A DNA stretch of 64,000 nucleotides, from the NCBI GenBank assembly GCA_019694165.1, contig JAIBCL010000011.1, positions 1 through 64,000 on the forward strand, written 5' to 3'. Below are positions 1 to 64,000 of the stretch, piece by piece (position 1 is the first letter of the stretch; the number at the start of each line of letters is the position of its first letter). The notes below the pieces were generated by a model. The model had not been told where the DNA came from. It searched no databases and worked only from the letters and a program-made list of their open reading frames with translations. Both the position numbers and the translations under genes were made by a program. The DNA comes from Verrucomicrobiaceae bacterium. Lineage in GTDB: Bacteria; Verrucomicrobiota; Verrucomicrobiia; Verrucomicrobiales; Verrucomicrobiaceae.

Positions 1-71
1 TCGAGCAGCGCGACGGCGTCACGTTTGAACTGCTCGTCATAGGTGCGTTTTTTCGTTCCTGTCGTGTTCAT
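1..71 (-). CDS. IS3-type transposase OrfA, N-terminal fragment (cut by window edge)
   Basis: Only the first 23 codons lie inside the window. The peptide begins MNTTGTKKRTYDEQFKRDAV, which matches the usual start of IS3/IS911-type OrfA proteins: a short basic tail, then Y-x-x-x-F-K-x-x-A-V at the opening of the helix-turn-helix domain that binds the element's ends. The ATG lies at 71-69. Upstream of it on the minus strand, TGGACAGCAAAAGTTGGG starts at about 106 and could be the terminal inverted repeat, since IS3 elements commonly begin with TG. The rest of OrfA, the DDE OrfB and the other end would lie to the left. Whether the element is intact cannot be judged. The family call rests on the short motif only. 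Confidence 0.65.
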   Translation of the reverse strand, partial: MNTTGTKKRTYDEQFKRDAVALL

Positions 72-147
72 GCTGATTTGGGTGGTTACCCAACTTTTGC
101 TGTCCACGAAAACGAAGAAGGCTCACCCGGAACTCCGACCCCGCCAC

Positions 148-344
148 GTCCGGGGTCCATACCATTCGGCGGAGTGACGCCCCCATTGCGGGGAACTCCG
201 ACCCCGCCGCGTCCGGGGTCCATACCATTCGGCGGAGGGAACACCCCGGCGCGTCCGGTAGCCATACCATTTCGTCCGGGGTCCATACCTTTTCGTCCGG
301 GGTCCATACCTTTTCGTCCGGGGTCCATACCTTTTCGTCCGGGG
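148..344. repeat. 21-bp phased repeat array (GTCCGGGGTCCATACC units)
   Basis: The 16-bp word GTCCGGGGTCCATACC occurs perfectly at 148, 211, 274, 295 and 316, with a degenerate copy at 253 and a truncated one at 337. All starts fall on a strict 21-bp lattice (148 + 21n). The first two copies sit inside a 46-bp repeat (129-174 and 192-237) with a 63-bp period. The stretch between the transposase start (71) and the kinase remnant (410) has no convincing gene. Open frames here only read the repeat as a 7-residue peptide period and differ in each frame. Twenty-one bp is two helical turns, so a protein could meet every copy on one face of the DNA; that is inference. Confidence 0.8.
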
Positions 345-409
345 AAGGCCCTTTGGCGGCGAAACGGGCCATTCCGGGGTGAAAAGGGCCTCCAGAAGCC
401 CTGAGGAGC

Positions 410-930
410 CTACTTCTTCGCGTCCCATTCCTTCCAAAACTCCGCCACGGGCTGGCCGGGCTGGCCGGGCTGGCCGCCGCCGGTTTTGGCGTCCTGGGTG
501 CCGAGGCGTTCGAGTTTGGGGAAGGTGCGGAGGAATTCGATGTCCTTCGCGTTCGGCGGGAGGGTGAGGCTGGTGAGCGCCTTCGCTTCGGCGAGGGGCG
601 TGAGGTCGGTGATCTGGGGGCAGTTGTGAAGCGCGAGGGTGATGAGGCCCATGCCGCGCAGGGGCGTGAGGTCAGTCACCGGGCTGCCACTCAACTGCAA
701 ATGCTCCAGCGGCATGCCTTGGAACGGACTCAAGTCGGCGACCTTGGTGTTGAAGCAGCGCAGTTCCTTGAGCGCCATGCCGCGCAGCGGCGCCAGATCG
801 GAGACTGTAGTCCTCCCAACATTGAGGCGGCTGATCGGCGCTCCTTTCAAGCTGGTAACGTCGCTGATCGCCGCTCCTTGGAGATACCAGTCCCGATGAA
901 ACATGTGCTTATCTTCCACAATTGACCCGT
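410..930 (-). pseudogene. Detached C-terminal leucine-rich-repeat part of a Ser/Thr kinase
   Basis: Reading minus-strand from about 930, the frame gives successive leucine-rich units such as SDLAPLRGMALKELRCF, ADLSPFQGMPLEHLQLSG and TDLTPLRGMGLITLAL. It ends with FWKEWDAKK, the usual tail of the LRR region that follows the kinase, membrane and TPR segments in many verrucomicrobial kinases. The open frame runs back to 1033, but the part beyond about 930 overlaps the start of the plus-strand membrane-protein gene and shows no repeat pattern. No good start or ribosome site precedes the LRRs. I read this as the severed 3' end of the kinase gene whose 5' part lies at 2686-4284. A small free-standing LRR protein starting at the GTG near 922 is the alternative. 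Confidence 0.6.
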
Positions 931-960
931 TCGATTTATAGATTAAAACTGGTAAAAAAT

Positions 961-1404
961 ATGGACCACGATCCACGCATTTACTTTGATCCCGATCTCG
1001 ATGACGCGAAAGTTTACAGCGGCAAAGGCGCAAGCGGACCGCTCAAGTTCCTCGGCAAAGTAGCCATGATGATTCCCGGTGAGGTGGTTGTCGGTTACCA
1101 GTTCATCATGGGGCTCATTCCATCCGTTCCCAACGCTGATGCCAGACCGTGGCTTTATCTGGGCAGTTTTATTCTCTTTGCAATTCTGACCGCGGTGTAC
1201 ATGGGTAATCGCATGACGGGCTTCGAGAGGCGGAAGCATCTCTGGCTGTTTGTACTCGCCTACATCGTGTGGGCCTATGGGTTGTCAGGGGACAAGCTGG
1301 TTCCCATCGGCTGGTGGACTCATGAATCGGCGCGAGGGATTGTTCTTGCCGTCGGTTCGCTTCTTTTGGGCATTCCCAAACTGCCCAAAAAGCGCAAATC
1401 CTGA
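961..1404 (+). CDS. Small multi-pass membrane protein, first gene of the inserted cassette
   Basis: This 147-residue protein has no family I can name. The N-terminal 30 residues are acidic and soluble (DHDPRIYFDPDLDDAKVY). Hydrophobic segments follow at about 37-57 (starting near IPGEVVVGY), 65-82, 94-110 and 124-140. It ends in a basic tail, KLPKKRKS, which fits a cytoplasmic C-terminus. ATG 961 was chosen over an upstream TTG at 922 because the latter adds residues that do not continue the protein's character. The gene lies 45 bp upstream of the trypsin-like protease and points the same way, so the two are probably co-transcribed. The DNA is visibly more AT-rich than the surrounding genes, suggesting acquisition. 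A membrane anchor, sensor or pore partner for the protease is possible but unproven. Confidence 0.75.
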   Translation: MDHDPRIYFDPDLDDAKVYSGKGASGPLKFLGKVAMMIPGEVVVGYQFIMGLIPSVPNADARPWLYLGSFILFAILTAVYMGNRMTGFERRKHLWLFVLAYIVWAYGLSGDKLVPIGWWTHESARGIVLAVGSLLLGIPKLPKKRKS

Positions 1405-1436
1405 TCCGCAACGATGCACTTTTTATCTGAGGCATT

Positions 1437-1444
1437 GAGGGAAG
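1437..1444 (+). promoter_or_regulatory. Ribosome binding site that sets the protease start
   Basis: GAGGGAAG lies five bases before the ATG at 1450 and is a good Shine-Dalgarno match. The earlier in-frame ATG at 1414 has nothing comparable in front of it, so 1450 is the preferred start. Confidence 0.6.
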
Positions 1445-1449
1445 AACCG

Positions 1450-2685
1450 ATGATTCAAAAAATCGTTGAACTATGCCGTGAACAACCCAAGGTCTGCCAC
1501 GGCGTAACGCTCCGGGTGCATCCAAGGTTGGAAATGCTTTGGCTGATCGGCGCTTGGTTTGATCCCGATGATCCAGGTCGCTGGTGGAGGCAGGAACGAT
1601 TTGTACTCGCTCCATGGTACACCGAAGATTGGAACGACATGTGGAGAAGAATGCCGTTGGTTGCTGGTGATGGCCACACCGCCGAGCGTTGGCTAGAAAT
1701 CTTTTCCCACCGATATCGCTTCGATTTTTCGCGTAGGGCGCCCAGAGGTCGTGGAATGCGAACCGATGATATCGAAGAGGTGATGAAAAACCATTGGGCA
1801 GAACGGGGTAACCACCCACAGCTCCTGATCAGTGTGGCAAACAGGTTGGGAGCCAACCAGCAGAGGCTGGACTTGCCGGAAGAGGGCGGTGAGCGTTTTC
1901 GCTTCCAAGTAGTGCAGCAGCAGCGCGCCCTCGCTCATACCTGTGCCGTGACTTCAAGGCTGCGCCCAGTGCGTGGCGGTGCCAGCATCGGCCACAGCAG
2001 TTATGACCCGCTGACACTCGGTGGGCTGCTGGAAGATACGACGAACGGAACCGTCTATGGCCTCACCTGCTGGCATGGAATGCGTGGCAGTGTTAGTGCA
2101 GATCAGCCCGCTCAAGCTGATGGTGGAGGCCCCAGCGATTGCATTGGTCAAGTTACCGACTTCGAGCAGCCGCATGTTATTTCATATGGAAGTCCACGAC
2201 AGTTGTCCGCCGTCAAGAATCCGAGAAAACTGCCGTCTGGCGGGACGAGCACACCTGCAAACCTAGATGTCGCATTGGTAAAACTTTCCTCAGCGGCAGG
2301 TTCAGGCACGCTGGGCTTGCCAACACTTGCTGGAGTGTTGGACAAGGATGACCTGGCTCAGAAGCAGCCGATGAAACTTTCTGGCAGAACCTCCGGCACC
2401 ACTTGGGTGTCATGCGGCGGCCTTGCTCTGTTTCGTTTGCTCAAGGACTCTGCAAGTTCTGACGAGTTCTGCTATGATGAACTCATTGAAGTCCGGTCCC
2501 CTCATGGCGCGCAGCCCGTGCAACCCGGTGATTCCGGCGCTTGGCTGCAGGCACAGGATTCCACAGGCACGGACATGTGGGCTGGCATGGTGGTAGGCGG
2601 CGACTCTCAAATCGGGTACGCCATGCCGGCTTCTGCCATTGAGAATTGGTGGACTCGCCGCAGACTGAATTTGGCAATCAAATAA
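1450..2685 (+). CDS. Cytoplasmic trypsin-like serine protease with unknown N-terminal domain
   Basis: The 411-residue protein carries the three chymotrypsin-fold catalytic motifs in order: His209 in GLTCWHG, Asp273 in NLDVALVKL and Ser362 in QPGDSGAWL. A substrate-pocket-like GMVVGGDSQIGYAMPA follows near the C-terminus. It has no signal peptide or membrane segment, unlike most bacterial trypsin-like proteases, so it should act in the cytoplasm. Residues 1-150 form a separate Trp-rich region (WWRQERFVLAPWYTEDW) that I do not recognise and that could be a recognition or adaptor domain. The gene follows the small membrane protein and its stop codon abuts the stop of the convergent kinase fragment with no gap. 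Trypsin-like domains of this kind are known in bacterial conflict modules; a defensive role here is inference. DNA is less GC-rich than its neighbours. Confidence 0.8.
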   Translation: MIQKIVELCREQPKVCHGVTLRVHPRLEMLWLIGAWFDPDDPGRWWRQERFVLAPWYTEDWNDMWRRMPLVAGDGHTAERWLEIFSHRYRFDFSRRAPRGRGMRTDDIEEVMKNHWAERGNHPQLLISVANRLGANQQRLDLPEEGGERFRFQVVQQQRALAHTCAVTSRLRPVRGGASIGHSSYDPLTLGGLLEDTTNGTVYGLTCWHGMRGSVSADQPAQADGGGPSDCIGQVTDFEQPHVISYGSPRQLSAVKNPRKLPSGGTSTPANLDVALVKLSSAAGSGTLGLPTLAGVLDKDDLAQKQPMKLSGRTSGTTWVSCGGLALFRLLKDSASSDEFCYDELIEVRSPHGAQPVQPGDSGAWLQAQDSTGTDMWAGMVVGGDSQIGYAMPASAIENWWTRRRLNLAIK

Positions 2686-4284
2686 TCATTCCGCACGCGC
2701 GTGGCCGGGCTGCACGCGCAGGGCGTCGCGGTAGATCGCGGCGGCGGGGGCGAGCCGGAGCTGGCACTGGAGCAGGTCGCCCTTGGCCACGAGGAACTCC
2801 GCCGCGTCGGGCCGCAGCTTGATGGCGTAGTCGAGCTTGGCGATGGCGTCGGCGTATTGCTCCTTCGCCGCCAGCCCGCGCGCCTGCTCGGCAAAGGCGG
2901 GCGCGGTGGCGCGGAGCTCGTCGAAGGCGGTGACGGCTTTCTTCTCCGCCTGCGTGGCGCGCACCGCCTGCCACACGCTGGCCGCGATGCCGATGACGAG
3001 CGAGGCCGCGATGGCCGTGCCGGCGGCGAAGGCGACCTTGTTGCGCCGGATGAGTTTGCTGAGCAGGTAGGCCGCAGTGGGCGGGCGCGCGACGACGACT
3101 TCATTCGCCAGGTGCCGCTGGAGATCCATGGCGAGGCCGTTCGCCGTGTCGTAGCGGCGCGCGCGGTCTTTTTCGAGGCACTTCATCACGATCCAGTCGA
3201 TGTCGCCGCGCAGGGTGCCGGGCAGTTTGGCCGGATCGGTGTGGCGGCGTTTGGCGGTGGTCGAGAGCGTGTTGCCGTCGAGTGTCTTCAACCGCGCGGA
3301 GGGCAGCACGGGATCGACCTCGCGGATGATGCGGCGGATTTCGCCCATGCCCGCCTTGGCAAAGGTGGCCGTGTCGATGGGTGTGCGACCGGTGAGGAGT
3401 TCGTAGAGCAGCACGCCCAGCGAGTAGATGTCGCTGCGCGTGTCCACATCCAGCGAGGTCATCTCGGCCTGCTCCGGGCTCATGTAGAGCGGCGTGCCGA
3501 CCATCTGCTCGAACTGGGTGAAGAGCGTGCCGTCGGCCAGCTTGCCCTGCGTCGCCTTCGCCACGCCGAAGTCGATGACCTTCGGCACCGCCTTGCCGTC
3601 GTTGACGGTGACGAGGATGTTCGAGGGCTTGAGGTCGCGGTGGATGATGCCTTTTTGATGCGCGTGCTGCACCGCCTGGCAGACGAGGATGAACAGCTCC
3701 ACACGCTCGGCGGTGGAGAGGCCCTTCTCGTCGCAGTAATCGGTGATTTTCATCCCGCGCACGAGTTCCATCACAAAAAATGGCCGCCCCTGCTCCGTCG
3801 CGCCCGCATCGAAGACGCGGGCGATGTTCGGGTGGTCCATCATGGCCAGCGCCTGCCGCTCCTGCTCGAAGCGCGCGACGACTTCCTTGGTGTCCATGCC
3901 CAGCTTGATGATCTTCAGCGCCACGCGCCGTCGCACCGGCTGCTCCTGGTCCGCCATCCACACCGTGCCGAATCCGCCCTGGCCGATCTCCTGGAGCAGC
4001 TTGTAGGGCCCGATGCGGTCACCCGATTTTTCCGAAGGCGGCAGCACTCGCTGCGAAGGCAACGTGCCCGGCACGGCCTTGATGGTGACGTCGAGATCGG
4101 CGGCCACTGGATTGGCGAGGAAACTGCCCGCATCGTCCATCGCCGCCAGCAGTGACTCCACCTCGGCCCGCAGCGCCGCATCCTCACCGCACTCGCGATC
4201 GAGCAAGGCCGCGCGTTCCTCGGCCGTGCCGAGTTCCAACGCGGCCTTGAAGATGGCTTCTTCGCGTGAGGGGATGGAGTTCAT
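2686..4284 (-). CDS. Hanks-type Ser/Thr protein kinase, C-terminally truncated
   Basis: A 532-residue transmembrane kinase. Residues 1-90 form the N-terminal region typical of PVC kinases. The kinase domain has the Gly loop GQGGFGTVW (101-109), Lys124 in VALKI, HRDLKPSN (215-222, catalytic Asp217) and DFG (238-240), so it should be active. A membrane helix spans about 416-438, followed by a TPR-like stretch that stops abruptly at QPGHARAE. Family members usually continue through more helical sequence into leucine-rich repeats. Matching repeats lie detached at 410-930, with the protease cassette between. The ECF sigma gene lies 66 bp upstream on the same strand, the common kinase-sigma pairing in this phylum. 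The fragment still keeps kinase and membrane parts, so it may function without its sensor end. Confidence 0.92.
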   Translation of the reverse strand: MNSIPSREEAIFKAALELGTAEERAALLDRECGEDAALRAEVESLLAAMDDAGSFLANPVAADLDVTIKAVPGTLPSQRVLPPSEKSGDRIGPYKLLQEIGQGGFGTVWMADQEQPVRRRVALKIIKLGMDTKEVVARFEQERQALAMMDHPNIARVFDAGATEQGRPFFVMELVRGMKITDYCDEKGLSTAERVELFILVCQAVQHAHQKGIIHRDLKPSNILVTVNDGKAVPKVIDFGVAKATQGKLADGTLFTQFEQMVGTPLYMSPEQAEMTSLDVDTRSDIYSLGVLLYELLTGRTPIDTATFAKAGMGEIRRIIREVDPVLPSARLKTLDGNTLSTTAKRRHTDPAKLPGTLRGDIDWIVMKCLEKDRARRYDTANGLAMDLQRHLANEVVVARPPTAAYLLSKLIRRNKVAFAAGTAIAASLVIGIAASVWQAVRATQAEKKAVTAFDELRATAPAFAEQARGLAAKEQYADAIAKLDYAIKLRPDAAEFLVAKGDLLQCQLRLAPAAAIYRDALRVQPGHARAE

Positions 4285-4350
4285 GGGTGGGTGTTCCGAC
4301 GCATCATGCGTGAGAGTGGAACGGAATGACTCAAAAAATTTACGGAGGAG

Positions 4351-4929
4351 TCAGTTCGGAGTCTCGCGGGTGCGTTTGATCTCACGAAACAACCACGCAC
4401 GAGCGAAGGCCCACTCGCGGTCCGCCGTCGCTTTAGAAATCCCCAGCACCTCCGCCGCTTGCTCGCTCGTGAGCCCGACAAAATGCCGCAGCTTCACCAA
4501 CTCGGCCTTGCGCGCATCCTGCGCCGCGAGCGCCTTGAGCGCGTCATCCACCGCGACGAGTTCGTCCTCCTTCGTGCCACCCGGAGCCGCGATCTCGATG
4601 TCATCCGAGTCCACATGCTCCGCTCCGGCCCCACGCTTCGCCGTCAGCTTTCGCCGTGCCCGCTCGATGAGGATGCGCCGCATCGCCTCCGCCGCCGCGC
4701 CGAAGAAGTGGGCCCGGTTCTGGAACCGCGCCTCCCCCAGCCGCATCCATGCTTCGTGCACCAGCGCCGTCGGCTGCAGCGTGTTCCCCGGCAGCTCGAG
4801 CGCCATTTTCGCCCGCGCCAGTTGCCGCAGCTCCTGATACACGATGCCCAGCAATTGCTCGCCCGCAGCCTGGTCACCCAGTTGCACAGCTTCAAGCAGT
4901 CGCGTCACATCGCTCATCGGAATACTCAT
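4351..4929 (-). CDS. ECF-type RNA polymerase sigma factor
   Basis: At 192 residues this is the usual length for the ECF subgroup common in Planctomycetes and Verrucomicrobia. Region 2 contains LVHEAWMRLGEARFQNRAHF and AAEAMRRILIERARRK, typical of that subgroup. Region 4 ends with LTSEQAAEVLGISKATADRE, the helix-turn-helix that contacts the -35 element, followed by WAFARAWLFREI. It would direct RNA polymerase to a specific promoter set. The kinase gene follows after 66 bp on the same strand and probably shares its transcript; in this subgroup the kinase is thought to control the sigma factor in place of an anti-sigma factor. A second ATG (MSDV, four codons in) is an equally good start, since neither has a clear ribosome site. 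Confidence 0.93.
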   Translation of the reverse strand: MSIPMSDVTRLLEAVQLGDQAAGEQLLGIVYQELRQLARAKMALELPGNTLQPTALVHEAWMRLGEARFQNRAHFFGAAAEAMRRILIERARRKLTAKRGAGAEHVDSDDIEIAAPGGTKEDELVAVDDALKALAAQDARKAELVKLRHFVGLTSEQAAEVLGISKATADREWAFARAWLFREIKRTRETPN

Positions 4930-5064
4930 CGTAAGCCGACATGCGCGATTTCGGGAAGAAATGAATCACATGGGAGGCATGTTTTTGAGAAACGGGACTC
5001 TCGGCTTCGCTTTGAAGCGGAACTGTGTTGCAAGCAGCGTGCATGGTGAGCGTTGAGTTTTTCC

Positions 5065-6357
5065 ATGCTTCGTTCTTGCCTTGTCGTCATCGCTTTCATC
5101 GCCCAATCCTCCGCCGCCGAGCTTTCGGTCACGGCTTATCCTTCGATTCAGGAAGCGCTGAACGCGAATCCGAACCGGATGCTCTTCGTCCCGGCGGGCG
5201 ACTACAAGATCGACGACAAGATCCGCATCCGTGGTGATCGCGCGGGTTTGTTTGGACCTGGGCGTATCATTCAAACGAAGAGAGACCGGCCGATCATCGA
5301 GATCGAAAACGCGACGAACGCCGAGGTCCGCGACCTCACGCTCGTGCGCCCTGATGGTGCGATGGACACGCACAACGAAGCGATCCTCGCCATCAAGTGC
5401 CGCGATCTCGTGATCGACAATGTGCGCGTGATCGACAATCGCTCGAACGCTGGCACCATCGCGATTCGCGAGTCGAAGGACACGCGCATCAGTCACTGCC
5501 TCGTGCGCAACTACATGCGCGTGAGCGTGGATGATCGCACGAAGCCGGACGACACGGGCTATGCGTTCAACTGCACCGACGGCACGGGCATCAGCGTCGC
5601 TTACAGCACGGGCACGCTCATCGAAGGCAACCGCATCATTGAGGAAGTCTTCTTCCCGACACCGGAAGTGCGCGATCAATACAAGTTGGGCAAGTTCGTG
5701 AAGAAGAACCGCAATCGCGGACTCATGATCAGCCAGCAGGCGTGGGATGAGGAATACACGAGCAACTGGCGGCAGGGTTCCGGCATCGTCGTGACCGCGC
5801 CGGAGGTGAGCGACTTCACGCGCATCATCGGAAACCACATCGAGAACGCCGCGCAGGGCATCGACATCCACAGCGATCACGTCATCATTTCCAACAACGT
5901 CGTTCACAACTCTCACATGGGCATGAAGGCGATGCACGGCTCTCGCAATGTGATCATCACCGGCAATCAGTTCTCCAAGAATGACCTCTGGGCCATCGGG
6001 CTGATGCCAGGCATGGCGTCACACGCGGCGGAAGGCGACAAGGCGGACAATTCCGACGGTGGTTCTGTGATCGCGAACAACATCATCTCCGGCTTCGGCC
6101 ACGGCAGCGCGCACTGGATGTGGGGGAATGAGCGCTCCCCGTTCAAGTTCGACTGCGGCCAGGAAGAAAGCGATCCGCCGCTGACCGATGTGCTCATCCA
6201 AGGCAATGTGGTGAACAATGTCGGCCCGCCGGTTTACATCTTCGACGTGATCATCTCCACGGAGCGCGGCTCGAACACACCACGCGGACTGCACTTTGCG
6301 AACAACCTCTTCCCGCCGGGCACGCGTGGAGTGTGCAATCTGGAGATGCAGCCGTAG
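5065..6357 (+). CDS. Secreted right-handed beta-helix protein (pectate-lyase-like fold)
   Basis: A 430-residue protein with a signal peptide (LRSCLVVIAFIAQSSAAE), probably cut after the AxA near residue 17. The mature part repeats short units such as NATNAEVRDLTLVRP, CRDLVIDNVRVIDN, SKDTRISHCLVRN and SRNVIITGNQFSKN, the hallmark of PbH1 coils in right-handed parallel beta-helices. This fold is shared by polysaccharide lyases, hydrolases and epimerases. I see no motif that fixes the substrate. ATG 5065 was chosen because it begins directly with the signal peptide; an upstream TTG adds four residues. The next secreted gene follows after 30 bp in the same direction, so the two probably form a unit acting on an external carbohydrate. 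Confidence 0.82.
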   Translation: MLRSCLVVIAFIAQSSAAELSVTAYPSIQEALNANPNRMLFVPAGDYKIDDKIRIRGDRAGLFGPGRIIQTKRDRPIIEIENATNAEVRDLTLVRPDGAMDTHNEAILAIKCRDLVIDNVRVIDNRSNAGTIAIRESKDTRISHCLVRNYMRVSVDDRTKPDDTGYAFNCTDGTGISVAYSTGTLIEGNRIIEEVFFPTPEVRDQYKLGKFVKKNRNRGLMISQQAWDEEYTSNWRQGSGIVVTAPEVSDFTRIIGNHIENAAQGIDIHSDHVIISNNVVHNSHMGMKAMHGSRNVIITGNQFSKNDLWAIGLMPGMASHAAEGDKADNSDGGSVIANNIISGFGHGSAHWMWGNERSPFKFDCGQEESDPPLTDVLIQGNVVNNVGPPVYIFDVIISTERGSNTPRGLHFANNLFPPGTRGVCNLEMQP

Positions 6358-6387
6358 CCGCTGCCACTCACATACGGGCATTCATCC

Positions 6388-7707
6388 ATGCGTCCCACCT
6401 TGTTGTTCGTTTTGATCGCCGCCCTTCTTCGCGTCGAAGTCCGCGCCGAAGATGCGATGAGCTTTCTCGACAACGGCAAGATCAGGCTCGGCATTGATCT
6501 GGGCCTCGGCGGGGCGGTCACCTTTCTCGCCCGCGACGGCGGGGAAAACGTGGTCAACAACTTCGACCACGGCCGACAGGTACAGATGTCGTTTTATTCG
6601 GGGCCGGTGCCGTTCGCTGCCGGCGACAAGCAGCCGGCGGGGCACTGGAAGCATCTCGGCTGGAATCCGATACAGGCTGGCGACGACTTCGGACACGGCT
6701 CACGCGTGCTGGAGCATCGCAACGACGGACACTCCATCCATGTGAAGTGCGTGCCGATGCAGTGGCCGCTCGATGGCGTGCCGGGCGACTGCACGTTTGA
6801 GTCATGGCTCGAACTCGACGGCATCTGTGTGAAGGCACGCGCGCGGCTGAACAATGCGCGGAGAGACAAGACGCAGTATCCGGCACGCCTTCAGGAACTG
6901 CCGGCCGTGTATGCGAATGCGCCCTTCCACCGTGTGGTCAGCTACTTGGGCGACCGCCCGTTTACCGGCGAGGCGATTTCAGATGTACCAAGGCCGACCG
7001 GGAATCACCCGTGGAGCCACTGGCAGGGCACTGAACAGTGGTCGGCGCTGCTCGATGATCGCGGTTTTGGTCTCGGCCTCGTCACACCGGGGCGCGTATC
7101 GTTCACGGGCGGCTTCGCCGGCAAACCCGGTCCGAACGATACTCACGCCACTCACACCGGCTACATCGCGGGCCAGGGGCTGGAGATCCTCGACCACGAC
7201 ATCGTCTATGAATACCGCTACGAACTGGTGCTCGGTTCCCTCAAAGAGATTCGCGAGCGCGCCGCCATGCACCGTCCCGCCACACCGCCGCCGCCGTGGG
7301 TATTTGCCGGAGACAGGCAGGGCTGGCATTTCGCCAACGCCGAAGATGCGGGCTGGCCCTTGAAAGGCGCGCTCGACGTGAAGCTGGAAAAAGACGATCC
7401 GCAGCTCATCGGTCCCTGCACCTTCTGGCGCGCGGAGGATGCGCCGTTCGCGATCATCGAGGCGGCGTTTCACACGAAACAGACGCGCGGTACGATCTTT
7501 TGGCAGCGGCATGGGCGTGTCGGGCCCGACGATTCGACCGGGTTCGACATCGCCGCGGACGGCGAATTTCACCGATATAGCGTGCGGCTGGCCGATGCGC
7601 CGAACTACACGGGAGGCATCGTGAGGCTGCGTTTTGATCCCGTCGGCGCGGGGTCGCCCGGAGAGTGGGTGAAGGTGCGGGCCATCCGCCTGTCACGCAG
7701 CCCTTGA
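6388..7707 (+). CDS. Secreted protein of unknown function, possibly carbohydrate-binding
   Basis: This 439-residue protein starts with a signal peptide (RPTLLFVLIAALLRVEVRAE). The mature N-terminal part (KIRLGIDLGLGGAVTFLARD and later VVNNFDHGRQVQMSFYSG) reads like a beta-rich domain similar to mutarotase-type sugar-binding folds, but I cannot assign a family. The final 120 residues (from about WVFAGDRQGWHFANAEDAGW) look like a beta-sandwich of the kind used as carbohydrate-binding modules. No catalytic motif is evident. It follows the beta-helix gene by 30 bp and is likely co-transcribed, which supports a shared role at the cell surface or periplasm. Confidence 0.7.
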   Translation: MRPTLLFVLIAALLRVEVRAEDAMSFLDNGKIRLGIDLGLGGAVTFLARDGGENVVNNFDHGRQVQMSFYSGPVPFAAGDKQPAGHWKHLGWNPIQAGDDFGHGSRVLEHRNDGHSIHVKCVPMQWPLDGVPGDCTFESWLELDGICVKARARLNNARRDKTQYPARLQELPAVYANAPFHRVVSYLGDRPFTGEAISDVPRPTGNHPWSHWQGTEQWSALLDDRGFGLGLVTPGRVSFTGGFAGKPGPNDTHATHTGYIAGQGLEILDHDIVYEYRYELVLGSLKEIRERAAMHRPATPPPPWVFAGDRQGWHFANAEDAGWPLKGALDVKLEKDDPQLIGPCTFWRAEDAPFAIIEAAFHTKQTRGTIFWQRHGRVGPDDSTGFDIAADGEFHRYSVRLADAPNYTGGIVRLRFDPVGAGSPGEWVKVRAIRLSRSP

Positions 7708-7765
7708 GTCGGGAGCCTTCCGGCGCGGCGCTTGCCCGCGCCTGCTTTTGCGCTCAAGTCCGCGC

Positions 7766-9226
7766 ATGAGCACGCTCACCCGCCGCCATTTCAGCCGGCT
7801 CGCCGTCTCGGCGGCCAGCACGTCCATCCTGCCAGGAGCGCGCAGCGAGCCGGCACGAAGCAAGCGCGTCATCGTCGCGGGCGCAGGCATCGGCGGACTC
7901 TGCTGCGCCTACGAGCTGATGGAGCGCGGGCATGATGTCGTGGTGATCGAGGCTTCACGCCGCACAGGCGGCCATGTGAAGACGATCCGTGATCCCCTGC
8001 CCGACGGCCTCTACGCCGACGTGGGTGCCGAGCACTTCACGCGGCCGGGCTACACGATGTATTGGAAGTACGTCGAGAAGTTCAATCTGCCGTGGATGCC
8101 GTGGAAGCGGCGGGAGAACATGTATCGCAAGATCGACGGCGTGTGGCGCACCGAGGCGGAGCTGGCGGACCGGGCGGTGCTCAAAGGCTTCGGCTTCCGT
8201 TCCCACGAGATCGACTACATCATCGACCACGGCTGGACCGAGCTGCCAACGCTCTATCTCGAACCTTTCACCGCAAAGTTCAAAGACGAGTACCAGCCTT
8301 TCGGCATCGGACTCGACGATCTGGATCACAAGCTGCTCGGCGACGTGCTCGCCGGCAGCGGCGCATCGGACGCCGCGCTGCGCTTCATCGGCGCCACGCA
8401 GCGCTCCTCGCCCGCGAAACCGCCGGGCAGCGGCGATGTCTCCGCGCTTTTCCGTCTCTGGCAGTCCGCCATCGTCAGATTGCGCGGACTGCCCGTTTTC
8501 AAACGCGAGGTCTTCCATCTCAAGGGCGGCAACCAGCTCCTGCCCGACACCTTCGCTGCGAAGCTGGGCGACCGCGTGAAGCTGAACTGCCCCATCGACA
8601 GCATCGAGCACGGCGACCATTCCGTGACCGTGCACTTCACGGAGAACGAGAAGAAGCAGACCATCTCCGGCGACCATCTGGTCATCGCGCTTTCACCGCT
8701 CGTGCTGCCGAAGATCACCGTCACACCCGGGTGGACCGAGGCGAAAAAATATGCGCTGCAGAACACCGTGATGGGAATGCAGTCGCGGGTGCTCCTCGTG
8801 GCGAAATCTCCCTTCTGGAAGGGCGACGTGCCGAGCATCAACTTCGAGACGGGCGACAACCGTATGAGCCTCGTGTACGAAACCGCCGACGATGTGCCGG
8901 GGGAAAGCTGCGTGCTCATGGGCAGCGGCCAGCCCGTGCAGACACCCGACGAGACGCTGGCGGCATTCCGCAAGTTCTATCCCGGCAAGAATCCGGACAC
9001 GATCACGCACTGCATCGTGCATCAGTGGTGGAAGGAGGAGCCGTATGCCTTTGGCTGCGAGCGCCATCCTTTCCCTTTCGGCCAGCTCGTGCGGATGTGG
9101 CCGCATCTCATAGAGCCAGCCGGCAACATTCACTTCGTCGGCGCCGCGTACGACAATCTTCCCTGGGGACAGGACGCCGCGACGCGCTCGGCAAATCGCG
9201 TGGCGGATGCGATTCACGCTGCGTGA
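7766..9226 (+). CDS. Tat-exported FAD-dependent amine oxidase-like oxidoreductase
   Basis: The 486-residue protein begins MSTLTRRHFSRLAVSAAS, a twin-arginine signal (TRRHF), so the folded, flavin-loaded protein would be exported. The dinucleotide-binding fold follows: VIVAGAGIGGLCCAYELMER with GxGxxG and a Glu at the end of strand two (VVIEAS), then the GG motif of the amine-oxidase/protoporphyrinogen-oxidase family (RRTGGH). The C-terminal FAD contact is HFVGAAYDNLPWGQDAATRS. The substrate cannot be told from sequence. ATG 7766 was preferred over an upstream TTG because it places the Tat motif at the N-terminus. Carotenoid or phytoene desaturase-like activity is an alternative within the same superfamily. 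Confidence 0.88.
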   Translation: MSTLTRRHFSRLAVSAASTSILPGARSEPARSKRVIVAGAGIGGLCCAYELMERGHDVVVIEASRRTGGHVKTIRDPLPDGLYADVGAEHFTRPGYTMYWKYVEKFNLPWMPWKRRENMYRKIDGVWRTEAELADRAVLKGFGFRSHEIDYIIDHGWTELPTLYLEPFTAKFKDEYQPFGIGLDDLDHKLLGDVLAGSGASDAALRFIGATQRSSPAKPPGSGDVSALFRLWQSAIVRLRGLPVFKREVFHLKGGNQLLPDTFAAKLGDRVKLNCPIDSIEHGDHSVTVHFTENEKKQTISGDHLVIALSPLVLPKITVTPGWTEAKKYALQNTVMGMQSRVLLVAKSPFWKGDVPSINFETGDNRMSLVYETADDVPGESCVLMGSGQPVQTPDETLAAFRKFYPGKNPDTITHCIVHQWWKEEPYAFGCERHPFPFGQLVRMWPHLIEPAGNIHFVGAAYDNLPWGQDAATRSANRVADAIHAA

Positions 9227-9370
9227 CAGTCCGTGCCGAGACAACGGGGCGGTGTCTTCGCGGCGGCTCGCCGCACGGAGCACAGCGTGGCCGGCAGCCT
9301 CGCCCACGCAGCCCGGCGCTCGCTCACGCACCCCAGACCCGCTGATTTGCTCTCTTGTCGAACGGCACCC

Positions 9371-9778
9371 ATGCGGCTACGATGCACCGTGCCTGTCCGC
9401 TTTGAAAAACTCCCCGGTCTCAGCGTGAGCGTCGATGAAGTGACGTACGATCCCACGCGCCCGGCGCCGCCTGACCGGCCGCATCCTTTCATCTACCATC
9501 TCTCGATCCACAACGGGAGCGAGGAGCCGGTGAACATCTTCGGACGCAAGTGGATCGTGCGCGACACGGAAGGGGACACGCTCGTGGTGGAGGGTGACGG
9601 CGTGGTGGGTCAGTTCCCGCGCATCGAACCGGGCGAGAGCTTCAGCTACAATTCCTATCATGTCATCAAGGCCGACAGCACCGCCACCGGCACCTTCTTT
9701 GGCCGCACGGATGATGGCCGACCCGTTTGCGTACGCGTTCCGGATTTCAAAATGCGCACGCCACCGATGCTGGCCTGA
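9371..9778 (+). CDS. apaG: ApaG (DUF525) domain protein
   Basis: A 135-residue single-domain protein with the ApaG fold. Typical landmarks are FIYHLSIHNGSEEPVNIFGR, KWIVRDTEGDTLVVEGDGVV and GQFPRIEPGESFSYNSYHVI, matching the family's conserved K-W-x-I-x-D and P-x-I-x-P-G-E-x-F-x-Y patterns. ApaG is a small immunoglobulin-like domain of uncertain biochemical role; in other bacteria it is linked to Ap4A and cobalt/magnesium phenotypes. Here it stands alone rather than with rsmA/apaH. The start at ATG 9371 is the only one that leaves a normal-length protein; the open frame upstream is not family-like. The cyclo-ligase gene converges on it from the right. Confidence 0.9.
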   Translation: MRLRCTVPVRFEKLPGLSVSVDEVTYDPTRPAPPDRPHPFIYHLSIHNGSEEPVNIFGRKWIVRDTEGDTLVVEGDGVVGQFPRIEPGESFSYNSYHVIKADSTATGTFFGRTDDGRPVCVRVPDFKMRTPPMLA

Positions 9779-9818
9779 GCAACCCGACGAAGGCACCGGG
9801 GCATGTCGTCCCCAGGAA

Positions 9819-10442
9819 TCAATACAGGGTCCAGCCCGACTCGGTGACCAGAGCGTGAACCCGCGCATCGTGTGGCTCCACCGGAACGGCAGACAGCACT
9901 TGCAGATCGAACCCGATGCCGATGCGCCGCGCCGTGATGCGTGGATCGGCGAAAAAGCGATCGTAAAAACCCGCGCCACGCCCCAGCCGTGAGCCGTCGC
10001 ATCTGCCGAACGCAAGCGCAGGCGTGAGGATCACCGTCAAGTCCGCAGGTGCCACCAACCGGGCGGGTTCCACGACCGGCTCCCAGACGCCGAGAGCACC
10101 GCGGCGCAGATCGTCCGCCGAACGCACTTCGCAGGGCACCAACCGGCGGCCTTCCACGGCGAAAAACACAACTCGAACTCCCCGACCGTGAAACCAAGGC
10201 AGGAGAGGCAGCAGGTCGGGCTCACCGGGCAGGCCGCCGAACAGAGCCGCAACGGCTCCCGGGCCGCACCATTGGCCGGGGTGCACCAGATGCGAGATCA
10301 CGAGGTCGGATCGGCGCGCCACCTCGTCAGCCGGCAGGGCGCGCAGGGTGGAGAGCATCGTTTTGCGCAGGGCAGACTTGCTTTCGGGCGATGGAAACGG
10401 GACGGACACGGGACCACAAAGATTGCGTGGAATTGCGGGCAA
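9819..10442 (-). CDS. 5-formyltetrahydrofolate cyclo-ligase
   Basis: About 200 residues, normal for this enzyme, which converts 5-formyl-THF to 5,10-methenyl-THF using ATP in the cytoplasm and so clears folate storage or inhibitor forms. Family landmarks are SKSALRKTMLSTLRALP at the N-terminus, EVRSADDLRRGALGVWEP in the middle, and ILTPALAFGRCDGSRLGRG followed by AGFYDRFF, which contains the nucleotide-binding G-R-G-x-G-[FY]-Y-D. The start is uncertain: 10442 is a TTG, and an in-frame GTG at 10409 lies nearer to where the family normally begins. It is divergent from the MBL hydrolase gene. A dihydrofolate reductase lies just beyond that gene, so folate genes cluster loosely here. Confidence 0.88.
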   Translation of the reverse strand: MPAIPRNLCGPVSVPFPSPESKSALRKTMLSTLRALPADEVARRSDLVISHLVHPGQWCGPGAVAALFGGLPGEPDLLPLLPWFHGRGVRVVFFAVEGRRLVPCEVRSADDLRRGALGVWEPVVEPARLVAPADLTVILTPALAFGRCDGSRLGRGAGFYDRFFADPRITARRIGIGFDLQVLSAVPVEPHDARVHALVTESGWTLY

Positions 10443-10513
10443 ATTGCAGCTTGTCAGGACGGTTGTCTTTTCTTAAGTTTGGCCCGTCAAGCCGCGCGCA
10501 CCTTTTTGCCCGA

Positions 10514-11491
10514 ATGATACACGATCCATCGTCGTCGCCGTGGTTCACCGCTCTGAGGAACGGTGGGAAGAAGAGGCGTCTCACGTTCCGCCGGAAGGCA
10601 AAGGACGAGAACAAGGTGGGCCTGCTGCCCGCTGAAGGCTGGAGGAAGCGGAATCTGCAATTCATCGGCGAGGTGCTCATCCCCCACATCCTGTGCCCGC
10701 GGCGGCCGGGCGGCGACTTCGGTTCCATCCCGGAGGTGGATGCGGCGGGCATAGGTGCCACATGGCTCGGTCACGCCGGTTTCCTTTTGCAGATCGGCGG
10801 ACTGAACATCGCCATCGATCCCAACTGGGCGCTGTGGCACGGTCCGGTCAAACGTGTGCGTCACCCGAGCCTGCGCGCTGCCGACATGCCGCCCGTCCAC
10901 CTCGTGCTCATCACCCATGCGCACTTCGACCACCTGCATCTGCCGAGCCTGAGAAAGATCGCCGCTGAGCAGCCCGTCATCGTGCCGCGCGGCGTGGGCA
11001 CCTTGGTGAAGCGCTGCGGCTTCGGGCGGATCATCGAGCTTGACGTGTGGCAGCGGGCCCGCTTTCGCGACGTGCAGGTCACCCTCACGCCGGCGCGGCA
11101 CTGGGGTGCGCGCATGATTCATGATACGCACCGGCAGTTCGGCGGCTATCTCATCCAGAGCCGCGAGCGCACGCTGTTCCACGCGGGTGACAGCGCCATC
11201 TTCGACGGCTTCACCGAGATCGGGAACCGGGCGGACATCGAGGTGGCCCTCCTTCCCATCGGCGCTTACGACGCGCCCAGCGGACGGCCCGTGCATATGA
11301 ACCCCGAGGAAGCCGTCGATGCCTTCGAGATGCTGCGCGCCGGCTTCATGATTCCCATGCATCACGACACCTTCCCTCTCGGCGGCGAGCCCATCCACGA
11401 GCCCGCAGAGCGGCTCGCCCGTGCCGCCGTGCGCCGCCAGCTCGAGAACCGCATCCGTATCCTGCAAGAGGGTGAGTCGGCGGTGTTTTGA
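10514..11491 (+). CDS. Metallo-beta-lactamase-fold hydrolase, NAPE-PLD/UlaG-like
   Basis: A 325-residue protein with the MBL metal site HAHFDH (His135, His137, Asp139, His140) and later ligands in TPARHWGAR, FHAGDSAIF and MIPMHHDTF. The order and the phrase ATWLGHAGFLLQIGGLNIAI place it in the subgroup containing N-acylphosphatidylethanolamine phospholipase D and UlaG-type lactonases. It has no signal peptide, so it is probably cytoplasmic. The substrate is unknown; a phospholipid-like or phosphodiester substrate is the family-based guess. ATG 10514 is the first good start after the divergent promoter region. Its stop codon TGA overlaps the A of the next gene's ATG, so it is translationally coupled to dihydrofolate reductase. 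Confidence 0.88.
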   Translation: MIHDPSSSPWFTALRNGGKKRRLTFRRKAKDENKVGLLPAEGWRKRNLQFIGEVLIPHILCPRRPGGDFGSIPEVDAAGIGATWLGHAGFLLQIGGLNIAIDPNWALWHGPVKRVRHPSLRAADMPPVHLVLITHAHFDHLHLPSLRKIAAEQPVIVPRGVGTLVKRCGFGRIIELDVWQRARFRDVQVTLTPARHWGARMIHDTHRQFGGYLIQSRERTLFHAGDSAIFDGFTEIGNRADIEVALLPIGAYDAPSGRPVHMNPEEAVDAFEMLRAGFMIPMHHDTFPLGGEPIHEPAERLARAAVRRQLENRIRILQEGESAVF

Positions 11492-12030
11492 TGTCCCTCA
11501 CCGTCACACTCATTGCCGCTGTTTCTGCGGATGGTTTCATCTCACGGGGGAAAGGTGTGCCGTGGGATCTGCCGGCGGACCGTGCTCATTTCCGCTCATA
11601 CACGGCGGGGAAATGGCTGTTGCTCGGCCGCACGACGTACGAGGAGATGAGGGGCTGGTTTCGCGATCACACGCCGCTGGTGCTCTCGCGGGACGCCGGC
11701 TTCCAGCCGCCGAAAGGCCGGCGTGTGAGCACCGCGCGCGAGGCCATCGATCTTGCTGTCGCCTCGGCCCAGCCCGAGATCGTGGTGTGCGGCGGCGCGC
11801 AGATTTACGCGGCGGCATTACCCCACGCCACGCGCCTCATCCTCACCCGCGTCGATGAGCGGCTGGCGTCAGGACTGTCGTTCCCGCTCGTCAATGCTGA
11901 CGACTGGCACGTCGTCAGCACCGACCCGCTCGAGGGCTGTCCGGCATGTCGTATCGAGCACTTGGAAAGGCGCGACGCCGGAGCAGGAAGATCGTCGGCT
12001 GACACTCGGTTTCCGCCTTTGAGGAGGTGA
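11491..12030 (+). CDS. folA: Dihydrofolate reductase
   Basis: This 179-residue protein makes tetrahydrofolate from dihydrofolate with NADPH. Type I DHFR landmarks are LIAAVSADGFISRGKGVPWD, then LPADRAHFR with the active-site acidic residue in the first helix region, KWLLLGRTTYEEM for NADPH binding, and IVVCGGAQIYAAALP (G-G-x-x-x-Y). It is slightly longer than usual because about 15 residues follow the last core strand. The ATG shares its A with the upstream stop codon (TGATG), indicating coupling to the MBL hydrolase. The 5-formyl-THF cyclo-ligase lies close upstream on the other strand. Confidence 0.92.
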   Translation: MSLTVTLIAAVSADGFISRGKGVPWDLPADRAHFRSYTAGKWLLLGRTTYEEMRGWFRDHTPLVLSRDAGFQPPKGRRVSTAREAIDLAVASAQPEIVVCGGAQIYAAALPHATRLILTRVDERLASGLSFPLVNADDWHVVSTDPLEGCPACRIEHLERRDAGAGRSSADTRFPPLRR

Positions 12031-12089
12031 ATTCACCGGCAGATGAAGCTTTTGCTTGGCAGGTCCGGTGAGTGCACAGACCGTACTTG

Positions 12090-13472
12090 ATGCCGTACCG
12101 CCGTCCCGACTCCTTCGACATCCCGATCCCGAAACTCACCATGAGGGAACGGGTGAAGATCATCGACCCGAAGGAAGTCCGCGCCCGCAAGTTGCGGCAG
12201 GCGGCGTTGGTGATCGTGCTCGGCCTCTGCGCGGTCGCATATGTGAGGCGGGACTATCTGCAGAAGCACATCGCCGGAAGGTTCGGCATCGACTTGCGAT
12301 CTCTTTCGGGCTGGAACGCTGAGCCGGCTCGCCAGACCGGTGGGAGGCAAGGCGCGATAGTCGCCCCGAAGCAGACGACAACTCCAAAGTTGCAGGCTGA
12401 AGAGGTTGTCGAGACTGACCCGGACGCACCCGTGGCATTGGGGTCTCTCAAACTCGATCCGGTCGAATTTCCTGCGGAGAAGTCCTGGCCCCGCCTTGTG
12501 GCTTTGCAGGGAAATCCGACAGTCGAAATCATGCAGGAGGACGCCGATGCGGACCGCTTCATCTACCGGTCGCCGCATTACGAATTTCAGTCGGATACGA
12601 GGCTCGGAGCGGACGTGGTGCGGGAGTTTGCCCGCGTATTCGAGGCCACGCACATGGCCGTGTGCAAGCTGCCGCTGGACCTGCGGCCTGCGCCGGAGAA
12701 TCTCCGGGAGCGCTTCACCGCGCGGATTTTCCGGTCAGACCAGGCCTACCGTGAAGCAGGCGGCATGGAAGGCAGCGCGGGCTGCTACAAGCGTGCCGAG
12801 AAGTGTGTCTTGGTGCCTCTGGACAGCCTGGGGGTGAAAGTGCTCCAAGGAGGACGCACGATCATGGATCGGGGTGGCGCGGCCAATGCAACGCTGATCC
12901 ACGAAATCACCCACCAGATGATGAACCATTGGCTGCCACGACTGCCGGTGTGGTATGCGGAAGGCGCTGCGGAGTACATGGTCGTGGGGGACTATCTTCA
13001 CGGGCGATTTTCGTTCGGCCAGATCGAAAGCCTCCTGCAACAATACCTGTCCCGCCGGCGCGCGCCGGGCGGATCGTTGCGCGTGCTGCCACCAGGAGAA
13101 TTGATGGCGCTCGAACCTGCGGACTGGTCGCGGACGCTGGCCGGTGACCACAATGCGAGCAGGCAAAACTACATCTCGGCGCTGCTCCTCACGTTTTACT
13201 TTCACCATCTCGACGGCGACGGCTCGGGCAGCGGGATCGTCCCTTACCTCCGATCCATCGAGAACGGCGAGCCCGAACGCGATGCCTGCCGGGATCACCT
13301 CGTCAGGGGCCGCACAATGGACGTGCTGCAGAGCGACATGAAGGCAGCCTATCAGAGCATCCGCATCAACATCAGCTTCGAGCCGCGTGGCGGTCCAGTT
13401 TGGAAGGAGCACCCCGGCCACGCCGCCCGTTCTGAAACTTCTGCTCCAGACAAAGCGGTGAGCGAAGGGTGA
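12090..13472 (+). CDS. Membrane-anchored HExxH zinc peptidase (DUF1570-like)
   Basis: The 460-residue protein has an N-terminal membrane helix (AALVIVLGLCAVAYV at about 38-52) preceded by a basic stretch, so the bulk should face the periplasm. The zinc site is HEITHQ (His271, Glu272, His275), and WYAEGAAEYM about 20 residues later gives the third ligand, Glu291, as in gluzincins. This arrangement resembles the DUF1570 peptidases common in Planctomycetes and Verrucomicrobia. Residues 60-160 are variable and probably a linker. The start could also be GTG 12072; ATG 12090 was preferred. It stands alone, about 60 bp after folA and about 245 bp before ffh. Its substrate is unknown. Confidence 0.78.
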   Translation: MPYRRPDSFDIPIPKLTMRERVKIIDPKEVRARKLRQAALVIVLGLCAVAYVRRDYLQKHIAGRFGIDLRSLSGWNAEPARQTGGRQGAIVAPKQTTTPKLQAEEVVETDPDAPVALGSLKLDPVEFPAEKSWPRLVALQGNPTVEIMQEDADADRFIYRSPHYEFQSDTRLGADVVREFARVFEATHMAVCKLPLDLRPAPENLRERFTARIFRSDQAYREAGGMEGSAGCYKRAEKCVLVPLDSLGVKVLQGGRTIMDRGGAANATLIHEITHQMMNHWLPRLPVWYAEGAAEYMVVGDYLHGRFSFGQIESLLQQYLSRRRAPGGSLRVLPPGELMALEPADWSRTLAGDHNASRQNYISALLLTFYFHHLDGDGSGSGIVPYLRSIENGEPERDACRDHLVRGRTMDVLQSDMKAAYQSIRINISFEPRGGPVWKEHPGHAARSETSAPDKAVSEG

Positions 13473-13718
13473 ACGCAGGCAGGCGACATGCCGTACGGCG
13501 TGCCGGCTGCCATATCGCCGTGGTTCCACTCTGGAACCGAAAGCGCAGCCTGACACCGTTGGGATCCTCACCGGTCTTTCGCAGGCTCACCGGCAAGTCG
13601 CCAAATCAGGCGAGAAAGGCGGCAAGCGTAGCGGGCGGCGCTGACGGAAGCCCCGGCGGGCAGGCAGGCAAACTCACGCGTTGCACCCCTCTGTGCAGTG
13701 GCCTAAACATCACGCCCC

Positions 13719-15167
13719 ATGTTTTCCCTTCTCACCGAAAAACTCGAGGACGCCTTCAAAAAGATCCGCGGACTCGGCAAGATTACCGAATCGAACATCG
13801 GCGATGCGATGCGCGAGATTCGTCTCGCGCTGCTGGAGGCTGATGTCGATCTGAAGGTGACCAAGGACCTCATCGAGGCGGTCAAGACGAAGTCCATGGG
13901 CGAAGAAGTGCTCCGCTCGGTGCAGCCGGGGCAGCAGATCGTGAAATTCTTCCACGACGAGCTGGTGCGTGTGCTCGGCGGCGGGCAGTCGGAGCTGGAT
14001 CTGGGCCCGCCGCAGCGCATTCTCGTTGTCGGCCTCAACGGCGCGGGCAAGACGACGACCTCCGCTAAGCTGGCCAACTGGCTCAAGAAACAGGGCAAGC
14101 GCCCGCTGCTCATCGCACTCGACCTTTATCGTCCCGCTGCCGTGAAGCAGCTCCAAGTGCTCGGCGAATCGCTCGGTGTCCCCGTGTTCGCCCCGGCGGC
14201 TGGTGAGACGGATCCGGTGAAGTGCGCGCGTCATTCTCTCGAATGGCTCCAGCAGCAAGGCGGTGGCGTGGCGATTTTTGATACTGCGGGCCGGCAGGAG
14301 GTGGACGACGCGCTGCTCGATGAACTCAAACGGGTGCGCGAGGTGGTCCAACCGCGCGAAACGCTGCTCGTGGCCGATGCGGCGACCGGTCAACAGGCGG
14401 TGAGCGTGGCATCGAAGTTCAATGAGACCATCGGCATCACGGGCCTCATCATGACCAAGCTCGACGGCGATGCGCGCGGTGGTGCGCTGCTGTCGATGCG
14501 GCAGGTGACGAATTGTCCGGTGAAATTCACCGGCAGCGGCGAGAAGGTCGAGGCGCTCGAAGTCTTCCACCCCGACCGCATGGCGCAGCGCATTCTGGGC
14601 ATGGGCGACGTGGTAGGCCTCGTCGAGAAAGCGGCGGAGGAGATCGACGAGAAGGAAGCCATGCGCATGGCCAAGCGGCTGCAGGAGGCGAAGTTCGACT
14701 TCAACGATTTTCTCGCGCAATTGAAGTTCATGAAGCGGCTGGGACCGCTCGAAGGTCTGATGGGCATGATCCCTGGCATGAGCAAACTGAAGGGCATGGG
14801 CGGTGTGGATGAGAGCCGCATGAAGCACACGGAGGCCATCGTGCTCTCGATGACGAAGAAGGAACGCAGCACGCCGTCAATCATCAACGGCAGCCGCCGC
14901 AAACGCATCGCCGACGGCTCGGGCCGGCCTGTGGTCGAGGTGAACCAGCTTCTCAAGCAGTTCGACATGATGAAGAACATGATGACGAACAAAGGCATGA
15001 TGCAGGCGATGATGGGCGGAATGAAAGGCGGCGGCGGAATGCCAGGAATGCCACCCGGCATGGGCGGCGGTGGAATGCCAGGTGGCATGGGCGGATTTGG
15101 CGGCAGGCTGCCGAAGTCGGGTGGTAAGTTCCCGCGTCTCGGCGGTGGCGGAGGTAGAAGACGATGA
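13719..15167 (+). CDS. ffh: Signal recognition particle GTPase Ffh
   Basis: A 482-residue protein with the full SRP54 layout. The N domain occupies residues 1-95. The G domain has G1 GLNGAGKTTT (105-114), the insertion-box DLYRPAA, G3 DTAGRQ and G4 TKLDGDARGGA. The methionine-rich M domain follows (GPLEGLMGMIPGMSK, then EAIVLSMTKKER and SRRKRIADGSG), which binds SRP RNA and signal peptides. It guides ribosomes making membrane and exported proteins to FtsY at the membrane. The C-terminus extends into a long Gly/Met-rich tail ending in basic residues, as in several PVC and other bacteria. No SRP RNA gene was recognised nearby, and rpsP, a frequent downstream partner, is absent. Confidence 0.97.
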   Translation: MFSLLTEKLEDAFKKIRGLGKITESNIGDAMREIRLALLEADVDLKVTKDLIEAVKTKSMGEEVLRSVQPGQQIVKFFHDELVRVLGGGQSELDLGPPQRILVVGLNGAGKTTTSAKLANWLKKQGKRPLLIALDLYRPAAVKQLQVLGESLGVPVFAPAAGETDPVKCARHSLEWLQQQGGGVAIFDTAGRQEVDDALLDELKRVREVVQPRETLLVADAATGQQAVSVASKFNETIGITGLIMTKLDGDARGGALLSMRQVTNCPVKFTGSGEKVEALEVFHPDRMAQRILGMGDVVGLVEKAAEEIDEKEAMRMAKRLQEAKFDFNDFLAQLKFMKRLGPLEGLMGMIPGMSKLKGMGGVDESRMKHTEAIVLSMTKKERSTPSIINGSRRKRIADGSGRPVVEVNQLLKQFDMMKNMMTNKGMMQAMMGGMKGGGGMPGMPPGMGGGGMPGGMGGFGGRLPKSGGKFPRLGGGGGRRR

Positions 15168-15220
15168 GCATGGTTGTTTGTCTGCTTGTGGGCGGAATTG
15201 CACCGTTTGGCCTTCGTCGT

Positions 15221-15463
15221 CCCCCTCACCCCAGCCCTCTCCCCTTGGGAGAGGGAGTTGAAGGCGCTGCCGCGCCAATAGTAGTCCGGGCACACCGTGA
15301 CCGGAGTATTCGAGTGGCTGCTACTCACCGCCTGCTTGAGTTTGCATATCCCACGCGATCGAACTTCGTCAGACTCCAGTCACGGAGTGACTGGACTACT
15401 TTCGCCGTCGGCGCACAGCGCCATCGTCTCCCTCTCCCACGGGGAGAGGGCTGGGGTGAGGGG
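15221..15463. repeat. MITE-like element with CCCCTCACCCCAGCCCTCTC inverted ends, copy 1
   Basis: The left arm, CCCCCTCACCCCAGCCCTCT plus CCCCTTGGGAGAGGG (15221-15255), is itself a hairpin. The right arm (15429-15463) is its inverse: CCTCTCCCACGGGGAGAGGG plus CTGGGGTGAGGGGG. The 170 bp between code nothing recognisable and hold a smaller palindrome, CCAGTCACGGAGTGACTGG (near 15376). The region 15168-15516, between ffh and the dehydrogenase gene, contains only this element. A second copy with the same ends and the same internal phrase GCGCCATCGTCTCCCTCTCC lies at 52938-53126. Small size, inverted ends, lack of coding and recurrence fit a miniature mobile element or large REP/BIME-type repeat. 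Confidence 0.75.
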
Positions 15464-15516
15464 GAGGAGTTCCGATTGGTCTCGACCGTCCGAATGAGCA
15501 AAAACTCAGCCACACG

Positions 15517-16572
15517 ATGAGCAACGATTCGTCTTCACACCTACGTCCCTTTCGCGTCGGCGTCGCTGGGGTCGGCGCCATCGGCCGAAACCATGCGCGC
15601 ATCCTTGCTGAGCTGGCGAAGTCGAGCGGCGGCTCGCTGCAGTTCACGGCGATCTTTGACACCGACCAGTCGCGCGCCCAGGAACTCGCTTCGCTTCACA
15701 AGACCAAGGCGGTCACCTCGCTCGAAGAGTTCGCCTCGCTCGTCGACGCAGCCACGGTTGCCGTTCCGACCGTGTTTCACCGTCAGATAGCCGGTCCTTT
15801 GTTGGAGCAGGGCAAGCATGTGCTCGTTGAGAAACCGATCACCGAGAGTCTGGCGGAAGCGCAGGCGCTGATCGAACTCGCGCGGCAACAGAACGTGATC
15901 CTGCAAGTCGGCCACATCGAGCGCTTCAATCCCGTGATGCGGAACATTGAGGAGCAGATGAACAATCCCCGCTTCATCGAAGCCACGCGCTTGTCGCCCT
16001 ATCCGGGCCGCAGCCTCGACGTGGGCGTGGTGCTCGACGTGATGATCCACGACCTGGAAATCATCCTGCATCTGGTCAGGTCACCGTGGGTGAGCGTCGA
16101 TGCCGTTGGCGTGCCGATCCTCAGCAAGCGCGAGGACATTGCCAACGTGCGCATTCGTTTTGAGAACGGCTGCGTGGCCAACATCACCGCCAGCCGCATC
16201 AGCCAGGAGAAGCTGCGGAAAATTCGCGTGTTCCAAAACGACGCCTACCTCTCGCTCGATTACCAGAAGCAGGAAGGCTACATCCTCCGACTCGCGGAAA
16301 GCGGCGAAAAGGAGAGTTCGATGCTCGGCAAGCTGCTCGGCCTGGCGACGGACTCCACCATCGTGACCGAGTTCGCCGGACAAAAGATCGTGCGAGAGCC
16401 GGTCGCCGTGGAGAAGGACGAGCCGCTCAAGCTGGAGCTGGCAGCGTTTGTCGAATGCGCCCGTCAAGGAAAGCGGCCGGTTGTCTCCGGACAGGAAGCA
16501 ACCGAAGCGCTGCGTCTGGCTTTGGAGATTACCGAACAGATTGAGAAAAGCCAGCCGACAGCACGAGCATGA
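15517..16572 (+). CDS. Gfo/Idh/MocA-family NAD(P)-dependent sugar dehydrogenase, lpxB-linked
   Basis: A 351-residue cytoplasmic oxidoreductase. The Rossmann motif is GVAGVGAIGRNHARIL. The family's E-K-P signature is LVEKPITESLAEA, with the catalytic region VGHIERFNPVMR and a predicted active-site His in DVMIHDLEIILHL. The last codon overlaps the lpxB start by 4 bp (ATGA), so the two are translationally coupled. In Acidithiobacillus and Leptospira a Gfo/Idh enzyme, GnnA, oxidises UDP-GlcNAc at C3 so that the aminotransferase GnnB can make UDP-GlcNAc3N for amide-linked lipid A. Coupling to lpxB makes a similar nucleotide-sugar role attractive. No GnnB is present in this window, so the role remains inference. 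Confidence 0.88.
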   Translation: MSNDSSSHLRPFRVGVAGVGAIGRNHARILAELAKSSGGSLQFTAIFDTDQSRAQELASLHKTKAVTSLEEFASLVDAATVAVPTVFHRQIAGPLLEQGKHVLVEKPITESLAEAQALIELARQQNVILQVGHIERFNPVMRNIEEQMNNPRFIEATRLSPYPGRSLDVGVVLDVMIHDLEIILHLVRSPWVSVDAVGVPILSKREDIANVRIRFENGCVANITASRISQEKLRKIRVFQNDAYLSLDYQKQEGYILRLAESGEKESSMLGKLLGLATDSTIVTEFAGQKIVREPVAVEKDEPLKLELAAFVECARQGKRPVVSGQEATEALRLALEITEQIEKSQPTARA

Positions 16573-17693
16573 GCCGCGTCTTCATTATCGCAGGCGAGGT
16601 CAGCGGCGACACGCACGCCGCCGGACTGATGCGTGAACTGAAGTCGCTCGATGCGGCCACTGCCTTCGCTGGGCTTGGTGGCCCGCGAATGCGCGAAGTG
16701 GGAGGAAACGGCATCGAAAACTGGCTCGAAGACTCCGCCGTGCTCGGACTATGGGAGGTGCTGAAGCACTACGGCTACTTCAAGCGCAAGATGAACGAGA
16801 CGCTGGCCGCCATTGCGCAGCAACGGCCAGACGCCGTGATCCTCGTTGATTACCCCGGTTTCAATCTCCGTGTGGCGAAGGCGATCCGGAAACGCTTCAA
16901 GGGAAAGATCATCTACTACATCAGCCCCCAGGTGTGGGCTTGGAAGAAGGGCCGCATCAAGACAATGGCTAAGGTGCTCGATCTTATGATCTGCATCTTC
17001 CCATTCGAAAAGCCGCTCTACGAGAAGTCGGGCCTGCGCACCGAGTTCCCCGGACATCCGATGGTCGATCGCTCCAAGGCGCTCCGGAAGAACTGGCAGC
17101 GCGAGCATCATCTCGTGGGCTGGTTCCCTGGCAGCCGCGCGAATGAAGTCCGCAAACTTTTCCCCACGATGCTCGATGCCGCGCGCGCGATCCGCCTCGC
17201 CGTGCCGGATGTCCGTTTTGCCGTGGCAGCCGCGACCGAAGCCCTCGCCGGTGAGATGCGTGAGATGGCCGAGAAGCGCGGGATGCCGGAGGCAAAACAG
17301 TGGATCGAGACAGGCACCGTCTATGATTTGATGCAGCGCGCGGAGGTGGGAGCCGTCGCTTCCGGCACCGCCACGCTGGAGGCCGCGTGCTTCGGGCTGC
17401 CATACGTGCTCGTTTACCATGTGAACTGGCTGACCTACACCGTGGGCAAGATGGTCGTGCGCATCAAGAACCTCGGCATCGTCAACATCCTCGCCGGACG
17501 CGATGTCGTGCGCGAACTTATCCAGCATGATCTCACCGCCGACAGCCTCGCGCGCGAGATGGCCGACCTGCTTCTCAATGACGAGCGCCGCCGCGCGTTG
17601 GTCGATGATTTGTCCGGCGTGGTCGCGACTCTCGGCGAGGGCGGCTCGTATGCTCGTGCGGCACAGATCGTCATCGAGTGCCTCCACGCATGA
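16569..17693 (+). CDS. lpxB: Lipid-A-disaccharide synthase LpxB
   Basis: The 374-residue GT19 enzyme joins UDP-2,3-diacylglucosamine and lipid X to give the tetra-acyl disaccharide 1-phosphate of lipid A at the inner face of the cytoplasmic membrane. Conserved blocks are IIAGEVSGDTHAAGLM at the N-terminus, VDYPGFNLRVAK, YYISPQVWAWKKGRI, the sugar-nucleotide segment GWFPGSRANEVRKLFP, and SGTATLEAACFGLPYVLVYH. It overlaps the upstream dehydrogenase by 4 bp and the downstream gene starts within its stop codon, giving a tight three-gene unit. Its presence shows the organism makes lipid A and so has an outer membrane. Confidence 0.97.
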   Translation: MSRVFIIAGEVSGDTHAAGLMRELKSLDAATAFAGLGGPRMREVGGNGIENWLEDSAVLGLWEVLKHYGYFKRKMNETLAAIAQQRPDAVILVDYPGFNLRVAKAIRKRFKGKIIYYISPQVWAWKKGRIKTMAKVLDLMICIFPFEKPLYEKSGLRTEFPGHPMVDRSKALRKNWQREHHLVGWFPGSRANEVRKLFPTMLDAARAIRLAVPDVRFAVAAATEALAGEMREMAEKRGMPEAKQWIETGTVYDLMQRAEVGAVASGTATLEAACFGLPYVLVYHVNWLTYTVGKMVVRIKNLGIVNILAGRDVVRELIQHDLTADSLAREMADLLLNDERRRALVDDLSGVVATLGEGGSYARAAQIVIECLHA

Positions 17694-18460
17694 ACGCCGA
17701 TTCGTCAACATCACCCGGAAACCAGGGCAAATGGCTGCGCTTCGGCCTCGTGGCGTTCCCCGTGGGCCTCGTGCTGCTCGGTGCTGCGTCGTTCTGGTTT
17801 TACTTCGACAACAAGGCGAAGAAGGAAAAGCACACCTACCGTCACGCGCTTGCTCTGCGGCGTGATGTGGACACGGCCAGCCTGTCGCGATACCTCGCCA
17901 TCCTCGGCGACGCAGCGAAGCTCTCTCCTGAAGAGCGCCGGCAGACGGTGTCGAGTTTCGTGCAGTCCACTCTCGGTCCGGAGAACATGGGCTACGACCT
18001 GAAGAAGGCTGTCGAGACGGATCGCGGCACCGAGCGTGCTTCATATCATGCATCCCTGGATGGCTCGCGTCGGCCATCCGATGTGGTTCTGGTCCTCGCA
18101 GGCTACGGAGACGCGCAGACTTCCGACGATGCGGCATTGAGCGTCCTCTTCTCCGTTGCCCAGGCGATGACGGGCACGCCGAGGGTGAAGACCGTACGGT
18201 TTGCCGTGCTGGATGCCTCCACTGGCGGCATTCGGCCTCCATTTGAACGCATGGACTACGACATGCGCAAGTCTGGAGATCGCGTGGTGCATCTCGTCGC
18301 CCTCGGCCCATCAGCACGCGTGCTGGCCGACGAGTGGTCCCGCAGTCCGGGTGCAGGCACTGTCACCATTGATCTGCTGCCTTTTCAAACCGCTGATGAA
18401 CTCAAGACACGCGCGGACGCCGTGCTGAAGGTAGTCGTCGATGCCGCCGATCGCCTCTGA
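17690..18460 (+). CDS. Membrane-anchored protein with degenerate M28-like peptidase domain
   Basis: A 256-residue protein with one N-terminal membrane helix (FGLVAFPVGLVLLGAASFWF). The rest should face the periplasm. The middle, VVLVLAGYGDAQTSDDAALS, then VLFSVAQAMTG and KTVRFAVLDAS, follows the rhythm of M28 zinc peptidases (H-x-D, D-N-A-S-G-x-A, R-T-I-x-F-x-x-x-D). The first metal histidine is replaced in AGYGDA, and the paired acidic ligands after the VLD strand are missing. It therefore looks like a non-catalytic relative. The ATG shares bases with the lpxB stop (ATGA), so it is made with LpxB. A structural or lipid-A-related role is only suggested by context; the family call is tentative. 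Confidence 0.6.
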   Translation: MNADSSTSPGNQGKWLRFGLVAFPVGLVLLGAASFWFYFDNKAKKEKHTYRHALALRRDVDTASLSRYLAILGDAAKLSPEERRQTVSSFVQSTLGPENMGYDLKKAVETDRGTERASYHASLDGSRRPSDVVLVLAGYGDAQTSDDAALSVLFSVAQAMTGTPRVKTVRFAVLDASTGGIRPPFERMDYDMRKSGDRVVHLVALGPSARVLADEWSRSPGAGTVTIDLLPFQTADELKTRADAVLKVVVDAADRL

Positions 18461-18579
18461 CGCGCGGTCCCCGGGGGTCGCACAGCGCCTGCCCGCCGTT
18501 ACGCATGTCCGTACGCCGCGGCTTCCACTTCATCTGGACGCGATAGCTTGTGCGCTTTGCTTCGTTCTGCCTCGTCGTC

Positions 18580-20025
18580 ATGAGCGCATCATCTTCCGTC
18601 ACCCGCCGCCGTTTCATCCGCAGCGCCGCAGCTTCCGTCGCCGCCACACCCCTGCTCGGCGCCGCGTCGCGCGAGTCCCATCAGGCCACGGGCACCCGTG
18701 TGGGAGAGGTTACAGACACCACGGCCATCGTGTGGACGCGGCTGACGAAACACAGCGCGCGCAACAACAACGGCGTGAGTTTCGCGCTCGAGAAAGGCAA
18801 GAACAAAGGCAAGACCCAGCGCAACGTGCCGCCCGTGCATGAAATCGAGGGCGCGTGTCCGGCGATGTCCGGCAAGGTGCGCTTGCGCTACGGTCTGAAG
18901 GCCGACATGAGCGATGCGGTCGCGACGGAATGGATGAATGTGACCGAGGACCGCGACGGCATTCATCACTTCAAGCTCACCGCGCTCAAGCCTGGCAGCA
19001 CCTACCACTACGTCAGCGAGACGGCTGGAACCGACGGCACGGCGCATGAGAGTTTCACGGGCAAATTTCACACCGCGCCGGATCACATGGCGCCCACATC
19101 GCTGCGCTTCTGCGTGATGACGTGCCAGGGCTATCAGGATCGCGATCACGACGACGGTCATCCGATTTATCCGTCTATGGTGGCGCTCGATCCGCGCTTC
19201 ATCGTGATGACGGGTGATCTTGTGTATTACGACAGCAATCCGCCACGCGCCGTGTCGCCCGCCCTCGCGCGTTTGCATTGGGAGCGCATGTTCAGCCTGC
19301 CGCGGCTCGTCGAAGCGATGCGCAGCACCTCGACCTACTGGCTCAAGGACGATCACGACACGCTGACGAACGATTGCTGGCCTGGCATGAACGCGGGCGA
19401 ACTCACCTTCCCCGAAGGCATCCAGATTTTCCGCGAGCAGGCACCGCTCGGCGAGAAAGACTACCGCACCGTGCGCTGGGGCCGCGATTTGCAGGTGTGG
19501 TTCACCGACGGGCGCGACTACCGCTCGCCGAACACCGCGCCCGACGGCCCCGACAAAACCATCTGGGGTGCGGAGCAGAAGGCGTGGTTCAAGCGCACCG
19601 TCAAAGAAAGCACCGCCACCTGGAAGGTGCTCGTCAGCCCCACACCGCTCGTCGGCCCCGACCGCGGCAACAAGCACGACAACCACAGCAACGACGCCTT
19701 CACGCACGAGGGCGACGAAATCCGCGACTGGCTCAAGGCAAACGCGCCCGACAACTTCTTCGTCGTCTGCGGCGACCGCCACTGGCAATACCACTCCGTG
19801 CATCCGAGCACTGGCGTGCAGGAATTCAGCGTCGGCCCCGCCAGCAACTCGCACGCGAGCGGCTCACCCGGCGAGGACAAGGAGTATCACAAGTTCCACC
19901 ATGTGCAGGGCGGATTCCTTTCTGTGGAGCTGAAACCCGACGGCGGCAAAAGCCAGATCGCTTTCCAACTTCGAAATGTGAGCGGCGAAGTCGCTTACGA
20001 AGCAAAATTTGCGCGCACCATTTGA
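18580..20025 (+). CDS. Tat-exported PhoD-like alkaline phosphatase/phosphodiesterase
   Basis: A 481-residue protein starting MSASSSVTRRRFIRSAAASV, a twin-arginine signal, so it is exported folded with its metals. A fibronectin-like N-terminal domain (SGKVRLRYGLKAD to GSTYHYVSET) precedes the phosphoesterase core. Core motifs are SLRFCVMTCQGYQ, IVMTGDLVYYDSN (metal Asp), STYWLKDDHDTLTND (D-D-H-D), LVSPTPLVGPDR and VVCGDRHWQYHS. PhoD-type enzymes release phosphate from phosphodiesters or wall polymers using calcium and iron. ATG 18580 places the Tat motif at the N-terminus; the upstream GTG adds unrelated residues. The sulfatase gene follows after 20 bp in the same direction, so both exported hydrolases may be co-expressed. 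Confidence 0.9.
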   Translation: MSASSSVTRRRFIRSAAASVAATPLLGAASRESHQATGTRVGEVTDTTAIVWTRLTKHSARNNNGVSFALEKGKNKGKTQRNVPPVHEIEGACPAMSGKVRLRYGLKADMSDAVATEWMNVTEDRDGIHHFKLTALKPGSTYHYVSETAGTDGTAHESFTGKFHTAPDHMAPTSLRFCVMTCQGYQDRDHDDGHPIYPSMVALDPRFIVMTGDLVYYDSNPPRAVSPALARLHWERMFSLPRLVEAMRSTSTYWLKDDHDTLTNDCWPGMNAGELTFPEGIQIFREQAPLGEKDYRTVRWGRDLQVWFTDGRDYRSPNTAPDGPDKTIWGAEQKAWFKRTVKESTATWKVLVSPTPLVGPDRGNKHDNHSNDAFTHEGDEIRDWLKANAPDNFFVVCGDRHWQYHSVHPSTGVQEFSVGPASNSHASGSPGEDKEYHKFHHVQGGFLSVELKPDGGKSQIAFQLRNVSGEVAYEAKFARTI

Positions 20026-20044
20026 TTTAGCCTCTTCTTAAACC

Positions 20045-21709
20045 ATGAAAACACTGCTCCCCCTTCTTTTGCTTGTCTCATTCTCGCTCATCACAGCGGC
20101 CGAGAAGAAACCCAACGTCATCTTCATCCTCACCGACGACCAGGGCTGGAATGATGCGCACTTTGCGGGTCACCCGTATGTGAAGACGCCGAACCTCGAC
20201 AAGTTCGCGTCGCAGAGCACTTGGTTCCGGCAGTTCTATGTGGCGGCAACGGTTTGCTCGCCGAGCCGCACGGCTTTCATGACTTCGCACAATCCGGCGC
20301 GGCACTTTGTGCATGGACACTTCGCCGATCATGCGGCCAACGCGGGCCGTGAGATGCCTGACTGGCTCGATCCGCAGGTGACGACGCTGCCGGGACTCTT
20401 GAAGACGGCTGGCTACGCGACGGCGCACTTCGGCAAATGGCATCTCGGCCACGGCGATGGTGCGCCGCCACCGCAGGCGTATGGCGTAGATGTGTCGAAG
20501 ACTGTGAACGCGAACGGCGACCAACTCGGCGACGAGAAGGAGCCGTACTTCCGCGCGAAATCGACCGCGCTGATCGTGGACGAGACGATCAAGTTCATCC
20601 GCGAGCACAAGGAAGGGCCGTTTTACGCCAACGTGTGGACGCTGCTGCCGCACGCGCCGCTGAAGCCGACGCCGGAGCAGTTGAAGGTGTACGAAAACCT
20701 CGCGCCGAAGGCCGATGATCCGGCGTTCGGCCCGTGGATGCAGAAGTATCTGGCGAAGGCAAAGGACCTGAAGAGCCAGATGCAGGTGTTCTGCGCCTCG
20801 CTCACCGATCTCGACACGCAGCTCGGCCGCCTGTTTGCCGCGCTGGATGAGATGAAGCTGGCCGACAACACGATCATCTTCTACTCCAGCGACAATGGCG
20901 CGGAGGACTACCGCATCGGCAATGCGTCGAACGGCGGAGTCGGCAACACCGGCCCGCTGCGCGCGCGCAAACGCAGCATGTATGAGGGCGGCATCCGCAC
21001 CTTCGGCCTGTTGCGCTGGCCGGGCAAAGTGGCGGCGGGACATGTGGATGAAACGAGCGTCATCGGCGGCGTGGATTTCCTGCCAACGATCTGCAAGCTC
21101 ACCGGCGTCGAGGTGCCCGCCTCTGTGAAGCCCGATGGCGAAGATGTGAGCGACATCTGGCTCGGCGCATCGCGTGCGCGCACGAAGCCTCTGAACTGGG
21201 AGTGGCTCTTCAACGTGCAAGGCCCCGACGATGGCTACATGCCACCGATGCTCGCCGTGCGCGATGGCGACTGGAAACTCTTCGTCAGTCACAAAGGCGG
21301 CGATGCGCAGCTCTACAACATCCCGAAGGACGCCGGAGAAGAACACGACGTCGCCAGCGAGCATCCCGACGTGGTGAAATCGCTGACCGAAAAAGCGCTG
21401 ACATGGGCGGCGCACCTGCCGCCAAGCCCTGCGCGCGATCGCGCCGCAGCATCCGGCAAGCCGCAGGACAACGGACGTCCGGGTGCCAAAGCCAAGGCTG
21501 CAGCCAAAGGCAAAACGAATCCCGCCGCTGGTGATCGTCATGCGATCTTCAAGCAGAAGGACGTCGATCACGACGGCAAGCTGACCCTCGAAGAGTACCT
21601 GAAAAACTTTCCTGACCAAGCCGAAGGCAAGCGCCGCTTCCCGACCTTCGACACGGATCACGACGGCGTTTTGACGGAGGAGGAGTTCGTGAAGGCGGGC
21701 AAACGCTAA
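20045..21709 (+). CDS. Secreted sulfatase with C-terminal EF-hand pair
   Basis: The 554-residue protein has a signal peptide (KTLLPLLLLVSFSLITAAE). The arylsulfatase core has the calcium-binding IFILTDDQGW (DD at 31-32), the formylglycine motif CSPSR with Cys71, and GKWHLGH. Cys71 would be converted to formylglycine by a maturase not seen in this window. Such enzymes remove sulfate from algal or animal polysaccharides. After about residue 460 a Lys/Ala-rich linker leads to two EF-hand loops, DVDHDGKLTLEE (506-517) and DTDHDGVLTEEE (536-547), likely binding calcium and perhaps mediating contact or anchoring. It follows the PhoD phosphatase by 20 bp and precedes a palindromic repeat. Confidence 0.93.
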   Translation: MKTLLPLLLLVSFSLITAAEKKPNVIFILTDDQGWNDAHFAGHPYVKTPNLDKFASQSTWFRQFYVAATVCSPSRTAFMTSHNPARHFVHGHFADHAANAGREMPDWLDPQVTTLPGLLKTAGYATAHFGKWHLGHGDGAPPPQAYGVDVSKTVNANGDQLGDEKEPYFRAKSTALIVDETIKFIREHKEGPFYANVWTLLPHAPLKPTPEQLKVYENLAPKADDPAFGPWMQKYLAKAKDLKSQMQVFCASLTDLDTQLGRLFAALDEMKLADNTIIFYSSDNGAEDYRIGNASNGGVGNTGPLRARKRSMYEGGIRTFGLLRWPGKVAAGHVDETSVIGGVDFLPTICKLTGVEVPASVKPDGEDVSDIWLGASRARTKPLNWEWLFNVQGPDDGYMPPMLAVRDGDWKLFVSHKGGDAQLYNIPKDAGEEHDVASEHPDVVKSLTEKALTWAAHLPPSPARDRAAASGKPQDNGRPGAKAKAAAKGKTNPAAGDRHAIFKQKDVDHDGKLTLEEYLKNFPDQAEGKRRFPTFDTDHDGVLTEEEFVKAGKR

Positions 21710-21720
21710 CGCATCACCTC

Positions 21721-21847
21721 GTAGAACGACCCGCCGGGTCGTCACCGTTGCCCGAGCGTCTCGCTCGGACGCGAACGGGAACTCTCGAACTTCGCCTGCG
21801 AGCGGGACGCTCGCAGAACCGGGAACGACCGGGACGGGTCGTTCTAC
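21721..21847. repeat. Palindromic intergenic element with nested hairpins
   Basis: The ends are a perfect 12-bp inverted repeat, GTAGAACGACCC (21721-21732) and GGGTCGTTCTAC (21836-21847). Inside are further hairpins, CCGAGCGTCTCGCTCGG and CTGCGAGCGGGACGCTCGCAG. It fills the gap between the convergent sulfatase and M20 peptidase genes. The size and nesting suit a small non-coding mobile repeat; it could also act as a bidirectional terminator, though no T-run was seen. Confidence 0.6.
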
Positions 21848-21855
21848 GGCACGCG

Positions 21856-22974
21856 CTACGTTGGTACGGAGGCACCGAGCTTCCTCAAAACGAACCGCTC
21901 GCAGATGCGGTAGTACAACTCCATCGACTGCATGTCGATCCACTCATCGACGCCGTGCAGATTGCCGACGAGCGGGCGCGAGAGGATGACGGGGATGCCG
22001 TGCTTTTCAATGAAGCGTGCGTCACTGCCGGCGGAAGCGCGCACGAGGCGGACGGGCTCGCCGGTGAGTTCTTCGGTGACCAGCAAGTAGAGCGGATCGG
22101 GCGCGAGGTGGGTGGACTCCGCACCCATGACGTGCTCGATTTCGATGCCTTCGCCCGCGAGTTCACGCACAGTAGCGAGCAGGGACTCCTGCGTGCACGG
22201 CGGTGGAAAGCGCATGTCGATGAAGGCCGATGCCTCGCCGGGGATGCAGTTGATGGTCTCGTTCGGCGTGTTGAGGATCGTGGGCACGCAGGTGGGATAC
22301 CAGTGATCGGGCGTGTCGTTTTTGAATGCGTCAAAGTGATCGCACAGTCGCTGAATGGCGCGCGTGAGATCGAGCAGCGCATTCGGCACCAGCCAGGGAC
22401 GCGCGGCGTGGCTCTCCCGCCCATGAGCGCTGAGCCGCAGATGAAGGATGCCTTTTTCCGCGATGGTCACGTCGTGGATCGATCCCCCATCCGGCACGAT
22501 GGCGAGTCCGCAACGCAGGCCGATGTCCTCGAACAGGAACCGCACGCCGTCCGCACCGCCGCGTTCTTCGTCGGAGGTGTAGGCGAGGCCGAGCGACAGG
22601 CCGGGATGCTCGCGCTGCAGGTTGCGGAAGAGTTCGAGCATGATGGCCCCCTGCCCTTTCATGTCGCCGGAGCCGGGTCCGTAAATGCGACCATCGGCGA
22701 TGCGTGATGTGTAGGCATCAACATGCGGATGCTCGATCACGTCGAGATGCGCGACCATGAGCACGTCCGGCCGCTCGATGCCTGCGGGCATGACGGTCAT
22801 CGACCCGTAGCCGCAGCTCTCGTAGTCACGAATGCAGACGCCTTCGAGCGATTCCAGGTGATTCCGCAGAAGGGTGAAGCAGCGCGCACGATCCAGCGGA
22901 CGACTTTCCGTGCTGGGAATGGCGACGAGATCGCGCGTAAGGGTGACGAGGCGTTCGAGGAGCGGTGAGGGCAT
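21856..22974 (-). CDS. M20-family zinc aminoacylase/dipeptidase
   Basis: A 372-residue cytoplasmic metallopeptidase. The dizinc site of the ArgE/DapE/M20 group is complete: VLMVAHLDVIEHP (His76, Asp78), YGPGSGDMKGQGA (bridging Asp104), AYTSDEERGG (catalytic Glu136, ligand Glu137), and a late His in PLVGNLHGVDEW. The insertion domain for dimerisation contains SAHGRESHAARPW. It would cleave an amide or peptide bond of a small amino-acid derivative. It lies 27 bp downstream of an ATP-grasp ligase on the same strand and so is probably co-transcribed. A linked ligase and M20 hydrolase suggests making or turning over a small peptide; the substrate is unknown. Confidence 0.88.
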   Translation of the reverse strand: MPSPLLERLVTLTRDLVAIPSTESRPLDRARCFTLLRNHLESLEGVCIRDYESCGYGSMTVMPAGIERPDVLMVAHLDVIEHPHVDAYTSRIADGRIYGPGSGDMKGQGAIMLELFRNLQREHPGLSLGLAYTSDEERGGADGVRFLFEDIGLRCGLAIVPDGGSIHDVTIAEKGILHLRLSAHGRESHAARPWLVPNALLDLTRAIQRLCDHFDAFKNDTPDHWYPTCVPTILNTPNETINCIPGEASAFIDMRFPPPCTQESLLATVRELAGEGIEIEHVMGAESTHLAPDPLYLLVTEELTGEPVRLVRASAGSDARFIEKHGIPVILSRPLVGNLHGVDEWIDMQSMELYYRICERFVLRKLGASVPT

Positions 22975-23001
22975 GGTGTTTGGAAAAGCATTCGCATTGG
23001 A

Positions 23002-24405
23002 TCAATCGCGCACATACTCCCAATCGATCGGCAGGTCGCGCTCCGCGTGAAGCAGCATCTCATGGCACTCGGCTGTGGTGGGCGCGATGCAGAGGAACTG
23101 GCCTTTTTCCACGCGGCCCGACTCATTCAAGATGACGTTCACTGGCAGCACGCCGCGCTGCTTGCCCGGATGAAACAGATCGCTGTGGTGATCCAGCAGA
23201 CGAAGAACGGTGCGTGCCGACACCGGCTTCGCGAGCTTCAGATTCCGCATCAGCCACGCACCGCGCGGCTGGAAGTGACGGGCGAGCACCGACGGATACG
23301 TCGCGCCGGTGAGCCGCGCATTGATCTCGCAAACATACGCGCGATACGCGCCTGGCTCCGCGAGCGCCGTCACGAGGAAGTCCGCGCTCGCGGTGCCTCG
23401 GTAGCCCTGATCATGCAGCCACTGGCCCGCCACGCCCGCCTGCCGGAACAGCTCCTCCATCAGCCCCGGATGCTCGTCGAGATACGGCGGCGGCGATTCA
23501 TTTCCTTGGTGCACGCTCTCGTGACTGAGGATCTGCTCCGTCAGGTCGTAGAGATACACGGCTTCGTCGTCGAGGAACATCTGCACGCTCGGACTGAACA
23601 CACGCGCGACACCGTGCCGCCCCTTCTCCACCCAGCCCTGCACCATCGCCGGCCCTTCGTGAAAAAACGATTCCGGCACCGCGATGTGCGCGTCATCAAC
23701 TGATGCCTTCATCAAGCCGACGCCCGAGGCGCCGATCTGCGACTTCACCACCGCATGTCGAAATCCGCGCGCGGCCAGCGATGCGAGGCGACGCGGCACT
23801 TCGGATGGCGAGTCGGCGAGTTCCGTGTCGAACACCGGCAGCCCCGCCGTTTCGAGGTGAGCGTGCAGCAGATACTTGTTGTTCCCGCGGCGGCTGCCCT
23901 CGCTTGTGGAAAGCGCGCGCTTGCCGAGCGCGGCGGCGATTTGCTCCAAAATGGGATCGGTGACAAAACCGTCCACGAACGGCGCCTCGTGCGCACGCAG
24001 CTTGTCAATGATTCCATGTCCCGGAGCCACGCCCGACTGAATTGAGCGGCCAATCTCGAGGTAGTCGCCATGCGGCAGCACATGAACCTGCGGCAGCTTC
24101 AAGCCGAGATCGCTCTCGAAGTAGCGGCACAGCGCCTCATCCGGCGGCACTTCGAGCACCGCCACATTTTTTCCGCCGCGAAAGAGCAGCCCCATGATCG
24201 GCACCACGCGCGCACCGTAGCATTCCGGCCGCATCACCTCCCGCGCGAGCGCCGCGATCTGCCGCTCATTGCCAAAAAACATGCCGAGCAGATTGGCGAA
24301 AAAGATGGCCTGCCGGTCCTGCCAGAGCCGCGGCGTGTAGCCCTGTGTCTGGATCACCAGCGGTCCGCCAGGCAGCGTGATGTGGGACGCCATGGTTTGA
24401 TTCAT
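23002..24405 (-). CDS. ATP-grasp carboxylate-amine/peptide ligase
   Basis: A 467-residue protein with an ATP-grasp fold in its second half. Visible elements are GNNKYLLHAHLETAGLPVFD at the start of the nucleotide domain, FRHAVVKSQIGASGVGLM (Lys and Gly-rich ATP loop), GPAMVQGWVEKG, and YVCEINARLTGATYPSVLAR, where the E-I-N-x-R supplies metal ligands. The first 200 residues resemble the pre-ATP-grasp region of PGM1-type peptide ligases (FFANLLGMFFGNERQI, GARVVPIMGLLF). The open frame extends 62 codons further to 24591, but that stretch is unlike a domain, so ATG 24405 is preferred. The M20 peptidase follows after 27 bp. Product and substrates are unknown. Confidence 0.8.
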   Translation of the reverse strand: MNQTMASHITLPGGPLVIQTQGYTPRLWQDRQAIFFANLLGMFFGNERQIAALAREVMRPECYGARVVPIMGLLFRGGKNVAVLEVPPDEALCRYFESDLGLKLPQVHVLPHGDYLEIGRSIQSGVAPGHGIIDKLRAHEAPFVDGFVTDPILEQIAAALGKRALSTSEGSRRGNNKYLLHAHLETAGLPVFDTELADSPSEVPRRLASLAARGFRHAVVKSQIGASGVGLMKASVDDAHIAVPESFFHEGPAMVQGWVEKGRHGVARVFSPSVQMFLDDEAVYLYDLTEQILSHESVHQGNESPPPYLDEHPGLMEELFRQAGVAGQWLHDQGYRGTASADFLVTALAEPGAYRAYVCEINARLTGATYPSVLARHFQPRGAWLMRNLKLAKPVSARTVLRLLDHHSDLFHPGKQRGVLPVNVILNESGRVEKGQFLCIAPTTAECHEMLLHAERDLPIDWEYVRD

Positions 24406-24654
24406 GTCACATGGGGACGGTACAGCTGGAAACTGCACGATGGTCGGAATGGAAGGGATGTCATGCGCCGCAATGATCGGAACAACGAATCCGCCCGGCT
24501 CCGCGACGCCTTGGGAATCAGAGTGCAAATATTGCGGCCTGCGCAGCACCAGCTTCCCCCTACGTCCATCGCCGGAGCGCGAAAAGTTCATCGCTAGACC
24601 GAACGGCGTATTTCACTCCTGCGAATCTGCCGGAGAATTCCGCCTGCGTCCGCA

Positions 24655-25311
24655 ATGAGCTTCTCGCCACCGACATTCATGAACACCATGTGCCGCACTC
24701 TCATCGTACTGCTCGCCGGCGTCGTGGCAGCAGGCGCGGTGTTTCTGCTGCTGCGCGCCGCTCCCACGGCCACCTCGAAGCAGACCGGCGGCGCGAAGGA
24801 GACCGAAGAAGCGCTGAAGGCGATGTGGGATCAGGTGCTGACCGCCACGCCCGACGACAAGCCGGCAAAACGCAAACGCCAGTGGCAGATGCAACTGACG
24901 ACCTGGCTGCCAGAAGAGTGGCCGCCCTCGCGTCGCACGACCTGGGTGCGCTATGCATGGGGCATCGATGTTTCGATGGACGGCTCGTCGGACGTGAGCG
25001 CGCCCTTCGCGCGCATCGAGTGCCGCGGGGGAGATGTCGCGCACCAGTCGCTCACGCAGACGGCCACGCGCCTGAAGGTGGTGGCCGTCCATCCGGTGCG
25101 TCCGCACGGCGGATGGCGCTACACGCTTGAGGACGAGAAGCACATGGTCGATCAGGTGCTCGCGCTGCGGACCGCTCCGCCGGCAGACTCGCGCAGCGGC
25201 ATCGGGATCAAGTCCTACTTTCAAAGCTGGAAGCTGGGCCACGAGGAAATCGCCGCCCAGGTCGAAAACCAGCACCGCGCCTTCTTTGACTGGCTCAAGG
25301 CCCCGCGTTGA
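24655..25311 (+). CDS. Membrane-anchored protein of unknown function
   Basis: A 218-residue protein with a hydrophobic N-terminal segment (LIVLLAGVVAAGAVFLLL, about 16-33), acting as an uncleaved anchor or signal. The remainder is soluble with a Lys/Arg-rich stretch (KPAKRKRQWQMQ) and a Trp-rich part (TWLPEEWPPSRRTTWVRYAW). I recognise no family. In-frame ATGs at codons 9 and 12 are alternative starts. It is divergent from the ATP-grasp gene, with about 250 bp between, and precedes the giant lyase gene by about 330 bp, so co-expression with either neighbour is uncertain. Confidence 0.65.
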   Translation: MSFSPPTFMNTMCRTLIVLLAGVVAAGAVFLLLRAAPTATSKQTGGAKETEEALKAMWDQVLTATPDDKPAKRKRQWQMQLTTWLPEEWPPSRRTTWVRYAWGIDVSMDGSSDVSAPFARIECRGGDVAHQSLTQTATRLKVVAVHPVRPHGGWRYTLEDEKHMVDQVLALRTAPPADSRSGIGIKSYFQSWKLGHEEIAAQVENQHRAFFDWLKAPR

Positions 25312-25640
25312 GCCATGACGAACACACCTTCGCATCACGTCAGCGCGCGTCTCCTTCATGCTGCTGACGTTGCCGCGCGAATCCTGCGCACAGTTCACCG
25401 TCGAAGCGGAACACGAAGCCGCGTCTGGTCCGCGAATGCCGGCTGGGCGAACGAACGCGCGGGCGGAGCGGACGGCCGGTCAATTCTTCGAGCGTGGCCG
25501 CAGTCAACATCACCGGCAGTACGTGCGCGAACGCCATGGCGCCTGGCACCAGATCGGATCGTGGTCTTGCCGCCTGAAAACAAACAATGCTCCCGCGCTA
25601 TTTCGAACCCCAGCCTGCCCCGCCTGAGACAGCATCCGTC
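25312..25640. other. Intergenic stretch without recognisable gene
   Basis: Short open frames exist on both strands but they overlap each other, have no ribosome sites and show no family features. I see no clear promoter, hairpin or repeat. It probably holds the promoter of the large lyase gene at 25641. Confidence 0.4.
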
Positions 25641-28600
25641 ATGAACCGCCTCCTATTCCTGTTCCTTGCCGCCGGCCTCGGCGCGGCAAACGCCGATCCC
25701 GTCAAGACCCACCCGCGGCTGCTCTTCCGTGGCGAGGAGCTTCCTTCGCTGCGCGCGCGGATGACCAATGCGAACGACGCGTGGGTCGCCTTCAAGACCG
25801 ACATCGTGGACAAGTGCCTGCGCGACTACAAGTGCAGTGCCACCTCGCACTACTCGGGGCCGCCGAACTACACATGGATTCGCGACTCCTTCACCGATGA
25901 AAACGGCACGCTGCATCTGCCGGCGGATGCCGACTGGGGAGCGTGGTCGGACCAGACCGCACGTCCGGCCTGCCCCGAAGATGATGACGGCAATGGTTCC
26001 AGCTACACGCGGGTGAACTCGGAGCAGTATGCGATGATCTTCGCGCTCATGGCGCGCCTGCTGAAGGATCAGCCGGGCCAGAGCGTACAGCGCGCGGAGT
26101 ATCTCGCTGCATCGAGGGACTGCCTCTTCCATGTGATCGATCACGCAAAGGACGGTCATCCGCCGCCGGACTCCGAGGGCCACTACCCGCCCTTCCAGCA
26201 CATTGGCTTCGCCGTGGATGATCGCAGCTTCTCGGCGGAGGCATTCGCGCTCGCGGTGGATTGGATTTACGAAGACCTCACCGCCGATGAACTCGCGAAA
26301 GTGCGCAAGACCTTCCTCATCTGGGCGGACGACTGCAATCAGCATGTCTATTTCGCGCCGACGTATCCGCACGGCACGGCGAACTCGCCCTCGCTGCTGC
26401 GCTTGAGCGATCCGTATCAGCAGCAGACGCGCGCGGAGCTGCGGCTGGCGCTCAACAATCATTACACCAATCACCTGCGCGAGATGGTGCTCTACTCTCT
26501 CGCGATGGACCCGAAGGACGACATCCCGAGCGCCACGCACAGCGACACCGCACCCGCGGGCACGCTCACCAGCCATGTCATCTCCGGCGCGCCGGACAAC
26601 TGGGTGCGCCAGCAGAGCGGCGTGCTCTTTGATGCGATGGGCGTGTGGCAGTACCTCGCCGACTACGCGCTGCGCACCGACGGAGCGGGCGGCATCTCGG
26701 TGGAAGGCTCGCAGTATGCGAGCAACGGCCTCGGCCCGATGGCGATCATGCTCGCCGGACTCAACAGCGCGGGACAGGACGACGTACAAGCCTGGGGACC
26801 GCAGGCGAATGTCTCCCGGCATCCGTTCTGGAGCCTGACGGTGCCATCCTATCTCGCGCAGCTCACGCCGATGAGCCGCGTGCCCACCGGCGTAAACCTC
26901 GGCTACCTCGGTCCGATCTACCAGCCGCCGCTCTCCGGCGACTTGGAGAACTTCCTCTACATCAACGACCAGATGATCAAGGTGCTGGCCCCGATGGCGC
27001 TCGTGGATCAACGCGCGAACGGCAACAGCGGCCCGATCATCCAGGCCGTGCGCTACATTCAGCGCAATCTCGCACAAGGCGGCCCGTCAAACTTCGCCGG
27101 CCGCATCGCCACCACAAAGGGCAGCACGGCGCTGCGGGATGCGATCTACTACTTTCTCCTCTTCGATCCCGCCGCGCCCGCTCCCGCCGACCCGCGTCCG
27201 GCGATGCAGCCGAAGACGCTTTTCTCCCAGCACACGGTGAATGGAAAACTCATGGGCATGGTGCTCGGGCGAAGCGGCTACACGGCGAGCGACACTTACT
27301 TCCACTGGCGGCTCGACTGGAACCGCATCGACCACCAACGCGGCGATTCACTCGGCTTCGGCCTGTGGAAAAATGGACTCTGGCTCACGAAGGGCATGAC
27401 CGGCTACGGCACGCTGCAAGGCTGCTCCGACTACCGGAACTCGCTCTCACTGCAAAACGGCGTGCCCACCGGCAGTCCCGTCGGAGAGGACACGACCGCC
27501 GCACATGGGTCGCAATGGGACTACAGCCCCATCGGCGATCCCGAGATCACCGCCCGCAGCACGGCGGATGGTTTTCTTTTCTTCAGCGGTGACGCGACAA
27601 ACCTCTACAATCACCAGTATCAGACGACGCTGCGCGAGATCGAGCACGCCAGCCGCAGCATCATGTGGCTGAAGCCGGATCACGTCATCGTGTATGACCG
27701 CGCGAAATCCAAGAGCGCCGGCTACTACAAAAAGTTCTTCGTCAATGTGCCGCGCGATCCCGTCATCACCGGCAATGTGGCGTGGTCGCCGGCGATGGAG
27801 GGCGCGGTGGAAAAGGGGCGCATCTTTGTCACCTCCCTGCTGCCCGCGGGTGCGAACATTCAATGGAAGACCATCAATGACGGCCAGCCGGCCGGCGGCA
27901 TCGACTCGGGCACGGGGCGTCCGTCATTCGAGGACATGTGGTCACAGATCTACGTCGCGGCACCGGGCGCACCGCAGGAAACGCGGTTCCTTCATGTGAT
28001 CCAGGGCACCGATGCCGGCGTCACAAGCGCCGATGCCGCGCAGGTGGTGACGAGCAGCGACGGCGAATTCGAAGGCGCGGTGGCCGGATCGCGATGCGTG
28101 ATTTTCCGCAAGACGCTCGGCTCGCCGCCGGCCGCGCTCAGCTACACGCATCCGGCTGGCGTGACGACGCATTACATCACGGGCTTGGCGCCATTTGCCG
28201 GATTCAATGTCGCGCAAGCCGGCACCACCGTGACGCTCACAGCCAATGGCACGCAGCGCTTCACCGACGGCGGCGGCGTGCTCGTGCTCGGCGGCAGCGA
28301 GCCGGTGAATGTGGAGATAACAACCACGGACAGCACCGGCAGCGAGAGCGGTGATGCCGTGAGCTTTCTGCTGAAGCGCAGTGGTGATGTGAGCGCGCCT
28401 CTCGATGTCACGCTGACCATCGACAGCATCCTGAGTGCCGCGAGCACAGCGGACTTCGTTTCGTTTCCAGCCGCGGTTTCGTTCGCGGCTGGCAGCGCCG
28501 CCGCCACTCTGACGCTCACGCCTGCGGATGATGCGACGTTTGAAGGAACGGAGAATCTCGTCGTGCAGATTGTGGATGGCGCGGGTTATCATGCGGCGGA

Positions 28601-31067
28601 GGTTTCGGCCAAAGCCGAAGCCACATTGACCGACAACGACGCGCCACCCGGCGGCACGTTGCAGTTTTCCGGCGCCGCCTTTTCCGTCGCGGAAAGTGCA
28701 GGCAGCGCGACGATCGCGGTCACGCGCACCGGTGGCAGCACAGGAGCCGTCAGCGTGCTAGTCTCCACCACGAACGGCACCGCCAGCGCTCCCGGCGACT
28801 ACACGAACACCAGCCAGCTCCTAGGCTGGGCAGCCGGCGACTCCGCCGTCAAAACTGTGAACGTGCCGGTCATCGACAACGCAACCTACGGCGGAAACAA
28901 AACGATCAATCTCACGCTCTCACAGCTCAGCGGTCAGGCAGGCTACGGCCCCGTCCCGACGGCCGTGCTCACCATCCTCGACAACGAACCGCCGCCGCCG
29001 GGCAGTTTCAAGCTCTCGCCGCTCTCCTCCACCGTCGCCGAAAACGGAGCCACGAGCGTCACCTTCGATATCGAACGCACCGGCGGCGACGGCGGCGCTG
29101 TCAGTGTGCAGTACGCAACCGTGAACGGCACCGCGACCGCAGGCAGCGACTTCATCGCGAAGAGCGGCACGCTGAACTGGGCGAATCTCGACGCGCACAT
29201 CGAGCACGTCACCGTGACACTCACCGACGACAGCACCTATGAAGGTGACGAGTCGTTCACCTTCGCGCTCACCAATCCAACCGGCGGCGCGGGCCTTGAC
29301 GGCGCTGCGACTGCGACAGTGAACATCACCGAAAATGATCCGCTGCCCGCCGAGTTCCACATCGGCACAGGCCAGCCCTACACCACGCTCGCCAACGTGC
29401 CGTGGCATCTCGCCGCCGCAGGAAGCACCGTTTACATCCATTATCAGGCCACGCCGTTTCCCGGAAAAATCCTCCTGCCGAACCGCGGCACCGCCACGCT
29501 GCCCATCCGTGTGATCGGCGTGAAGGGCGCGGGTGGCGAGCGGCCCGTCATCGACGGCAACAACGCCGCACCACCGCCATCGAGCACGACCTACAACAAT
29601 GAAACGAGCGGTGCATCGGAAGACAGCGGCCTCATCGTCATCGAGCGCGCCCAGGGCATGAGTTCCACCTTCAAGCCGGGCTACATCGAGATCAGGGGCC
29701 TGGAGTTGAAGAACGCGCATCCCGACTTCAGCTACACGCGCCAGACCGGCGGTGCCGCTGATGCGTGGTCAAGCGCTGCTGGTGCCATCTACTTGCGGGG
29801 CGCGGAGCATGTCACGGTGCGTGATTGCATCATCCACCATTGCGCCAATGGCATCGAGACCAATCAAGGCGGCACCGAGGAGAGGAATCTCACGCGCGAC
29901 GTGCTCATCACGCACTGCCACTTCCACTCCAACGGCAAGATCGGCAGCTACTACGGCCGCAATCTCGAAACGCAGGCCGTGGGCGTCACGCTGCAGTTTT
30001 GCCGGCTCGACGAGCCGCTCTCGGGCTCAAACGTCGAGAACGTGCGCGACCTGAGCGCAGGATTCATCGGCCGGTGCAATTACATCACCGGCGGCGGCTC
30101 GCAGTTCACTTTCGACGAGCCATACGGCGCAGTGCCGCTCATCACGGGCGACGCCAGTCATGGCATCACGCATGTGTGGGGAAATGTGCTGCGAAACTTT
30201 GGCGGCGGCTCCGGCAACGTGCTCCACTTTGGCAGCACCAACCTGCCCGGCGACCGCGTCCTGCACTTTCACCACAACACCGTGCATTGCGAGACGAGCT
30301 ACTCGCGCAATCTGCTGAACATCCATGCCGCCGGTGACAGCGCGCTCGCCACGAACAACATCGTGCGCCATGCCGGCATCACCGAGTTTTACCTCAACAG
30401 CGGCCCCGGCACAGTCACGCTCGGCAAGAACCTCCTCACGCCTGGCTACCTCAGCAACGCCGGAGCCACCGGCCTCGCGAACATCATCACGAGCGCGAGC
30501 ATCGGCTTCGCCAACGAAGCCGGCGGAGACTACCACCTGGCCGCGGGCAGCCCGGCGCTCGACGCCGCGGCGGCGCTGCCTGCCGGAGCACTGCCCGCTT
30601 TCGCACAGTACTACCATCACGGGCTCGGCGTGCTTCGTCATCGTGCGGGCGCGGCGGATGACCTTGGTGCGTTTGAATCCGTGCTGCCGGTCGATGCGTG
30701 GCTCGTCGCGCATTTTGGTCTTGATGCCGCCACGCCGTCCATCGCAGGTGATCTCGCCGACCCGGATGGCGATCAATCGGGCAATCTGCTCGAATACGCA
30801 CTGGATCACGATCCGCTCCTGCCGACCGCCCACCTTCTGCCAGGCGCGGCGAATGAGGGCGGCTACGCGACGATGAACATCGCGCGGAATGTGTCCGCCA
30901 CCGACGTGACCTTCTCCGTCGAAGTCAGCGGCGATCTTGCGACCTGGCAGAACGGACCGTCATTCACCACAGCCCTCATTGACGCGCCCGCCCAGCTCAA
31001 GGTGAGGGACAATGTCGCCGTCTCGGCTGGATCGCGGCGCTTCATCCGGTTGCGGGTTTCGCGGTAG
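25641..31067 (+). CDS. Giant secreted heparinase-like lyase with Calx-beta and beta-helix domains
   Basis: The largest protein of the window, 1808 residues. The signal peptide is NRLLFLFLAAGLGAANA. The first 870 residues begin HPRLLFRGEELPSLRARM, typical of the alpha/alpha-toroid of heparinase II/III and alginate-lyase-like enzymes, followed by a beta-sheet region (HWRLDWNRIDHQRGDSLGFG, IEHASRSIMWLKPDHVIVYD). Three Calx-beta domains follow at about 890-1233, each ending in a D-N or E-N-D turn (LTDNDAPPGG, ILDNEPPPPG, ITENDPLP). A right-handed beta-helix occupies about 1240-1650 (RDCIIHHCANGIETNQGG). The end, with NLLEYALDHDPLLP, is a common verrucomicrobial C-terminal pattern. It likely binds calcium and degrades an acidic polysaccharide outside the cell. 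ATG 25641 gives the signal peptide directly. Confidence 0.85.
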   Translation: MNRLLFLFLAAGLGAANADPVKTHPRLLFRGEELPSLRARMTNANDAWVAFKTDIVDKCLRDYKCSATSHYSGPPNYTWIRDSFTDENGTLHLPADADWGAWSDQTARPACPEDDDGNGSSYTRVNSEQYAMIFALMARLLKDQPGQSVQRAEYLAASRDCLFHVIDHAKDGHPPPDSEGHYPPFQHIGFAVDDRSFSAEAFALAVDWIYEDLTADELAKVRKTFLIWADDCNQHVYFAPTYPHGTANSPSLLRLSDPYQQQTRAELRLALNNHYTNHLREMVLYSLAMDPKDDIPSATHSDTAPAGTLTSHVISGAPDNWVRQQSGVLFDAMGVWQYLADYALRTDGAGGISVEGSQYASNGLGPMAIMLAGLNSAGQDDVQAWGPQANVSRHPFWSLTVPSYLAQLTPMSRVPTGVNLGYLGPIYQPPLSGDLENFLYINDQMIKVLAPMALVDQRANGNSGPIIQAVRYIQRNLAQGGPSNFAGRIATTKGSTALRDAIYYFLLFDPAAPAPADPRPAMQPKTLFSQHTVNGKLMGMVLGRSGYTASDTYFHWRLDWNRIDHQRGDSLGFGLWKNGLWLTKGMTGYGTLQGCSDYRNSLSLQNGVPTGSPVGEDTTAAHGSQWDYSPIGDPEITARSTADGFLFFSGDATNLYNHQYQTTLREIEHASRSIMWLKPDHVIVYDRAKSKSAGYYKKFFVNVPRDPVITGNVAWSPAMEGAVEKGRIFVTSLLPAGANIQWKTINDGQPAGGIDSGTGRPSFEDMWSQIYVAAPGAPQETRFLHVIQGTDAGVTSADAAQVVTSSDGEFEGAVAGSRCVIFRKTLGSPPAALSYTHPAGVTTHYITGLAPFAGFNVAQAGTTVTLTANGTQRFTDGGGVLVLGGSEPVNVEITTTDSTGSESGDAVSFLLKRSGDVSAPLDVTLTIDSILSAASTADFVSFPAAVSFAAGSAAATLTLTPADDATFEGTENLVVQIVDGAGYHAAEVSAKAEATLTDNDAPPGGTLQFSGAAFSVAESAGSATIAVTRTGGSTGAVSVLVSTTNGTASAPGDYTNTSQLLGWAAGDSAVKTVNVPVIDNATYGGNKTINLTLSQLSGQAGYGPVPTAVLTILDNEPPPPGSFKLSPLSSTVAENGATSVTFDIERTGGDGGAVSVQYATVNGTATAGSDFIAKSGTLNWANLDAHIEHVTVTLTDDSTYEGDESFTFALTNPTGGAGLDGAATATVNITENDPLPAEFHIGTGQPYTTLANVPWHLAAAGSTVYIHYQATPFPGKILLPNRGTATLPIRVIGVKGAGGERPVIDGNNAAPPPSSTTYNNETSGASEDSGLIVIERAQGMSSTFKPGYIEIRGLELKNAHPDFSYTRQTGGAADAWSSAAGAIYLRGAEHVTVRDCIIHHCANGIETNQGGTEERNLTRDVLITHCHFHSNGKIGSYYGRNLETQAVGVTLQFCRLDEPLSGSNVENVRDLSAGFIGRCNYITGGGSQFTFDEPYGAVPLITGDASHGITHVWGNVLRNFGGGSGNVLHFGSTNLPGDRVLHFHHNTVHCETSYSRNLLNIHAAGDSALATNNIVRHAGITEFYLNSGPGTVTLGKNLLTPGYLSNAGATGLANIITSASIGFANEAGGDYHLAAGSPALDAAAALPAGALPAFAQYYHHGLGVLRHRAGAADDLGAFESVLPVDAWLVAHFGLDAATPSIAGDLADPDGDQSGNLLEYALDHDPLLPTAHLLPGAANEGGYATMNIARNVSATDVTFSVEVSGDLATWQNGPSFTTALIDAPAQLKVRDNVAVSAGSRRFIRLRVSR

Positions 31068-31074
31068 GCGGAGT

Positions 31075-32364
31075 TCACGCGTTCAGCACCTGCTGCAGCA
31101 TCTCGTCGAAGCGCTCCGCCATCACTGTCGGCGTGAAACGTTGCCGCACGGCGCTCATGCCTTTGAGGCTGAGCTGCTCGCGAAGCTGGGTGTCGGCCAG
31201 CAGCGACTCCAGGGCATGAGCCAGCGCTGACGGATCATCAGGCTTGCAAAGGATGCCCCCGCCCGTGGCCTCGATGAGTTCGGGAAATGCGCCGCTCTCC
31301 GGCTGCACGACGGGCACGCCGCAGGCCATGGCCTCCAGCACGTAGAGGCCGAAGGCTTCGCCATACGAGGCGGGCACGGAGAAGACGGACACGTCGCGGA
31401 AGAAGCGGGTCTTGTCCTCGAAGCCGGCATTCGGATAAAACTCGCAGCGGTTCAGGCAGCCGGCCTGCCGCAATTTCTGCTGGAGGCCGGCGACGTAGGC
31501 CTCATCGGCGGGCGTCATCGCGCCGCCAATCTTGAGTTTCAGCCGGGGCACGCGGTTGCCCTTCACCATTTCGATGAAGGCATCCACCAGAGTGGTCAGC
31601 CCCTTGCCGTGGATCATGCGCGCGAAGTAGCCGATGGTGGACCAGTTCGGATCAGGCTTTGCGACCGGGAATGGCGTGGAGTCGATGCCGTTGTGAATGA
31701 CCGTCATCTGGTCTGGTCTCACGCCCATGCGGTCCGCCATCTGGCGGGCATACCAATGGCTGGGCGCGACGAAGCGGTCCACATGCCGTGCGTTCTCCCG
31801 CAGGGCGTCCCATGCCTGGTCCCGATATGGATCGGCCAGCGTGTCGAGGAACGAGTCCTCGCCCTGCAGCGAGCATACAACGCGCGCGCCGGTCTCGTCC
31901 TTGATCGCCTTTGCCAGACCGGTGATGAGGCTGTTTGAGAGCGAGACCACGTCGATCTTCGGCTGCTGCTTGATCCAGGTGACGAGCTTCGTCCACTCGG
32001 GCCACTGCCGGCCGCGCTCGCCGACGAGGCTGCCGAGGGTCATCTCGCCCAGGTCCCTGGCGCTCGTCATGCCGAGGCGGCGCGATGCTTTGCGCAGGCG
32101 CGCGGGATCGTTCAGCCACCGGTGCACAAAGCCGGGCACGCGGTGGAACCACGGCATCTTCTGCTGGAGGTAGAGCGAGATGCCGCCCACGCGCACGGGC
32201 TGGTCCGCATTCGCCTCGTCGCGCTCGGTGACCAGCGGCAGATAAAGCGGCACGATGAGCGCCTCGTGCCCGCGCACACGGAGCGCCTTGATCAGCGCCT
32301 GGTCACGCAGGCAACTGCCGCAATGAAAAGAGCCGGTGCCGGGTGTGAGGTGGACGAGATGCAT
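31075..32364 (-). CDS. Family 4 glycosyltransferase
   Basis: A 429-residue GT-B fold enzyme. The N-terminal acceptor half starts HLVHLTPGTGSFHCGSCLRD with a Gly-rich loop. The donor half contains VIHNGIDSTPFPVAKPDP, TIGYFARMIHGKGLTTLVDA (G-R/H-x-x-x-K-G), and PASYGEAFGLYVLEAMACGV followed by PVVQPESGAFPELI, the E-x7-E retaining motif of GT4. It would transfer a sugar from a nucleotide donor to a lipid or polysaccharide. No signal peptide is seen; such enzymes work at the inner membrane face. It follows ybaB by 5 bp and completes the dnaX-ybaB transcript, an unusual position for a glycosyltransferase. Substrates cannot be told from sequence. Confidence 0.92.
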   Translation of the reverse strand: MHLVHLTPGTGSFHCGSCLRDQALIKALRVRGHEALIVPLYLPLVTERDEANADQPVRVGGISLYLQQKMPWFHRVPGFVHRWLNDPARLRKASRRLGMTSARDLGEMTLGSLVGERGRQWPEWTKLVTWIKQQPKIDVVSLSNSLITGLAKAIKDETGARVVCSLQGEDSFLDTLADPYRDQAWDALRENARHVDRFVAPSHWYARQMADRMGVRPDQMTVIHNGIDSTPFPVAKPDPNWSTIGYFARMIHGKGLTTLVDAFIEMVKGNRVPRLKLKIGGAMTPADEAYVAGLQQKLRQAGCLNRCEFYPNAGFEDKTRFFRDVSVFSVPASYGEAFGLYVLEAMACGVPVVQPESGAFPELIEATGGGILCKPDDPSALAHALESLLADTQLREQLSLKGMSAVRQRFTPTVMAERFDEMLQQVLNA

Positions 32365-32369
32365 CGTGA

Positions 32370-32684
32370 TCAGAATCCCAGTCCTGGCGGCAGTCCCATG
32401 CCGCCGGTGACCTTGCCCATCTCATCGGCGGCCTGCTGCTTCACCTTCTCCTGCACCTGCTGGATGGCGGAGAGCACCAGGTCCTGGAGCGTGTCGACGT
32501 CTTCGGGATCCACCACTTCCTTTGCTATCTTGATGGAGGTGATGTCTCCATGGCCGTTCGCGGTGACGGACACGCGGCCGCCGGCCACGGCGGCATCGAC
32601 CGACCGGTCAGCCAGCTCGGCCTGCGTCTTCTGCATCTGCGCCTGCATCTGCTGCACCTGCTTCATCATCTTCTGGATGTTCAT
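32370..32684 (-). CDS. ybaB: YbaB/EbfC nucleoid-associated protein
   Basis: A 104-residue protein with the family pattern: NIQKMMKQVQQMQAQMQKTQ coiled-coil start, the A-G-G-G-x-V-x-V core here as AVAGGRVSVTANGHGDI, VVDPEDVDTLQDLVLSAIQQ, and a Gly/Met tail ending GMGLPPGLGF. Homologues form tweezer-like dimers that bind DNA. It lies 39 bp downstream of dnaX on the same strand, the widely conserved dnaX-ybaB arrangement; recR, often third, is missing and a glycosyltransferase takes its place. Confidence 0.95.
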   Translation of the reverse strand: MNIQKMMKQVQQMQAQMQKTQAELADRSVDAAVAGGRVSVTANGHGDITSIKIAKEVVDPEDVDTLQDLVLSAIQQVQEKVKQQAADEMGKVTGGMGLPPGLGF

Positions 32685-32723
32685 GGTCGTGTCGGGGGGG
32701 GCTTGGGTTGGTAATGGAGAAAC

Positions 32724-34550
32724 TTATGCCGAGGGTTTCGCACTGATGGGTCGCGCTTTGAATGCCTCGATGGTCGCCTTGATGAGCGGGTCGTTGTAGA
32801 AATCGGGGTCGCCGGAGGGCTCTGTCGCGACGGTCGCAGCGGCAGTCGGCTCGGGCGTCTTCGCAGCCGGCTTCGGCGCGGCGGCGGGCGGCTCAAACGA
32901 GAGCATCGGCTCCGGCTGGGGCGGCGCGACGAGTGAGGAATCGACGACCAGTTCGAGCCGCGTCGGCGCGCCTGCGATGATCCCCAGCAGGCCCTCTAGA
33001 AACTTGCGCGTGTCCTCGCGCTTGAGGCTCTCGCAAGCATGCGCCTCGGATTTTGGGAAGCCTACCCTGAGCAGGCCTGGCTTGTGCTCCATCTGCGCGC
33101 CCATGTGCACCCAATGCGCCAGCAGCGGGCGCTTTGCCTCCACCTCATGAGTGAGCGCGGACCAGAGAGCCGATGACTCCACAGACTGCGGGGCGGCGAC
33201 AGACTGACCAGGCTCATCGGACTTCTCCGGATGGTCCGGCACCTTTGACGAAACCATCTCCCTCGACACGGCGGGCGGCTCCTCCTTCACGACCGGCCGC
33301 GCAACCTGCGCTGCTGGTGCCTGCTGCGCGGATGGCGCCGTACGCACCACCGGAGCGGGTTGCTGCATGGGCACCACCGTGCGTTTTGCGGCCACCGGCG
33401 TCCCCGCGCCACCACTGCTGCTGCCACGATCCAGCGCCTCGATCACATCGCTGAGCGAGACTTCACCCATGCTCTGCACGGCCTGGATCACTCCGAGTTC
33501 AAAATGCAGCCGCTTGTTGCCGGCCCAACGCATCCTCGCATCGACCTCCCCCAGACCGTCCACCACACGGAGCAATTGCTCTGTCGTGGCCATCCGCGCC
33601 TGCGCGACCACCTGCTGCGCCACTTCTGGCGACAAGTCCTCCGCCGCAGCCTCCGGATCAGCCTGCTGCACCAGCAAGGTGCGGAAGTGCTGGATCAGAT
33701 CGGCCAGATACCGTGCCAAATCCTTGCCCGCTTCATTCTGATCGTGCACAGCGCGCAGTGCGCCGACGGTGTCCTGCGACAAAATGCACTGTGCCAGCGC
33801 TGCCACGGCCTCGGCCGCCGTGAAGCCGAAGATTTCGAGCACGTTCTCCTCGTGAATCTCGCCGCCGCAGAACGCCACCAGTTGGTCCAGCATCGACTGC
33901 GCATCGCGCATCCCGCCGTCCGCGCCTTTGGCGATCGCGTACGCAGCCTTCTCGTCGAGATTCACCTTCTCCAGCGCCGCGATGTGCAGCAGATGCTTCG
34001 CGATGATCGTGTTCGGGATGCGGCGCAGGTCGAAGCGCTGGCAGCGGCTGATGATGGTGGGCAGAATTTTATTCGCCTCCGTCGTCGCGAAGATGAATTT
34101 CACATGAGGCGGCGGCTCCTCCAGCGTCTTGAGCAGCGCATTGAACGCAGCGGCGGAGAGCATGTGCACCTCGTCGATATAGTAGATTTTGAAGCGGCAG
34201 CGCGCGGGGGCGTAGATGGCCTTCTCGCGCAGGTCGCGCACCTGCTCCACCCCGTTGTTGCTCGCGCCGTCGATCTCCAGCACATCCAGGCTGCGCCCTT
34301 CGGCGATCTCCTGGCACAACTCGTCGTTGGGATCGAAATCCACGCTCGGCCCCTCCTTGCAGCACAGCGCCTTGGCAAAGATGCGCGCCGTGGAGGTCTT
34401 CCCCGTGCCGCGCGGCCCCACGAAGAGGTAGGCATGCGCCAGCCGGTTCTGCGCGATGGCGTTGCGCAGCGTCCGGACCACATGATCCTGGCCGAGCACG
34501 TCGGCGAAAGTTTGCGGGCGGTATTTTCGTGCGAAGACCTGATAGCTCAC
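32724..34550 (-). CDS. dnaX: DNA polymerase III subunit gamma/tau
   Basis: A 608-residue clamp-loader ATPase. The AAA+ part has Walker A GPRGTGKTSTA (45-55), the IDEVHML Walker B, sensor FATTEANKILPTIISRCQRF and LEIDGASNNGVEQVRDLRE. It opens the sliding clamp and, through the C-terminal part, holds the polymerase. The zinc module usually formed by four cysteines after Walker A is reduced to Cys63, Cys64 and Cys79 around KEGPSVDFDPNDEL, so metal binding is doubtful. The C-terminal third is Pro/Ala-rich (VAAPQSVESSALW to PKPAAKTPEPTAAAT) and then short. I saw no A-rich slippery site for gamma synthesis. It leads an operon with ybaB and a glycosyltransferase. Confidence 0.96.
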   Translation of the reverse strand: MSYQVFARKYRPQTFADVLGQDHVVRTLRNAIAQNRLAHAYLFVGPRGTGKTSTARIFAKALCCKEGPSVDFDPNDELCQEIAEGRSLDVLEIDGASNNGVEQVRDLREKAIYAPARCRFKIYYIDEVHMLSAAAFNALLKTLEEPPPHVKFIFATTEANKILPTIISRCQRFDLRRIPNTIIAKHLLHIAALEKVNLDEKAAYAIAKGADGGMRDAQSMLDQLVAFCGGEIHEENVLEIFGFTAAEAVAALAQCILSQDTVGALRAVHDQNEAGKDLARYLADLIQHFRTLLVQQADPEAAAEDLSPEVAQQVVAQARMATTEQLLRVVDGLGEVDARMRWAGNKRLHFELGVIQAVQSMGEVSLSDVIEALDRGSSSGGAGTPVAAKRTVVPMQQPAPVVRTAPSAQQAPAAQVARPVVKEEPPAVSREMVSSKVPDHPEKSDEPGQSVAAPQSVESSALWSALTHEVEAKRPLLAHWVHMGAQMEHKPGLLRVGFPKSEAHACESLKREDTRKFLEGLLGIIAGAPTRLELVVDSSLVAPPQPEPMLSFEPPAAAPKPAAKTPEPTAAATVATEPSGDPDFYNDPLIKATIEAFKARPISAKPSA

Positions 34551-34644
34551 GCGCGCACTCTATAACGACCGTGTTCTGACAAGCCACCGGATTTTGCTTT
34601 TTACAGCACGCCGGCCAGGGCTTGCGCATGAGTGGTCAGGTGAG

Positions 34645-34682
34645 AAAAAAGACGGTGAGCCTCCCACAAGATTCACGGAGGC
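34645..34682 (-). terminator. Probable intrinsic terminator after the FKBP gene
   Basis: On the minus strand GCCTCC and GGAGGC pair around a 12-nt loop (34682-34659), and a run of six T follows eight bases later (34650-34645). The hairpin is modest and the T-run is not immediately adjacent, so this is a moderate call. It lies 110 bp past the stop of the FKBP gene and before dnaX. Confidence 0.4.
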
Positions 34683-34793
34683 CCGCAGATTGTTCCTTCA
34701 GCGTCATTTCACGCGGGATCCCAGGTGATTCCCGTACCTCCACCTCCCCCTGCCTGCCGCGGATGGAACGGTGGAGGCCGGCGCTGCCGGGAA

Positions 34794-35198
34794 TCAATCC
34801 TCCCACACCTTGAGCAGTTCCACCTCGAAGATCAGCGTCTCGTCCGGTCCTATGTCGATGCCTGCGCCGCGCTTTCCGTAGGCCAGTTCGGAAGGGATGA
34901 AGAAGCGCGTCCGTCCGCCTTCCTTCATCGTTTGCAGTCCTTCGGTCCAACCTTTGATCACGCGGTTGAGCGGGAACTCCGCAGGCTCGCGACCCGCTTG
35001 ATAGCTGCTGTCGAATTCAGCGCCGTTGAGCAAGGTGCCCCGGTAGTTCACGACGACAGTGTCGGTCGCCTTCGGACTCCGGCCCGTGCCTTCGGTGATC
35101 ACGAGATACTGCAGGCCGCTGACTGTGGTGATGACGTTGGGCTTGGTGGAGTTCTCTGCGAGAAATGCTCGGCCGGATTCGAGTGCGGATGCTGGCAT
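34794..35198 (-). CDS. FKBP-type peptidyl-prolyl cis-trans isomerase
   Basis: A 134-residue protein with a single FKBP domain preceded by a short helical stretch (LESGRAFLAENSTKPNVITT) of the kind seen in FkpA/Mip-type proteins. Domain landmarks are SGLQYLVITEGTGRSPKATD, VVVNYRGTLLNGAEFDSSY, FPLNRVIKGWTEGLQTMKEG, and RFFIPSELAYGKRGAG ending in LIFEVELLKV. It catalyses proline isomerisation during folding. No signal peptide is visible, so this version is probably cytoplasmic unless the start is misplaced. It stands alone between dnaX and a divergent SDR gene. Confidence 0.93.
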   Translation of the reverse strand: MPASALESGRAFLAENSTKPNVITTVSGLQYLVITEGTGRSPKATDTVVVNYRGTLLNGAEFDSSYQAGREPAEFPLNRVIKGWTEGLQTMKEGGRTRFFIPSELAYGKRGAGIDIGPDETLIFEVELLKVWED

Positions 35199-35387
35199 GG
35201 GTGGGTGAGGTGAATTGCTGGCAGCCTGATACTGGATGATGGTGGACTTGTCATCCCGCTTTCATTCCGCAGATTTGCTCCCGGTGGAGCGGGCGTCGCG
35301 TTCGTTCGGCACTTCAGAGGCCAAAGCCATGTGGCACTTCCTCGTCACTTGACCGGCCGGGCATTGCTTCCCAACGTCGCGCACAAG

Positions 35388-36230
35388 ATGCGTCCCTCCT
35401 TTCGTCTCCACCACTGCACCGCGATCATCACGGGCGCATCGTCCGGTCTTGGCGCGGAATTCGCGCGCCAGCTCGCACCGCATGCCGACGGTCTCGTTCT
35501 GACCGCTCGCAGGGCCGACGCGCTCGAACGGGTGAAAGACGAAGTGCAGTCGCTGAATCCTGACCTCAAAGTGATCCTCTGTGCCTGTGACATCGCCTCG
35601 GACGCCGGGCGTGCCCAGTTGTTGGAAGTCACGACTGCGCTCGAGCCGTTTCCGAATCTCCTCATCAACAACGCTGGCGCGGGTGACTACGGCACATTCG
35701 CCACCAGCGACGAAGCACGGACGCGGGGACAGATCGATCTGAACATCACCGCCCTGGTCATGCTCACCCACGCTTTGCTCCCACGCTTGCAGCGCGGCGC
35801 CGGGACACCGGCGGGCGTGCTGAACGTCAGCTCGCTCGCCGCCATGCTGCCGATGCCGGGTCTGGCGGTCTATGCAGCCACGAAGTCCTTCGTCACCAGC
35901 TTTAGCGAAGCGCTCAGAGTGGAACTCTCCGATGCCAACGTGGTGGTGACCGCCGTATGTCCCGGGCCGACGCCCACGAACTTCGGCAGGAATGCGCGCC
36001 GCCCCGACGGCACGGATACTGACCGAAGCGGTCAGGGCCTCATCCGCGTCCGTCCGCAGACAGTTGTCCGCCAGGCGCTCGATGCGCTTTCGCAGGGCCG
36101 GGCCTGCGTCCATCCCGGCGTCAGCGTCACCCTCGCCTCGGTTTTGTTTCGCTTGATGCCGCGCCGGATGATGCGCCTGCTGATCGAAAAACGCTTTCGC
36201 GCAGGTTCCAGAGAGCGCGCGCCCATATAG
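35388..36230 (+). CDS. Short-chain dehydrogenase/reductase
   Basis: A 280-residue classical SDR. The cofactor site is TGASSGLG (15-22), with Arg at the end of strand two (TARRAD) favouring NADP. NNAGAG (94-99), catalytic Ser148/149 in LNVSSLAA, and Tyr162 and Lys166 in YAATK complete the active site. The C-terminal part ends in basic, hydrophobic residues (FRLMPRRMMRLLIEKRF), as in the DltE/YqjQ-like group that acts on membrane-linked substrates. ATG 35388 is preferred; an upstream GTG at 35331 adds 19 residues lacking family character. The substrate is unknown. The tRNA-Arg gene begins 11 bp downstream on the opposite strand. Confidence 0.9.
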   Translation: MRPSFRLHHCTAIITGASSGLGAEFARQLAPHADGLVLTARRADALERVKDEVQSLNPDLKVILCACDIASDAGRAQLLEVTTALEPFPNLLINNAGAGDYGTFATSDEARTRGQIDLNITALVMLTHALLPRLQRGAGTPAGVLNVSSLAAMLPMPGLAVYAATKSFVTSFSEALRVELSDANVVVTAVCPGPTPTNFGRNARRPDGTDTDRSGQGLIRVRPQTVVRQALDALSQGRACVHPGVSVTLASVLFRLMPRRMMRLLIEKRFRAGSRERAPI

Positions 36231-36240
36231 AGGATGGCGG

Positions 36241-36315
36241 TGGTGCACCCGACAGGAATCGAACCTGTACCAGCGGTTCCGGAAACCGCCATTCTATCCG
36301 TTGAACTACGGGTGC
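36241..36315 (-). tRNA. tRNA-Arg (anticodon CCG), CCA encoded
   Basis: The minus strand folds as a complete cloverleaf. The acceptor stem GCACCCG pairs with CGGGTGC. The D arm is GTTC-AACGGATA-GAAT. The anticodon stem GCGGT/ACCGC holds loop TTCCGGA with anticodon CCG, which reads CGG arginine codons. The variable loop is four bases (TGGT). The T arm is ACAGG-TTCGATT-CCTGT. A discriminator A and an encoded CCA follow (36243-36241). CGG is a frequent arginine codon in a GC-rich genome. Confidence 0.96.
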
Positions 36316-36529
36316 TTTGCCGTCGAGCGCTGCTCGACGAGAGCGTCACCACTTCAAACGCGCAAACTCACGCCGAGTCATCGACCTTGCGCTTGCCCGC
36401 CCGCATCCATGAACGCGACGCGCCGATTCATACGCCCCGCAGCCTCGTTTGCAAATGCAGAAATGGAATGCGGTCTGCGGGTGCGCTGCCGCTACTCACC
36501 CGCCGCTCCCTGAATCGTACGCCACCCGT

Positions 36530-37366
36530 TCAACGGGCGTGCGTGAAATAGATCCAGGCGATTCCGCATCGAGGGATCAGGGCGAGAACGTTCACCAGCA
36601 GGTGGAGGGCGATGGCGCTTGCGAGCCTGCCGGTGAGCAGCCGGAAGCTTGTGTAAGTCGCTCCGGCGAGCCACAGGACAAAGAATCGCTCCGGTCCCAT
36701 CTCTTGCGGAAGGTGTGAAATCGCAAACAGCCCCGATGTCGCCAAGGTGGCGGTCACGGGACTCGTAAGCTTGACCAGTCGGTTGGCCACACACCCGCTG
36801 AACAGCGGTTCCTCCACGAACGGCGCCAGCAGGCATGTGACCGCAGTCAGACAAGTCCCAAGCAAGGACGGTCCGTAGAGATAATCGCCGGAGACCCGAT
36901 GGTGCAACTGCCCGAGCGCCGCCATCAATTGGTCCGGACGTGTCGTTGCGGTGATGACATCCAAGGCGTCGGCCATCTTCCAGAGCGTCCAGCATTGCCA
37001 GCAGACAAGTGGCACGCCGATGTTCCATCTCCAGTCGCGAAACCCGGGCAGCGGAACCTTCGGCAGCCAGAGAGCGGCCCGATGGTGCCGAGTGATGATC
37101 ACCATAAAGCAGATCGAGACACACAACTGCGCAGCGAAGAACGCACCGTGGTAAAATGCGGTGTGCCGTCCCAACCATGAAGCGACTGGCGACCATGACG
37201 CGCCGGCCACCGTGACCAGGCGCAGCAAATGAGTGACGGCAAACCACCAGCCGACGACGTACCACCAGGAAGGCTGGGGAGCGCCGATTTGAGCCATCGC
37301 CGCCGGATGCACCCACGAAGATGTTGGCGGGGACGGATGGCCGCTGTTCTCGCTCACATTCTCCAT
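36530..37366 (-). CDS. CPBP-family intramembrane protease-like protein
   Basis: A 278-residue multi-pass membrane protein. Hydrophobic segments run from WWYVVGWWFAVTHLLRLV through LCVSICFMVII to the C-terminal LASAIALHLLVNVLALIP. The Abi/CPBP motifs are present: FVEEPLFSG (motif 1, E-E), FAISHLP (motif 2, F-x-x-x-H) and ALHLLVN (motif 3, H-x-x-x-N). The arginine normally ending motif 1 (EExxxR) is Ser here. Members include CAAX-prenyl proteases and bacteriocin immunity proteins; in bacteria most are uncharacterised membrane peptidases. ATG 37366 starts a protein of normal length; the frame continues upstream without domain character. The TPR-protein gene ends 28 bp upstream on the same strand. 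Confidence 0.82.
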   Translation of the reverse strand: MENVSENSGHPSPPTSSWVHPAAMAQIGAPQPSWWYVVGWWFAVTHLLRLVTVAGASWSPVASWLGRHTAFYHGAFFAAQLCVSICFMVIITRHHRAALWLPKVPLPGFRDWRWNIGVPLVCWQCWTLWKMADALDVITATTRPDQLMAALGQLHHRVSGDYLYGPSLLGTCLTAVTCLLAPFVEEPLFSGCVANRLVKLTSPVTATLATSGLFAISHLPQEMGPERFFVLWLAGATYTSFRLLTGRLASAIALHLLVNVLALIPRCGIAWIYFTHAR

Positions 37367-37394
37367 GCGGAGATCCGGGTCTGTCGATGACTCT

Positions 37395-38306
37395 TCACTT
37401 CCCCTTCCTTCGCAGCCCCAGCGACTGGATCGACTTCTCTGCGGCCTTCGCATCATTGGTGTCTGGAGCGGCCTTGATGATGGCCTCGAGGCGGCGGAGT
37501 GCGTCCGCTTTGTCGCCGAGTTCGGCAGAGGCGCGCGCGATGTTGTGCTGCACGATCCAGTCGCGTGGCGAGACTTTCTCGGCCCGCAGCAGATAGTCGC
37601 GCCCCTGCTTCCACTCTCCGCGATACAGGTGGTAGATCGCGGCGTCGTTGATGAGTTCGATGTTGTCCGGAGCGAGTTCGAGTGCTTTGACTGCACAGTC
37701 GTGCGCGGCGGCATCTGATTCATCATTTTCGAGGCCGTAGAGCCAGCGGATGCGGCTGTGAACCTCGCCCGTCGCCTTTGCCACCGGGTCGCCCTCGATG
37801 ACCGCGCCGTCGATCCACCGCATGGCCTTCGGATCCTTCGCCACCACTCGAAGCAATTCGAGCGCCGCAACTCGCACGCCTGAAATGTCCTGTGTCCGTT
37901 GCGCCGCCGCCATGCTGCCGACGTGGACGTCGAGCCGGTGCGGGAACTTCTTCGCCGCGTCTGCCAGCATGGCTGAGGCCTGCCTGACGAGTCGCAGATC
38001 AGTCGTGCCCGCGATCGTCCCGACGGCCTTTTGCGTCTTTGGGTCCACCACGTCGGCGATCGCGCCTTTCTGATTTCCAGCGGAGATGTTCACCACCTCC
38101 GCTGCCTTGAGCAGCGCATTCGCCGGCAATATCCACGCATCCGCATTGCCAGGCTCCTGCTTCGCCCATTGCTCGTGCCGCTTCTGAATCGCCGGGCCGG
38201 AGTGATACATGTCGCAGAAATCATCCACACGCTCGCGGAGCGGTTTTGAATCGGCGAGGAGCGAGGTGGCGACAAGCAGCGGGCAAAGACAGGCGAGGCG
38301 TGGCAT
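37395..38306 (-). CDS. Exported TPR-repeat protein
   Basis: A 303-residue protein with a signal peptide (PRLACLCPLLVATSLLA). The mature chain is helical. Clear tetratricopeptide units occur near the C-terminus: AAHDCAVKALELAPDNIELI, AIYHLYRGEWKQGRDYLLRA and RASAELGDKADALRRLEAII. TPRs mediate protein contacts; no catalytic domain is visible. The start was placed at the ATG before the hydrophobic core; the frame extends 12 codons further to 38342. The CPBP protease gene follows by 28 bp on the same strand and is probably co-transcribed. The partner proteins are unknown. Confidence 0.78.
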   Translation of the reverse strand: MPRLACLCPLLVATSLLADSKPLRERVDDFCDMYHSGPAIQKRHEQWAKQEPGNADAWILPANALLKAAEVVNISAGNQKGAIADVVDPKTQKAVGTIAGTTDLRLVRQASAMLADAAKKFPHRLDVHVGSMAAAQRTQDISGVRVAALELLRVVAKDPKAMRWIDGAVIEGDPVAKATGEVHSRIRWLYGLENDESDAAAHDCAVKALELAPDNIELINDAAIYHLYRGEWKQGRDYLLRAEKVSPRDWIVQHNIARASAELGDKADALRRLEAIIKAAPDTNDAKAAEKSIQSLGLRRKGK

Positions 38307-38342
38307 GGCGGACGCAGTAGCGGAGCAAGCGGATGCTGCCAA

Positions 38343-38722
38343 CCAGATAAACGGCTCTCGTCGGCAGCAAACGCGGACGATGCCTTCGATCGGGCTGAAC
38401 CTCCGATACGGCGTCTTGATGATACTGACCGGTCAGCACCCCTCTCGTCGAGCAGGCTCGCTTCACCAGCCTGCACGGCAAATCCTCGTAGCACGATTTC
38501 CCACGAGGTTTGCCCGCTCACGCTGGCGCATCGGGACCTCGAAGACCATGACAGGGCCGCGGGCGGAGCACGCGCCCCAGCGCCGTGCGAGGAGGCGGGT
38601 GCGCTGAAATCGTTGCGGCGAGAATTCCGGGAATCCGACTTGGATAGTCAGACGGGATCAGGCGGCGTCATGGGCTGGCTGCCGCGTGTTGCGTGCGGTA
38701 TGCATCTTGCCATCGTAGGCAC
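38343..38722. other. Intergenic stretch upstream of dnaG
   Basis: This gap separates the divergent TPR-protein and dnaG genes and must hold both promoters. I could not pick a convincing -35/-10 pair, hairpin or small gene; rpsU, which often starts this operon in other bacteria, is not here. Confidence 0.4.
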
Positions 38723-40549
38723 ATGCCCCGGATTCCGGAAGAGACGATTCAGCAGGTGCTCGCGGCCACGGACATCGTGGACTTGGTGGGGCGCTATGTG
38801 AAGCTGCGCCGGATGGGATCGCTCTTCAAAGGGCTGTGCCCGTTTCACACGGAGAGGACGCCGTCGTTCACGGTCTCGCAGTCGCGCGGCACGTATCACT
38901 GCTTCGGCTGCGGTGCGGGCGGGTCGGCCATCCGTTTCGTGATGGAACACGACGGGATGTCGTTTGTAGAGGCGGTGAAGCGGCTCGGCGACGCGGCGGG
39001 CATCCGCATCGAGGAGGAAGTCTGGGATGCAAACGCGGAAGCGGCGGCCAAAACGCGCGCGCTGTTGCTGCGGGTGCACCAGGACATCGCGTCATGGTAT
39101 CACGCGCTGCTGATGAAGCACCGCATGGCGGACGAGGCCCGGCAGTATTTGAAATCGCGCGGCATGACCGCGGAGGTGGCAAAAAGCTGGAAGCTCGGCT
39201 ACGCGCCCCCATCGGGCGAGATGCTGCGGGAATGGGCTGCCGGCAAAGGCTACGCCGAGGGCGTCCTGATCGACGCCGGCATCCTCGGAGCGGGTGATCC
39301 AGACTCCGGTCGGCCGGGGACGTACCCGCGCTTTCGGCATCGGCTGATGTTCCCGATCCGCAATGACCAGGGCGAGGTGATCGCATTTACGGCACGGATA
39401 CTGCGGGCGGATCAGCACCCGGCCAAGTATGTGAATTCGCCCGAGACGATGCTCTTCACGAAGAGCAAGGTGCTCTTCGGATTCGACCGCTCGAAGCGCG
39501 CCATTGCGAAAGCCGGCCAGGCCGTGATCGTCGAGGGGCAGATCGACATGATGACGGTGTTCGACAGCGGCATCGAAAACGTCGTGGCCTCGCAAGGAAC
39601 GGCGTTCACCGAGTTCCACGCGCGAATGCTGAAACGGCACGCCGACGAGGTGGTGCTTTGCTTTGACGCGGACAATGCAGGGATCAATGCGGCGGGGAAG
39701 GCATTTCATACGCTCGCGCCCACGGGCCTGATCGTGAAGTGCGTGGCGCTGCCGAAAGGCGACGATCCCGACTCGCTAATCCGCACGCAGGGTCCCGGGG
39801 CGTTCGCGGAGATCATCAAAAGCGCGCGCGAATTCATCGACTTCCAGGTCGAGCACGCCGCCACGCGGAGAAATCTGAACGAAATGCGCGAGCGCGTACG
39901 CTTCGCGGACGAGATGGCCGCAAGCATCCGCCTGCTTGACAGCCCGGTCGCACGCGAGACGGCCATCCAGCGTGTGGCCGTGCGGCTCGGCCTTCCCGAG
40001 GAAACGTACCGCCGGCAGGTGTTGCGCGATTTCAATCCGCAGGCGCAAAAAGCGAGTGCGACGACAACTCCAACCATGAAGACGTCCGACGGACGCCAAC
40101 TGCTCGTCTCGCAGGACAAGACGGCGCTGTTGCTGTGCAGGCTGGCATTTTCAAACGCCGAAGTGCTGCACTGGCTGCGGCAGACGCGTCGCGAGGACAT
40201 CCTCGATGACCTGCCCGGCGCTTCGATGCTGGCGCTGTTGTGGCGCTCGCAGTGCGATCCGGCGGATCCGACATCGACGAGCGTATTTCTCGCCAGCTTG
40301 GAGCCGGCGGAGGAGTCCGCGTTTGCCGGCCTTCTGGCGCAGCCCGCGCCACCTGGCGGCATCGAGGAGGCAGGGCATGCGCTCGATGCGCTGGAGACCG
40401 CGCGGCTTCACGCGCTGATCCAGCGCGCGCAGACTCAGCTCAAACAGCCCGGCCTCACGCCCGAGGAAGATGCATCGCTCCACCAGCGAATCATCGCGTG
40501 GCGCAAAGAATATCTTGACCGTCGCAAACGCGACCCGGATACTCGCTGA
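38723..40549 (+). CDS. dnaG: DNA primase DnaG
   Basis: A 608-residue primase. The N-terminal zinc site is Cys39-x2-His42 (LCPFH) and Cys60-x2-Cys63 (YHCFGCG), used in template recognition. The catalytic TOPRIM core has [10 protein letters not shown] (Glu) and [17 protein letters not shown] (DxD-type). A conserved RNA-polymerase-basic segment, [20 protein letters not shown], and [20 protein letters not shown] precede it. It lays down RNA primers at the replication fork, recruited by DnaB through its C-terminal domain. ATG 38723 begins just before PRIPEETI, where the family usually starts. rpoD lies 50 bp downstream, the classic macromolecular synthesis operon pair. Confidence 0.97.
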
Positions 40550-40599
40550 CTTTTTCCGCGCGTCGCAGCACTGATTCATTTCACCGGTCACACGGGGAT

Positions 40600-42492
40600 A
40601 TGGCCGTCCACAAAAAGCCCACCCATCACCAGCCGCCACCAGCCACCGCGCCCGCATCTCCGCCGGCGGCGGCTGCGCCGGCCATCCCGGTGAAGCGCGG
40701 CCGCGGCCGGCCCCGCAAGCATCCTCTTCCCGACCAGGCCGTGTCGGTGCCACCGCTGCTGGATGAATTCGGGAATCCCGTCAAACGCAAGCGCGGACGC
40801 CCGCGCAAGCATCCACTGCCGCCGGGCAAATCTCAGTCGCCGCCTCCGCCGAAAAAACCGGAGGTCGTGTACGACGACTTCAATGCGCCCGAGGTTCAGG
40901 ACCGGCTGCGCGATCTTATCAAGCTCGCGCGTGAGCAGGACCATCTCACCTGGGGCGACATCAACGAAGGGCTGCCGCCCGGCATCGTCACGCCAGACCT
41001 GATGGACGACATCCTCACGCGCCTGCGGACGATGGAGATCCACATCGTGGAGGAGAGCGAGGTCGAGCGAGTGAAGCAACCGCTGCCCCGGGTGGTGGAC
41101 GACGAGGAACCCGTGCTCGGCGACGACCGCGACGCGCCGAAGCTCGACGTGCTCGACGATCCGGTCCGCATGTATCTCAAACAGATGGGCCAGGTGCCGC
41201 TGCTCTCGCGCGAGCAGGAAATCCTCATCTCCAAACGCATCGAGAAGGCCGAGAACAGCCTCCAGGCCAGCTTGCAAAACGTCGGCTTCATCGCCGAGTC
41301 ATATCTCCAGCTCGCCGAGGGCCTGGTCAACGGCATCGAACGCTTTGACCGCCTCGTCGTCGATCGCAAGGCCGAGGACCGCGACTACTACTTCCGCAAG
41401 CTGAAGAACCTGCTGGGCGCGGCGCGCGAGGCGTTCGAGCACTGCACCCGGTTGAGCAAGTCCGCAGGCGAAGCCCCCGCACGCAGGCAGCCCGCCTTGG
41501 AGACCAAGTTCGCGGAGGCCCGGCAGGCGTTCTTCAGGATTTGCGGGAAGTTCTACTTCAAGCAGCGGATCAACGAGGACTTCGTCTCCAAGCTCAAGGA
41601 GAAGCTCGCCGACCTCGACAAACTGGAGCGCGACATCGCCGACTCGCCCCGCAACCAGGTCGCGCGCGAGACGCTGCGGCAGTTCGCCGAGCGTGCCTGG
41701 CTCAAGGCCGGCGAGTTCCGCCAGATCGTCACCGACAGCGAGAAATGGATGGCCGAATCCACCAAGGCGAAGACTGAGATGATCGAGGCCAATCTGCGGC
41801 TCGTCATTTCGATCGCAAAAAAGTACACCAACCGCGGCCTGCCCTTCCTCGATCTCATCCAGGAGGGCAACATGGGGTTGATGCGCGCCGTGGAGAAATT
41901 CGAATACAAGCGCGGCTACAAGTTCTCCACCTATGCCACATGGTGGATACGGCAGGCCATCACGCGCTCCATTGCCGATCAGGCGCGCACCATCCGCATC
42001 CCCGTGCACATGATCGAAACGATCAACAAGCTCATGCGCGTGCACAAGCAACTGGTGCAGGAACTCGGGCGCGACCCCACGCCCGAGGAGATATCCGAGG
42101 AAGTGCATCTGCCCGTCGAGCGCGTGCGTGCCGTGCTGCGCATGTCCATGCAGCCCGTCTCGCTGCAGACCAAGGTCGGAGACAGCGAAGGGGAGACCGA
42201 GATCGGCGACTTCATCGAGGACAAGGAGGCCACCAATCCGATGGAACTCACCGCCATGAACCTCCTGCGCGACAAGCTGCGCGACGTGCTCGACACCCTC
42301 TCGGGCCGCGAGCGCGAGGTGCTCGAGCAGCGCTTCGGACTCGCGGACGGTGCCAGCCGCACGCTTGAGGAGGTGGGCAAGCAATTCCAGGTGACCCGCG
42401 AGCGCATCCGACAGATCGAGGCAAAGGCCCTGCGCAAGCTCCGTCACCCCACCCGCATCCGGAAGCTCGGGGGCTTTTTTGGAGTCACTTGA
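40600..42492 (+). CDS. rpoD: Primary sigma factor RpoD with two N-terminal AT-hooks
   Basis: A 630-residue housekeeping sigma factor. Region 1.2 ([20 protein letters not shown]), region 2 ([20 protein letters not shown] to [20 protein letters not shown]), region 3 ([20 protein letters not shown]) and region 4 ([20 protein letters not shown]) are all present, and a non-conserved insert lies between 1.2 and 2. The N-terminus is unusual: a Pro/Ala-rich stretch carries two near-identical copies of [15 protein letters not shown] (about 30-44 and 60-74), each containing the AT-hook core GRPRK, which inserts into the minor groove of AT-rich DNA. This could tether the polymerase near promoters. It follows dnaG by 50 bp. 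ATG 40600 has CACGGGG upstream. Confidence 0.96.
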
Positions 42493-42536
42493 AACCGCGA
42501 AACTATTTCCCTGCCCCGCTGTTTACTTGTCGCGTC

Positions 42537-42971
42537 ATGGACCCCCTAGCCCCCAACGATCCGCTCTGGAAGCTGCTCGGCAAAGCCCGCCCCGTCGAGC
42601 CACGCCCGAACTTCACCCGGAATGTCGTGCGCGCCGCGCGCCAGACACCACAGGCCCGCGGCTGGTGGGCGGTGCTCGCTTGCTGGTTCCAGGACAGTCC
42701 CGTGGCCCTGCCCCGCTTTGTCGTGGGTACCGCCGCCGGTTTCGCGATTGCAGCGCTCATTGCCACTCAGTTCCGCTCCGGTGCCCCGAGTTCCGGCACC
42801 ATGTTGTCGTCGCAACAGTCCGCGCCTGTCGCTGCTCCCGTCTCCGTCGCCGAGCCTCCGCTGCTGGCCATCGAATCCCAGCTTGAGACCATCGATGAAA
42901 TCGGCGCGCTGCTTGCGCTCGAAGACACCTCCTCGCTGACGGACAGCGAGATCAGCTTTCTGCTGTATTGA
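42537..42971 (+). CDS. Small single-pass membrane protein downstream of rpoD
   Basis: A 144-residue protein. Residues 1-50 are soluble and basic (PNDPLWKLLGKARPVEPRPN, RNVVRAARQTPQ). One membrane helix follows at about 63-78 (FVVGTAAGFAIAALIA). The rest is a Ser/Pro/Ala linker and an acidic helical C-terminus (SQLETIDEIGALLALEDTSS). The layout, a short cytoplasmic domain plus a single helix, is like the small membrane proteins that follow sigma-factor genes in this phylum and may act as anti-sigma partners, but it lacks a zinc-binding HxxxCxxC motif. It starts 45 bp after rpoD, so it may be on the same transcript. Function not known. Confidence 0.7.
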   Translation: MDPLAPNDPLWKLLGKARPVEPRPNFTRNVVRAARQTPQARGWWAVLACWFQDSPVALPRFVVGTAAGFAIAALIATQFRSGAPSSGTMLSSQQSAPVAAPVSVAEPPLLAIESQLETIDEIGALLALEDTSSLTDSEISFLLY

Positions 42972-42980
42972 GTGATGCCG

Positions 42981-45542
42981 TTACTCCCTCGTGATCGTCT
43001 CATCGAGATTCAGCATCACGCGGGCGGCGGTAAGTGAATCGAGTTTCGCGAGCCGTGCGACCTCGTCGCCCTCGGGTTTGCGCGCGAGGCAGCGCTGAAA
43101 GGCTGCGCCGATGCCGTCACGCCGGATGATCCTCTCCAGCGCCTGCGCGAACTCGAAGCAGGCCGCGTCGTTCAGCATCGTGAGGGCCTGAAGCGGCGTG
43201 TTGCTGCGGATGCGGCGCGTGCAGGCGCTGAATCCTTCCGGTGCATCAAAGACGCTCAACGACGGCGGCGGGGTGGCCCGGAAGACGAACGTATAGAGGC
43301 CGCGGCGGTAGCGGTCCTCTCCTTTGCTCAACGGCCACGCACGCTTTACCTGGCCGAGCGACATCACGCCATCCGGGATCGGCGGATACACCGGCGGCCC
43401 GCCCAACTTGTCGCAAAGCAACCCGCTTGCCGACAGCATGACGTCACGCACCACCTCCGCATCGAGTCGCAGGCGCGTCTGACGCCAGAGGAGATAGTTC
43501 TTTGGATCGACATCTTCACCCCGGCGGATGGAGAGCCAGGCGTTCGGCGTAGAGTGCTCAGCAGCGGCGGCAGCCCTGGCATTCCCCTTCGACTGGACAC
43601 TGGACACCGAACTCTGAACACTGGCCTGTCGATAAACCTCCGACGTCACGATCAAGCGGTGCATGTGCTTCAAATCCCAGCCGCTCTCCATGAACTCGAC
43701 GGCCAGCCAGTCGAGCAGCCCGGGATGCGTGGGCGGCGAGCCCATGGTGCCGAAGTCGTTCTCGGTTTCGACGAGTCCGCGGCCAAAGTATTGCTGCCAT
43801 ACGCGGTTCATGATCACACGCGCCGTGAGCGGATTGCTTTTGTCCACGAGCCAGCGCGCAAGGTCCAGCCGGGTGGGGCCGGACTGCGCCGGGCTGCCGG
43901 TGGGGCGCGACGGCAGCGGATTCAAGAACGCCGGCACCGCGCGCTTCACCACGGCGTCGGGCCGCGTGAAATCGCCTTTGATGTAGATGCGCGTCTCGCG
44001 CGGCTTCTCGATCTCCTGCATGACGAGCGTGCTGATCTTCGGACCGATGCCTTTCTCGCGCTCGCGCAGCGGGTCGTTGAGTTTTTTGAAGCCGGCGTCC
44101 TTCGCCATCACCAGTTCGAAGACCAGCCGCTGCTGGTCGAGCGTGCGCTCAAGGTAGGGCGTGGCCAGGGCCTTCTGGGTATCCGGCGGCAGCTTCTTTT
44201 TCTGTTCCGGCGTCAGCTTCGCTTCGGCGGCGGATGCCTCCACGACTTTGGGATTGTTGTCGCGGAAGAAGCGGTCGAGATCGAAGCGCAGGTTGTTGAT
44301 GTCGAGCTGCAGCGCCCCTTCATCCTTTGTCGGCGGCAGGGCCACCGTGCTGGTCTTCGTGCCGCCGTGCCCGTCCTGTTCGGTGCCGTTGAAGAAGGCG
44401 AAGATCTCGTAGTACTCCTTTTGCGTGAGCGGATCGAATTTGTGGTCGTGGCACTGCGCGCAGCCGACGCTCATGCCCAGCCAGACGGTGCCGGTCGTGT
44501 TCACACGGTCCACCACGCTTTCCACCCGGAACTGCTCGGGATCGATGCCCCCTTCCCCGTTCACCTGCGTGTTCCGGTGAAATCCCGTGGCAATCTTCTG
44601 CTCCGTCGTGGCGCCCGGCAGCAGATCGCCGGCGAGCTGCTCGACCGTGAACTCGTCGAAGCGCATGTTTGCATTCAACGCACCCACCACCCAGTCGCGC
44701 CACGGCCAGATCGTGCGCGGCGCATCGATGCTGTAGCCATTGCTGTCAGCGTAGCGGGCCTGATCGAGCCACCAACGCGCCCAGCGCTCGCCGTAATGCG
44801 GTGATTCCAGGACATGATCGACGAGACGCGCATAGGCGGAAGAATTCGCGACGGCCGGCAATTGACCCGATCCCTCTTTCGCACGCGCACCATCGCGGCT
44901 CGCGTCACGTCCGATGTCTCTCGTCTGCCCGACAAAAGCCTGCACCTCCGCCGGAGTCGGCGGCAAACCGAGCAGATCGAGATACAGCCGCCGGATCAAA
45001 GTTTCGGGAGCAGCCGTCGGCGACGGCTGCAATCCTTCCTTCGCCAGCCGCTGCGCGATGAAAGCGTCGATCGGATTTGGCGATCCCGCCCAACCCGCGA
45101 TCCGCAATCCCAAATCCGACATCCGCGGCACCGCCGGCCTCACCGGCGCGACGAACGCCCAGTGCCGGTCATCGCTCGGCTTCTCATCTGCCGGCGCCTT
45201 TGCTCCTTCATCGATCCACTTCCTGAGCAGCGCGATCTGCCCCGAATCTAGCGGCGGCCGCTTGTACGGCATCTTCGCGATGTCGCCGTGCGTGCCTTCG
45301 ACGGTCTGGATGAACAGACTCCCGGTGGATTTCCCCGGCACGATGGCCGCCCCGTTCTTTCCGCCCTTGATCGCCGCGGCGGCGGTGTCGAGCCTCAGCG
45401 CGTTCTTTTGCGTCCGCACGCCATGGCACTTCACGCACGCCGCCTGGATGAGCGGTTTGATCTCGTGCGTGTAGTCCACATCGGCGGCGTGCAGGGGGCC
45501 GGCTGACAGACTGGTGAGGAAGATGAAGGCGACGGGACGCAT
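42981..45542 (-). CDS. Exported cytochrome c plus DUF1549/DUF1553 protein (PSD1 type)
   Basis: An 853-residue protein with a signal peptide ([19 protein letters not shown]). A planctomycete-type cytochrome c domain follows, with one haem site Cys36-x2-Cys39-His40 (ACVKCH) and [23 protein letters not shown]1549 begins near [19 protein letters not shown] and contains [18 protein letters not shown] and the cysteine motif [22 protein letters not shown]1553 begins near [20 protein letters not shown] and ends with [20 protein letters not shown]. These proteins are abundant in Planctomycetes and Verrucomicrobia, with proposed but unproven roles in polysaccharide oxidation or breakdown. Here it stands alone; the usual DUF1501 partner lies 5 kb away. 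Confidence 0.93.
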
Positions 45543-45734
45543 GGCGGAGTTGCCAAAGTTCTACGCAGGCGCGGTGGACGCGCTATCAGCGGGAAAGATG
45601 CGAGCGTGAAAAGGATTCCAGCGTGATTCACACGCCCGGCGGCGTCCCACCGTCAACCATCGGCCATCGACGATGCACCACAGCCAGCCTGAACCACTTG
45701 CCTCCCCGCCGGGCGCGGGCATTGATGAGCGCCC

Positions 45735-47759
45735 ATGCCTCGTGAATACACCCTGCATACCGCCACCGACCATGCGCCGCACATTGACTTCCGCACGGAA
45801 CTCAATGAGCAGCAGCATGAGGCCGTGGTGAGTCCGCCAGGTCAGGCGCTCGTCATCGCGGGGGCCGGCAGCGGCAAGACGCGCACGCTGATCTACCGAG
45901 TGGCTTACCTGCTGGGCAATGGCGTGCCGCCCGAGCGCATCCTGCTGCTCACTTTCACAAACAAGGCCGCGCGCGAGATGCTGGAACGCGTGCAGAACCT
46001 CCTCTCCATCGAGACCGGCCGCTTGTGGGGCGGGACGTTTCACTCCATCGGCAATCGCATCCTGCGCAGGCATGCGGAGCGCATCGGCTACCGCCCGGGC
46101 TTCTCGATCATGGATCGCGAGGATCAGAAGGATTTGATCGAGGCCGTGGTCGGATCGAGCGGAATCGAGACCGGCAGCTACCGCTTTCCGAAAGCCGAGG
46201 TGCTCGGCGACATCTTCTCGCTGGCCGCAAACACCTGCGCGCCGCTCCACGAAGTGATCCGGTCGCGCTATCCCTACTTCCAGCAGGTCGAGGCTGCGAT
46301 CCACGAAGTGCAAGAACACTACGCGAGGAAGAAACAGGAGACCAACTGCGTGGACTTCGACGACCTCCTCGCGCTGCCCGCGCGGCTGCTGCGCGAGCAC
46401 TCCGACCTGATGGAGCGCTACCGCCAGCAGTTCGAGTTCGTGCTCGTCGATGAGTATCAGGACACGAACCAGCTCCAGTGCGACTTTATCGACACGCTCG
46501 TCGGCGAAAACGGCAACCTCATGGCCGTGGGCGATGACGCGCAGTCGATCTACTCCTGGCGCGGCGCCGACGTGGCGAACATTCTGAACTTCACAAAGCG
46601 CTACCCGCGCGCACGGACCTGCAAGATCGAGACGAACTACCGCAGCGTGCCGGAAATCCTGGCGCTGGCGAACGCCGCCATCGCGCGAAACCGCGCGCAG
46701 ATCCAAAAGAACCTGCGGGCCGCGCGCACCGGAAAAGGCACGCTGCCCGCGCTGGTGCCGCTTGATACTCCGAGCGCGCAGGCCGCCTTCGTCGCCCAGC
46801 GCATCCTGGAGCTGGCGGACGAGGGTCTCGACTTTCGCGAAATGGCCGTGCTCTACCGGGCACATTTTCACTCGCTCGAAATCCAGATGGAACTGACGAA
46901 CCGGGGAATCCCGTTCCAGATCACCAGCGGGCTGCGCTTCTTCGAGCAGGCGCATGTGAAGGACGTGGCCGCATTCATGAAGTTCGCGGTGAACCGCAGT
47001 GACGAGGTTAGTTTCATGCGCCTCGTGCGTCTCGTGCCCGGCATTGGCAATGCCAGCGCGGCAAAGCTGTGGAGCGAGTGGACGAAGTGTGACGGCGCGC
47101 GGGCGGAAAAACTCACCGGCGGCTTCTCTCCACACCTGCACGCGATGAAGGTGCCGAAGAAGGCGAAGGCCACCTGGGACCAGTTCGCCTACACGCTGGA
47201 CGAGCTGCTCGACCCCGAAGGCAGGCCGGCGCCGCCCGCCGCGATGATTCGCAGCATCGTCGAAGGCGTTTATGCCGACTACATGAAGGCGAAGTTCAAC
47301 AACTTCGAGCAGCGCGAGCAGGACCTCGATCAGCTCAGTTCCTACAGCGACCGATTTGACGACACGTTCGAGTTCCTCACCCAGCTAGCACTGGTGAGCG
47401 GCGTCGATGCCGACAACAACGACCCCGCCGCCACGCCGGGCGAGCGCGATGCGGTCACGCTCACCACCGCGCATCAGGCGAAGGGCCTCGAGTGGCAGGC
47501 GGTCTTCGCCGTGTGGCTGGCGGACGGCATGTTCCCGCACAAGCGCGCCATCGAAGGAGATGACGAGGAATCCATCGAGGAGGAACGCCGGCTCTTCTAC
47601 GTGACCGTCACCCGCGCGAAGGACGAGCTATACCTCACCTATCCAGTCATCCATCACCAGGCCCGTGACGGTGACGTGCTCCAGCGCCCTTCCCGCTTCA
47701 TCAAAGACGTGCCCTCCGCACTGATGGAGCAGTGGAATGTGAGGAGCGGCGGATTCTAG
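45735..47759 (+). CDS. UvrD/PcrA-family ATP-dependent DNA helicase
   Basis: A 674-residue superfamily 1A helicase that moves 3' to 5' on DNA. Motifs in order are the Q-motif LNEQQHEAVVSPPGQ, Walker A AGAGSGKTRT, LLLTFTNKAAREM (Ia), VLVDEYQDTNQLQ (II), GDDAQSIYSWRGA (III), IETNYRS (IV), TLTTAHQAKGLEWQAVF (V) and RRLFYVTVTRAKDELYL (VI). The protein is shorter at the C-terminus than PcrA or UvrD and lacks a clear extended Tudor-like tail, so it may be a Rep-like form. It acts in repair or replication-fork clearance. It lies alone between convergent and divergent PVC-type exported-protein genes. Confidence 0.95.
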   Translation: MPREYTLHTATDHAPHIDFRTELNEQQHEAVVSPPGQALVIAGAGSGKTRTLIYRVAYLLGNGVPPERILLLTFTNKAAREMLERVQNLLSIETGRLWGGTFHSIGNRILRRHAERIGYRPGFSIMDREDQKDLIEAVVGSSGIETGSYRFPKAEVLGDIFSLAANTCAPLHEVIRSRYPYFQQVEAAIHEVQEHYARKKQETNCVDFDDLLALPARLLREHSDLMERYRQQFEFVLVDEYQDTNQLQCDFIDTLVGENGNLMAVGDDAQSIYSWRGADVANILNFTKRYPRARTCKIETNYRSVPEILALANAAIARNRAQIQKNLRAARTGKGTLPALVPLDTPSAQAAFVAQRILELADEGLDFREMAVLYRAHFHSLEIQMELTNRGIPFQITSGLRFFEQAHVKDVAAFMKFAVNRSDEVSFMRLVRLVPGIGNASAAKLWSEWTKCDGARAEKLTGGFSPHLHAMKVPKKAKATWDQFAYTLDELLDPEGRPAPPAAMIRSIVEGVYADYMKAKFNNFEQREQDLDQLSSYSDRFDDTFEFLTQLALVSGVDADNNDPAATPGERDAVTLTTAHQAKGLEWQAVFAVWLADGMFPHKRAIEGDDEESIEEERRLFYVTVTRAKDELYLTYPVIHHQARDGDVLQRPSRFIKDVPSALMEQWNVRSGGF

Positions 47760-47890
47760 CCGGCTGCATCAAAACCACCGTGACAGCGGATCCGGAGCGC
47801 TTCAGCCGCCATCGCCGGGGACGACGGCGAACGAGCCGACGAAGGAAATACAACCACAGGCTCGCTCACTTCCGGCGAGGGTGAAGACGA

Positions 47891-49777
47891 TCACTTCGGC
47901 ACCGCGCCCAGCACCGGCGGCGGTGACTTTTTCGCGGTTGCCGGCTTTGCGGGCGTGACTGTGAGCCAGATGGCGTCGCTCGTGTCGAGCAGGGTCGTGC
48001 CGCGCTTTGACTCGCCGCGCAGGTCGAACGCCGCATTGCGATGAACCACAGGCTTGGTGTCCTTGGAGAAGACTCCCAGTCGCACCGCGCCGCTGAATCC
48101 GGTGGCGCTGCCGGCGGCGATGAGGCTTAGCTTCACCTCGCCTTTCTTTTCATCGACGACGGCGGAGTCGGCCATCACGCCTTCGGGCAATCCCTCCACG
48201 CTGGCGACAAGCGTGCCCGCAAATCCGCCGGTTCGTTTCACTTTTGCCTTCAGCTCCGCGGTCGTGCCGGCGACGAGCTTGATCGTCGCCTCGCTCGTGA
48301 GGCTGACGTCGAAATCGGAAGGCTCCGGTCCGATCTCGACTACGTAGTCGTGCATCGGCCCGCCTTTGTTGAACAAGTCGGTCACGACAGCCTGATAAGT
48401 CCCGTCCGCCGGAACGGTGAAGCCCGCGAGCGGATCGGGCGAGTCGCCTTGGTCGTCATTGCTGGCGATGACTTTCCCGTCGGAAGACTCGATGCGCGCG
48501 GATGCATCAAGCGGCAGGCCGAGGGCCTTCGATCTCACGCGGACGACGATGCGCTCTCCCTTCTTTGCCTGGAAGGCGTAACGGTCCACGTCACCTGCCG
48601 CGCTGATAGTACCGCCCGCCGCACACGGCAGGCCCACGAGCATCGCCTCCGCCGCGGTGTTGTTCGGCTCCTTTTCCGTCACGGGCACCGTCGATGAGGC
48701 AACGATCTGCATGGGGCCTGTGGACCACTTTGGCAACTGAAGGAGCTGCACCGTCTGGCCAGCCGCCAGTTTCGTGCCATCGATCTCGAACGCGGGATCG
48801 ATCTTGCCGAGGTTGAAGCCACGCAGTTCGACCCGTGACTTCACGCCGGACGGCACCACGGCGGGAAGCAACTGCGTGACCACGGGGTCCGTGGTGATGA
48901 CGAGTCGATAGACGTCCGCAGAGCCGCCGGTGAAGCGCACATCGGCCGCGGGCGGGTGCGTGAAGCCGGAAATTTGCAGCGTGTAGCGGCCCGTCTTTGC
49001 CGCCTTCCACACGAGAAACGGGTCGAGGTTCCGGCCATCGTGCGCCGCGGCCACGCGCACGCCCTGTTCATCGAAGAGGTTCACCACGGCATCGACCGGC
49101 GAACCGAGCGCGTACGCTTCGACGGAGGCGACGATCTCGCGCCCCGCCTCGGCTTGAAACGTGAAGCCGTCGATGTCACCGGACTTTTCCAGCACGCCGT
49201 TCACGCACACCGGCAGCTTGTCGAGCTTCCCGCCCGTATCGAGGGCGTCGTTCGGCTCCTTTTCCTGAGCCTCCGGCACCACGCCGACGCTGAACCAGCG
49301 CACGGCCGATGCACCCTCCGCATTGAACGCGCGCACGAGCCGCAGGCCCGTCGTGGCATCCGCGGAGATCGTGGCAGTGGCGTTTCCAGTCTTGTCCGGC
49401 GCGCTGATGCTCACACCGTCACCCGAAACCCACACGCCGGCTCGCTCACCATCGAACTTGCCTCCCAATGTGACGGGGAACGAAGTCCCCTGCCTGCCTC
49501 CCGCCGGGAACAAATGACTGAGCGACGGCACTGCGGCGTGGACCAGCGATCCCGCGCACCAGAACGCGAGAAATACGACGACGCGAAAGCAACTCGTCGG
49601 AATCCCGGCTTGAACCGGCCTGGACGCTCTCGGCTCACTGGTCTTCCCTATCCGCAGTCGCAAGAACCGCGGACCGTCTGAAGGCTGGACTCCAACAAAT
49701 GCCATGCGCGCGCTCGGAGCCAAACGACCTCCAACGGCAGCTACGGGAGCAAGAGCCCCACCCTTCACCGCGCTCAC
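47891..49777 (-). CDS. Exported protein with PPC (pre-peptidase C-terminal) domains
   Basis: A 628-residue protein. The signal-like core is FRVVVFLAFWCAGSLVHA at about 64-81, unusually far from the N-terminus. The mature part has an IPT-like domain (SLSHLFPAGGRQGTSFPVTL), two PPC domains each opening with E-K-E-P-N (EAQEKEPNDALD, VTEKEPNNTAAE) and GDIDGFTFQ / GDVDRYAFQ, and a Lys-rich end. PPC beta-sandwiches bind surfaces or partner proteins. The GTG start overlaps the stop of the upstream DUF1501 gene (GTGA), so the two are coupled. Codons 25-60 look like repeat DNA read in frame, and no start codon occurs between that stretch and the signal core. Confidence 0.85.
   Translation of the reverse strand: MSAVKGGALAPVAAVGGRLAPSARMAFVGVQPSDGPRFLRLRIGKTSEPRASRPVQAGIPTSCFRVVVFLAFWCAGSLVHAAVPSLSHLFPAGGRQGTSFPVTLGGKFDGERAGVWVSGDGVSISAPDKTGNATATISADATTGLRLVRAFNAEGASAVRWFSVGVVPEAQEKEPNDALDTGGKLDKLPVCVNGVLEKSGDIDGFTFQAEAGREIVASVEAYALGSPVDAVVNLFDEQGVRVAAAHDGRNLDPFLVWKAAKTGRYTLQISGFTHPPAADVRFTGGSADVYRLVITTDPVVTQLLPAVVPSGVKSRVELRGFNLGKIDPAFEIDGTKLAAGQTVQLLQLPKWSTGPMQIVASSTVPVTEKEPNNTAAEAMLVGLPCAAGGTISAAGDVDRYAFQAKKGERIVVRVRSKALGLPLDASARIESSDGKVIASNDDQGDSPDPLAGFTVPADGTYQAVVTDLFNKGGPMHDYVVEIGPEPSDFDVSLTSEATIKLVAGTTAELKAKVKRTGGFAGTLVASVEGLPEGVMADSAVVDEKKGEVKLSLIAAGSATGFSGAVRLGVFSKDTKPVVHRNAAFDLRGESKRGTTLLDTSDAIWLTVTPAKPATAKKSPPPVLGAVPK
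49600..49705 (-). repeat. Repeat-like insertion read in frame at the start of the PPC gene
   Basis: The translated stretch FLRLRIGKTSEPRASR followed by PVQAGIPTSC lies between the coupled GTG start and the signal peptide. It does not resemble a leader sequence, and it separates the start from a hydrophobic core that has no start codon of its own. From memory, similar phrases recur ahead of unrelated verrucomicrobial genes, but there is no second copy in this window, so the repeat call is tentative. Confidence 0.35.
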
Positions 49778-51135
49778 GCAAACAACTCCTTGATCGGCTT
49801 CCCGCCGTTCACGATCTGCACCGGACGGCCCGTGTTCGTCTCCAGAACGCGATGCGGATCAATGCCCAGCTTCGTATAAAGCGACACCGCGAAGTCCTCG
49901 GGGGAATAGATGTTCTCCGCAGCGTAATAGCCCTTCGGGTCGGTCGCACCGACGATCTGTCCGCCAGGGATTCCGCCGCCGGCCATCAGCACGCTCATCG
50001 CGCCCGGCCAGTGATCGCGGCCCGCGTCCTTGTTCACCTTCGGCGTGCGGCCGAACTCGCCGAGGCAGACGACCAGCGTGCTGTCGAGCATCCCGCGCTG
50101 ATCGAGGTCGTTGATCAAACCGCTCAATCCCTGATCCAACCTCGCGCCGTGGCTCTCCTTGAAGCTCTTGAAAATGCCGCGGTGGTGATCCCAGCCGCCC
50201 CAATAGACGACAGAGAATGAAACGCCGACTTCCGCGAGACGGCGTGCAAGCAGCAGGCGCTGGCCGAAGTCCGAGTCTCCGTACTGCTTGCGGGTGCTCT
50301 CAGGCTCCTTGCTGACGTCAAAGGCCGCCTGAGCGGCAGGCGAAGTAACCAGCTCGAGGCCCTGCTTGTAAAACTGGTCGAAGCCCACCGTCGGATCGTC
50401 CGCCAGCCGGTCTGTGATGCGCTTCATGTCATCGAGCGAAGCACGCAGCAGATTGCGGTTCATGGCCCGGCCGTCGCTGATGTCGCGCGGGATGGCCACG
50501 TCACGCACGCGGAAAGACTTGCTGCTCGGATCGCCCCCGACGACAAAGGGCGCATGCTGCGCACCGAGGAAGTTCGCGCCGCCCGAGCGCGACACACTGG
50601 GCAGGCTCATGTAGGCCGGCAGTCCGCCGCGCACGCCGCGATGATACGAAACCACCGAGCCGATCGACGGATGGAAGCTCACGAAGGCACCGCAGCCCAC
50701 CGGCACGGGTGTGGGCGCGCCGGTCATCATGTAGTGATTCCCGCCGCCGTGGTTCGGATCCTTGTGGCAGATCGAGCGCACCACACTGAACTTCTTGAAG
50801 CTCTTCGCCAGCAACGGCAGCGTCTCACAAAAATGCACGCCGGGCACCGCGGTCGGGATGGATTTGAATTCTCCGCGGACTTCCACCGGCGCATCCGGCT
50901 TCGGATCGAAGGTCTCATAGTGCGACGGCCCGCCATCAAGCCACACGAGGATGCAATTGATCTGATCGGGACTCGCCTTTCCCTTCGCCGCGGCGGCCTG
51001 TGCGCGCATCGCGAGGATGTCGCTGAACGTGACACCGCCGATCGCGCCGAAGCCGATCTGGATGAAGTCACGGCGGCCTATGCCGGCGCAGTTGGTTTTG
51101 ATGACAGGGGCGGTCACGCGCAAACATACGCGCAC
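49774..51135 (-). CDS. DUF1501 protein with Tat-like signal (sulfatase-fold relative)
   Basis: A 453-residue protein. The N-terminus has a twin-arginine-like signal, GIGRRDFIQIGFGAIGG. The body has the DUF1501 landmarks NCILVWLDGGPSHYETFDPK, HGGGNHYMMTGAPTP, SLVVYWGGWDHH-like text (FSVVYWGGWDHHRGIF), LVVCLGEFGRTPKVNKDAGR and DHWPGAMSVLMAGGGI, a fold related to alkaline phosphatase and sulfatase. Its members usually pair with DUF1549/DUF1553 proteins in PVC bacteria. The reaction is unknown. GTG 51135 is the longest start; GTG 51117 is also possible. The stop overlaps the start of the PPC gene (GTGA), giving a coupled pair, and a cytochrome-WD40 gene diverges from it. Confidence 0.92.
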   Translation of the reverse strand: MRVCLRVTAPVIKTNCAGIGRRDFIQIGFGAIGGVTFSDILAMRAQAAAAKGKASPDQINCILVWLDGGPSHYETFDPKPDAPVEVRGEFKSIPTAVPGVHFCETLPLLAKSFKKFSVVRSICHKDPNHGGGNHYMMTGAPTPVPVGCGAFVSFHPSIGSVVSYHRGVRGGLPAYMSLPSVSRSGGANFLGAQHAPFVVGGDPSSKSFRVRDVAIPRDISDGRAMNRNLLRASLDDMKRITDRLADDPTVGFDQFYKQGLELVTSPAAQAAFDVSKEPESTRKQYGDSDFGQRLLLARRLAEVGVSFSVVYWGGWDHHRGIFKSFKESHGARLDQGLSGLINDLDQRGMLDSTLVVCLGEFGRTPKVNKDAGRDHWPGAMSVLMAGGGIPGGQIVGATDPKGYYAAENIYSPEDFAVSLYTKLGIDPHRVLETNTGRPVQIVNGGKPIKELFA

Positions 51136-51283
51136 CAGGGCACTCCTCTTGCGAAGCAGAATGCGCTGCTCGCGCGGGTCTCACTTGCCAACCTTCGCCG
51201 TCGCCGGAGATCGATGGCTGGGAAAGTTCCCAGCAAGGATGCGCGGGCGCTCCACCGTATTGATGGACGGTATTGTCGTGATC

Positions 51284-52753
51284 ATGAAACCATTCAGCCC
51301 GCTGCTCGTCTTCCTGTGCGCCGCCTGTTTTCCGGGCGCCGATGGCGTTGCTGCCGGCGATCCCGTGAAGCCCGCGCTCCGCATCCTGCGCGACCAATGC
51401 ATCGGCTGCCACAAGCCGGGCAAGGCCAAGGGCGGGCTGCTGCTGACCACGTACGAGAAAATGATGAAGGGAGGCGACAACGGCGCGGTGGTCGTGCCCG
51501 GCAAAGGAACAGGGAGCGCGCTCTATAAATCGGCGCTCAAAGACGCTGATCCGCACATGCCGCCGAAGAAGCAACTGGCCGATGCCGAGATCACCGCGCT
51601 GAGGGCGTGGATCGACGATGGAGCAAAGTGGGACGCCAGCGTGTTCGACGAGCCGCCTGCTCCGAAGACCGTGCGCCTCGCCACGATGCCATCGGCCTAC
51701 GCGCCCGTGCTCGCACTCGCCCTGGCACCGGATGAAAAGCGTCTCGCTTTTGCCTGCGGCGGCGCTGTCATCGTGGTCGATCTCACGAAGAAGGAGCGCC
51801 CGGTGCTGGCGCGGCTCGAAGGACACAGCGAGCCGGTGCAATCACTGGCCTGGAGCGTGGATGGCAGATCGATCGTTTCCGGCGGCTGGCAACGCATTCT
51901 GGTCTGGGATGCGATGGCCCTGAAGCTCTCCCACGCACTCGCGGGCAGTGCGGGTGTCCCGGCTTCTGCCGGCCCGCAGTCGCCCGATGCTCAGGAACAT
52001 AAGGAGGGGGTGCCAACGGCGTCCGTGCCGCCCAAGGGCGGGACTCCAACGGGCGGGACCGCAACGAGTTCATCGCTGATCGGCAGCGTCACCGCACTCG
52101 CGATGGACCCGGCGGGCAAGTTTCTGTTTGCAGCTGATGGCGAACCGGGAGGCGCGGGCTTCATCCGAAAATTCGATCTCGCTGAACGCAAACTCGTCGC
52201 GACCTGGAAGGCGCACGAGGACACGGTTTACGCGCTGCGCCTGTCCGCGAAGGGAGATCGTCTGGTGAGCGCCGGCGCCGACAAGCTGGCGAAGTTGTGG
52301 GATGCGGCCGCCGCCAAGCTCGTCGCCAGCTACGAAGGGCACACGAACCACATCCTCTCCGTGGCCTTCAACAGGGATGCCTCGCAGATCGCCACGGCCA
52401 GTGCGGACAAGGAAGTGAAAGTGTGGGAGGTGAGCACCGGCAACCAGGAGGTGAAGCTGGGCGACAAGAAGACGGTCTATACCGGCGTGTCGTGGACGCC
52501 CGATGGCAAGGCACTGGTCGCCGTCACTGACAAAGGCACGGGGTCAATCTACACCGAGCTGCAAAAACACAGCGGCACGGAGCGCTCCGAGACTGGCAAG
52601 GAACGCCGCCTCGGCAGTGTGGACGATGCCCTGACCAGCGTGGTCATCACCGCGGACGCGAAGTCAGTCTTCGCCGGAGGTTTCGATGGCAAGGTGCATT
52701 TCTGGGATGCAGCCTCGGGCAAAGCAGCGGGGGAAATCGCAGGCGGGCGTTAG
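51284..52753 (+). CDS. Exported cytochrome c/WD40 beta-propeller fusion
   Basis: A 489-residue protein with a signal peptide (PFSPLLVFLCAACFPGADG). A planctomycete-type cytochrome c domain has the haem site Cys39-x2-Cys42-His43 (QCIGCH) and MPPKKQLADAEITALRAWID. The rest forms WD40 blades, for example GHSEPVQSLAWSVDGRSIVS, AHEDTVYALRLSAKGDRLVS and GHTNHILSVAFNRDASQIAT, a propeller that binds partner proteins. Between blades a low-complexity stretch occurs (near residues 220-265). The gene diverges from the DUF1501-PPC pair across about 150 bp; the three commonly occur together in this phylum and may form one electron-transfer and hydrolase assembly in the periplasm. ATG 51284 gives the signal peptide directly. 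Confidence 0.9.
   Translation: MKPFSPLLVFLCAACFPGADGVAAGDPVKPALRILRDQCIGCHKPGKAKGGLLLTTYEKMMKGGDNGAVVVPGKGTGSALYKSALKDADPHMPPKKQLADAEITALRAWIDDGAKWDASVFDEPPAPKTVRLATMPSAYAPVLALALAPDEKRLAFACGGAVIVVDLTKKERPVLARLEGHSEPVQSLAWSVDGRSIVSGGWQRILVWDAMALKLSHALAGSAGVPASAGPQSPDAQEHKEGVPTASVPPKGGTPTGGTATSSSLIGSVTALAMDPAGKFLFAADGEPGGAGFIRKFDLAERKLVATWKAHEDTVYALRLSAKGDRLVSAGADKLAKLWDAAAAKLVASYEGHTNHILSVAFNRDASQIATASADKEVKVWEVSTGNQEVKLGDKKTVYTGVSWTPDGKALVAVTDKGTGSIYTELQKHSGTERSETGKERRLGSVDDALTSVVITADAKSVFAGGFDGKVHFWDAASGKAAGEIAGGR
51943..52074 (+). repeat. In-frame low-complexity insertion within the WD40 propeller
   Basis: The residues AGVPASAGPQSP and SVPPKGGTPTGGT interrupt the propeller between two blades. 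The DNA is built of GGCGGGACTCCAACGGG-type words unlike neighbouring blade codons. It keeps the frame, so the protein likely carries a flexible loop here. Confidence 0.35.
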
Positions 52754-52937
52754 GTGCCGGAGTGTGGCGCGGCGGGTTCAGAATTTAGTGCTCTGTGCGC
52801 GTCCGGACCTGCCGCAGAACACTGACGACTTCCCCGTTTCCTCCGGCAAGAAAAGTGTGGCGGCCTCGCAAGCACGAAAAACGCCGCACACCTCCTCAGA
52901 GCCTGTCCGGTAGATCACTCGAACCAGGAGAACTCTA

Positions 52938-53126
52938 CCCCCTCACCCCAGCCCTCTCCCCGTGGGAGAGGGAGCAGAAGGAGCTGCCGCCCGAAGGCGC
53001 AAAGTACAATTTGTGCGTGGCGCGGGAGCGCCATCGTCTCCCTCTCCCCTGGGGAATCGAGCGACAGCGAGATGGCTGGAGAAGATGCTTCAAAAGAAGT
53101 CCAGCAAAGGGCTGGGGGTGAGGGGG
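52938..53126. repeat. MITE-like element with CCCCTCACCCCAGCCCTCTC ends, copy 2
   Basis: The left end CCCCCTCACCCCAGCCCTCT plus CCCCGTGGGAGAGGGA starts at 52938. The right end, GGGCTGGGGGTGAGGGGG, finishes at 53126. The internal phrase GCGCCATCGTCTCCCTCTCC is shared with the copy at 15221-15463. In this copy about 55 bp (53056-53108) interrupt the right arm, splitting CCTCTCCCCTGGGG from AGGGCTGGGGG. The whole gap 52754-53196 between the WD40 gene and greA contains no gene I can support. Confidence 0.7.
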
Positions 53127-53196
53127 ACGTTTCTGTTTGCTCTCACGCTTTCATTTGCCTGGCTATGATGATTCAGGGCATTTGCCGGACAGGCTC

Positions 53197-55050
53197 TCAC
53201 GCCGCCGGCATCGCGTTGTAAGCGGTCACGGACACCACCCTCACCTTGCGGCCGGCGTGGCTCGTGTCGCTCGGCACATCCACCTCTTCGCCGGGAGCCT
53301 TGCCGATCAGCGCCTTCGCAGTCTCGGAGAGGTAGGCGATGATGTTCTTCTCCACGTCGCCGTCCCACGCGCCGAGAATCGTGTAGGTGTCTCGCGCTCC
53401 GTTCGCGAGGTCTTCGATCTCGACGATGGTGCCGATGCCGGCCTTGTCGGTGGGAACTTCGGCGAAGTCGGTGCCGCGCGCGTGGCGCAGTTCGCGTTCG
53501 TACTTGGCCTGCATGCGCAGCAGCACGGCCTGCTGCTGCTTGGCGGACTTGTACTCGAAGTTCTCGCGCAGGTCGCCGTATTCCCGGGCGATCTGAATGT
53601 CGCGTTTGTTCTGCGGGATCTTGACGTTGATGATGTCCTCAAGCTCCTGCTTCTTCTTTTCGAGCGAGTCCCAGGAGACGATGAGCGCCTCATCCTGGCG
53701 GGCCACGGCGCCTTCGGCCATGAGCGCCTCCATCTCGGGGCGCGCCTTGATGATGCGCGCCATCAGCGAGCGGCGGGTGAGTTCATCGAAGACATTGCTG
53801 GCGAGCAGGCGCTTGGCAAAGAGACGCACTTCGTCCTCGTCCGCATCAGCGACGAGCTGGCCGAGCAGGTCGCGGTCGGCGTTTACCATCTCTTGAAGTC
53901 GGCCGGTCTTCTTCGAGCCGCCCTTCACATGATCATCCTCAAGCGCGCCGAGAATGGCGTGGCCGAGGTCGATGTCGAAGACGGAGCAGGCAAGGCCGGA
54001 GCGCTCCTTGGCAAGCCAGATGAGCAAGTCGGTGCTCAGCACCCGGTTGCGCACGGCTTTCTTGAGAAATTCGGCCAGGGATGGCAGCTCGTCGTTTTCA
54101 TCGAGCACGGTGGCTATCTCGGCGACGGCGCGGCCGCCGGTGCGCGTGAGATGCTGGAGCAGTTCCGGCACCCACTGCCGGTCCGGAAACGCGATGGGGA
54201 ACGAGCGATACAGGCGGCCAAGCTGGCCTACCGGCAGCGAGTTCACCGCCTCGGGAATTTGCGGCTTCGACTCGCGGACAATGTCGGCCACCTTGAGCGA
54301 ACCTGCCGGCAGCTCTCCCTTGATGTTCTCGACGAGTTCGTCGCGTGAGAGCAGCAGGTTCAGACACTCTTTGAGATGAAGGCGGAAGGCCTTCCCCACG
54401 GTCTCGGAGAGATTCCGCAGCGCCGGGACGATCTCCACCGCGGGATTTGCAAAGAGATCGACATCCTTCGCGATGGCGGCGAGCGCGGCCAGCTTGCCCT
54501 TCATGTCACGCGCGCGGACGAAATTCTCCACGAGGGCGGTGGCAGGATTCTCGTCTTTCTCACGCAGGATCAGCGGCTCCGTGCGCTTCGCCGGGACCAC
54601 GATGTAGCGCACGGGTTTGAGAGCGCGCTTCGCGCCCTCCCACCACTTCTTGTACTCCCCGTCCGGCACGATGCGGCCTTTGAGGATGGTGTCGAGTTGG
54701 TCGAGGCTCATCTTCCCGCCGCTCCACTTCAGGGCATCCTCCACGAGCGCCGCGGGCTGGTCCTTGGCCATCTGCTGGAGGCCGGGCAGATCAGCGAGGC
54801 GGCGGGAGAGAATGTGGTCCGCAGGCAGCACTTCGAGCGAGGAGATCGCAAAGGAAAGCTTCAGCGGGTGGCCGGGCTTGCCCTCGAAGTCGATGATCAG
54901 GCGGTCTCCGAGCAGATCCCACTCCGACATGCGGCCCACGCCCCAGCTCTTGTGCAGGACAAACGTGCCCGGTTCGAGCGTCGAAAGTTTCTCACCGTCT
55001 GCCGCCGGCAGCTTGCCGGCGAGCACCAATTTTTGCGCCTCTGGATTCAT
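53197..55050 (-). CDS. greA: Transcription elongation factor GreA, long form with N-terminal extension
   Basis: A 617-residue protein, about four times the usual GreA length. The last 170 residues are a full GreA. The coiled coil carries the acidic tip YGDLRENFEYKSAKQQQ (Asp493, Glu496), which enters the polymerase channel and triggers cleavage of backtracked RNA. The globular end has GTIVEIEDLANGARDTYTIL and APGEEVDVPS. The first 450 residues are an extension like that of chlamydial GreA. It starts with GTFVLHKSWGVGRMSEWDLL and RLIIDFEGKPGHPLKLSF, which reads like a CarD/Mfd RNA-polymerase-interacting beta domain, then a long helical region. It may contact polymerase at a second site. It stands alone, divergent from ileS. 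Confidence 0.92.
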   Translation of the reverse strand: MNPEAQKLVLAGKLPAADGEKLSTLEPGTFVLHKSWGVGRMSEWDLLGDRLIIDFEGKPGHPLKLSFAISSLEVLPADHILSRRLADLPGLQQMAKDQPAALVEDALKWSGGKMSLDQLDTILKGRIVPDGEYKKWWEGAKRALKPVRYIVVPAKRTEPLILREKDENPATALVENFVRARDMKGKLAALAAIAKDVDLFANPAVEIVPALRNLSETVGKAFRLHLKECLNLLLSRDELVENIKGELPAGSLKVADIVRESKPQIPEAVNSLPVGQLGRLYRSFPIAFPDRQWVPELLQHLTRTGGRAVAEIATVLDENDELPSLAEFLKKAVRNRVLSTDLLIWLAKERSGLACSVFDIDLGHAILGALEDDHVKGGSKKTGRLQEMVNADRDLLGQLVADADEDEVRLFAKRLLASNVFDELTRRSLMARIIKARPEMEALMAEGAVARQDEALIVSWDSLEKKKQELEDIINVKIPQNKRDIQIAREYGDLRENFEYKSAKQQQAVLLRMQAKYERELRHARGTDFAEVPTDKAGIGTIVEIEDLANGARDTYTILGAWDGDVEKNIIAYLSETAKALIGKAPGEEVDVPSDTSHAGRKVRVVSVTAYNAMPAA

Positions 55051-55256
55051 GGGGCGCGCATGGTAGGCAGACGGTGGCGCGTGGCAACACGGTTTGTGCG
55101 GTGTTTCCCGTCCGCGCTGGCACGCGCGCCTGTGCCCGGGCTTTCCGCCGGTAGCGGGATCTGCTCATGCAGCAGCGCACTCGACAGGCTGAAATCCAAA
55201 TCTTGAATTTTGAATCCTCCAATCCGCTGCTAGTCTCCCCGCCCCTTTTTGCCACC

Positions 55257-58013
<2,757 letters not shown>

Positions 58014-58105
58014 TCTTGCGGCGCGGAGCGCCCCTCAGCGTGAGCGGCGTCCCGCAGACGGAGACACGAGCGAGCGTGTCGAAGGCACCCGCCAAAGTCA
58101 CAAAA

Positions 58106-60127
58106 TCACAGATCCCATTTCCCGCGCTTCAGCAGGACGTAGATCACGATAAAGATGACAAGGGCGACGGCAATGAGGGCCTGCCAGGTCCAGGACGGCC
58201 AGCGCCAGGGGCCTGTCGTGCTGGTGATGAGAATGTCGGAGGGTTCGGAAACCTTTTCCTTGTCGTCCACGCCGAGGACGCGGATCTCGTAACGTGTCTC
58301 CGGCTTCAAACCGGGGCAGCGCACGGCGTGCTTTCCCGCGCCGCCATTGACGGCCGCCACACCGGGAATGTCACGCCAGGACTTCACCCAGCGATGACTC
58401 GTCTGGCCAAACATTTTGTAACCCACCTGAACCTTGTAGCTCACGGGCTTTGCCGCAGGCTCATCCCATTGGATGACAAGATGGTCGGTGCCGCGCTTCA
58501 CCATGCCGATGCCTTCGATCTTCTTCAAAGTGCTGCTGAGCAATTCCTTCGGCACCGGAATGCCCCATGTGGCGAGGTAGGCGAGCACGATTTTCTCCCG
58601 CTCGTTGAACTTTGGCTCGTCCGGTGCGCTCTTGTCCGCCTCTGCGTCAGGGGCGGATTTGGCGTCTTTCGACGGTGCCGCAGTTTTTCCCTTTTCGGGC
58701 GCGGGAGGTGGCGTTTCGATTTTGCTGGCGGAGGCCGCCCGGGCCACGGGTGCCCGAGAGTTCTTCGGAGTGGCACCGGCTGTCGGACGAATAGGCTGCG
58801 GCATGTTCGGATCGGTGGCGATGTAGCTGGCCGCGATGCTAAGCTGCCCGCCGGTGCCGGAGAAGATGATGTTTCCGGTGAACTTGCCCGCCTGCTGCGA
58901 GATGCATTCGACGGTCATCTCCCGTTTCTCGCCGGGGCCGATGCTAGCGGCGGCATCCGTCTCCACCACGCGGAATGGCGGTGCAGCCTGCGCGGCGAGC
59001 ACGGCCGCTTCTCCGCCGACATTTTGCAGCGTGAGTTTGGCCTGAGTCATCTTCCCTTTCGGCTGGGTGCCGAAGTCGATGGCGGCATTCGTCGGTGAAA
59101 CGAGCACCACCTGCGGCGGCTCCGGCGCGGCCTCGAGCAACACCCGCTGGCGGTAGGGCGTGCTGACCACCCATAGCTCACCGTGAAATGCCTGCACATC
59201 GGCGGCGGCCAGTTTCAAATCGATCTGCACGGATTGCTTCCCGGGCACTTCGAGGTCCTTTGGCGCCTGGATGCGATCGGGCGCTTCGATGACGAATCTC
59301 ATCGGCGAGTCAGTGGCGTTGGCCACGCCCACCTTGCCGTGCCGGTCACCAGTGGCGGCCACGAATTGCATTTTCACCAGTCCTGGTGCCACGACGAACG
59401 GCTCGGCGCATTCGACATACAGCCTGATCTTGCTCTTGGGCTCTCCGTGCTGGATCTCCGTCTCCCAGATGAGCGTCCCGGGTGCGCTGGGCTTCACGGT
59501 GATGAGGTACTCCTTCTGTTCACCGATGCCCAGTTCCACGCGCGGCGGCCCCGTCCAGGGCGCCTGCCACTGCATGTCTGCCGCGAATGGGGCGATGCCA
59601 GTGTTCTTCAGCACGACCCGTGATGAACCCTCGAAGCCCGGCAGCACCCGCCCGAATGCGGTGGTCTGCATGATCTCGATGCGCGGCTCGGCACGTTTGC
59701 CGACAAGGCTGACGGGGCTGGGTGCGGACCACGAGCCGGTGTCGAGCTTGCAGGCGTAGGTAAAGCGGTCCGTCAGCACTGCATCTCCCGGGTTCGGCGT
59801 GTAGGTAACCAGCGCCTTGTAGGGCTCGCGCGGATGCGACCGGATGACCGAGAGCGTGCCGTGCTGCGGCTGCTCGCGGATGGCAAAATGCACCGCGCCG
59901 AGCGAGGCCACCGCGGCGTTCAGCTCGATCTCCACCGCAGTGCCCGCGATGAAGCGCACGTTCACCGGCTTGGCCTCGGGCAGAAAGCCCTCGTCATCCT
60001 TTTTCTTTTTCTTCTTGTCGCCGAAGCCTGTGGTGACATCCGCCGTGGCAAGCGCCGGCAGCAGGAGTAAAAGGCACAGCCAGCGAACGACGAGTCCGGC
60101 GCGGCGGATGAGCAGTGGAGAGGACAT
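58106..60127 (-). CDS. Exported membrane protein with ASH-like and fibronectin-type domains
   Basis: A 673-residue protein. The signal peptide LVVRWLCLLLLLPALATA is followed by a Lys-rich stretch (DKKKKKKDDE). Repeated beta-sandwich segments such as RVVLKNTGIAPFAADMQWQA, KVGVANATDSPMRFVIEAPD and AKLTLQNVGGEAAVLAAQAA match ASPM/SPD-2/Hydin-like Ig folds. After a Pro/Ala/Lys linker, a fibronectin III domain (YKVQVGYKMF to KPETRYEIRVLGVDD) precedes a C-terminal membrane helix (ALIAVALVIFIVIYVLL) and the basic end KRGKWDL. It is probably anchored in the inner membrane with its folds in the periplasm. It lies 11 bp after cinA; a TTG at 60142 would overlap cinA by 4 bp. Role unknown. Confidence 0.75.
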   Translation of the reverse strand: MSSPLLIRRAGLVVRWLCLLLLLPALATADVTTGFGDKKKKKKDDEGFLPEAKPVNVRFIAGTAVEIELNAAVASLGAVHFAIREQPQHGTLSVIRSHPREPYKALVTYTPNPGDAVLTDRFTYACKLDTGSWSAPSPVSLVGKRAEPRIEIMQTTAFGRVLPGFEGSSRVVLKNTGIAPFAADMQWQAPWTGPPRVELGIGEQKEYLITVKPSAPGTLIWETEIQHGEPKSKIRLYVECAEPFVVAPGLVKMQFVAATGDRHGKVGVANATDSPMRFVIEAPDRIQAPKDLEVPGKQSVQIDLKLAAADVQAFHGELWVVSTPYRQRVLLEAAPEPPQVVLVSPTNAAIDFGTQPKGKMTQAKLTLQNVGGEAAVLAAQAAPPFRVVETDAAASIGPGEKREMTVECISQQAGKFTGNIIFSGTGGQLSIAASYIATDPNMPQPIRPTAGATPKNSRAPVARAASASKIETPPPAPEKGKTAAPSKDAKSAPDAEADKSAPDEPKFNEREKIVLAYLATWGIPVPKELLSSTLKKIEGIGMVKRGTDHLVIQWDEPAAKPVSYKVQVGYKMFGQTSHRWVKSWRDIPGVAAVNGGAGKHAVRCPGLKPETRYEIRVLGVDDKEKVSEPSDILITSTTGPWRWPSWTWQALIAVALVIFIVIYVLLKRGKWDL

Positions 60128-60138
60128 GAATCGCACGG

Positions 60139-61392
60139 TCAAGATGGAATGGGAATGCCCCGCAACCGGCGTCTGAGCAGCTCCAGCGCGGCCTGGGAGG
60201 CCAGCAGCTTAAACCGGTCGCGCGCACCAGGAAAGAAAAGCTTCCGCGCCTCGGTCGTCTCACCGCCCGAAGCGAGGGCGATCCACACCGTGCCCGCCGG
60301 CTTCTCCGGCGTGCCGCCAGCCGGTCCTGCCACGCCGGTGAGCGCCAGAGCGTGATCCGCTCCGGACGCGCGCAGACAGCCCTCCGCCATCTCGCACACC
60401 ACGGCCTCGCTCACCGCGCCGTGCGCGGCCAGAGTCTCCGTCTTGACGCCGAGGAGCTTCTGCTTGGCGGCATTTGCATACGCCACGTAGCCCTCACCCA
60501 GCACTTCCGACGCACCGCTCACATCCGTGATGCGGCACGCGAGCAGGCCGCCTGTGCATGACTCCGCTGTGGCCACCCACTGCCGCCGCTCGCGCAACAA
60601 AGCGACGACCACCTCCTCGATTACACGCCGGTCCTCCGACACAATGAAGTCCCCCATGCGCTCGCGTACGAAATGCGCGCCCGCCGCCACGACATCTCGC
60701 GGCCCGGACAGACGAATGTCCACGTCCCCGCGGCCGATGCAGTAGCCAAGATCAAGATCTGCGATGGCTTCCAGTCCGACCTGGATTTTGTCCACGATGT
60801 CGCTTTCACCGATGCCGGTGGATTTCAAATACAACACCTCGCGCGCTCCGCCATCCGCCAGCATTCCCCGCAACACCGGTTCCACCGCGTGCTCCATCAT
60901 CGGCTTGAGTTCGCGCGGCGGACCTGGCAGCAGGAAAATGTGTGCATGCAATCCGCGCGCGGAGCCGAGCACCGCCGGGATGTGCAGGCCCGGCGCGGTG
61001 CCGAAGCGGTTCTCCAGCACTGCCGCGCCGCGGGGCACCATCGCCTGCCGGCGGCTGGCTTCATTCACCGGCTTGCCGCGCTTGCCGAAGTAGTCCGTGA
61101 GCCACGCCATCACACCCTCGTGCAGATCGAGCGGAAGGTCGTAAAGCTCCGCCGCGCACTCGCGGGTGACATCGTCATTCGTCGGCCCGAGTCCGCCGGT
61201 GACGAGCACCACATCGCTGCGACGCGCCGCTTCTTCGATCCCCTCGAACACCGCGCGCCCGTCCGGCACGATGGTCTGACGCGCCACGTCGATGCCCAAC
61301 GCCGCCAGCCGTTGACCCAGCCATGCGGCGTTGGTGTTGATCGTGTCGCCGAGCAGCAGCTCAGTTCCGGTATTGACGAGTTCGAGGCGCAT
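60139..61392 (-). CDS. cinA: CinA-family protein (nicotinamide-nucleotide amidase)
   Basis: A 417-residue two-domain protein. The N-terminal MoCF-like domain has ELVNTGTELLLGDTINTNAA, VVLVTGGLGPTNDDVT and HIFLLPGPPRELKPMMEH. The C-terminal CinA domain has ATAESCTGGLLACRITDVSG, YANAAKQKLLGV, EMAEGCLRASGADHALALTG and VAGPAGGTPEKPAGTVWIAL. The C-terminal domain deamidates NMN in the pyridine-nucleotide salvage cycle; the N-terminal domain can act as an ADP-ribose pyrophosphatase in some species. It follows rsfS by 3 bp and is upstream of the ASH-domain membrane protein, forming a three-gene unit. Confidence 0.95.
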   Translation of the reverse strand: MRLELVNTGTELLLGDTINTNAAWLGQRLAALGIDVARQTIVPDGRAVFEGIEEAARRSDVVLVTGGLGPTNDDVTRECAAELYDLPLDLHEGVMAWLTDYFGKRGKPVNEASRRQAMVPRGAAVLENRFGTAPGLHIPAVLGSARGLHAHIFLLPGPPRELKPMMEHAVEPVLRGMLADGGAREVLYLKSTGIGESDIVDKIQVGLEAIADLDLGYCIGRGDVDIRLSGPRDVVAAGAHFVRERMGDFIVSEDRRVIEEVVVALLRERRQWVATAESCTGGLLACRITDVSGASEVLGEGYVAYANAAKQKLLGVKTETLAAHGAVSEAVVCEMAEGCLRASGADHALALTGVAGPAGGTPEKPAGTVWIALASGGETTEARKLFFPGARDRFKLLASQAALELLRRRLRGIPIPS

Positions 61393-61395
61393 CCC

Positions 61396-61749
61396 TCATT
61401 TCCCCCGCTTCCATTTCACCGTCTTCGCCTCGCCCCACAGGTCTTCGAGACAGTAGAACTCGCGCTTTTCGGCCTGGAGCACATGCACGATCACGTCGCC
61501 ATAGTGGAGAATGAGCCACTGGCTTTCCTGGTTGCCATCGGAGATGAGGGGCTTGATGTCATGCTCCTGGCGCATGCCATCCTCGACGCCGTCACGCACG
61601 GCGCGCAGGTGTGGGGCGGAGTTTGCCGTGCAGATCACGAACCAGTCGGTGATCGGCGAGATGCCACGCAAATCCATGATCACGATGTCTTCCGCCTTCT
61701 TGTCGTCCGCGTAGCGGGCGCATAGCTTCGCCTTGTCATTGCCTTCCAT
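61396..61749 (-). CDS. rsfS: Ribosomal silencing factor RsfS
   Basis: A 117-residue protein of the RsfS/Iojap family. Conserved parts are KAEDIVIMDLRGISPITDWF, VICTANSAPHLRAVRDGVED and WLILHYGDVIVHVLQAEKRE, ending FYCLEDLWGEAK. It binds ribosomal protein L14 and stops subunit joining when nutrients are short. It leads the cinA/ASH gene unit with only 3 bp to cinA. nadD, its usual partner, is not in the window. A basic C-terminus (TVKWKRGK) follows the core. Confidence 0.95.
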   Translation of the reverse strand: MEGNDKAKLCARYADDKKAEDIVIMDLRGISPITDWFVICTANSAPHLRAVRDGVEDGMRQEHDIKPLISDGNQESQWLILHYGDVIVHVLQAEKREFYCLEDLWGEAKTVKWKRGK

Positions 61750-61842
61750 TGGGTGGGAGAGTGTACTCTCGGAAGGCCCCGGTCAAATGCAGGATGCCGG
61801 AGCAGGCGGCCAAGACATCCGGCGGCATCCGCCCGCCGGGGC

Positions 61843-61876
61843 AAAAAAAGAGCCGGAGCGCTCACGCGCCCCGGCT
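61843..61876 (-). terminator. Intrinsic terminator of the ammonium transporter gene
   Basis: On the minus strand AGCCGG(GGCGCGTGAGCGCT)CCGGCT forms a strong GC-rich hairpin (61876-61851), with inner pairs GCGC/GCGC extending the stem. After one C, seven T follow (61849-61843). It lies 41 bp past the amt stop codon. Confidence 0.85.
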
Positions 61877-61916
61877 TGATCCAGCCAATCAGGAAGAACC
61901 GACTGCCGGCGGGCTT

Positions 61917-63488
61917 CTACATCTCGTAGCCGGCTTCGCCGTGGTCGGCGAGGTCGAGCCCCATGGACTCGTCTTCCGGCGACGGACGCAGACCGACGAA
62001 CGCCTTGACCGCGAGCGTGATCACCACCGTGGCGGCCACTGAAAGCACGATGGTGAGCAGCGCCGCCTTCAACTGCGCTCCGAGCAGGCCGCCCTCGGTC
62101 GCCAGCTTGGCAAGGCCGTTCTTCACGGCGTAGGCACCGGTCAGATTGCTGTTCACTTTCGGATCCACTAGCACGCCGGTGATGATCGCACCGAGTGTCC
62201 CGCCCACACCATGCACTCCGAAGGTGTCCAGTGCGTCATCATATCCAAGCTTTGCCTTCGCAAAGACCACCGCGACATAGGGGACGATGGCGGCGAGCAC
62301 GCCGATGATCATCGCGCCCTTTGCATTCACAAAGCCCGCCGCGGGCGTGATGACCACGAGACCGGCGACGACCCCCGAGCAGAAGCCGAGGATCGAAGGC
62401 TTGCCCTTGTGTATCTTCTCGACGAGCGCCCACACGAAGCTGGCCGTGGCCGCCGCGAGCGTGGTGGTGGTGAAGGCATTCGCCGCGATGCCATCCGCAG
62501 CGAGCGCGGACCCGGCGTTGAATCCATACCAGCCTACCCAGAGCATGCCGGTGCCGACCATGCAGAGAACCATCGAGTGCGGAGCCATCTTTTCTTTGCC
62601 AAAACCCTGGCGCTTGCCGAGCAGGATGCAGAGAACGAGGGCGCTCCAGCCGGAACTCATGTGCACCACCGTGCCGCCCGCGAAGTCGATCGCAGGAATC
62701 GCCGCGCCGCCGTTCCACACACCGTTCATCAATCCGTCAAAGCCCCACACCATGTGGGCGAGCGGGAAATACACGACGAACATCCAAATCGCGCAGAAGA
62801 CCATGATCGCAGTGAACTTCATGCGCTCGGCGATGGCGCCGACGATGAGGCCGGGCGTGATGATCGCGAACATGAGCTGGTACATCGAGAACACATTCTG
62901 CGAAGGCCACGCGGTGTAGTTCGTGTTTGGCGCACCATCGACTCCAGCGAGGAAGCAGTACTTGAGACTGCCAAGGTACGGCGCCCACCCTGGCGCGCCC
63001 TCGGCGGGATGCTCGCCGAAGACAAACGAGTAGCCGCAGATGAACCACAGGATGGTGACCATGCCCGCCAGGCCGAGGCACTGCGCGAGCACGCTGAGCA
63101 CGTTCTTCGAGCGCACCAGGCCGCCGTAAAACAGCGCCAGCCCCGGCAGCGTCATGAAAAGCACCAGTGCGGCGCAGATCATCATGAAGGCATTGTGGCC
63201 CGGACCCGCGAGTCCGGCCAGCTTCGACTTGTATTGCGCCTCGGGCTTTGCATCAGCGGCGGGACCGGCGGCCAGATTGTTGAAGTATTGCTCGAGATCG
63301 TTCACCCGCTCTTCCAGCGAAGCCGCGCGTGTCTCTGCGGAGACAGGTGCCGGCGCAGCGGCTGCGGGTGGTGCGGCCGGCGCGGGCGGCGGAGCGGCTG
63401 GAGTTTGGGCGATCGCGGAGGCTGCGGACAGCGTGCCTGCGATCACCCAGGCAAGTGCGGTGGTTTTCAGCGGGTGGTGAGTTCTCAT
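61917..63488 (-). CDS. amt: Ammonium transporter (Amt) with N-terminal periplasmic extension
   Basis: A 523-residue transporter that moves ammonium into the cell. The Amt core begins near residue 95 (NAFMMICAALVLFMTLPGLA, LFYGGLVRSKNVLSVLAQC) and has the pore features MVWGFDGLMNGV, AIDFAGGTVVHMSSGWSALV and the histidine in DTFGVHGVGGTLGAII. Before it come a signal peptide (TTALAWVIAGTLSAASAIA), an Ala/Pro-rich linker and a short coiled coil (AASLEERVNDLEQYFNNL). No glnK gene adjoins it. ATG 63488 is the start that fits the sigma-54 promoter at 63551-63567, leaving a leader of about 50 bases. An intrinsic terminator follows. Expression is expected under nitrogen limitation. Confidence 0.95.
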   Translation of the reverse strand: MRTHHPLKTTALAWVIAGTLSAASAIAQTPAAPPPAPAAPPAAAAPAPVSAETRAASLEERVNDLEQYFNNLAAGPAADAKPEAQYKSKLAGLAGPGHNAFMMICAALVLFMTLPGLALFYGGLVRSKNVLSVLAQCLGLAGMVTILWFICGYSFVFGEHPAEGAPGWAPYLGSLKYCFLAGVDGAPNTNYTAWPSQNVFSMYQLMFAIITPGLIVGAIAERMKFTAIMVFCAIWMFVVYFPLAHMVWGFDGLMNGVWNGGAAIPAIDFAGGTVVHMSSGWSALVLCILLGKRQGFGKEKMAPHSMVLCMVGTGMLWVGWYGFNAGSALAADGIAANAFTTTTLAAATASFVWALVEKIHKGKPSILGFCSGVVAGLVVITPAAGFVNAKGAMIIGVLAAIVPYVAVVFAKAKLGYDDALDTFGVHGVGGTLGAIITGVLVDPKVNSNLTGAYAVKNGLAKLATEGGLLGAQLKAALLTIVLSVAATVVITLAVKAFVGLRPSPEDESMGLDLADHGEAGYEM

Positions 63489-63550
63489 CGTGTGACTGTG
63501 GTTGAAGGGTGGCTCCTGATGGATTCGTGATTCTGACGCCAATCCTCAAA

Positions 63551-63567
63551 AGCAAAGCCCGTGCCAA
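63551..63567 (-). promoter_or_regulatory. Sigma-54 (RpoN) promoter of amt
   Basis: Reading the minus strand, TTGGCACGGGCTTTGCT contains TGGCAC, five bases, then TTGCT, an exact fit to the -24/-12 consensus TGGCAC-N5-TTGCW. Transcription would begin near 63540, about 50 bases before the ATG at 63488. Sigma-54 control through an NtrC-type activator is the common mode for ammonium transporters. No clear activator site was recognised upstream. Confidence 0.8.
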
Positions 63568-63752
63568 GTTTCCCCGTGCGGCTTTCCCGGCGCACCGCTC
63601 GATCTCCGCGCTCCATCGACTTCGTGAGCTTCGCGGAACACGCGCGCTGATCCACGCTCAAGGCATGCGAATGCGAAAATGTTCCGTTGGATTCCCGCTC
63701 AAGCCGGCACAATCCCGTTGCCGTGCGCTCCATCTGCTACTTGATGCGCCGC

Positions 63753-64000
63753 ATGAACTGGCCCCTCTTCAAAGCCGTCGCGCTGCTCGTCTGCTCGAAC
63801 GTTTTCATGACCTTCGCCTGGTATGCGCATCTCAAGAACATGCGTGCGAAGCCGTGGTTCTTCGCCGCTGTCGTGAGCTGGGGCATCGCCTTCTTCGAGT
63901 ACATGCTCCAGGTGCCGGCCAACCGCATCGGCAGCGAGTCGCTCTCGTTGCCGCAGCTCAAAATCATCCAGGAGGTGGTCACGCTCTCGGTGTTCGTGCC
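63753..64000 (+). CDS. DUF486 small membrane protein (DMT-related), cut by window edge
   Basis: The first 82 codons are visible. The peptide begins MNWPLFKAVALLVCSNVFMT, then FAWYAHLKNMRAKPWFFAAV, SWGIAFFEYMLQVPANRIGS and LSLPQLKIIQEVVTLSVFVP. The phrases SNVFMTFAWYAHLK and FEYMLQVPANRIG are characteristic of DUF486, a family of about 110-120 residues with four membrane helices related to small drug/metabolite transporters. About 30 residues are missing beyond the edge. An in-frame ATG at 63744 is an alternative start. The substrate is not known. It is divergent from amt and about 265 bp from it. Confidence 0.88.
   Translation, partial: MNWPLFKAVALLVCSNVFMTFAWYAHLKNMRAKPWFFAAVVSWGIAFFEYMLQVPANRIGSESLSLPQLKIIQEVVTLSVFV

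Follow-up and report, generated by a model that had tools for sequence, protein, structure and literature searches.

A ligase and a peptidase encoded side by side

What do a peptide-ligase-like enzyme and a peptidase accomplish when they are encoded next to each other? This question is raised by two neighboring genes, for an ATP-grasp ligase and an M20 metallopeptidase, within a stretch of 64,000 nucleotides from the genome of a Verrucomicrobiaceae bacterium (hereafter, the window). A first-pass annotation had placed both genes on the same strand at a distance of 27 bp, and both open reading frames are indeed intact on the minus strand (Table 1). The longest reading frame of the ligase begins at 24591; the shorter ATG start at 24405 is backed by its relatives. 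The ligase is present as a single copy in the window's genome (G000, contig C47, 7.8 Mb assembly).

A rough NG86 comparison with one relative (L010), for which dS is near saturation, gave dN/dS values of 0.24 for the ligase and 0.14 for the M20 enzyme. Thus, both are constrained genes and not chance open reading frames. The GC content at third codon positions amounts to 0.784 and 0.788 for the pair and ranges from 0.787 to 0.811 in four neighboring genes.

Several further elements were observed in the window. The M20 gene and a sulfatase gene convergent to it flank an element with 14-bp perfect inverted ends (21720-21848), of which four further contigs of the genome carry partial copies. An inverted repeat (15217-15468) lies downstream of an ffh-like gene; its 53-nt arms show 91% complementarity and are 146 nt apart. 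Close to the pair, at 25587-31067, a protein of 1826 aa is encoded that has Calx-beta domains and weakly matches a beta-helix; it is not conserved along with the pair.

Table 1 Coordinates of the ligase and M20 genes, of selected codons in the window and of the M20 loci without an adjoining ligase.
Feature	Position	Strand	Description
ATP-grasp ligase gene	23002..24405	minus	467 aa; open reading frame, fold match, PGM1 profile match, 15 relatives
M20 metallopeptidase gene	21856..22974	minus	372 aa; Pfam domains, predicted fold, metal ligands
Intergenic gap	22975..23001	minus	27 bp; M20 downstream of ligase
Ligase codons E360 to A363	23317..23328	minus	E-x-N-x-R-x-T-G-x-T motif, aligned with PGM1
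M20 R192 codon	22399..22401	minus	Proposed specificity residue; R in 20/20 ligase-linked, A in 4/4 transglutaminase-linked
M20 R320 codon	22015..22017	minus	Proposed specificity residue; R in 19/19 ligase-linked, L/L/L/W in 4/4 transglutaminase-linked
M20 R333 codon	21976..21978	minus	Proposed specificity residue; R in 19/19 ligase-linked, S in 4/4 transglutaminase-linked
Ligase-free M20 and transglutaminase-like genes	L067 6435-9542; L068 8297-11331; L083 3301-5460; L084 598-3754

A ligase with a PGM1-type predicted fold

The ligase had been likened to PGM1-type peptide ligases from its sequence, and this resemblance is clear at the level of the predicted fold, with the sequence similarity remaining below the Pfam cut-offs. 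An AlphaFold2 model based on 7 sequences (mean pLDDT 83, pTM 0.85) showed its best fold match to PGM1 (3wvq; Z 31.4, rmsd 2.7, 386 residues, 19% identity; Z 31 for 3wvq/3wvr), followed by a Streptomyces peptide ligase (8ynd, Z 30.4) and BesA (8yi6; Z 28.6, 395 residues, 18% identity). After BesA, the ranking shows a gap down to 25.4 for the next entry and then to 22.6 for purine-pathway enzymes. The nearest solved structures are hence these three ligases and not members of a known unrelated pathway.

In the Pfam comparison, the window ligase matched PreAtp-grasp (E 7.8e-5; 23.6 bits at a cut-off of 27.5) and ATP-grasp_3 (E 0.0034), both below cut-off, while only rimK_fam, PRK06524 and MptN models, all far below cut-off, were returned by an NCBIfam search. 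Among 16 members of the ligase group, 12 match PreAtp-grasp at E values up to 1 (best 2e-7) and three match PGM1_C (best E 0.059). A profile built from the 16 members again had PGM1 (3wvq) as its top match in the PDB, with an E value of 0.0088.

The window ligase shares 45-69% identity with its 15 relatives. K177, K221, the GASG stretch at 225-228, D342, E360, N362, A363 and R364 are invariant in all 16 sequences, and with the exception of A363 we take these to be the ATP-grasp catalytic residues. E360 and N362 are presumably Mg-binding, as predicted from their role in ATP-grasp enzymes, and alignment revealed the E-x-N-x-R-x-T-G-x-T motif in both the window ligase and PGM1. Judging from the conserved residues and the structure model, the ligase is probably active and apparently works like PGM1/BesA-type enzymes, without being PGM1 itself. 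Since the solved PGM1-like ligases (17-19% identical) differ in their substrates, the fold does not fix the chemistry.

An M20 enzyme with a complete two-metal site

The M20 protein exceeds the Pfam cut-offs for both Peptidase_M20 (85.4 bits) and M20_dimer (47.7 bits). The closest solved M20 enzyme by sequence is 2rb7 (E 1.6e-31), which is also the nearest fold of a structure model based on 6 sequences (pLDDT 87.8), followed by DapE. The full dizinc site described in the first-pass annotation is borne out by the alignment of 24 M20 sequences: the two-metal ligand set (H76, D104, E137, D162 and H340), the catalytic residue E136 and D78 are constant wherever covered, with H340 absent from one truncated sequence. 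At the position of D162, the alignment shows Glu in DapE and Asp in 2rb7, and the excerpted text of PMC6271292 likewise gives Asp as a metal ligand at this position in carnosinase CN2. With Asp instead of Glu as third metal ligand, the sequence leans towards a dipeptidase-type enzyme; the exo-specificity is left unfixed by the metal-ligand rules.

Conservation and distribution of the pair

Whether the two genes are conserved together was answered clearly by their relatives. In 21/21 assessable loci from Verrucomicrobiota and Planctomycetota, the M20 gene is located directly downstream of the ligase gene on the same strand, and a separation in most relatives, which would speak against a joint function, was not seen. 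The pairing is therefore strongly supported. After deduplication, 22 ligase loci were retained (L015, L016, L019 and L042 were dropped as the same places as L009, L010, L013 and L020), and the downstream side was readable in 21 of them (16 and 5 from two sets); L021 is cut inside the ligase and its pairing is not assessable. The distance between the two genes ranges from -14 to 27 bp in 15 loci of the 16-locus set and is 438 bp in the remaining one. A reverse search with an M20 profile (E 1e-60) yielded 11 copies in 10/387 genomes, nine of which adjoin a ligase. The tenth ligase genome (G126) is missing from this list because the contig ends within its M20 gene.

When 1867 flanking ORFs (at least 40 aa, E 1e-6) were compared all against all, no other cluster was present in more than 3 of the 21 loci, and no linked gene for a transporter, a regulator or a modifying enzyme was found, nor a linked substrate. 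At two loci, an M60-like peptidase gene precedes the pair (L009 2393-5214, split; L010 10281-13100, domain-typed), together with a gene for a 199-aa protein resembling a DNA-binding regulator; neither gene recurs at other loci.

The evolutionary distances of the ligase and M20 proteins correlate with r 0.91 (190 pairs from 20 loci), a value that includes the shared ancestry of the host genomes and that was reached in 0/2000 permutations. For L069 and L072, the ligases were used solely downstream of their stops. These two Planctomycetota loci (L069 7180-8569, L072 7977-9338) carry damaged ligase genes next to an open M20 gene, the damage consisting of a TGA, in frame, in place of an otherwise invariant Trp in one case and of an apparently frame-shifted stretch holding a TGA in the other, which represents either decay or an assembly error.

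As a general trend, the pair is rare and patchy. Ligase matches were found in 7/68 genomes of the window's family (one with fragments only), in 10/387 genomes of its phylum and, with 6 strong and 8 weak matches, in 392 genomes of the phylum of the Pirellulaceae. A scan of a genome contig collection with two short peptide patterns identified at least seven ligase loci, the named relatives being Verrucomicrobiales, Prosthecobacter, Luteolibacter and one Pirellulaceae. Among the relatives with the pair, a strain of Luteolibacter marinus (L018) is in culture. The 8 weak PGM1-like matches from Planctomycetota have E values from 3.5e-6 to 2.4e-4; four of these loci (L074-L077) contain no M20 match at E 0.01, and two of these four were domain-typed with PGM1_C and an IQCH-like ATP-grasp domain. 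By their sequences, the distant proteins look like another subfamily. With regard to plasmid carriage, a tblastn search against PLSDB gave no match. A role in anti-phage defense was rejected, as PADLOC returned 0 families for the ligase, the M20 enzyme and the two transglutaminase-like proteins described below (E 0.01).

We found no description of a PGM1-like ligase/M20 peptidase pair in the open-licence full-text literature, and a description elsewhere is possible. The enzyme families are known; within the literature searched, it is the two-gene unit of ligase and M20 enzyme that appears to be new.

Loss of the pair and M20 copies without a ligase

In one genome of the family (G019, L014 8139-8380), approximately 240 bp hold an N-terminal piece of the ligase, a piece covering ligase positions ~340-363 and the C-terminal end of the M20 protein with its stop, in that order and in two reading frames. 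This remnant is best read as a scar of deletions inside the pair and hence as a loss of the unit.

Four M20 copies of the family have no adjoining ligase (G011, G010, G038 and the second copy of G017). Each of them is arranged divergently to an orthologue of one transglutaminase-like gene (Tgl1; 82-84% identity to that of G011), and a second transglutaminase-like gene is present at three of these loci and was not detected in G010. A fifth Tgl1 orthologue (G035, L120) is located 50 bp from a contig end, where the M20 gene is not assessable. The transglutaminase-like genes were rejected as regular companions of the pair in the window: a tblastn search with both gave no match there, nor in any further ligase locus of the database used. 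At E 1e-30, the window's genome yielded no Tgl1 match, and it contains five other Transglut_core matches.

For the M20 alignment and tree, 20 of the 21 ligase-linked and the four ligase-free sequences were used, leaving out L032 with an M20 truncated to 150 aa. In this 24-member tree, the ligase-free sequences form one clade with full support. Their nesting within the ligase-linked sequences follows from the midpoint drawing and from their occurrence in one family only, with the root not fixed. At six of the 372 M20 positions, a residue with at least 90% conservation among the ligase-linked sequences is missing from the four ligase-free copies, and only R192, R320 and R333 among these residues are fully invariant. 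R255, N242, H189 and all metal ligands are kept in both groups.

In Acinetobacter DapE, R192 aligns with a Tyr (HVAYP) and R320 with the Arg of SDGRF; the position of R333 is occupied by residues other than Arg in both DapE and 2rb7. According to the excerpted text of PMC13058870, HiDapE Y197 (R209 in hAcy1) binds the succinyl carboxylate, a role given for DapE only, and HiDapE R329 (hAcy1 R348) binds the amino-acid carboxylate, which the text specifies as the epsilon-carboxylate of diaminopimelate and the table words more guardedly. Via the Acinetobacter alignment, we take R192 and R320 as the probable equivalents of Y197 and R329, and R255 aligns with R258, the alpha-carboxylate clamp of HiDapE in the same excerpt. 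Because two of the partner-specific arginines align with positions that this source describes as carboxylate-binding, we propose that the substrate of the ligase-linked enzymes may carry acidic groups to either side of the amide bond that is cleaved. The changes, a single event in one clade, could mark something other than the loss of the ligase product.

A proposed make-and-break unit

The strict linkage, the correlated divergence, the scar in G019, the arginines of the ligase-linked enzymes, the intact catalytic residues and the PGM1-type fold together argue for reading the pair as a shared unit. Our preferred explanation, to which we give an even chance of being right, is a two-gene make-and-break unit, in which the ligase forms an acidic dipeptide-like amide and the M20 enzyme hydrolyzes this amide or a derivative. 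Here, the ligase would activate a carboxylate with ATP as acyl-phosphate and couple it to a second small molecule through the amino group of the latter; the resulting dipeptide-like amide would be anionic on both sides. The adjoining M20 enzyme would then hydrolyze this amide, or a modified form, and thereby free its parts. We infer that both enzymes share a substrate, that it would be acidic and dipeptide-like, and that the steps would run in this order; with regard to any role, the product might be a storage compound, a masked intermediate or a signal.

A more specific version is put forward tentatively, with the balance tilting somewhat against it. It holds that the pair in Verrucomicrobiota and Planctomycetota constitutes a so far undescribed cycle of two enzymes dedicated to an acidic dipeptide-like metabolite, that the M20 enzyme is tuned to the ligase product by the three arginines, and that one lineage, once separated from the ligase, lost all three and paired with transglutaminase-like enzymes. 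This natural change of partner by the M20 enzyme offers a cheap and direct handle on the ligase product, involving three residues and two enzymes.

An alternative that we regard as unlikely is a cycle of protection and deprotection, in which the ligase adds a removable group, the masked molecule is modified by enzymes encoded elsewhere and the M20 enzyme takes the group off again. Removable groups of this kind are exemplified by the gamma-glutamyl group of BesA, the gamma-glutamyl ligase of beta-ethynylserine biosynthesis, and by LysX/LysK, where a group is added and removed on the carrier LysW. The three solved ligases nearest to the window enzyme include BesA, such acyl groups are substrates of DapE/ArgE-type M20 enzymes, and an acidic protecting group would fit the arginine pattern. 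However, the flanks of the 21 loci show no recurrent modifying gene, D162 differs from the Glu of DapE, and LysW (TIGR01206) was not found in the window's genome (96% complete) by a search that was positive in 4/14 control genomes.

It is improbable, in our estimate, that the M20 enzyme acts upstream by trimming peptides or acyl-amino acids, the freed part of which feeds the ligase. The ligase comes first in gene order at 21/21 loci (weak evidence) and no precursor-like ORF of at least 40 aa recurs, although amino acids are released by M20-type hydrolases and graspetides offer a precedent for peptidase-supplied ATP-grasp substrates: in the excerpted text of PMC8939145, peptidases beside ATP-grasp enzymes in branches 7 and 8 are proposed substrate suppliers.

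The two genes might also be linked without sharing a substrate, for instance as an operon transferred as a whole whose two enzymes are useful independently, which would be in line with the patchy distribution (7/68 family genomes including the scar, 10/387 in the phylum). We nevertheless consider it quite improbable, since the linkage persists to about 45% identity while every other neighbor changes, and the M20 sequence changes in exactly the ligase-free clade.

Although PGM1 tops both the fold and profile matches in the PDB, a pheganomycin-like peptide modification with a precursor peptide encoded elsewhere is very improbable: no small ORF (at least 40 aa) or biosynthetic neighbor recurs within 8 kb and PGM1_C is matched by only 3/16 members.

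Comparison with known systems

The LysX/LysW/LysK system resembles the make-and-break unit proposed here in combining an ATP-grasp ligase with an M20 hydrolase that act on one amide. It differs in that the window's genome is without LysW by the TIGR01206 search and the window ligase is PGM1-like by fold, and this carrier system was rejected. The NAGGN osmolyte system, which we take to comprise a NAGGN-type synthetase and an M42 hydrolase, was also rejected: the ligase has no match to the NAGGN synthetase model in NCBIfam, and the hydrolase is an M20 enzyme by Pfam.

DapE (succinyl-diaminopimelate desuccinylase) has the M20 and dimerization domains in common with the window enzyme, and the positions of R255, R320 and H189 are conserved, but it carries Glu at the position of D162 and Tyr at that of R192. 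An assignment of the M20 protein as DapE was rejected, with the best DapE-named NCBIfam model reaching 137.6 bits against an equivalog cut-off of 381. The Desulfovibrio M20 enzyme from structural genomics, 2rb7, has the same residues at D162, R192 and R320 and differs at the R333 position.

KtmD from ketomemicin clusters is an ATP-grasp peptide ligase outside ribosomal and NRPS pathways; it is likened to the window ligase by description only, and its six-gene cluster has no peptidase listed in the excerpted text of PMC11943689. BesA (8yi6) is among the closest folds, but only 18% identical, and the window pair is without a recurrent neighbor gene. PGM1 from pheganomycin biosynthesis (3wvq/3wvr) differs from the window pair, which has an M20 partner, neither a biosynthetic cluster nor a precursor ORF (at least 40 aa) beside it and a similarity under the Pfam cut-offs, yet it is the closest fold, the best PDB profile match and the carrier of the same E-x-N-x-R-x-T-G-x-T motif. 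PGM1-like ligases are familiar from actinobacterial pathways of several genes, and a minimal unit of ligase and hydrolase that has stayed together in two phyla suggests that a small molecule is cycled outside the gene clusters of secondary metabolism.
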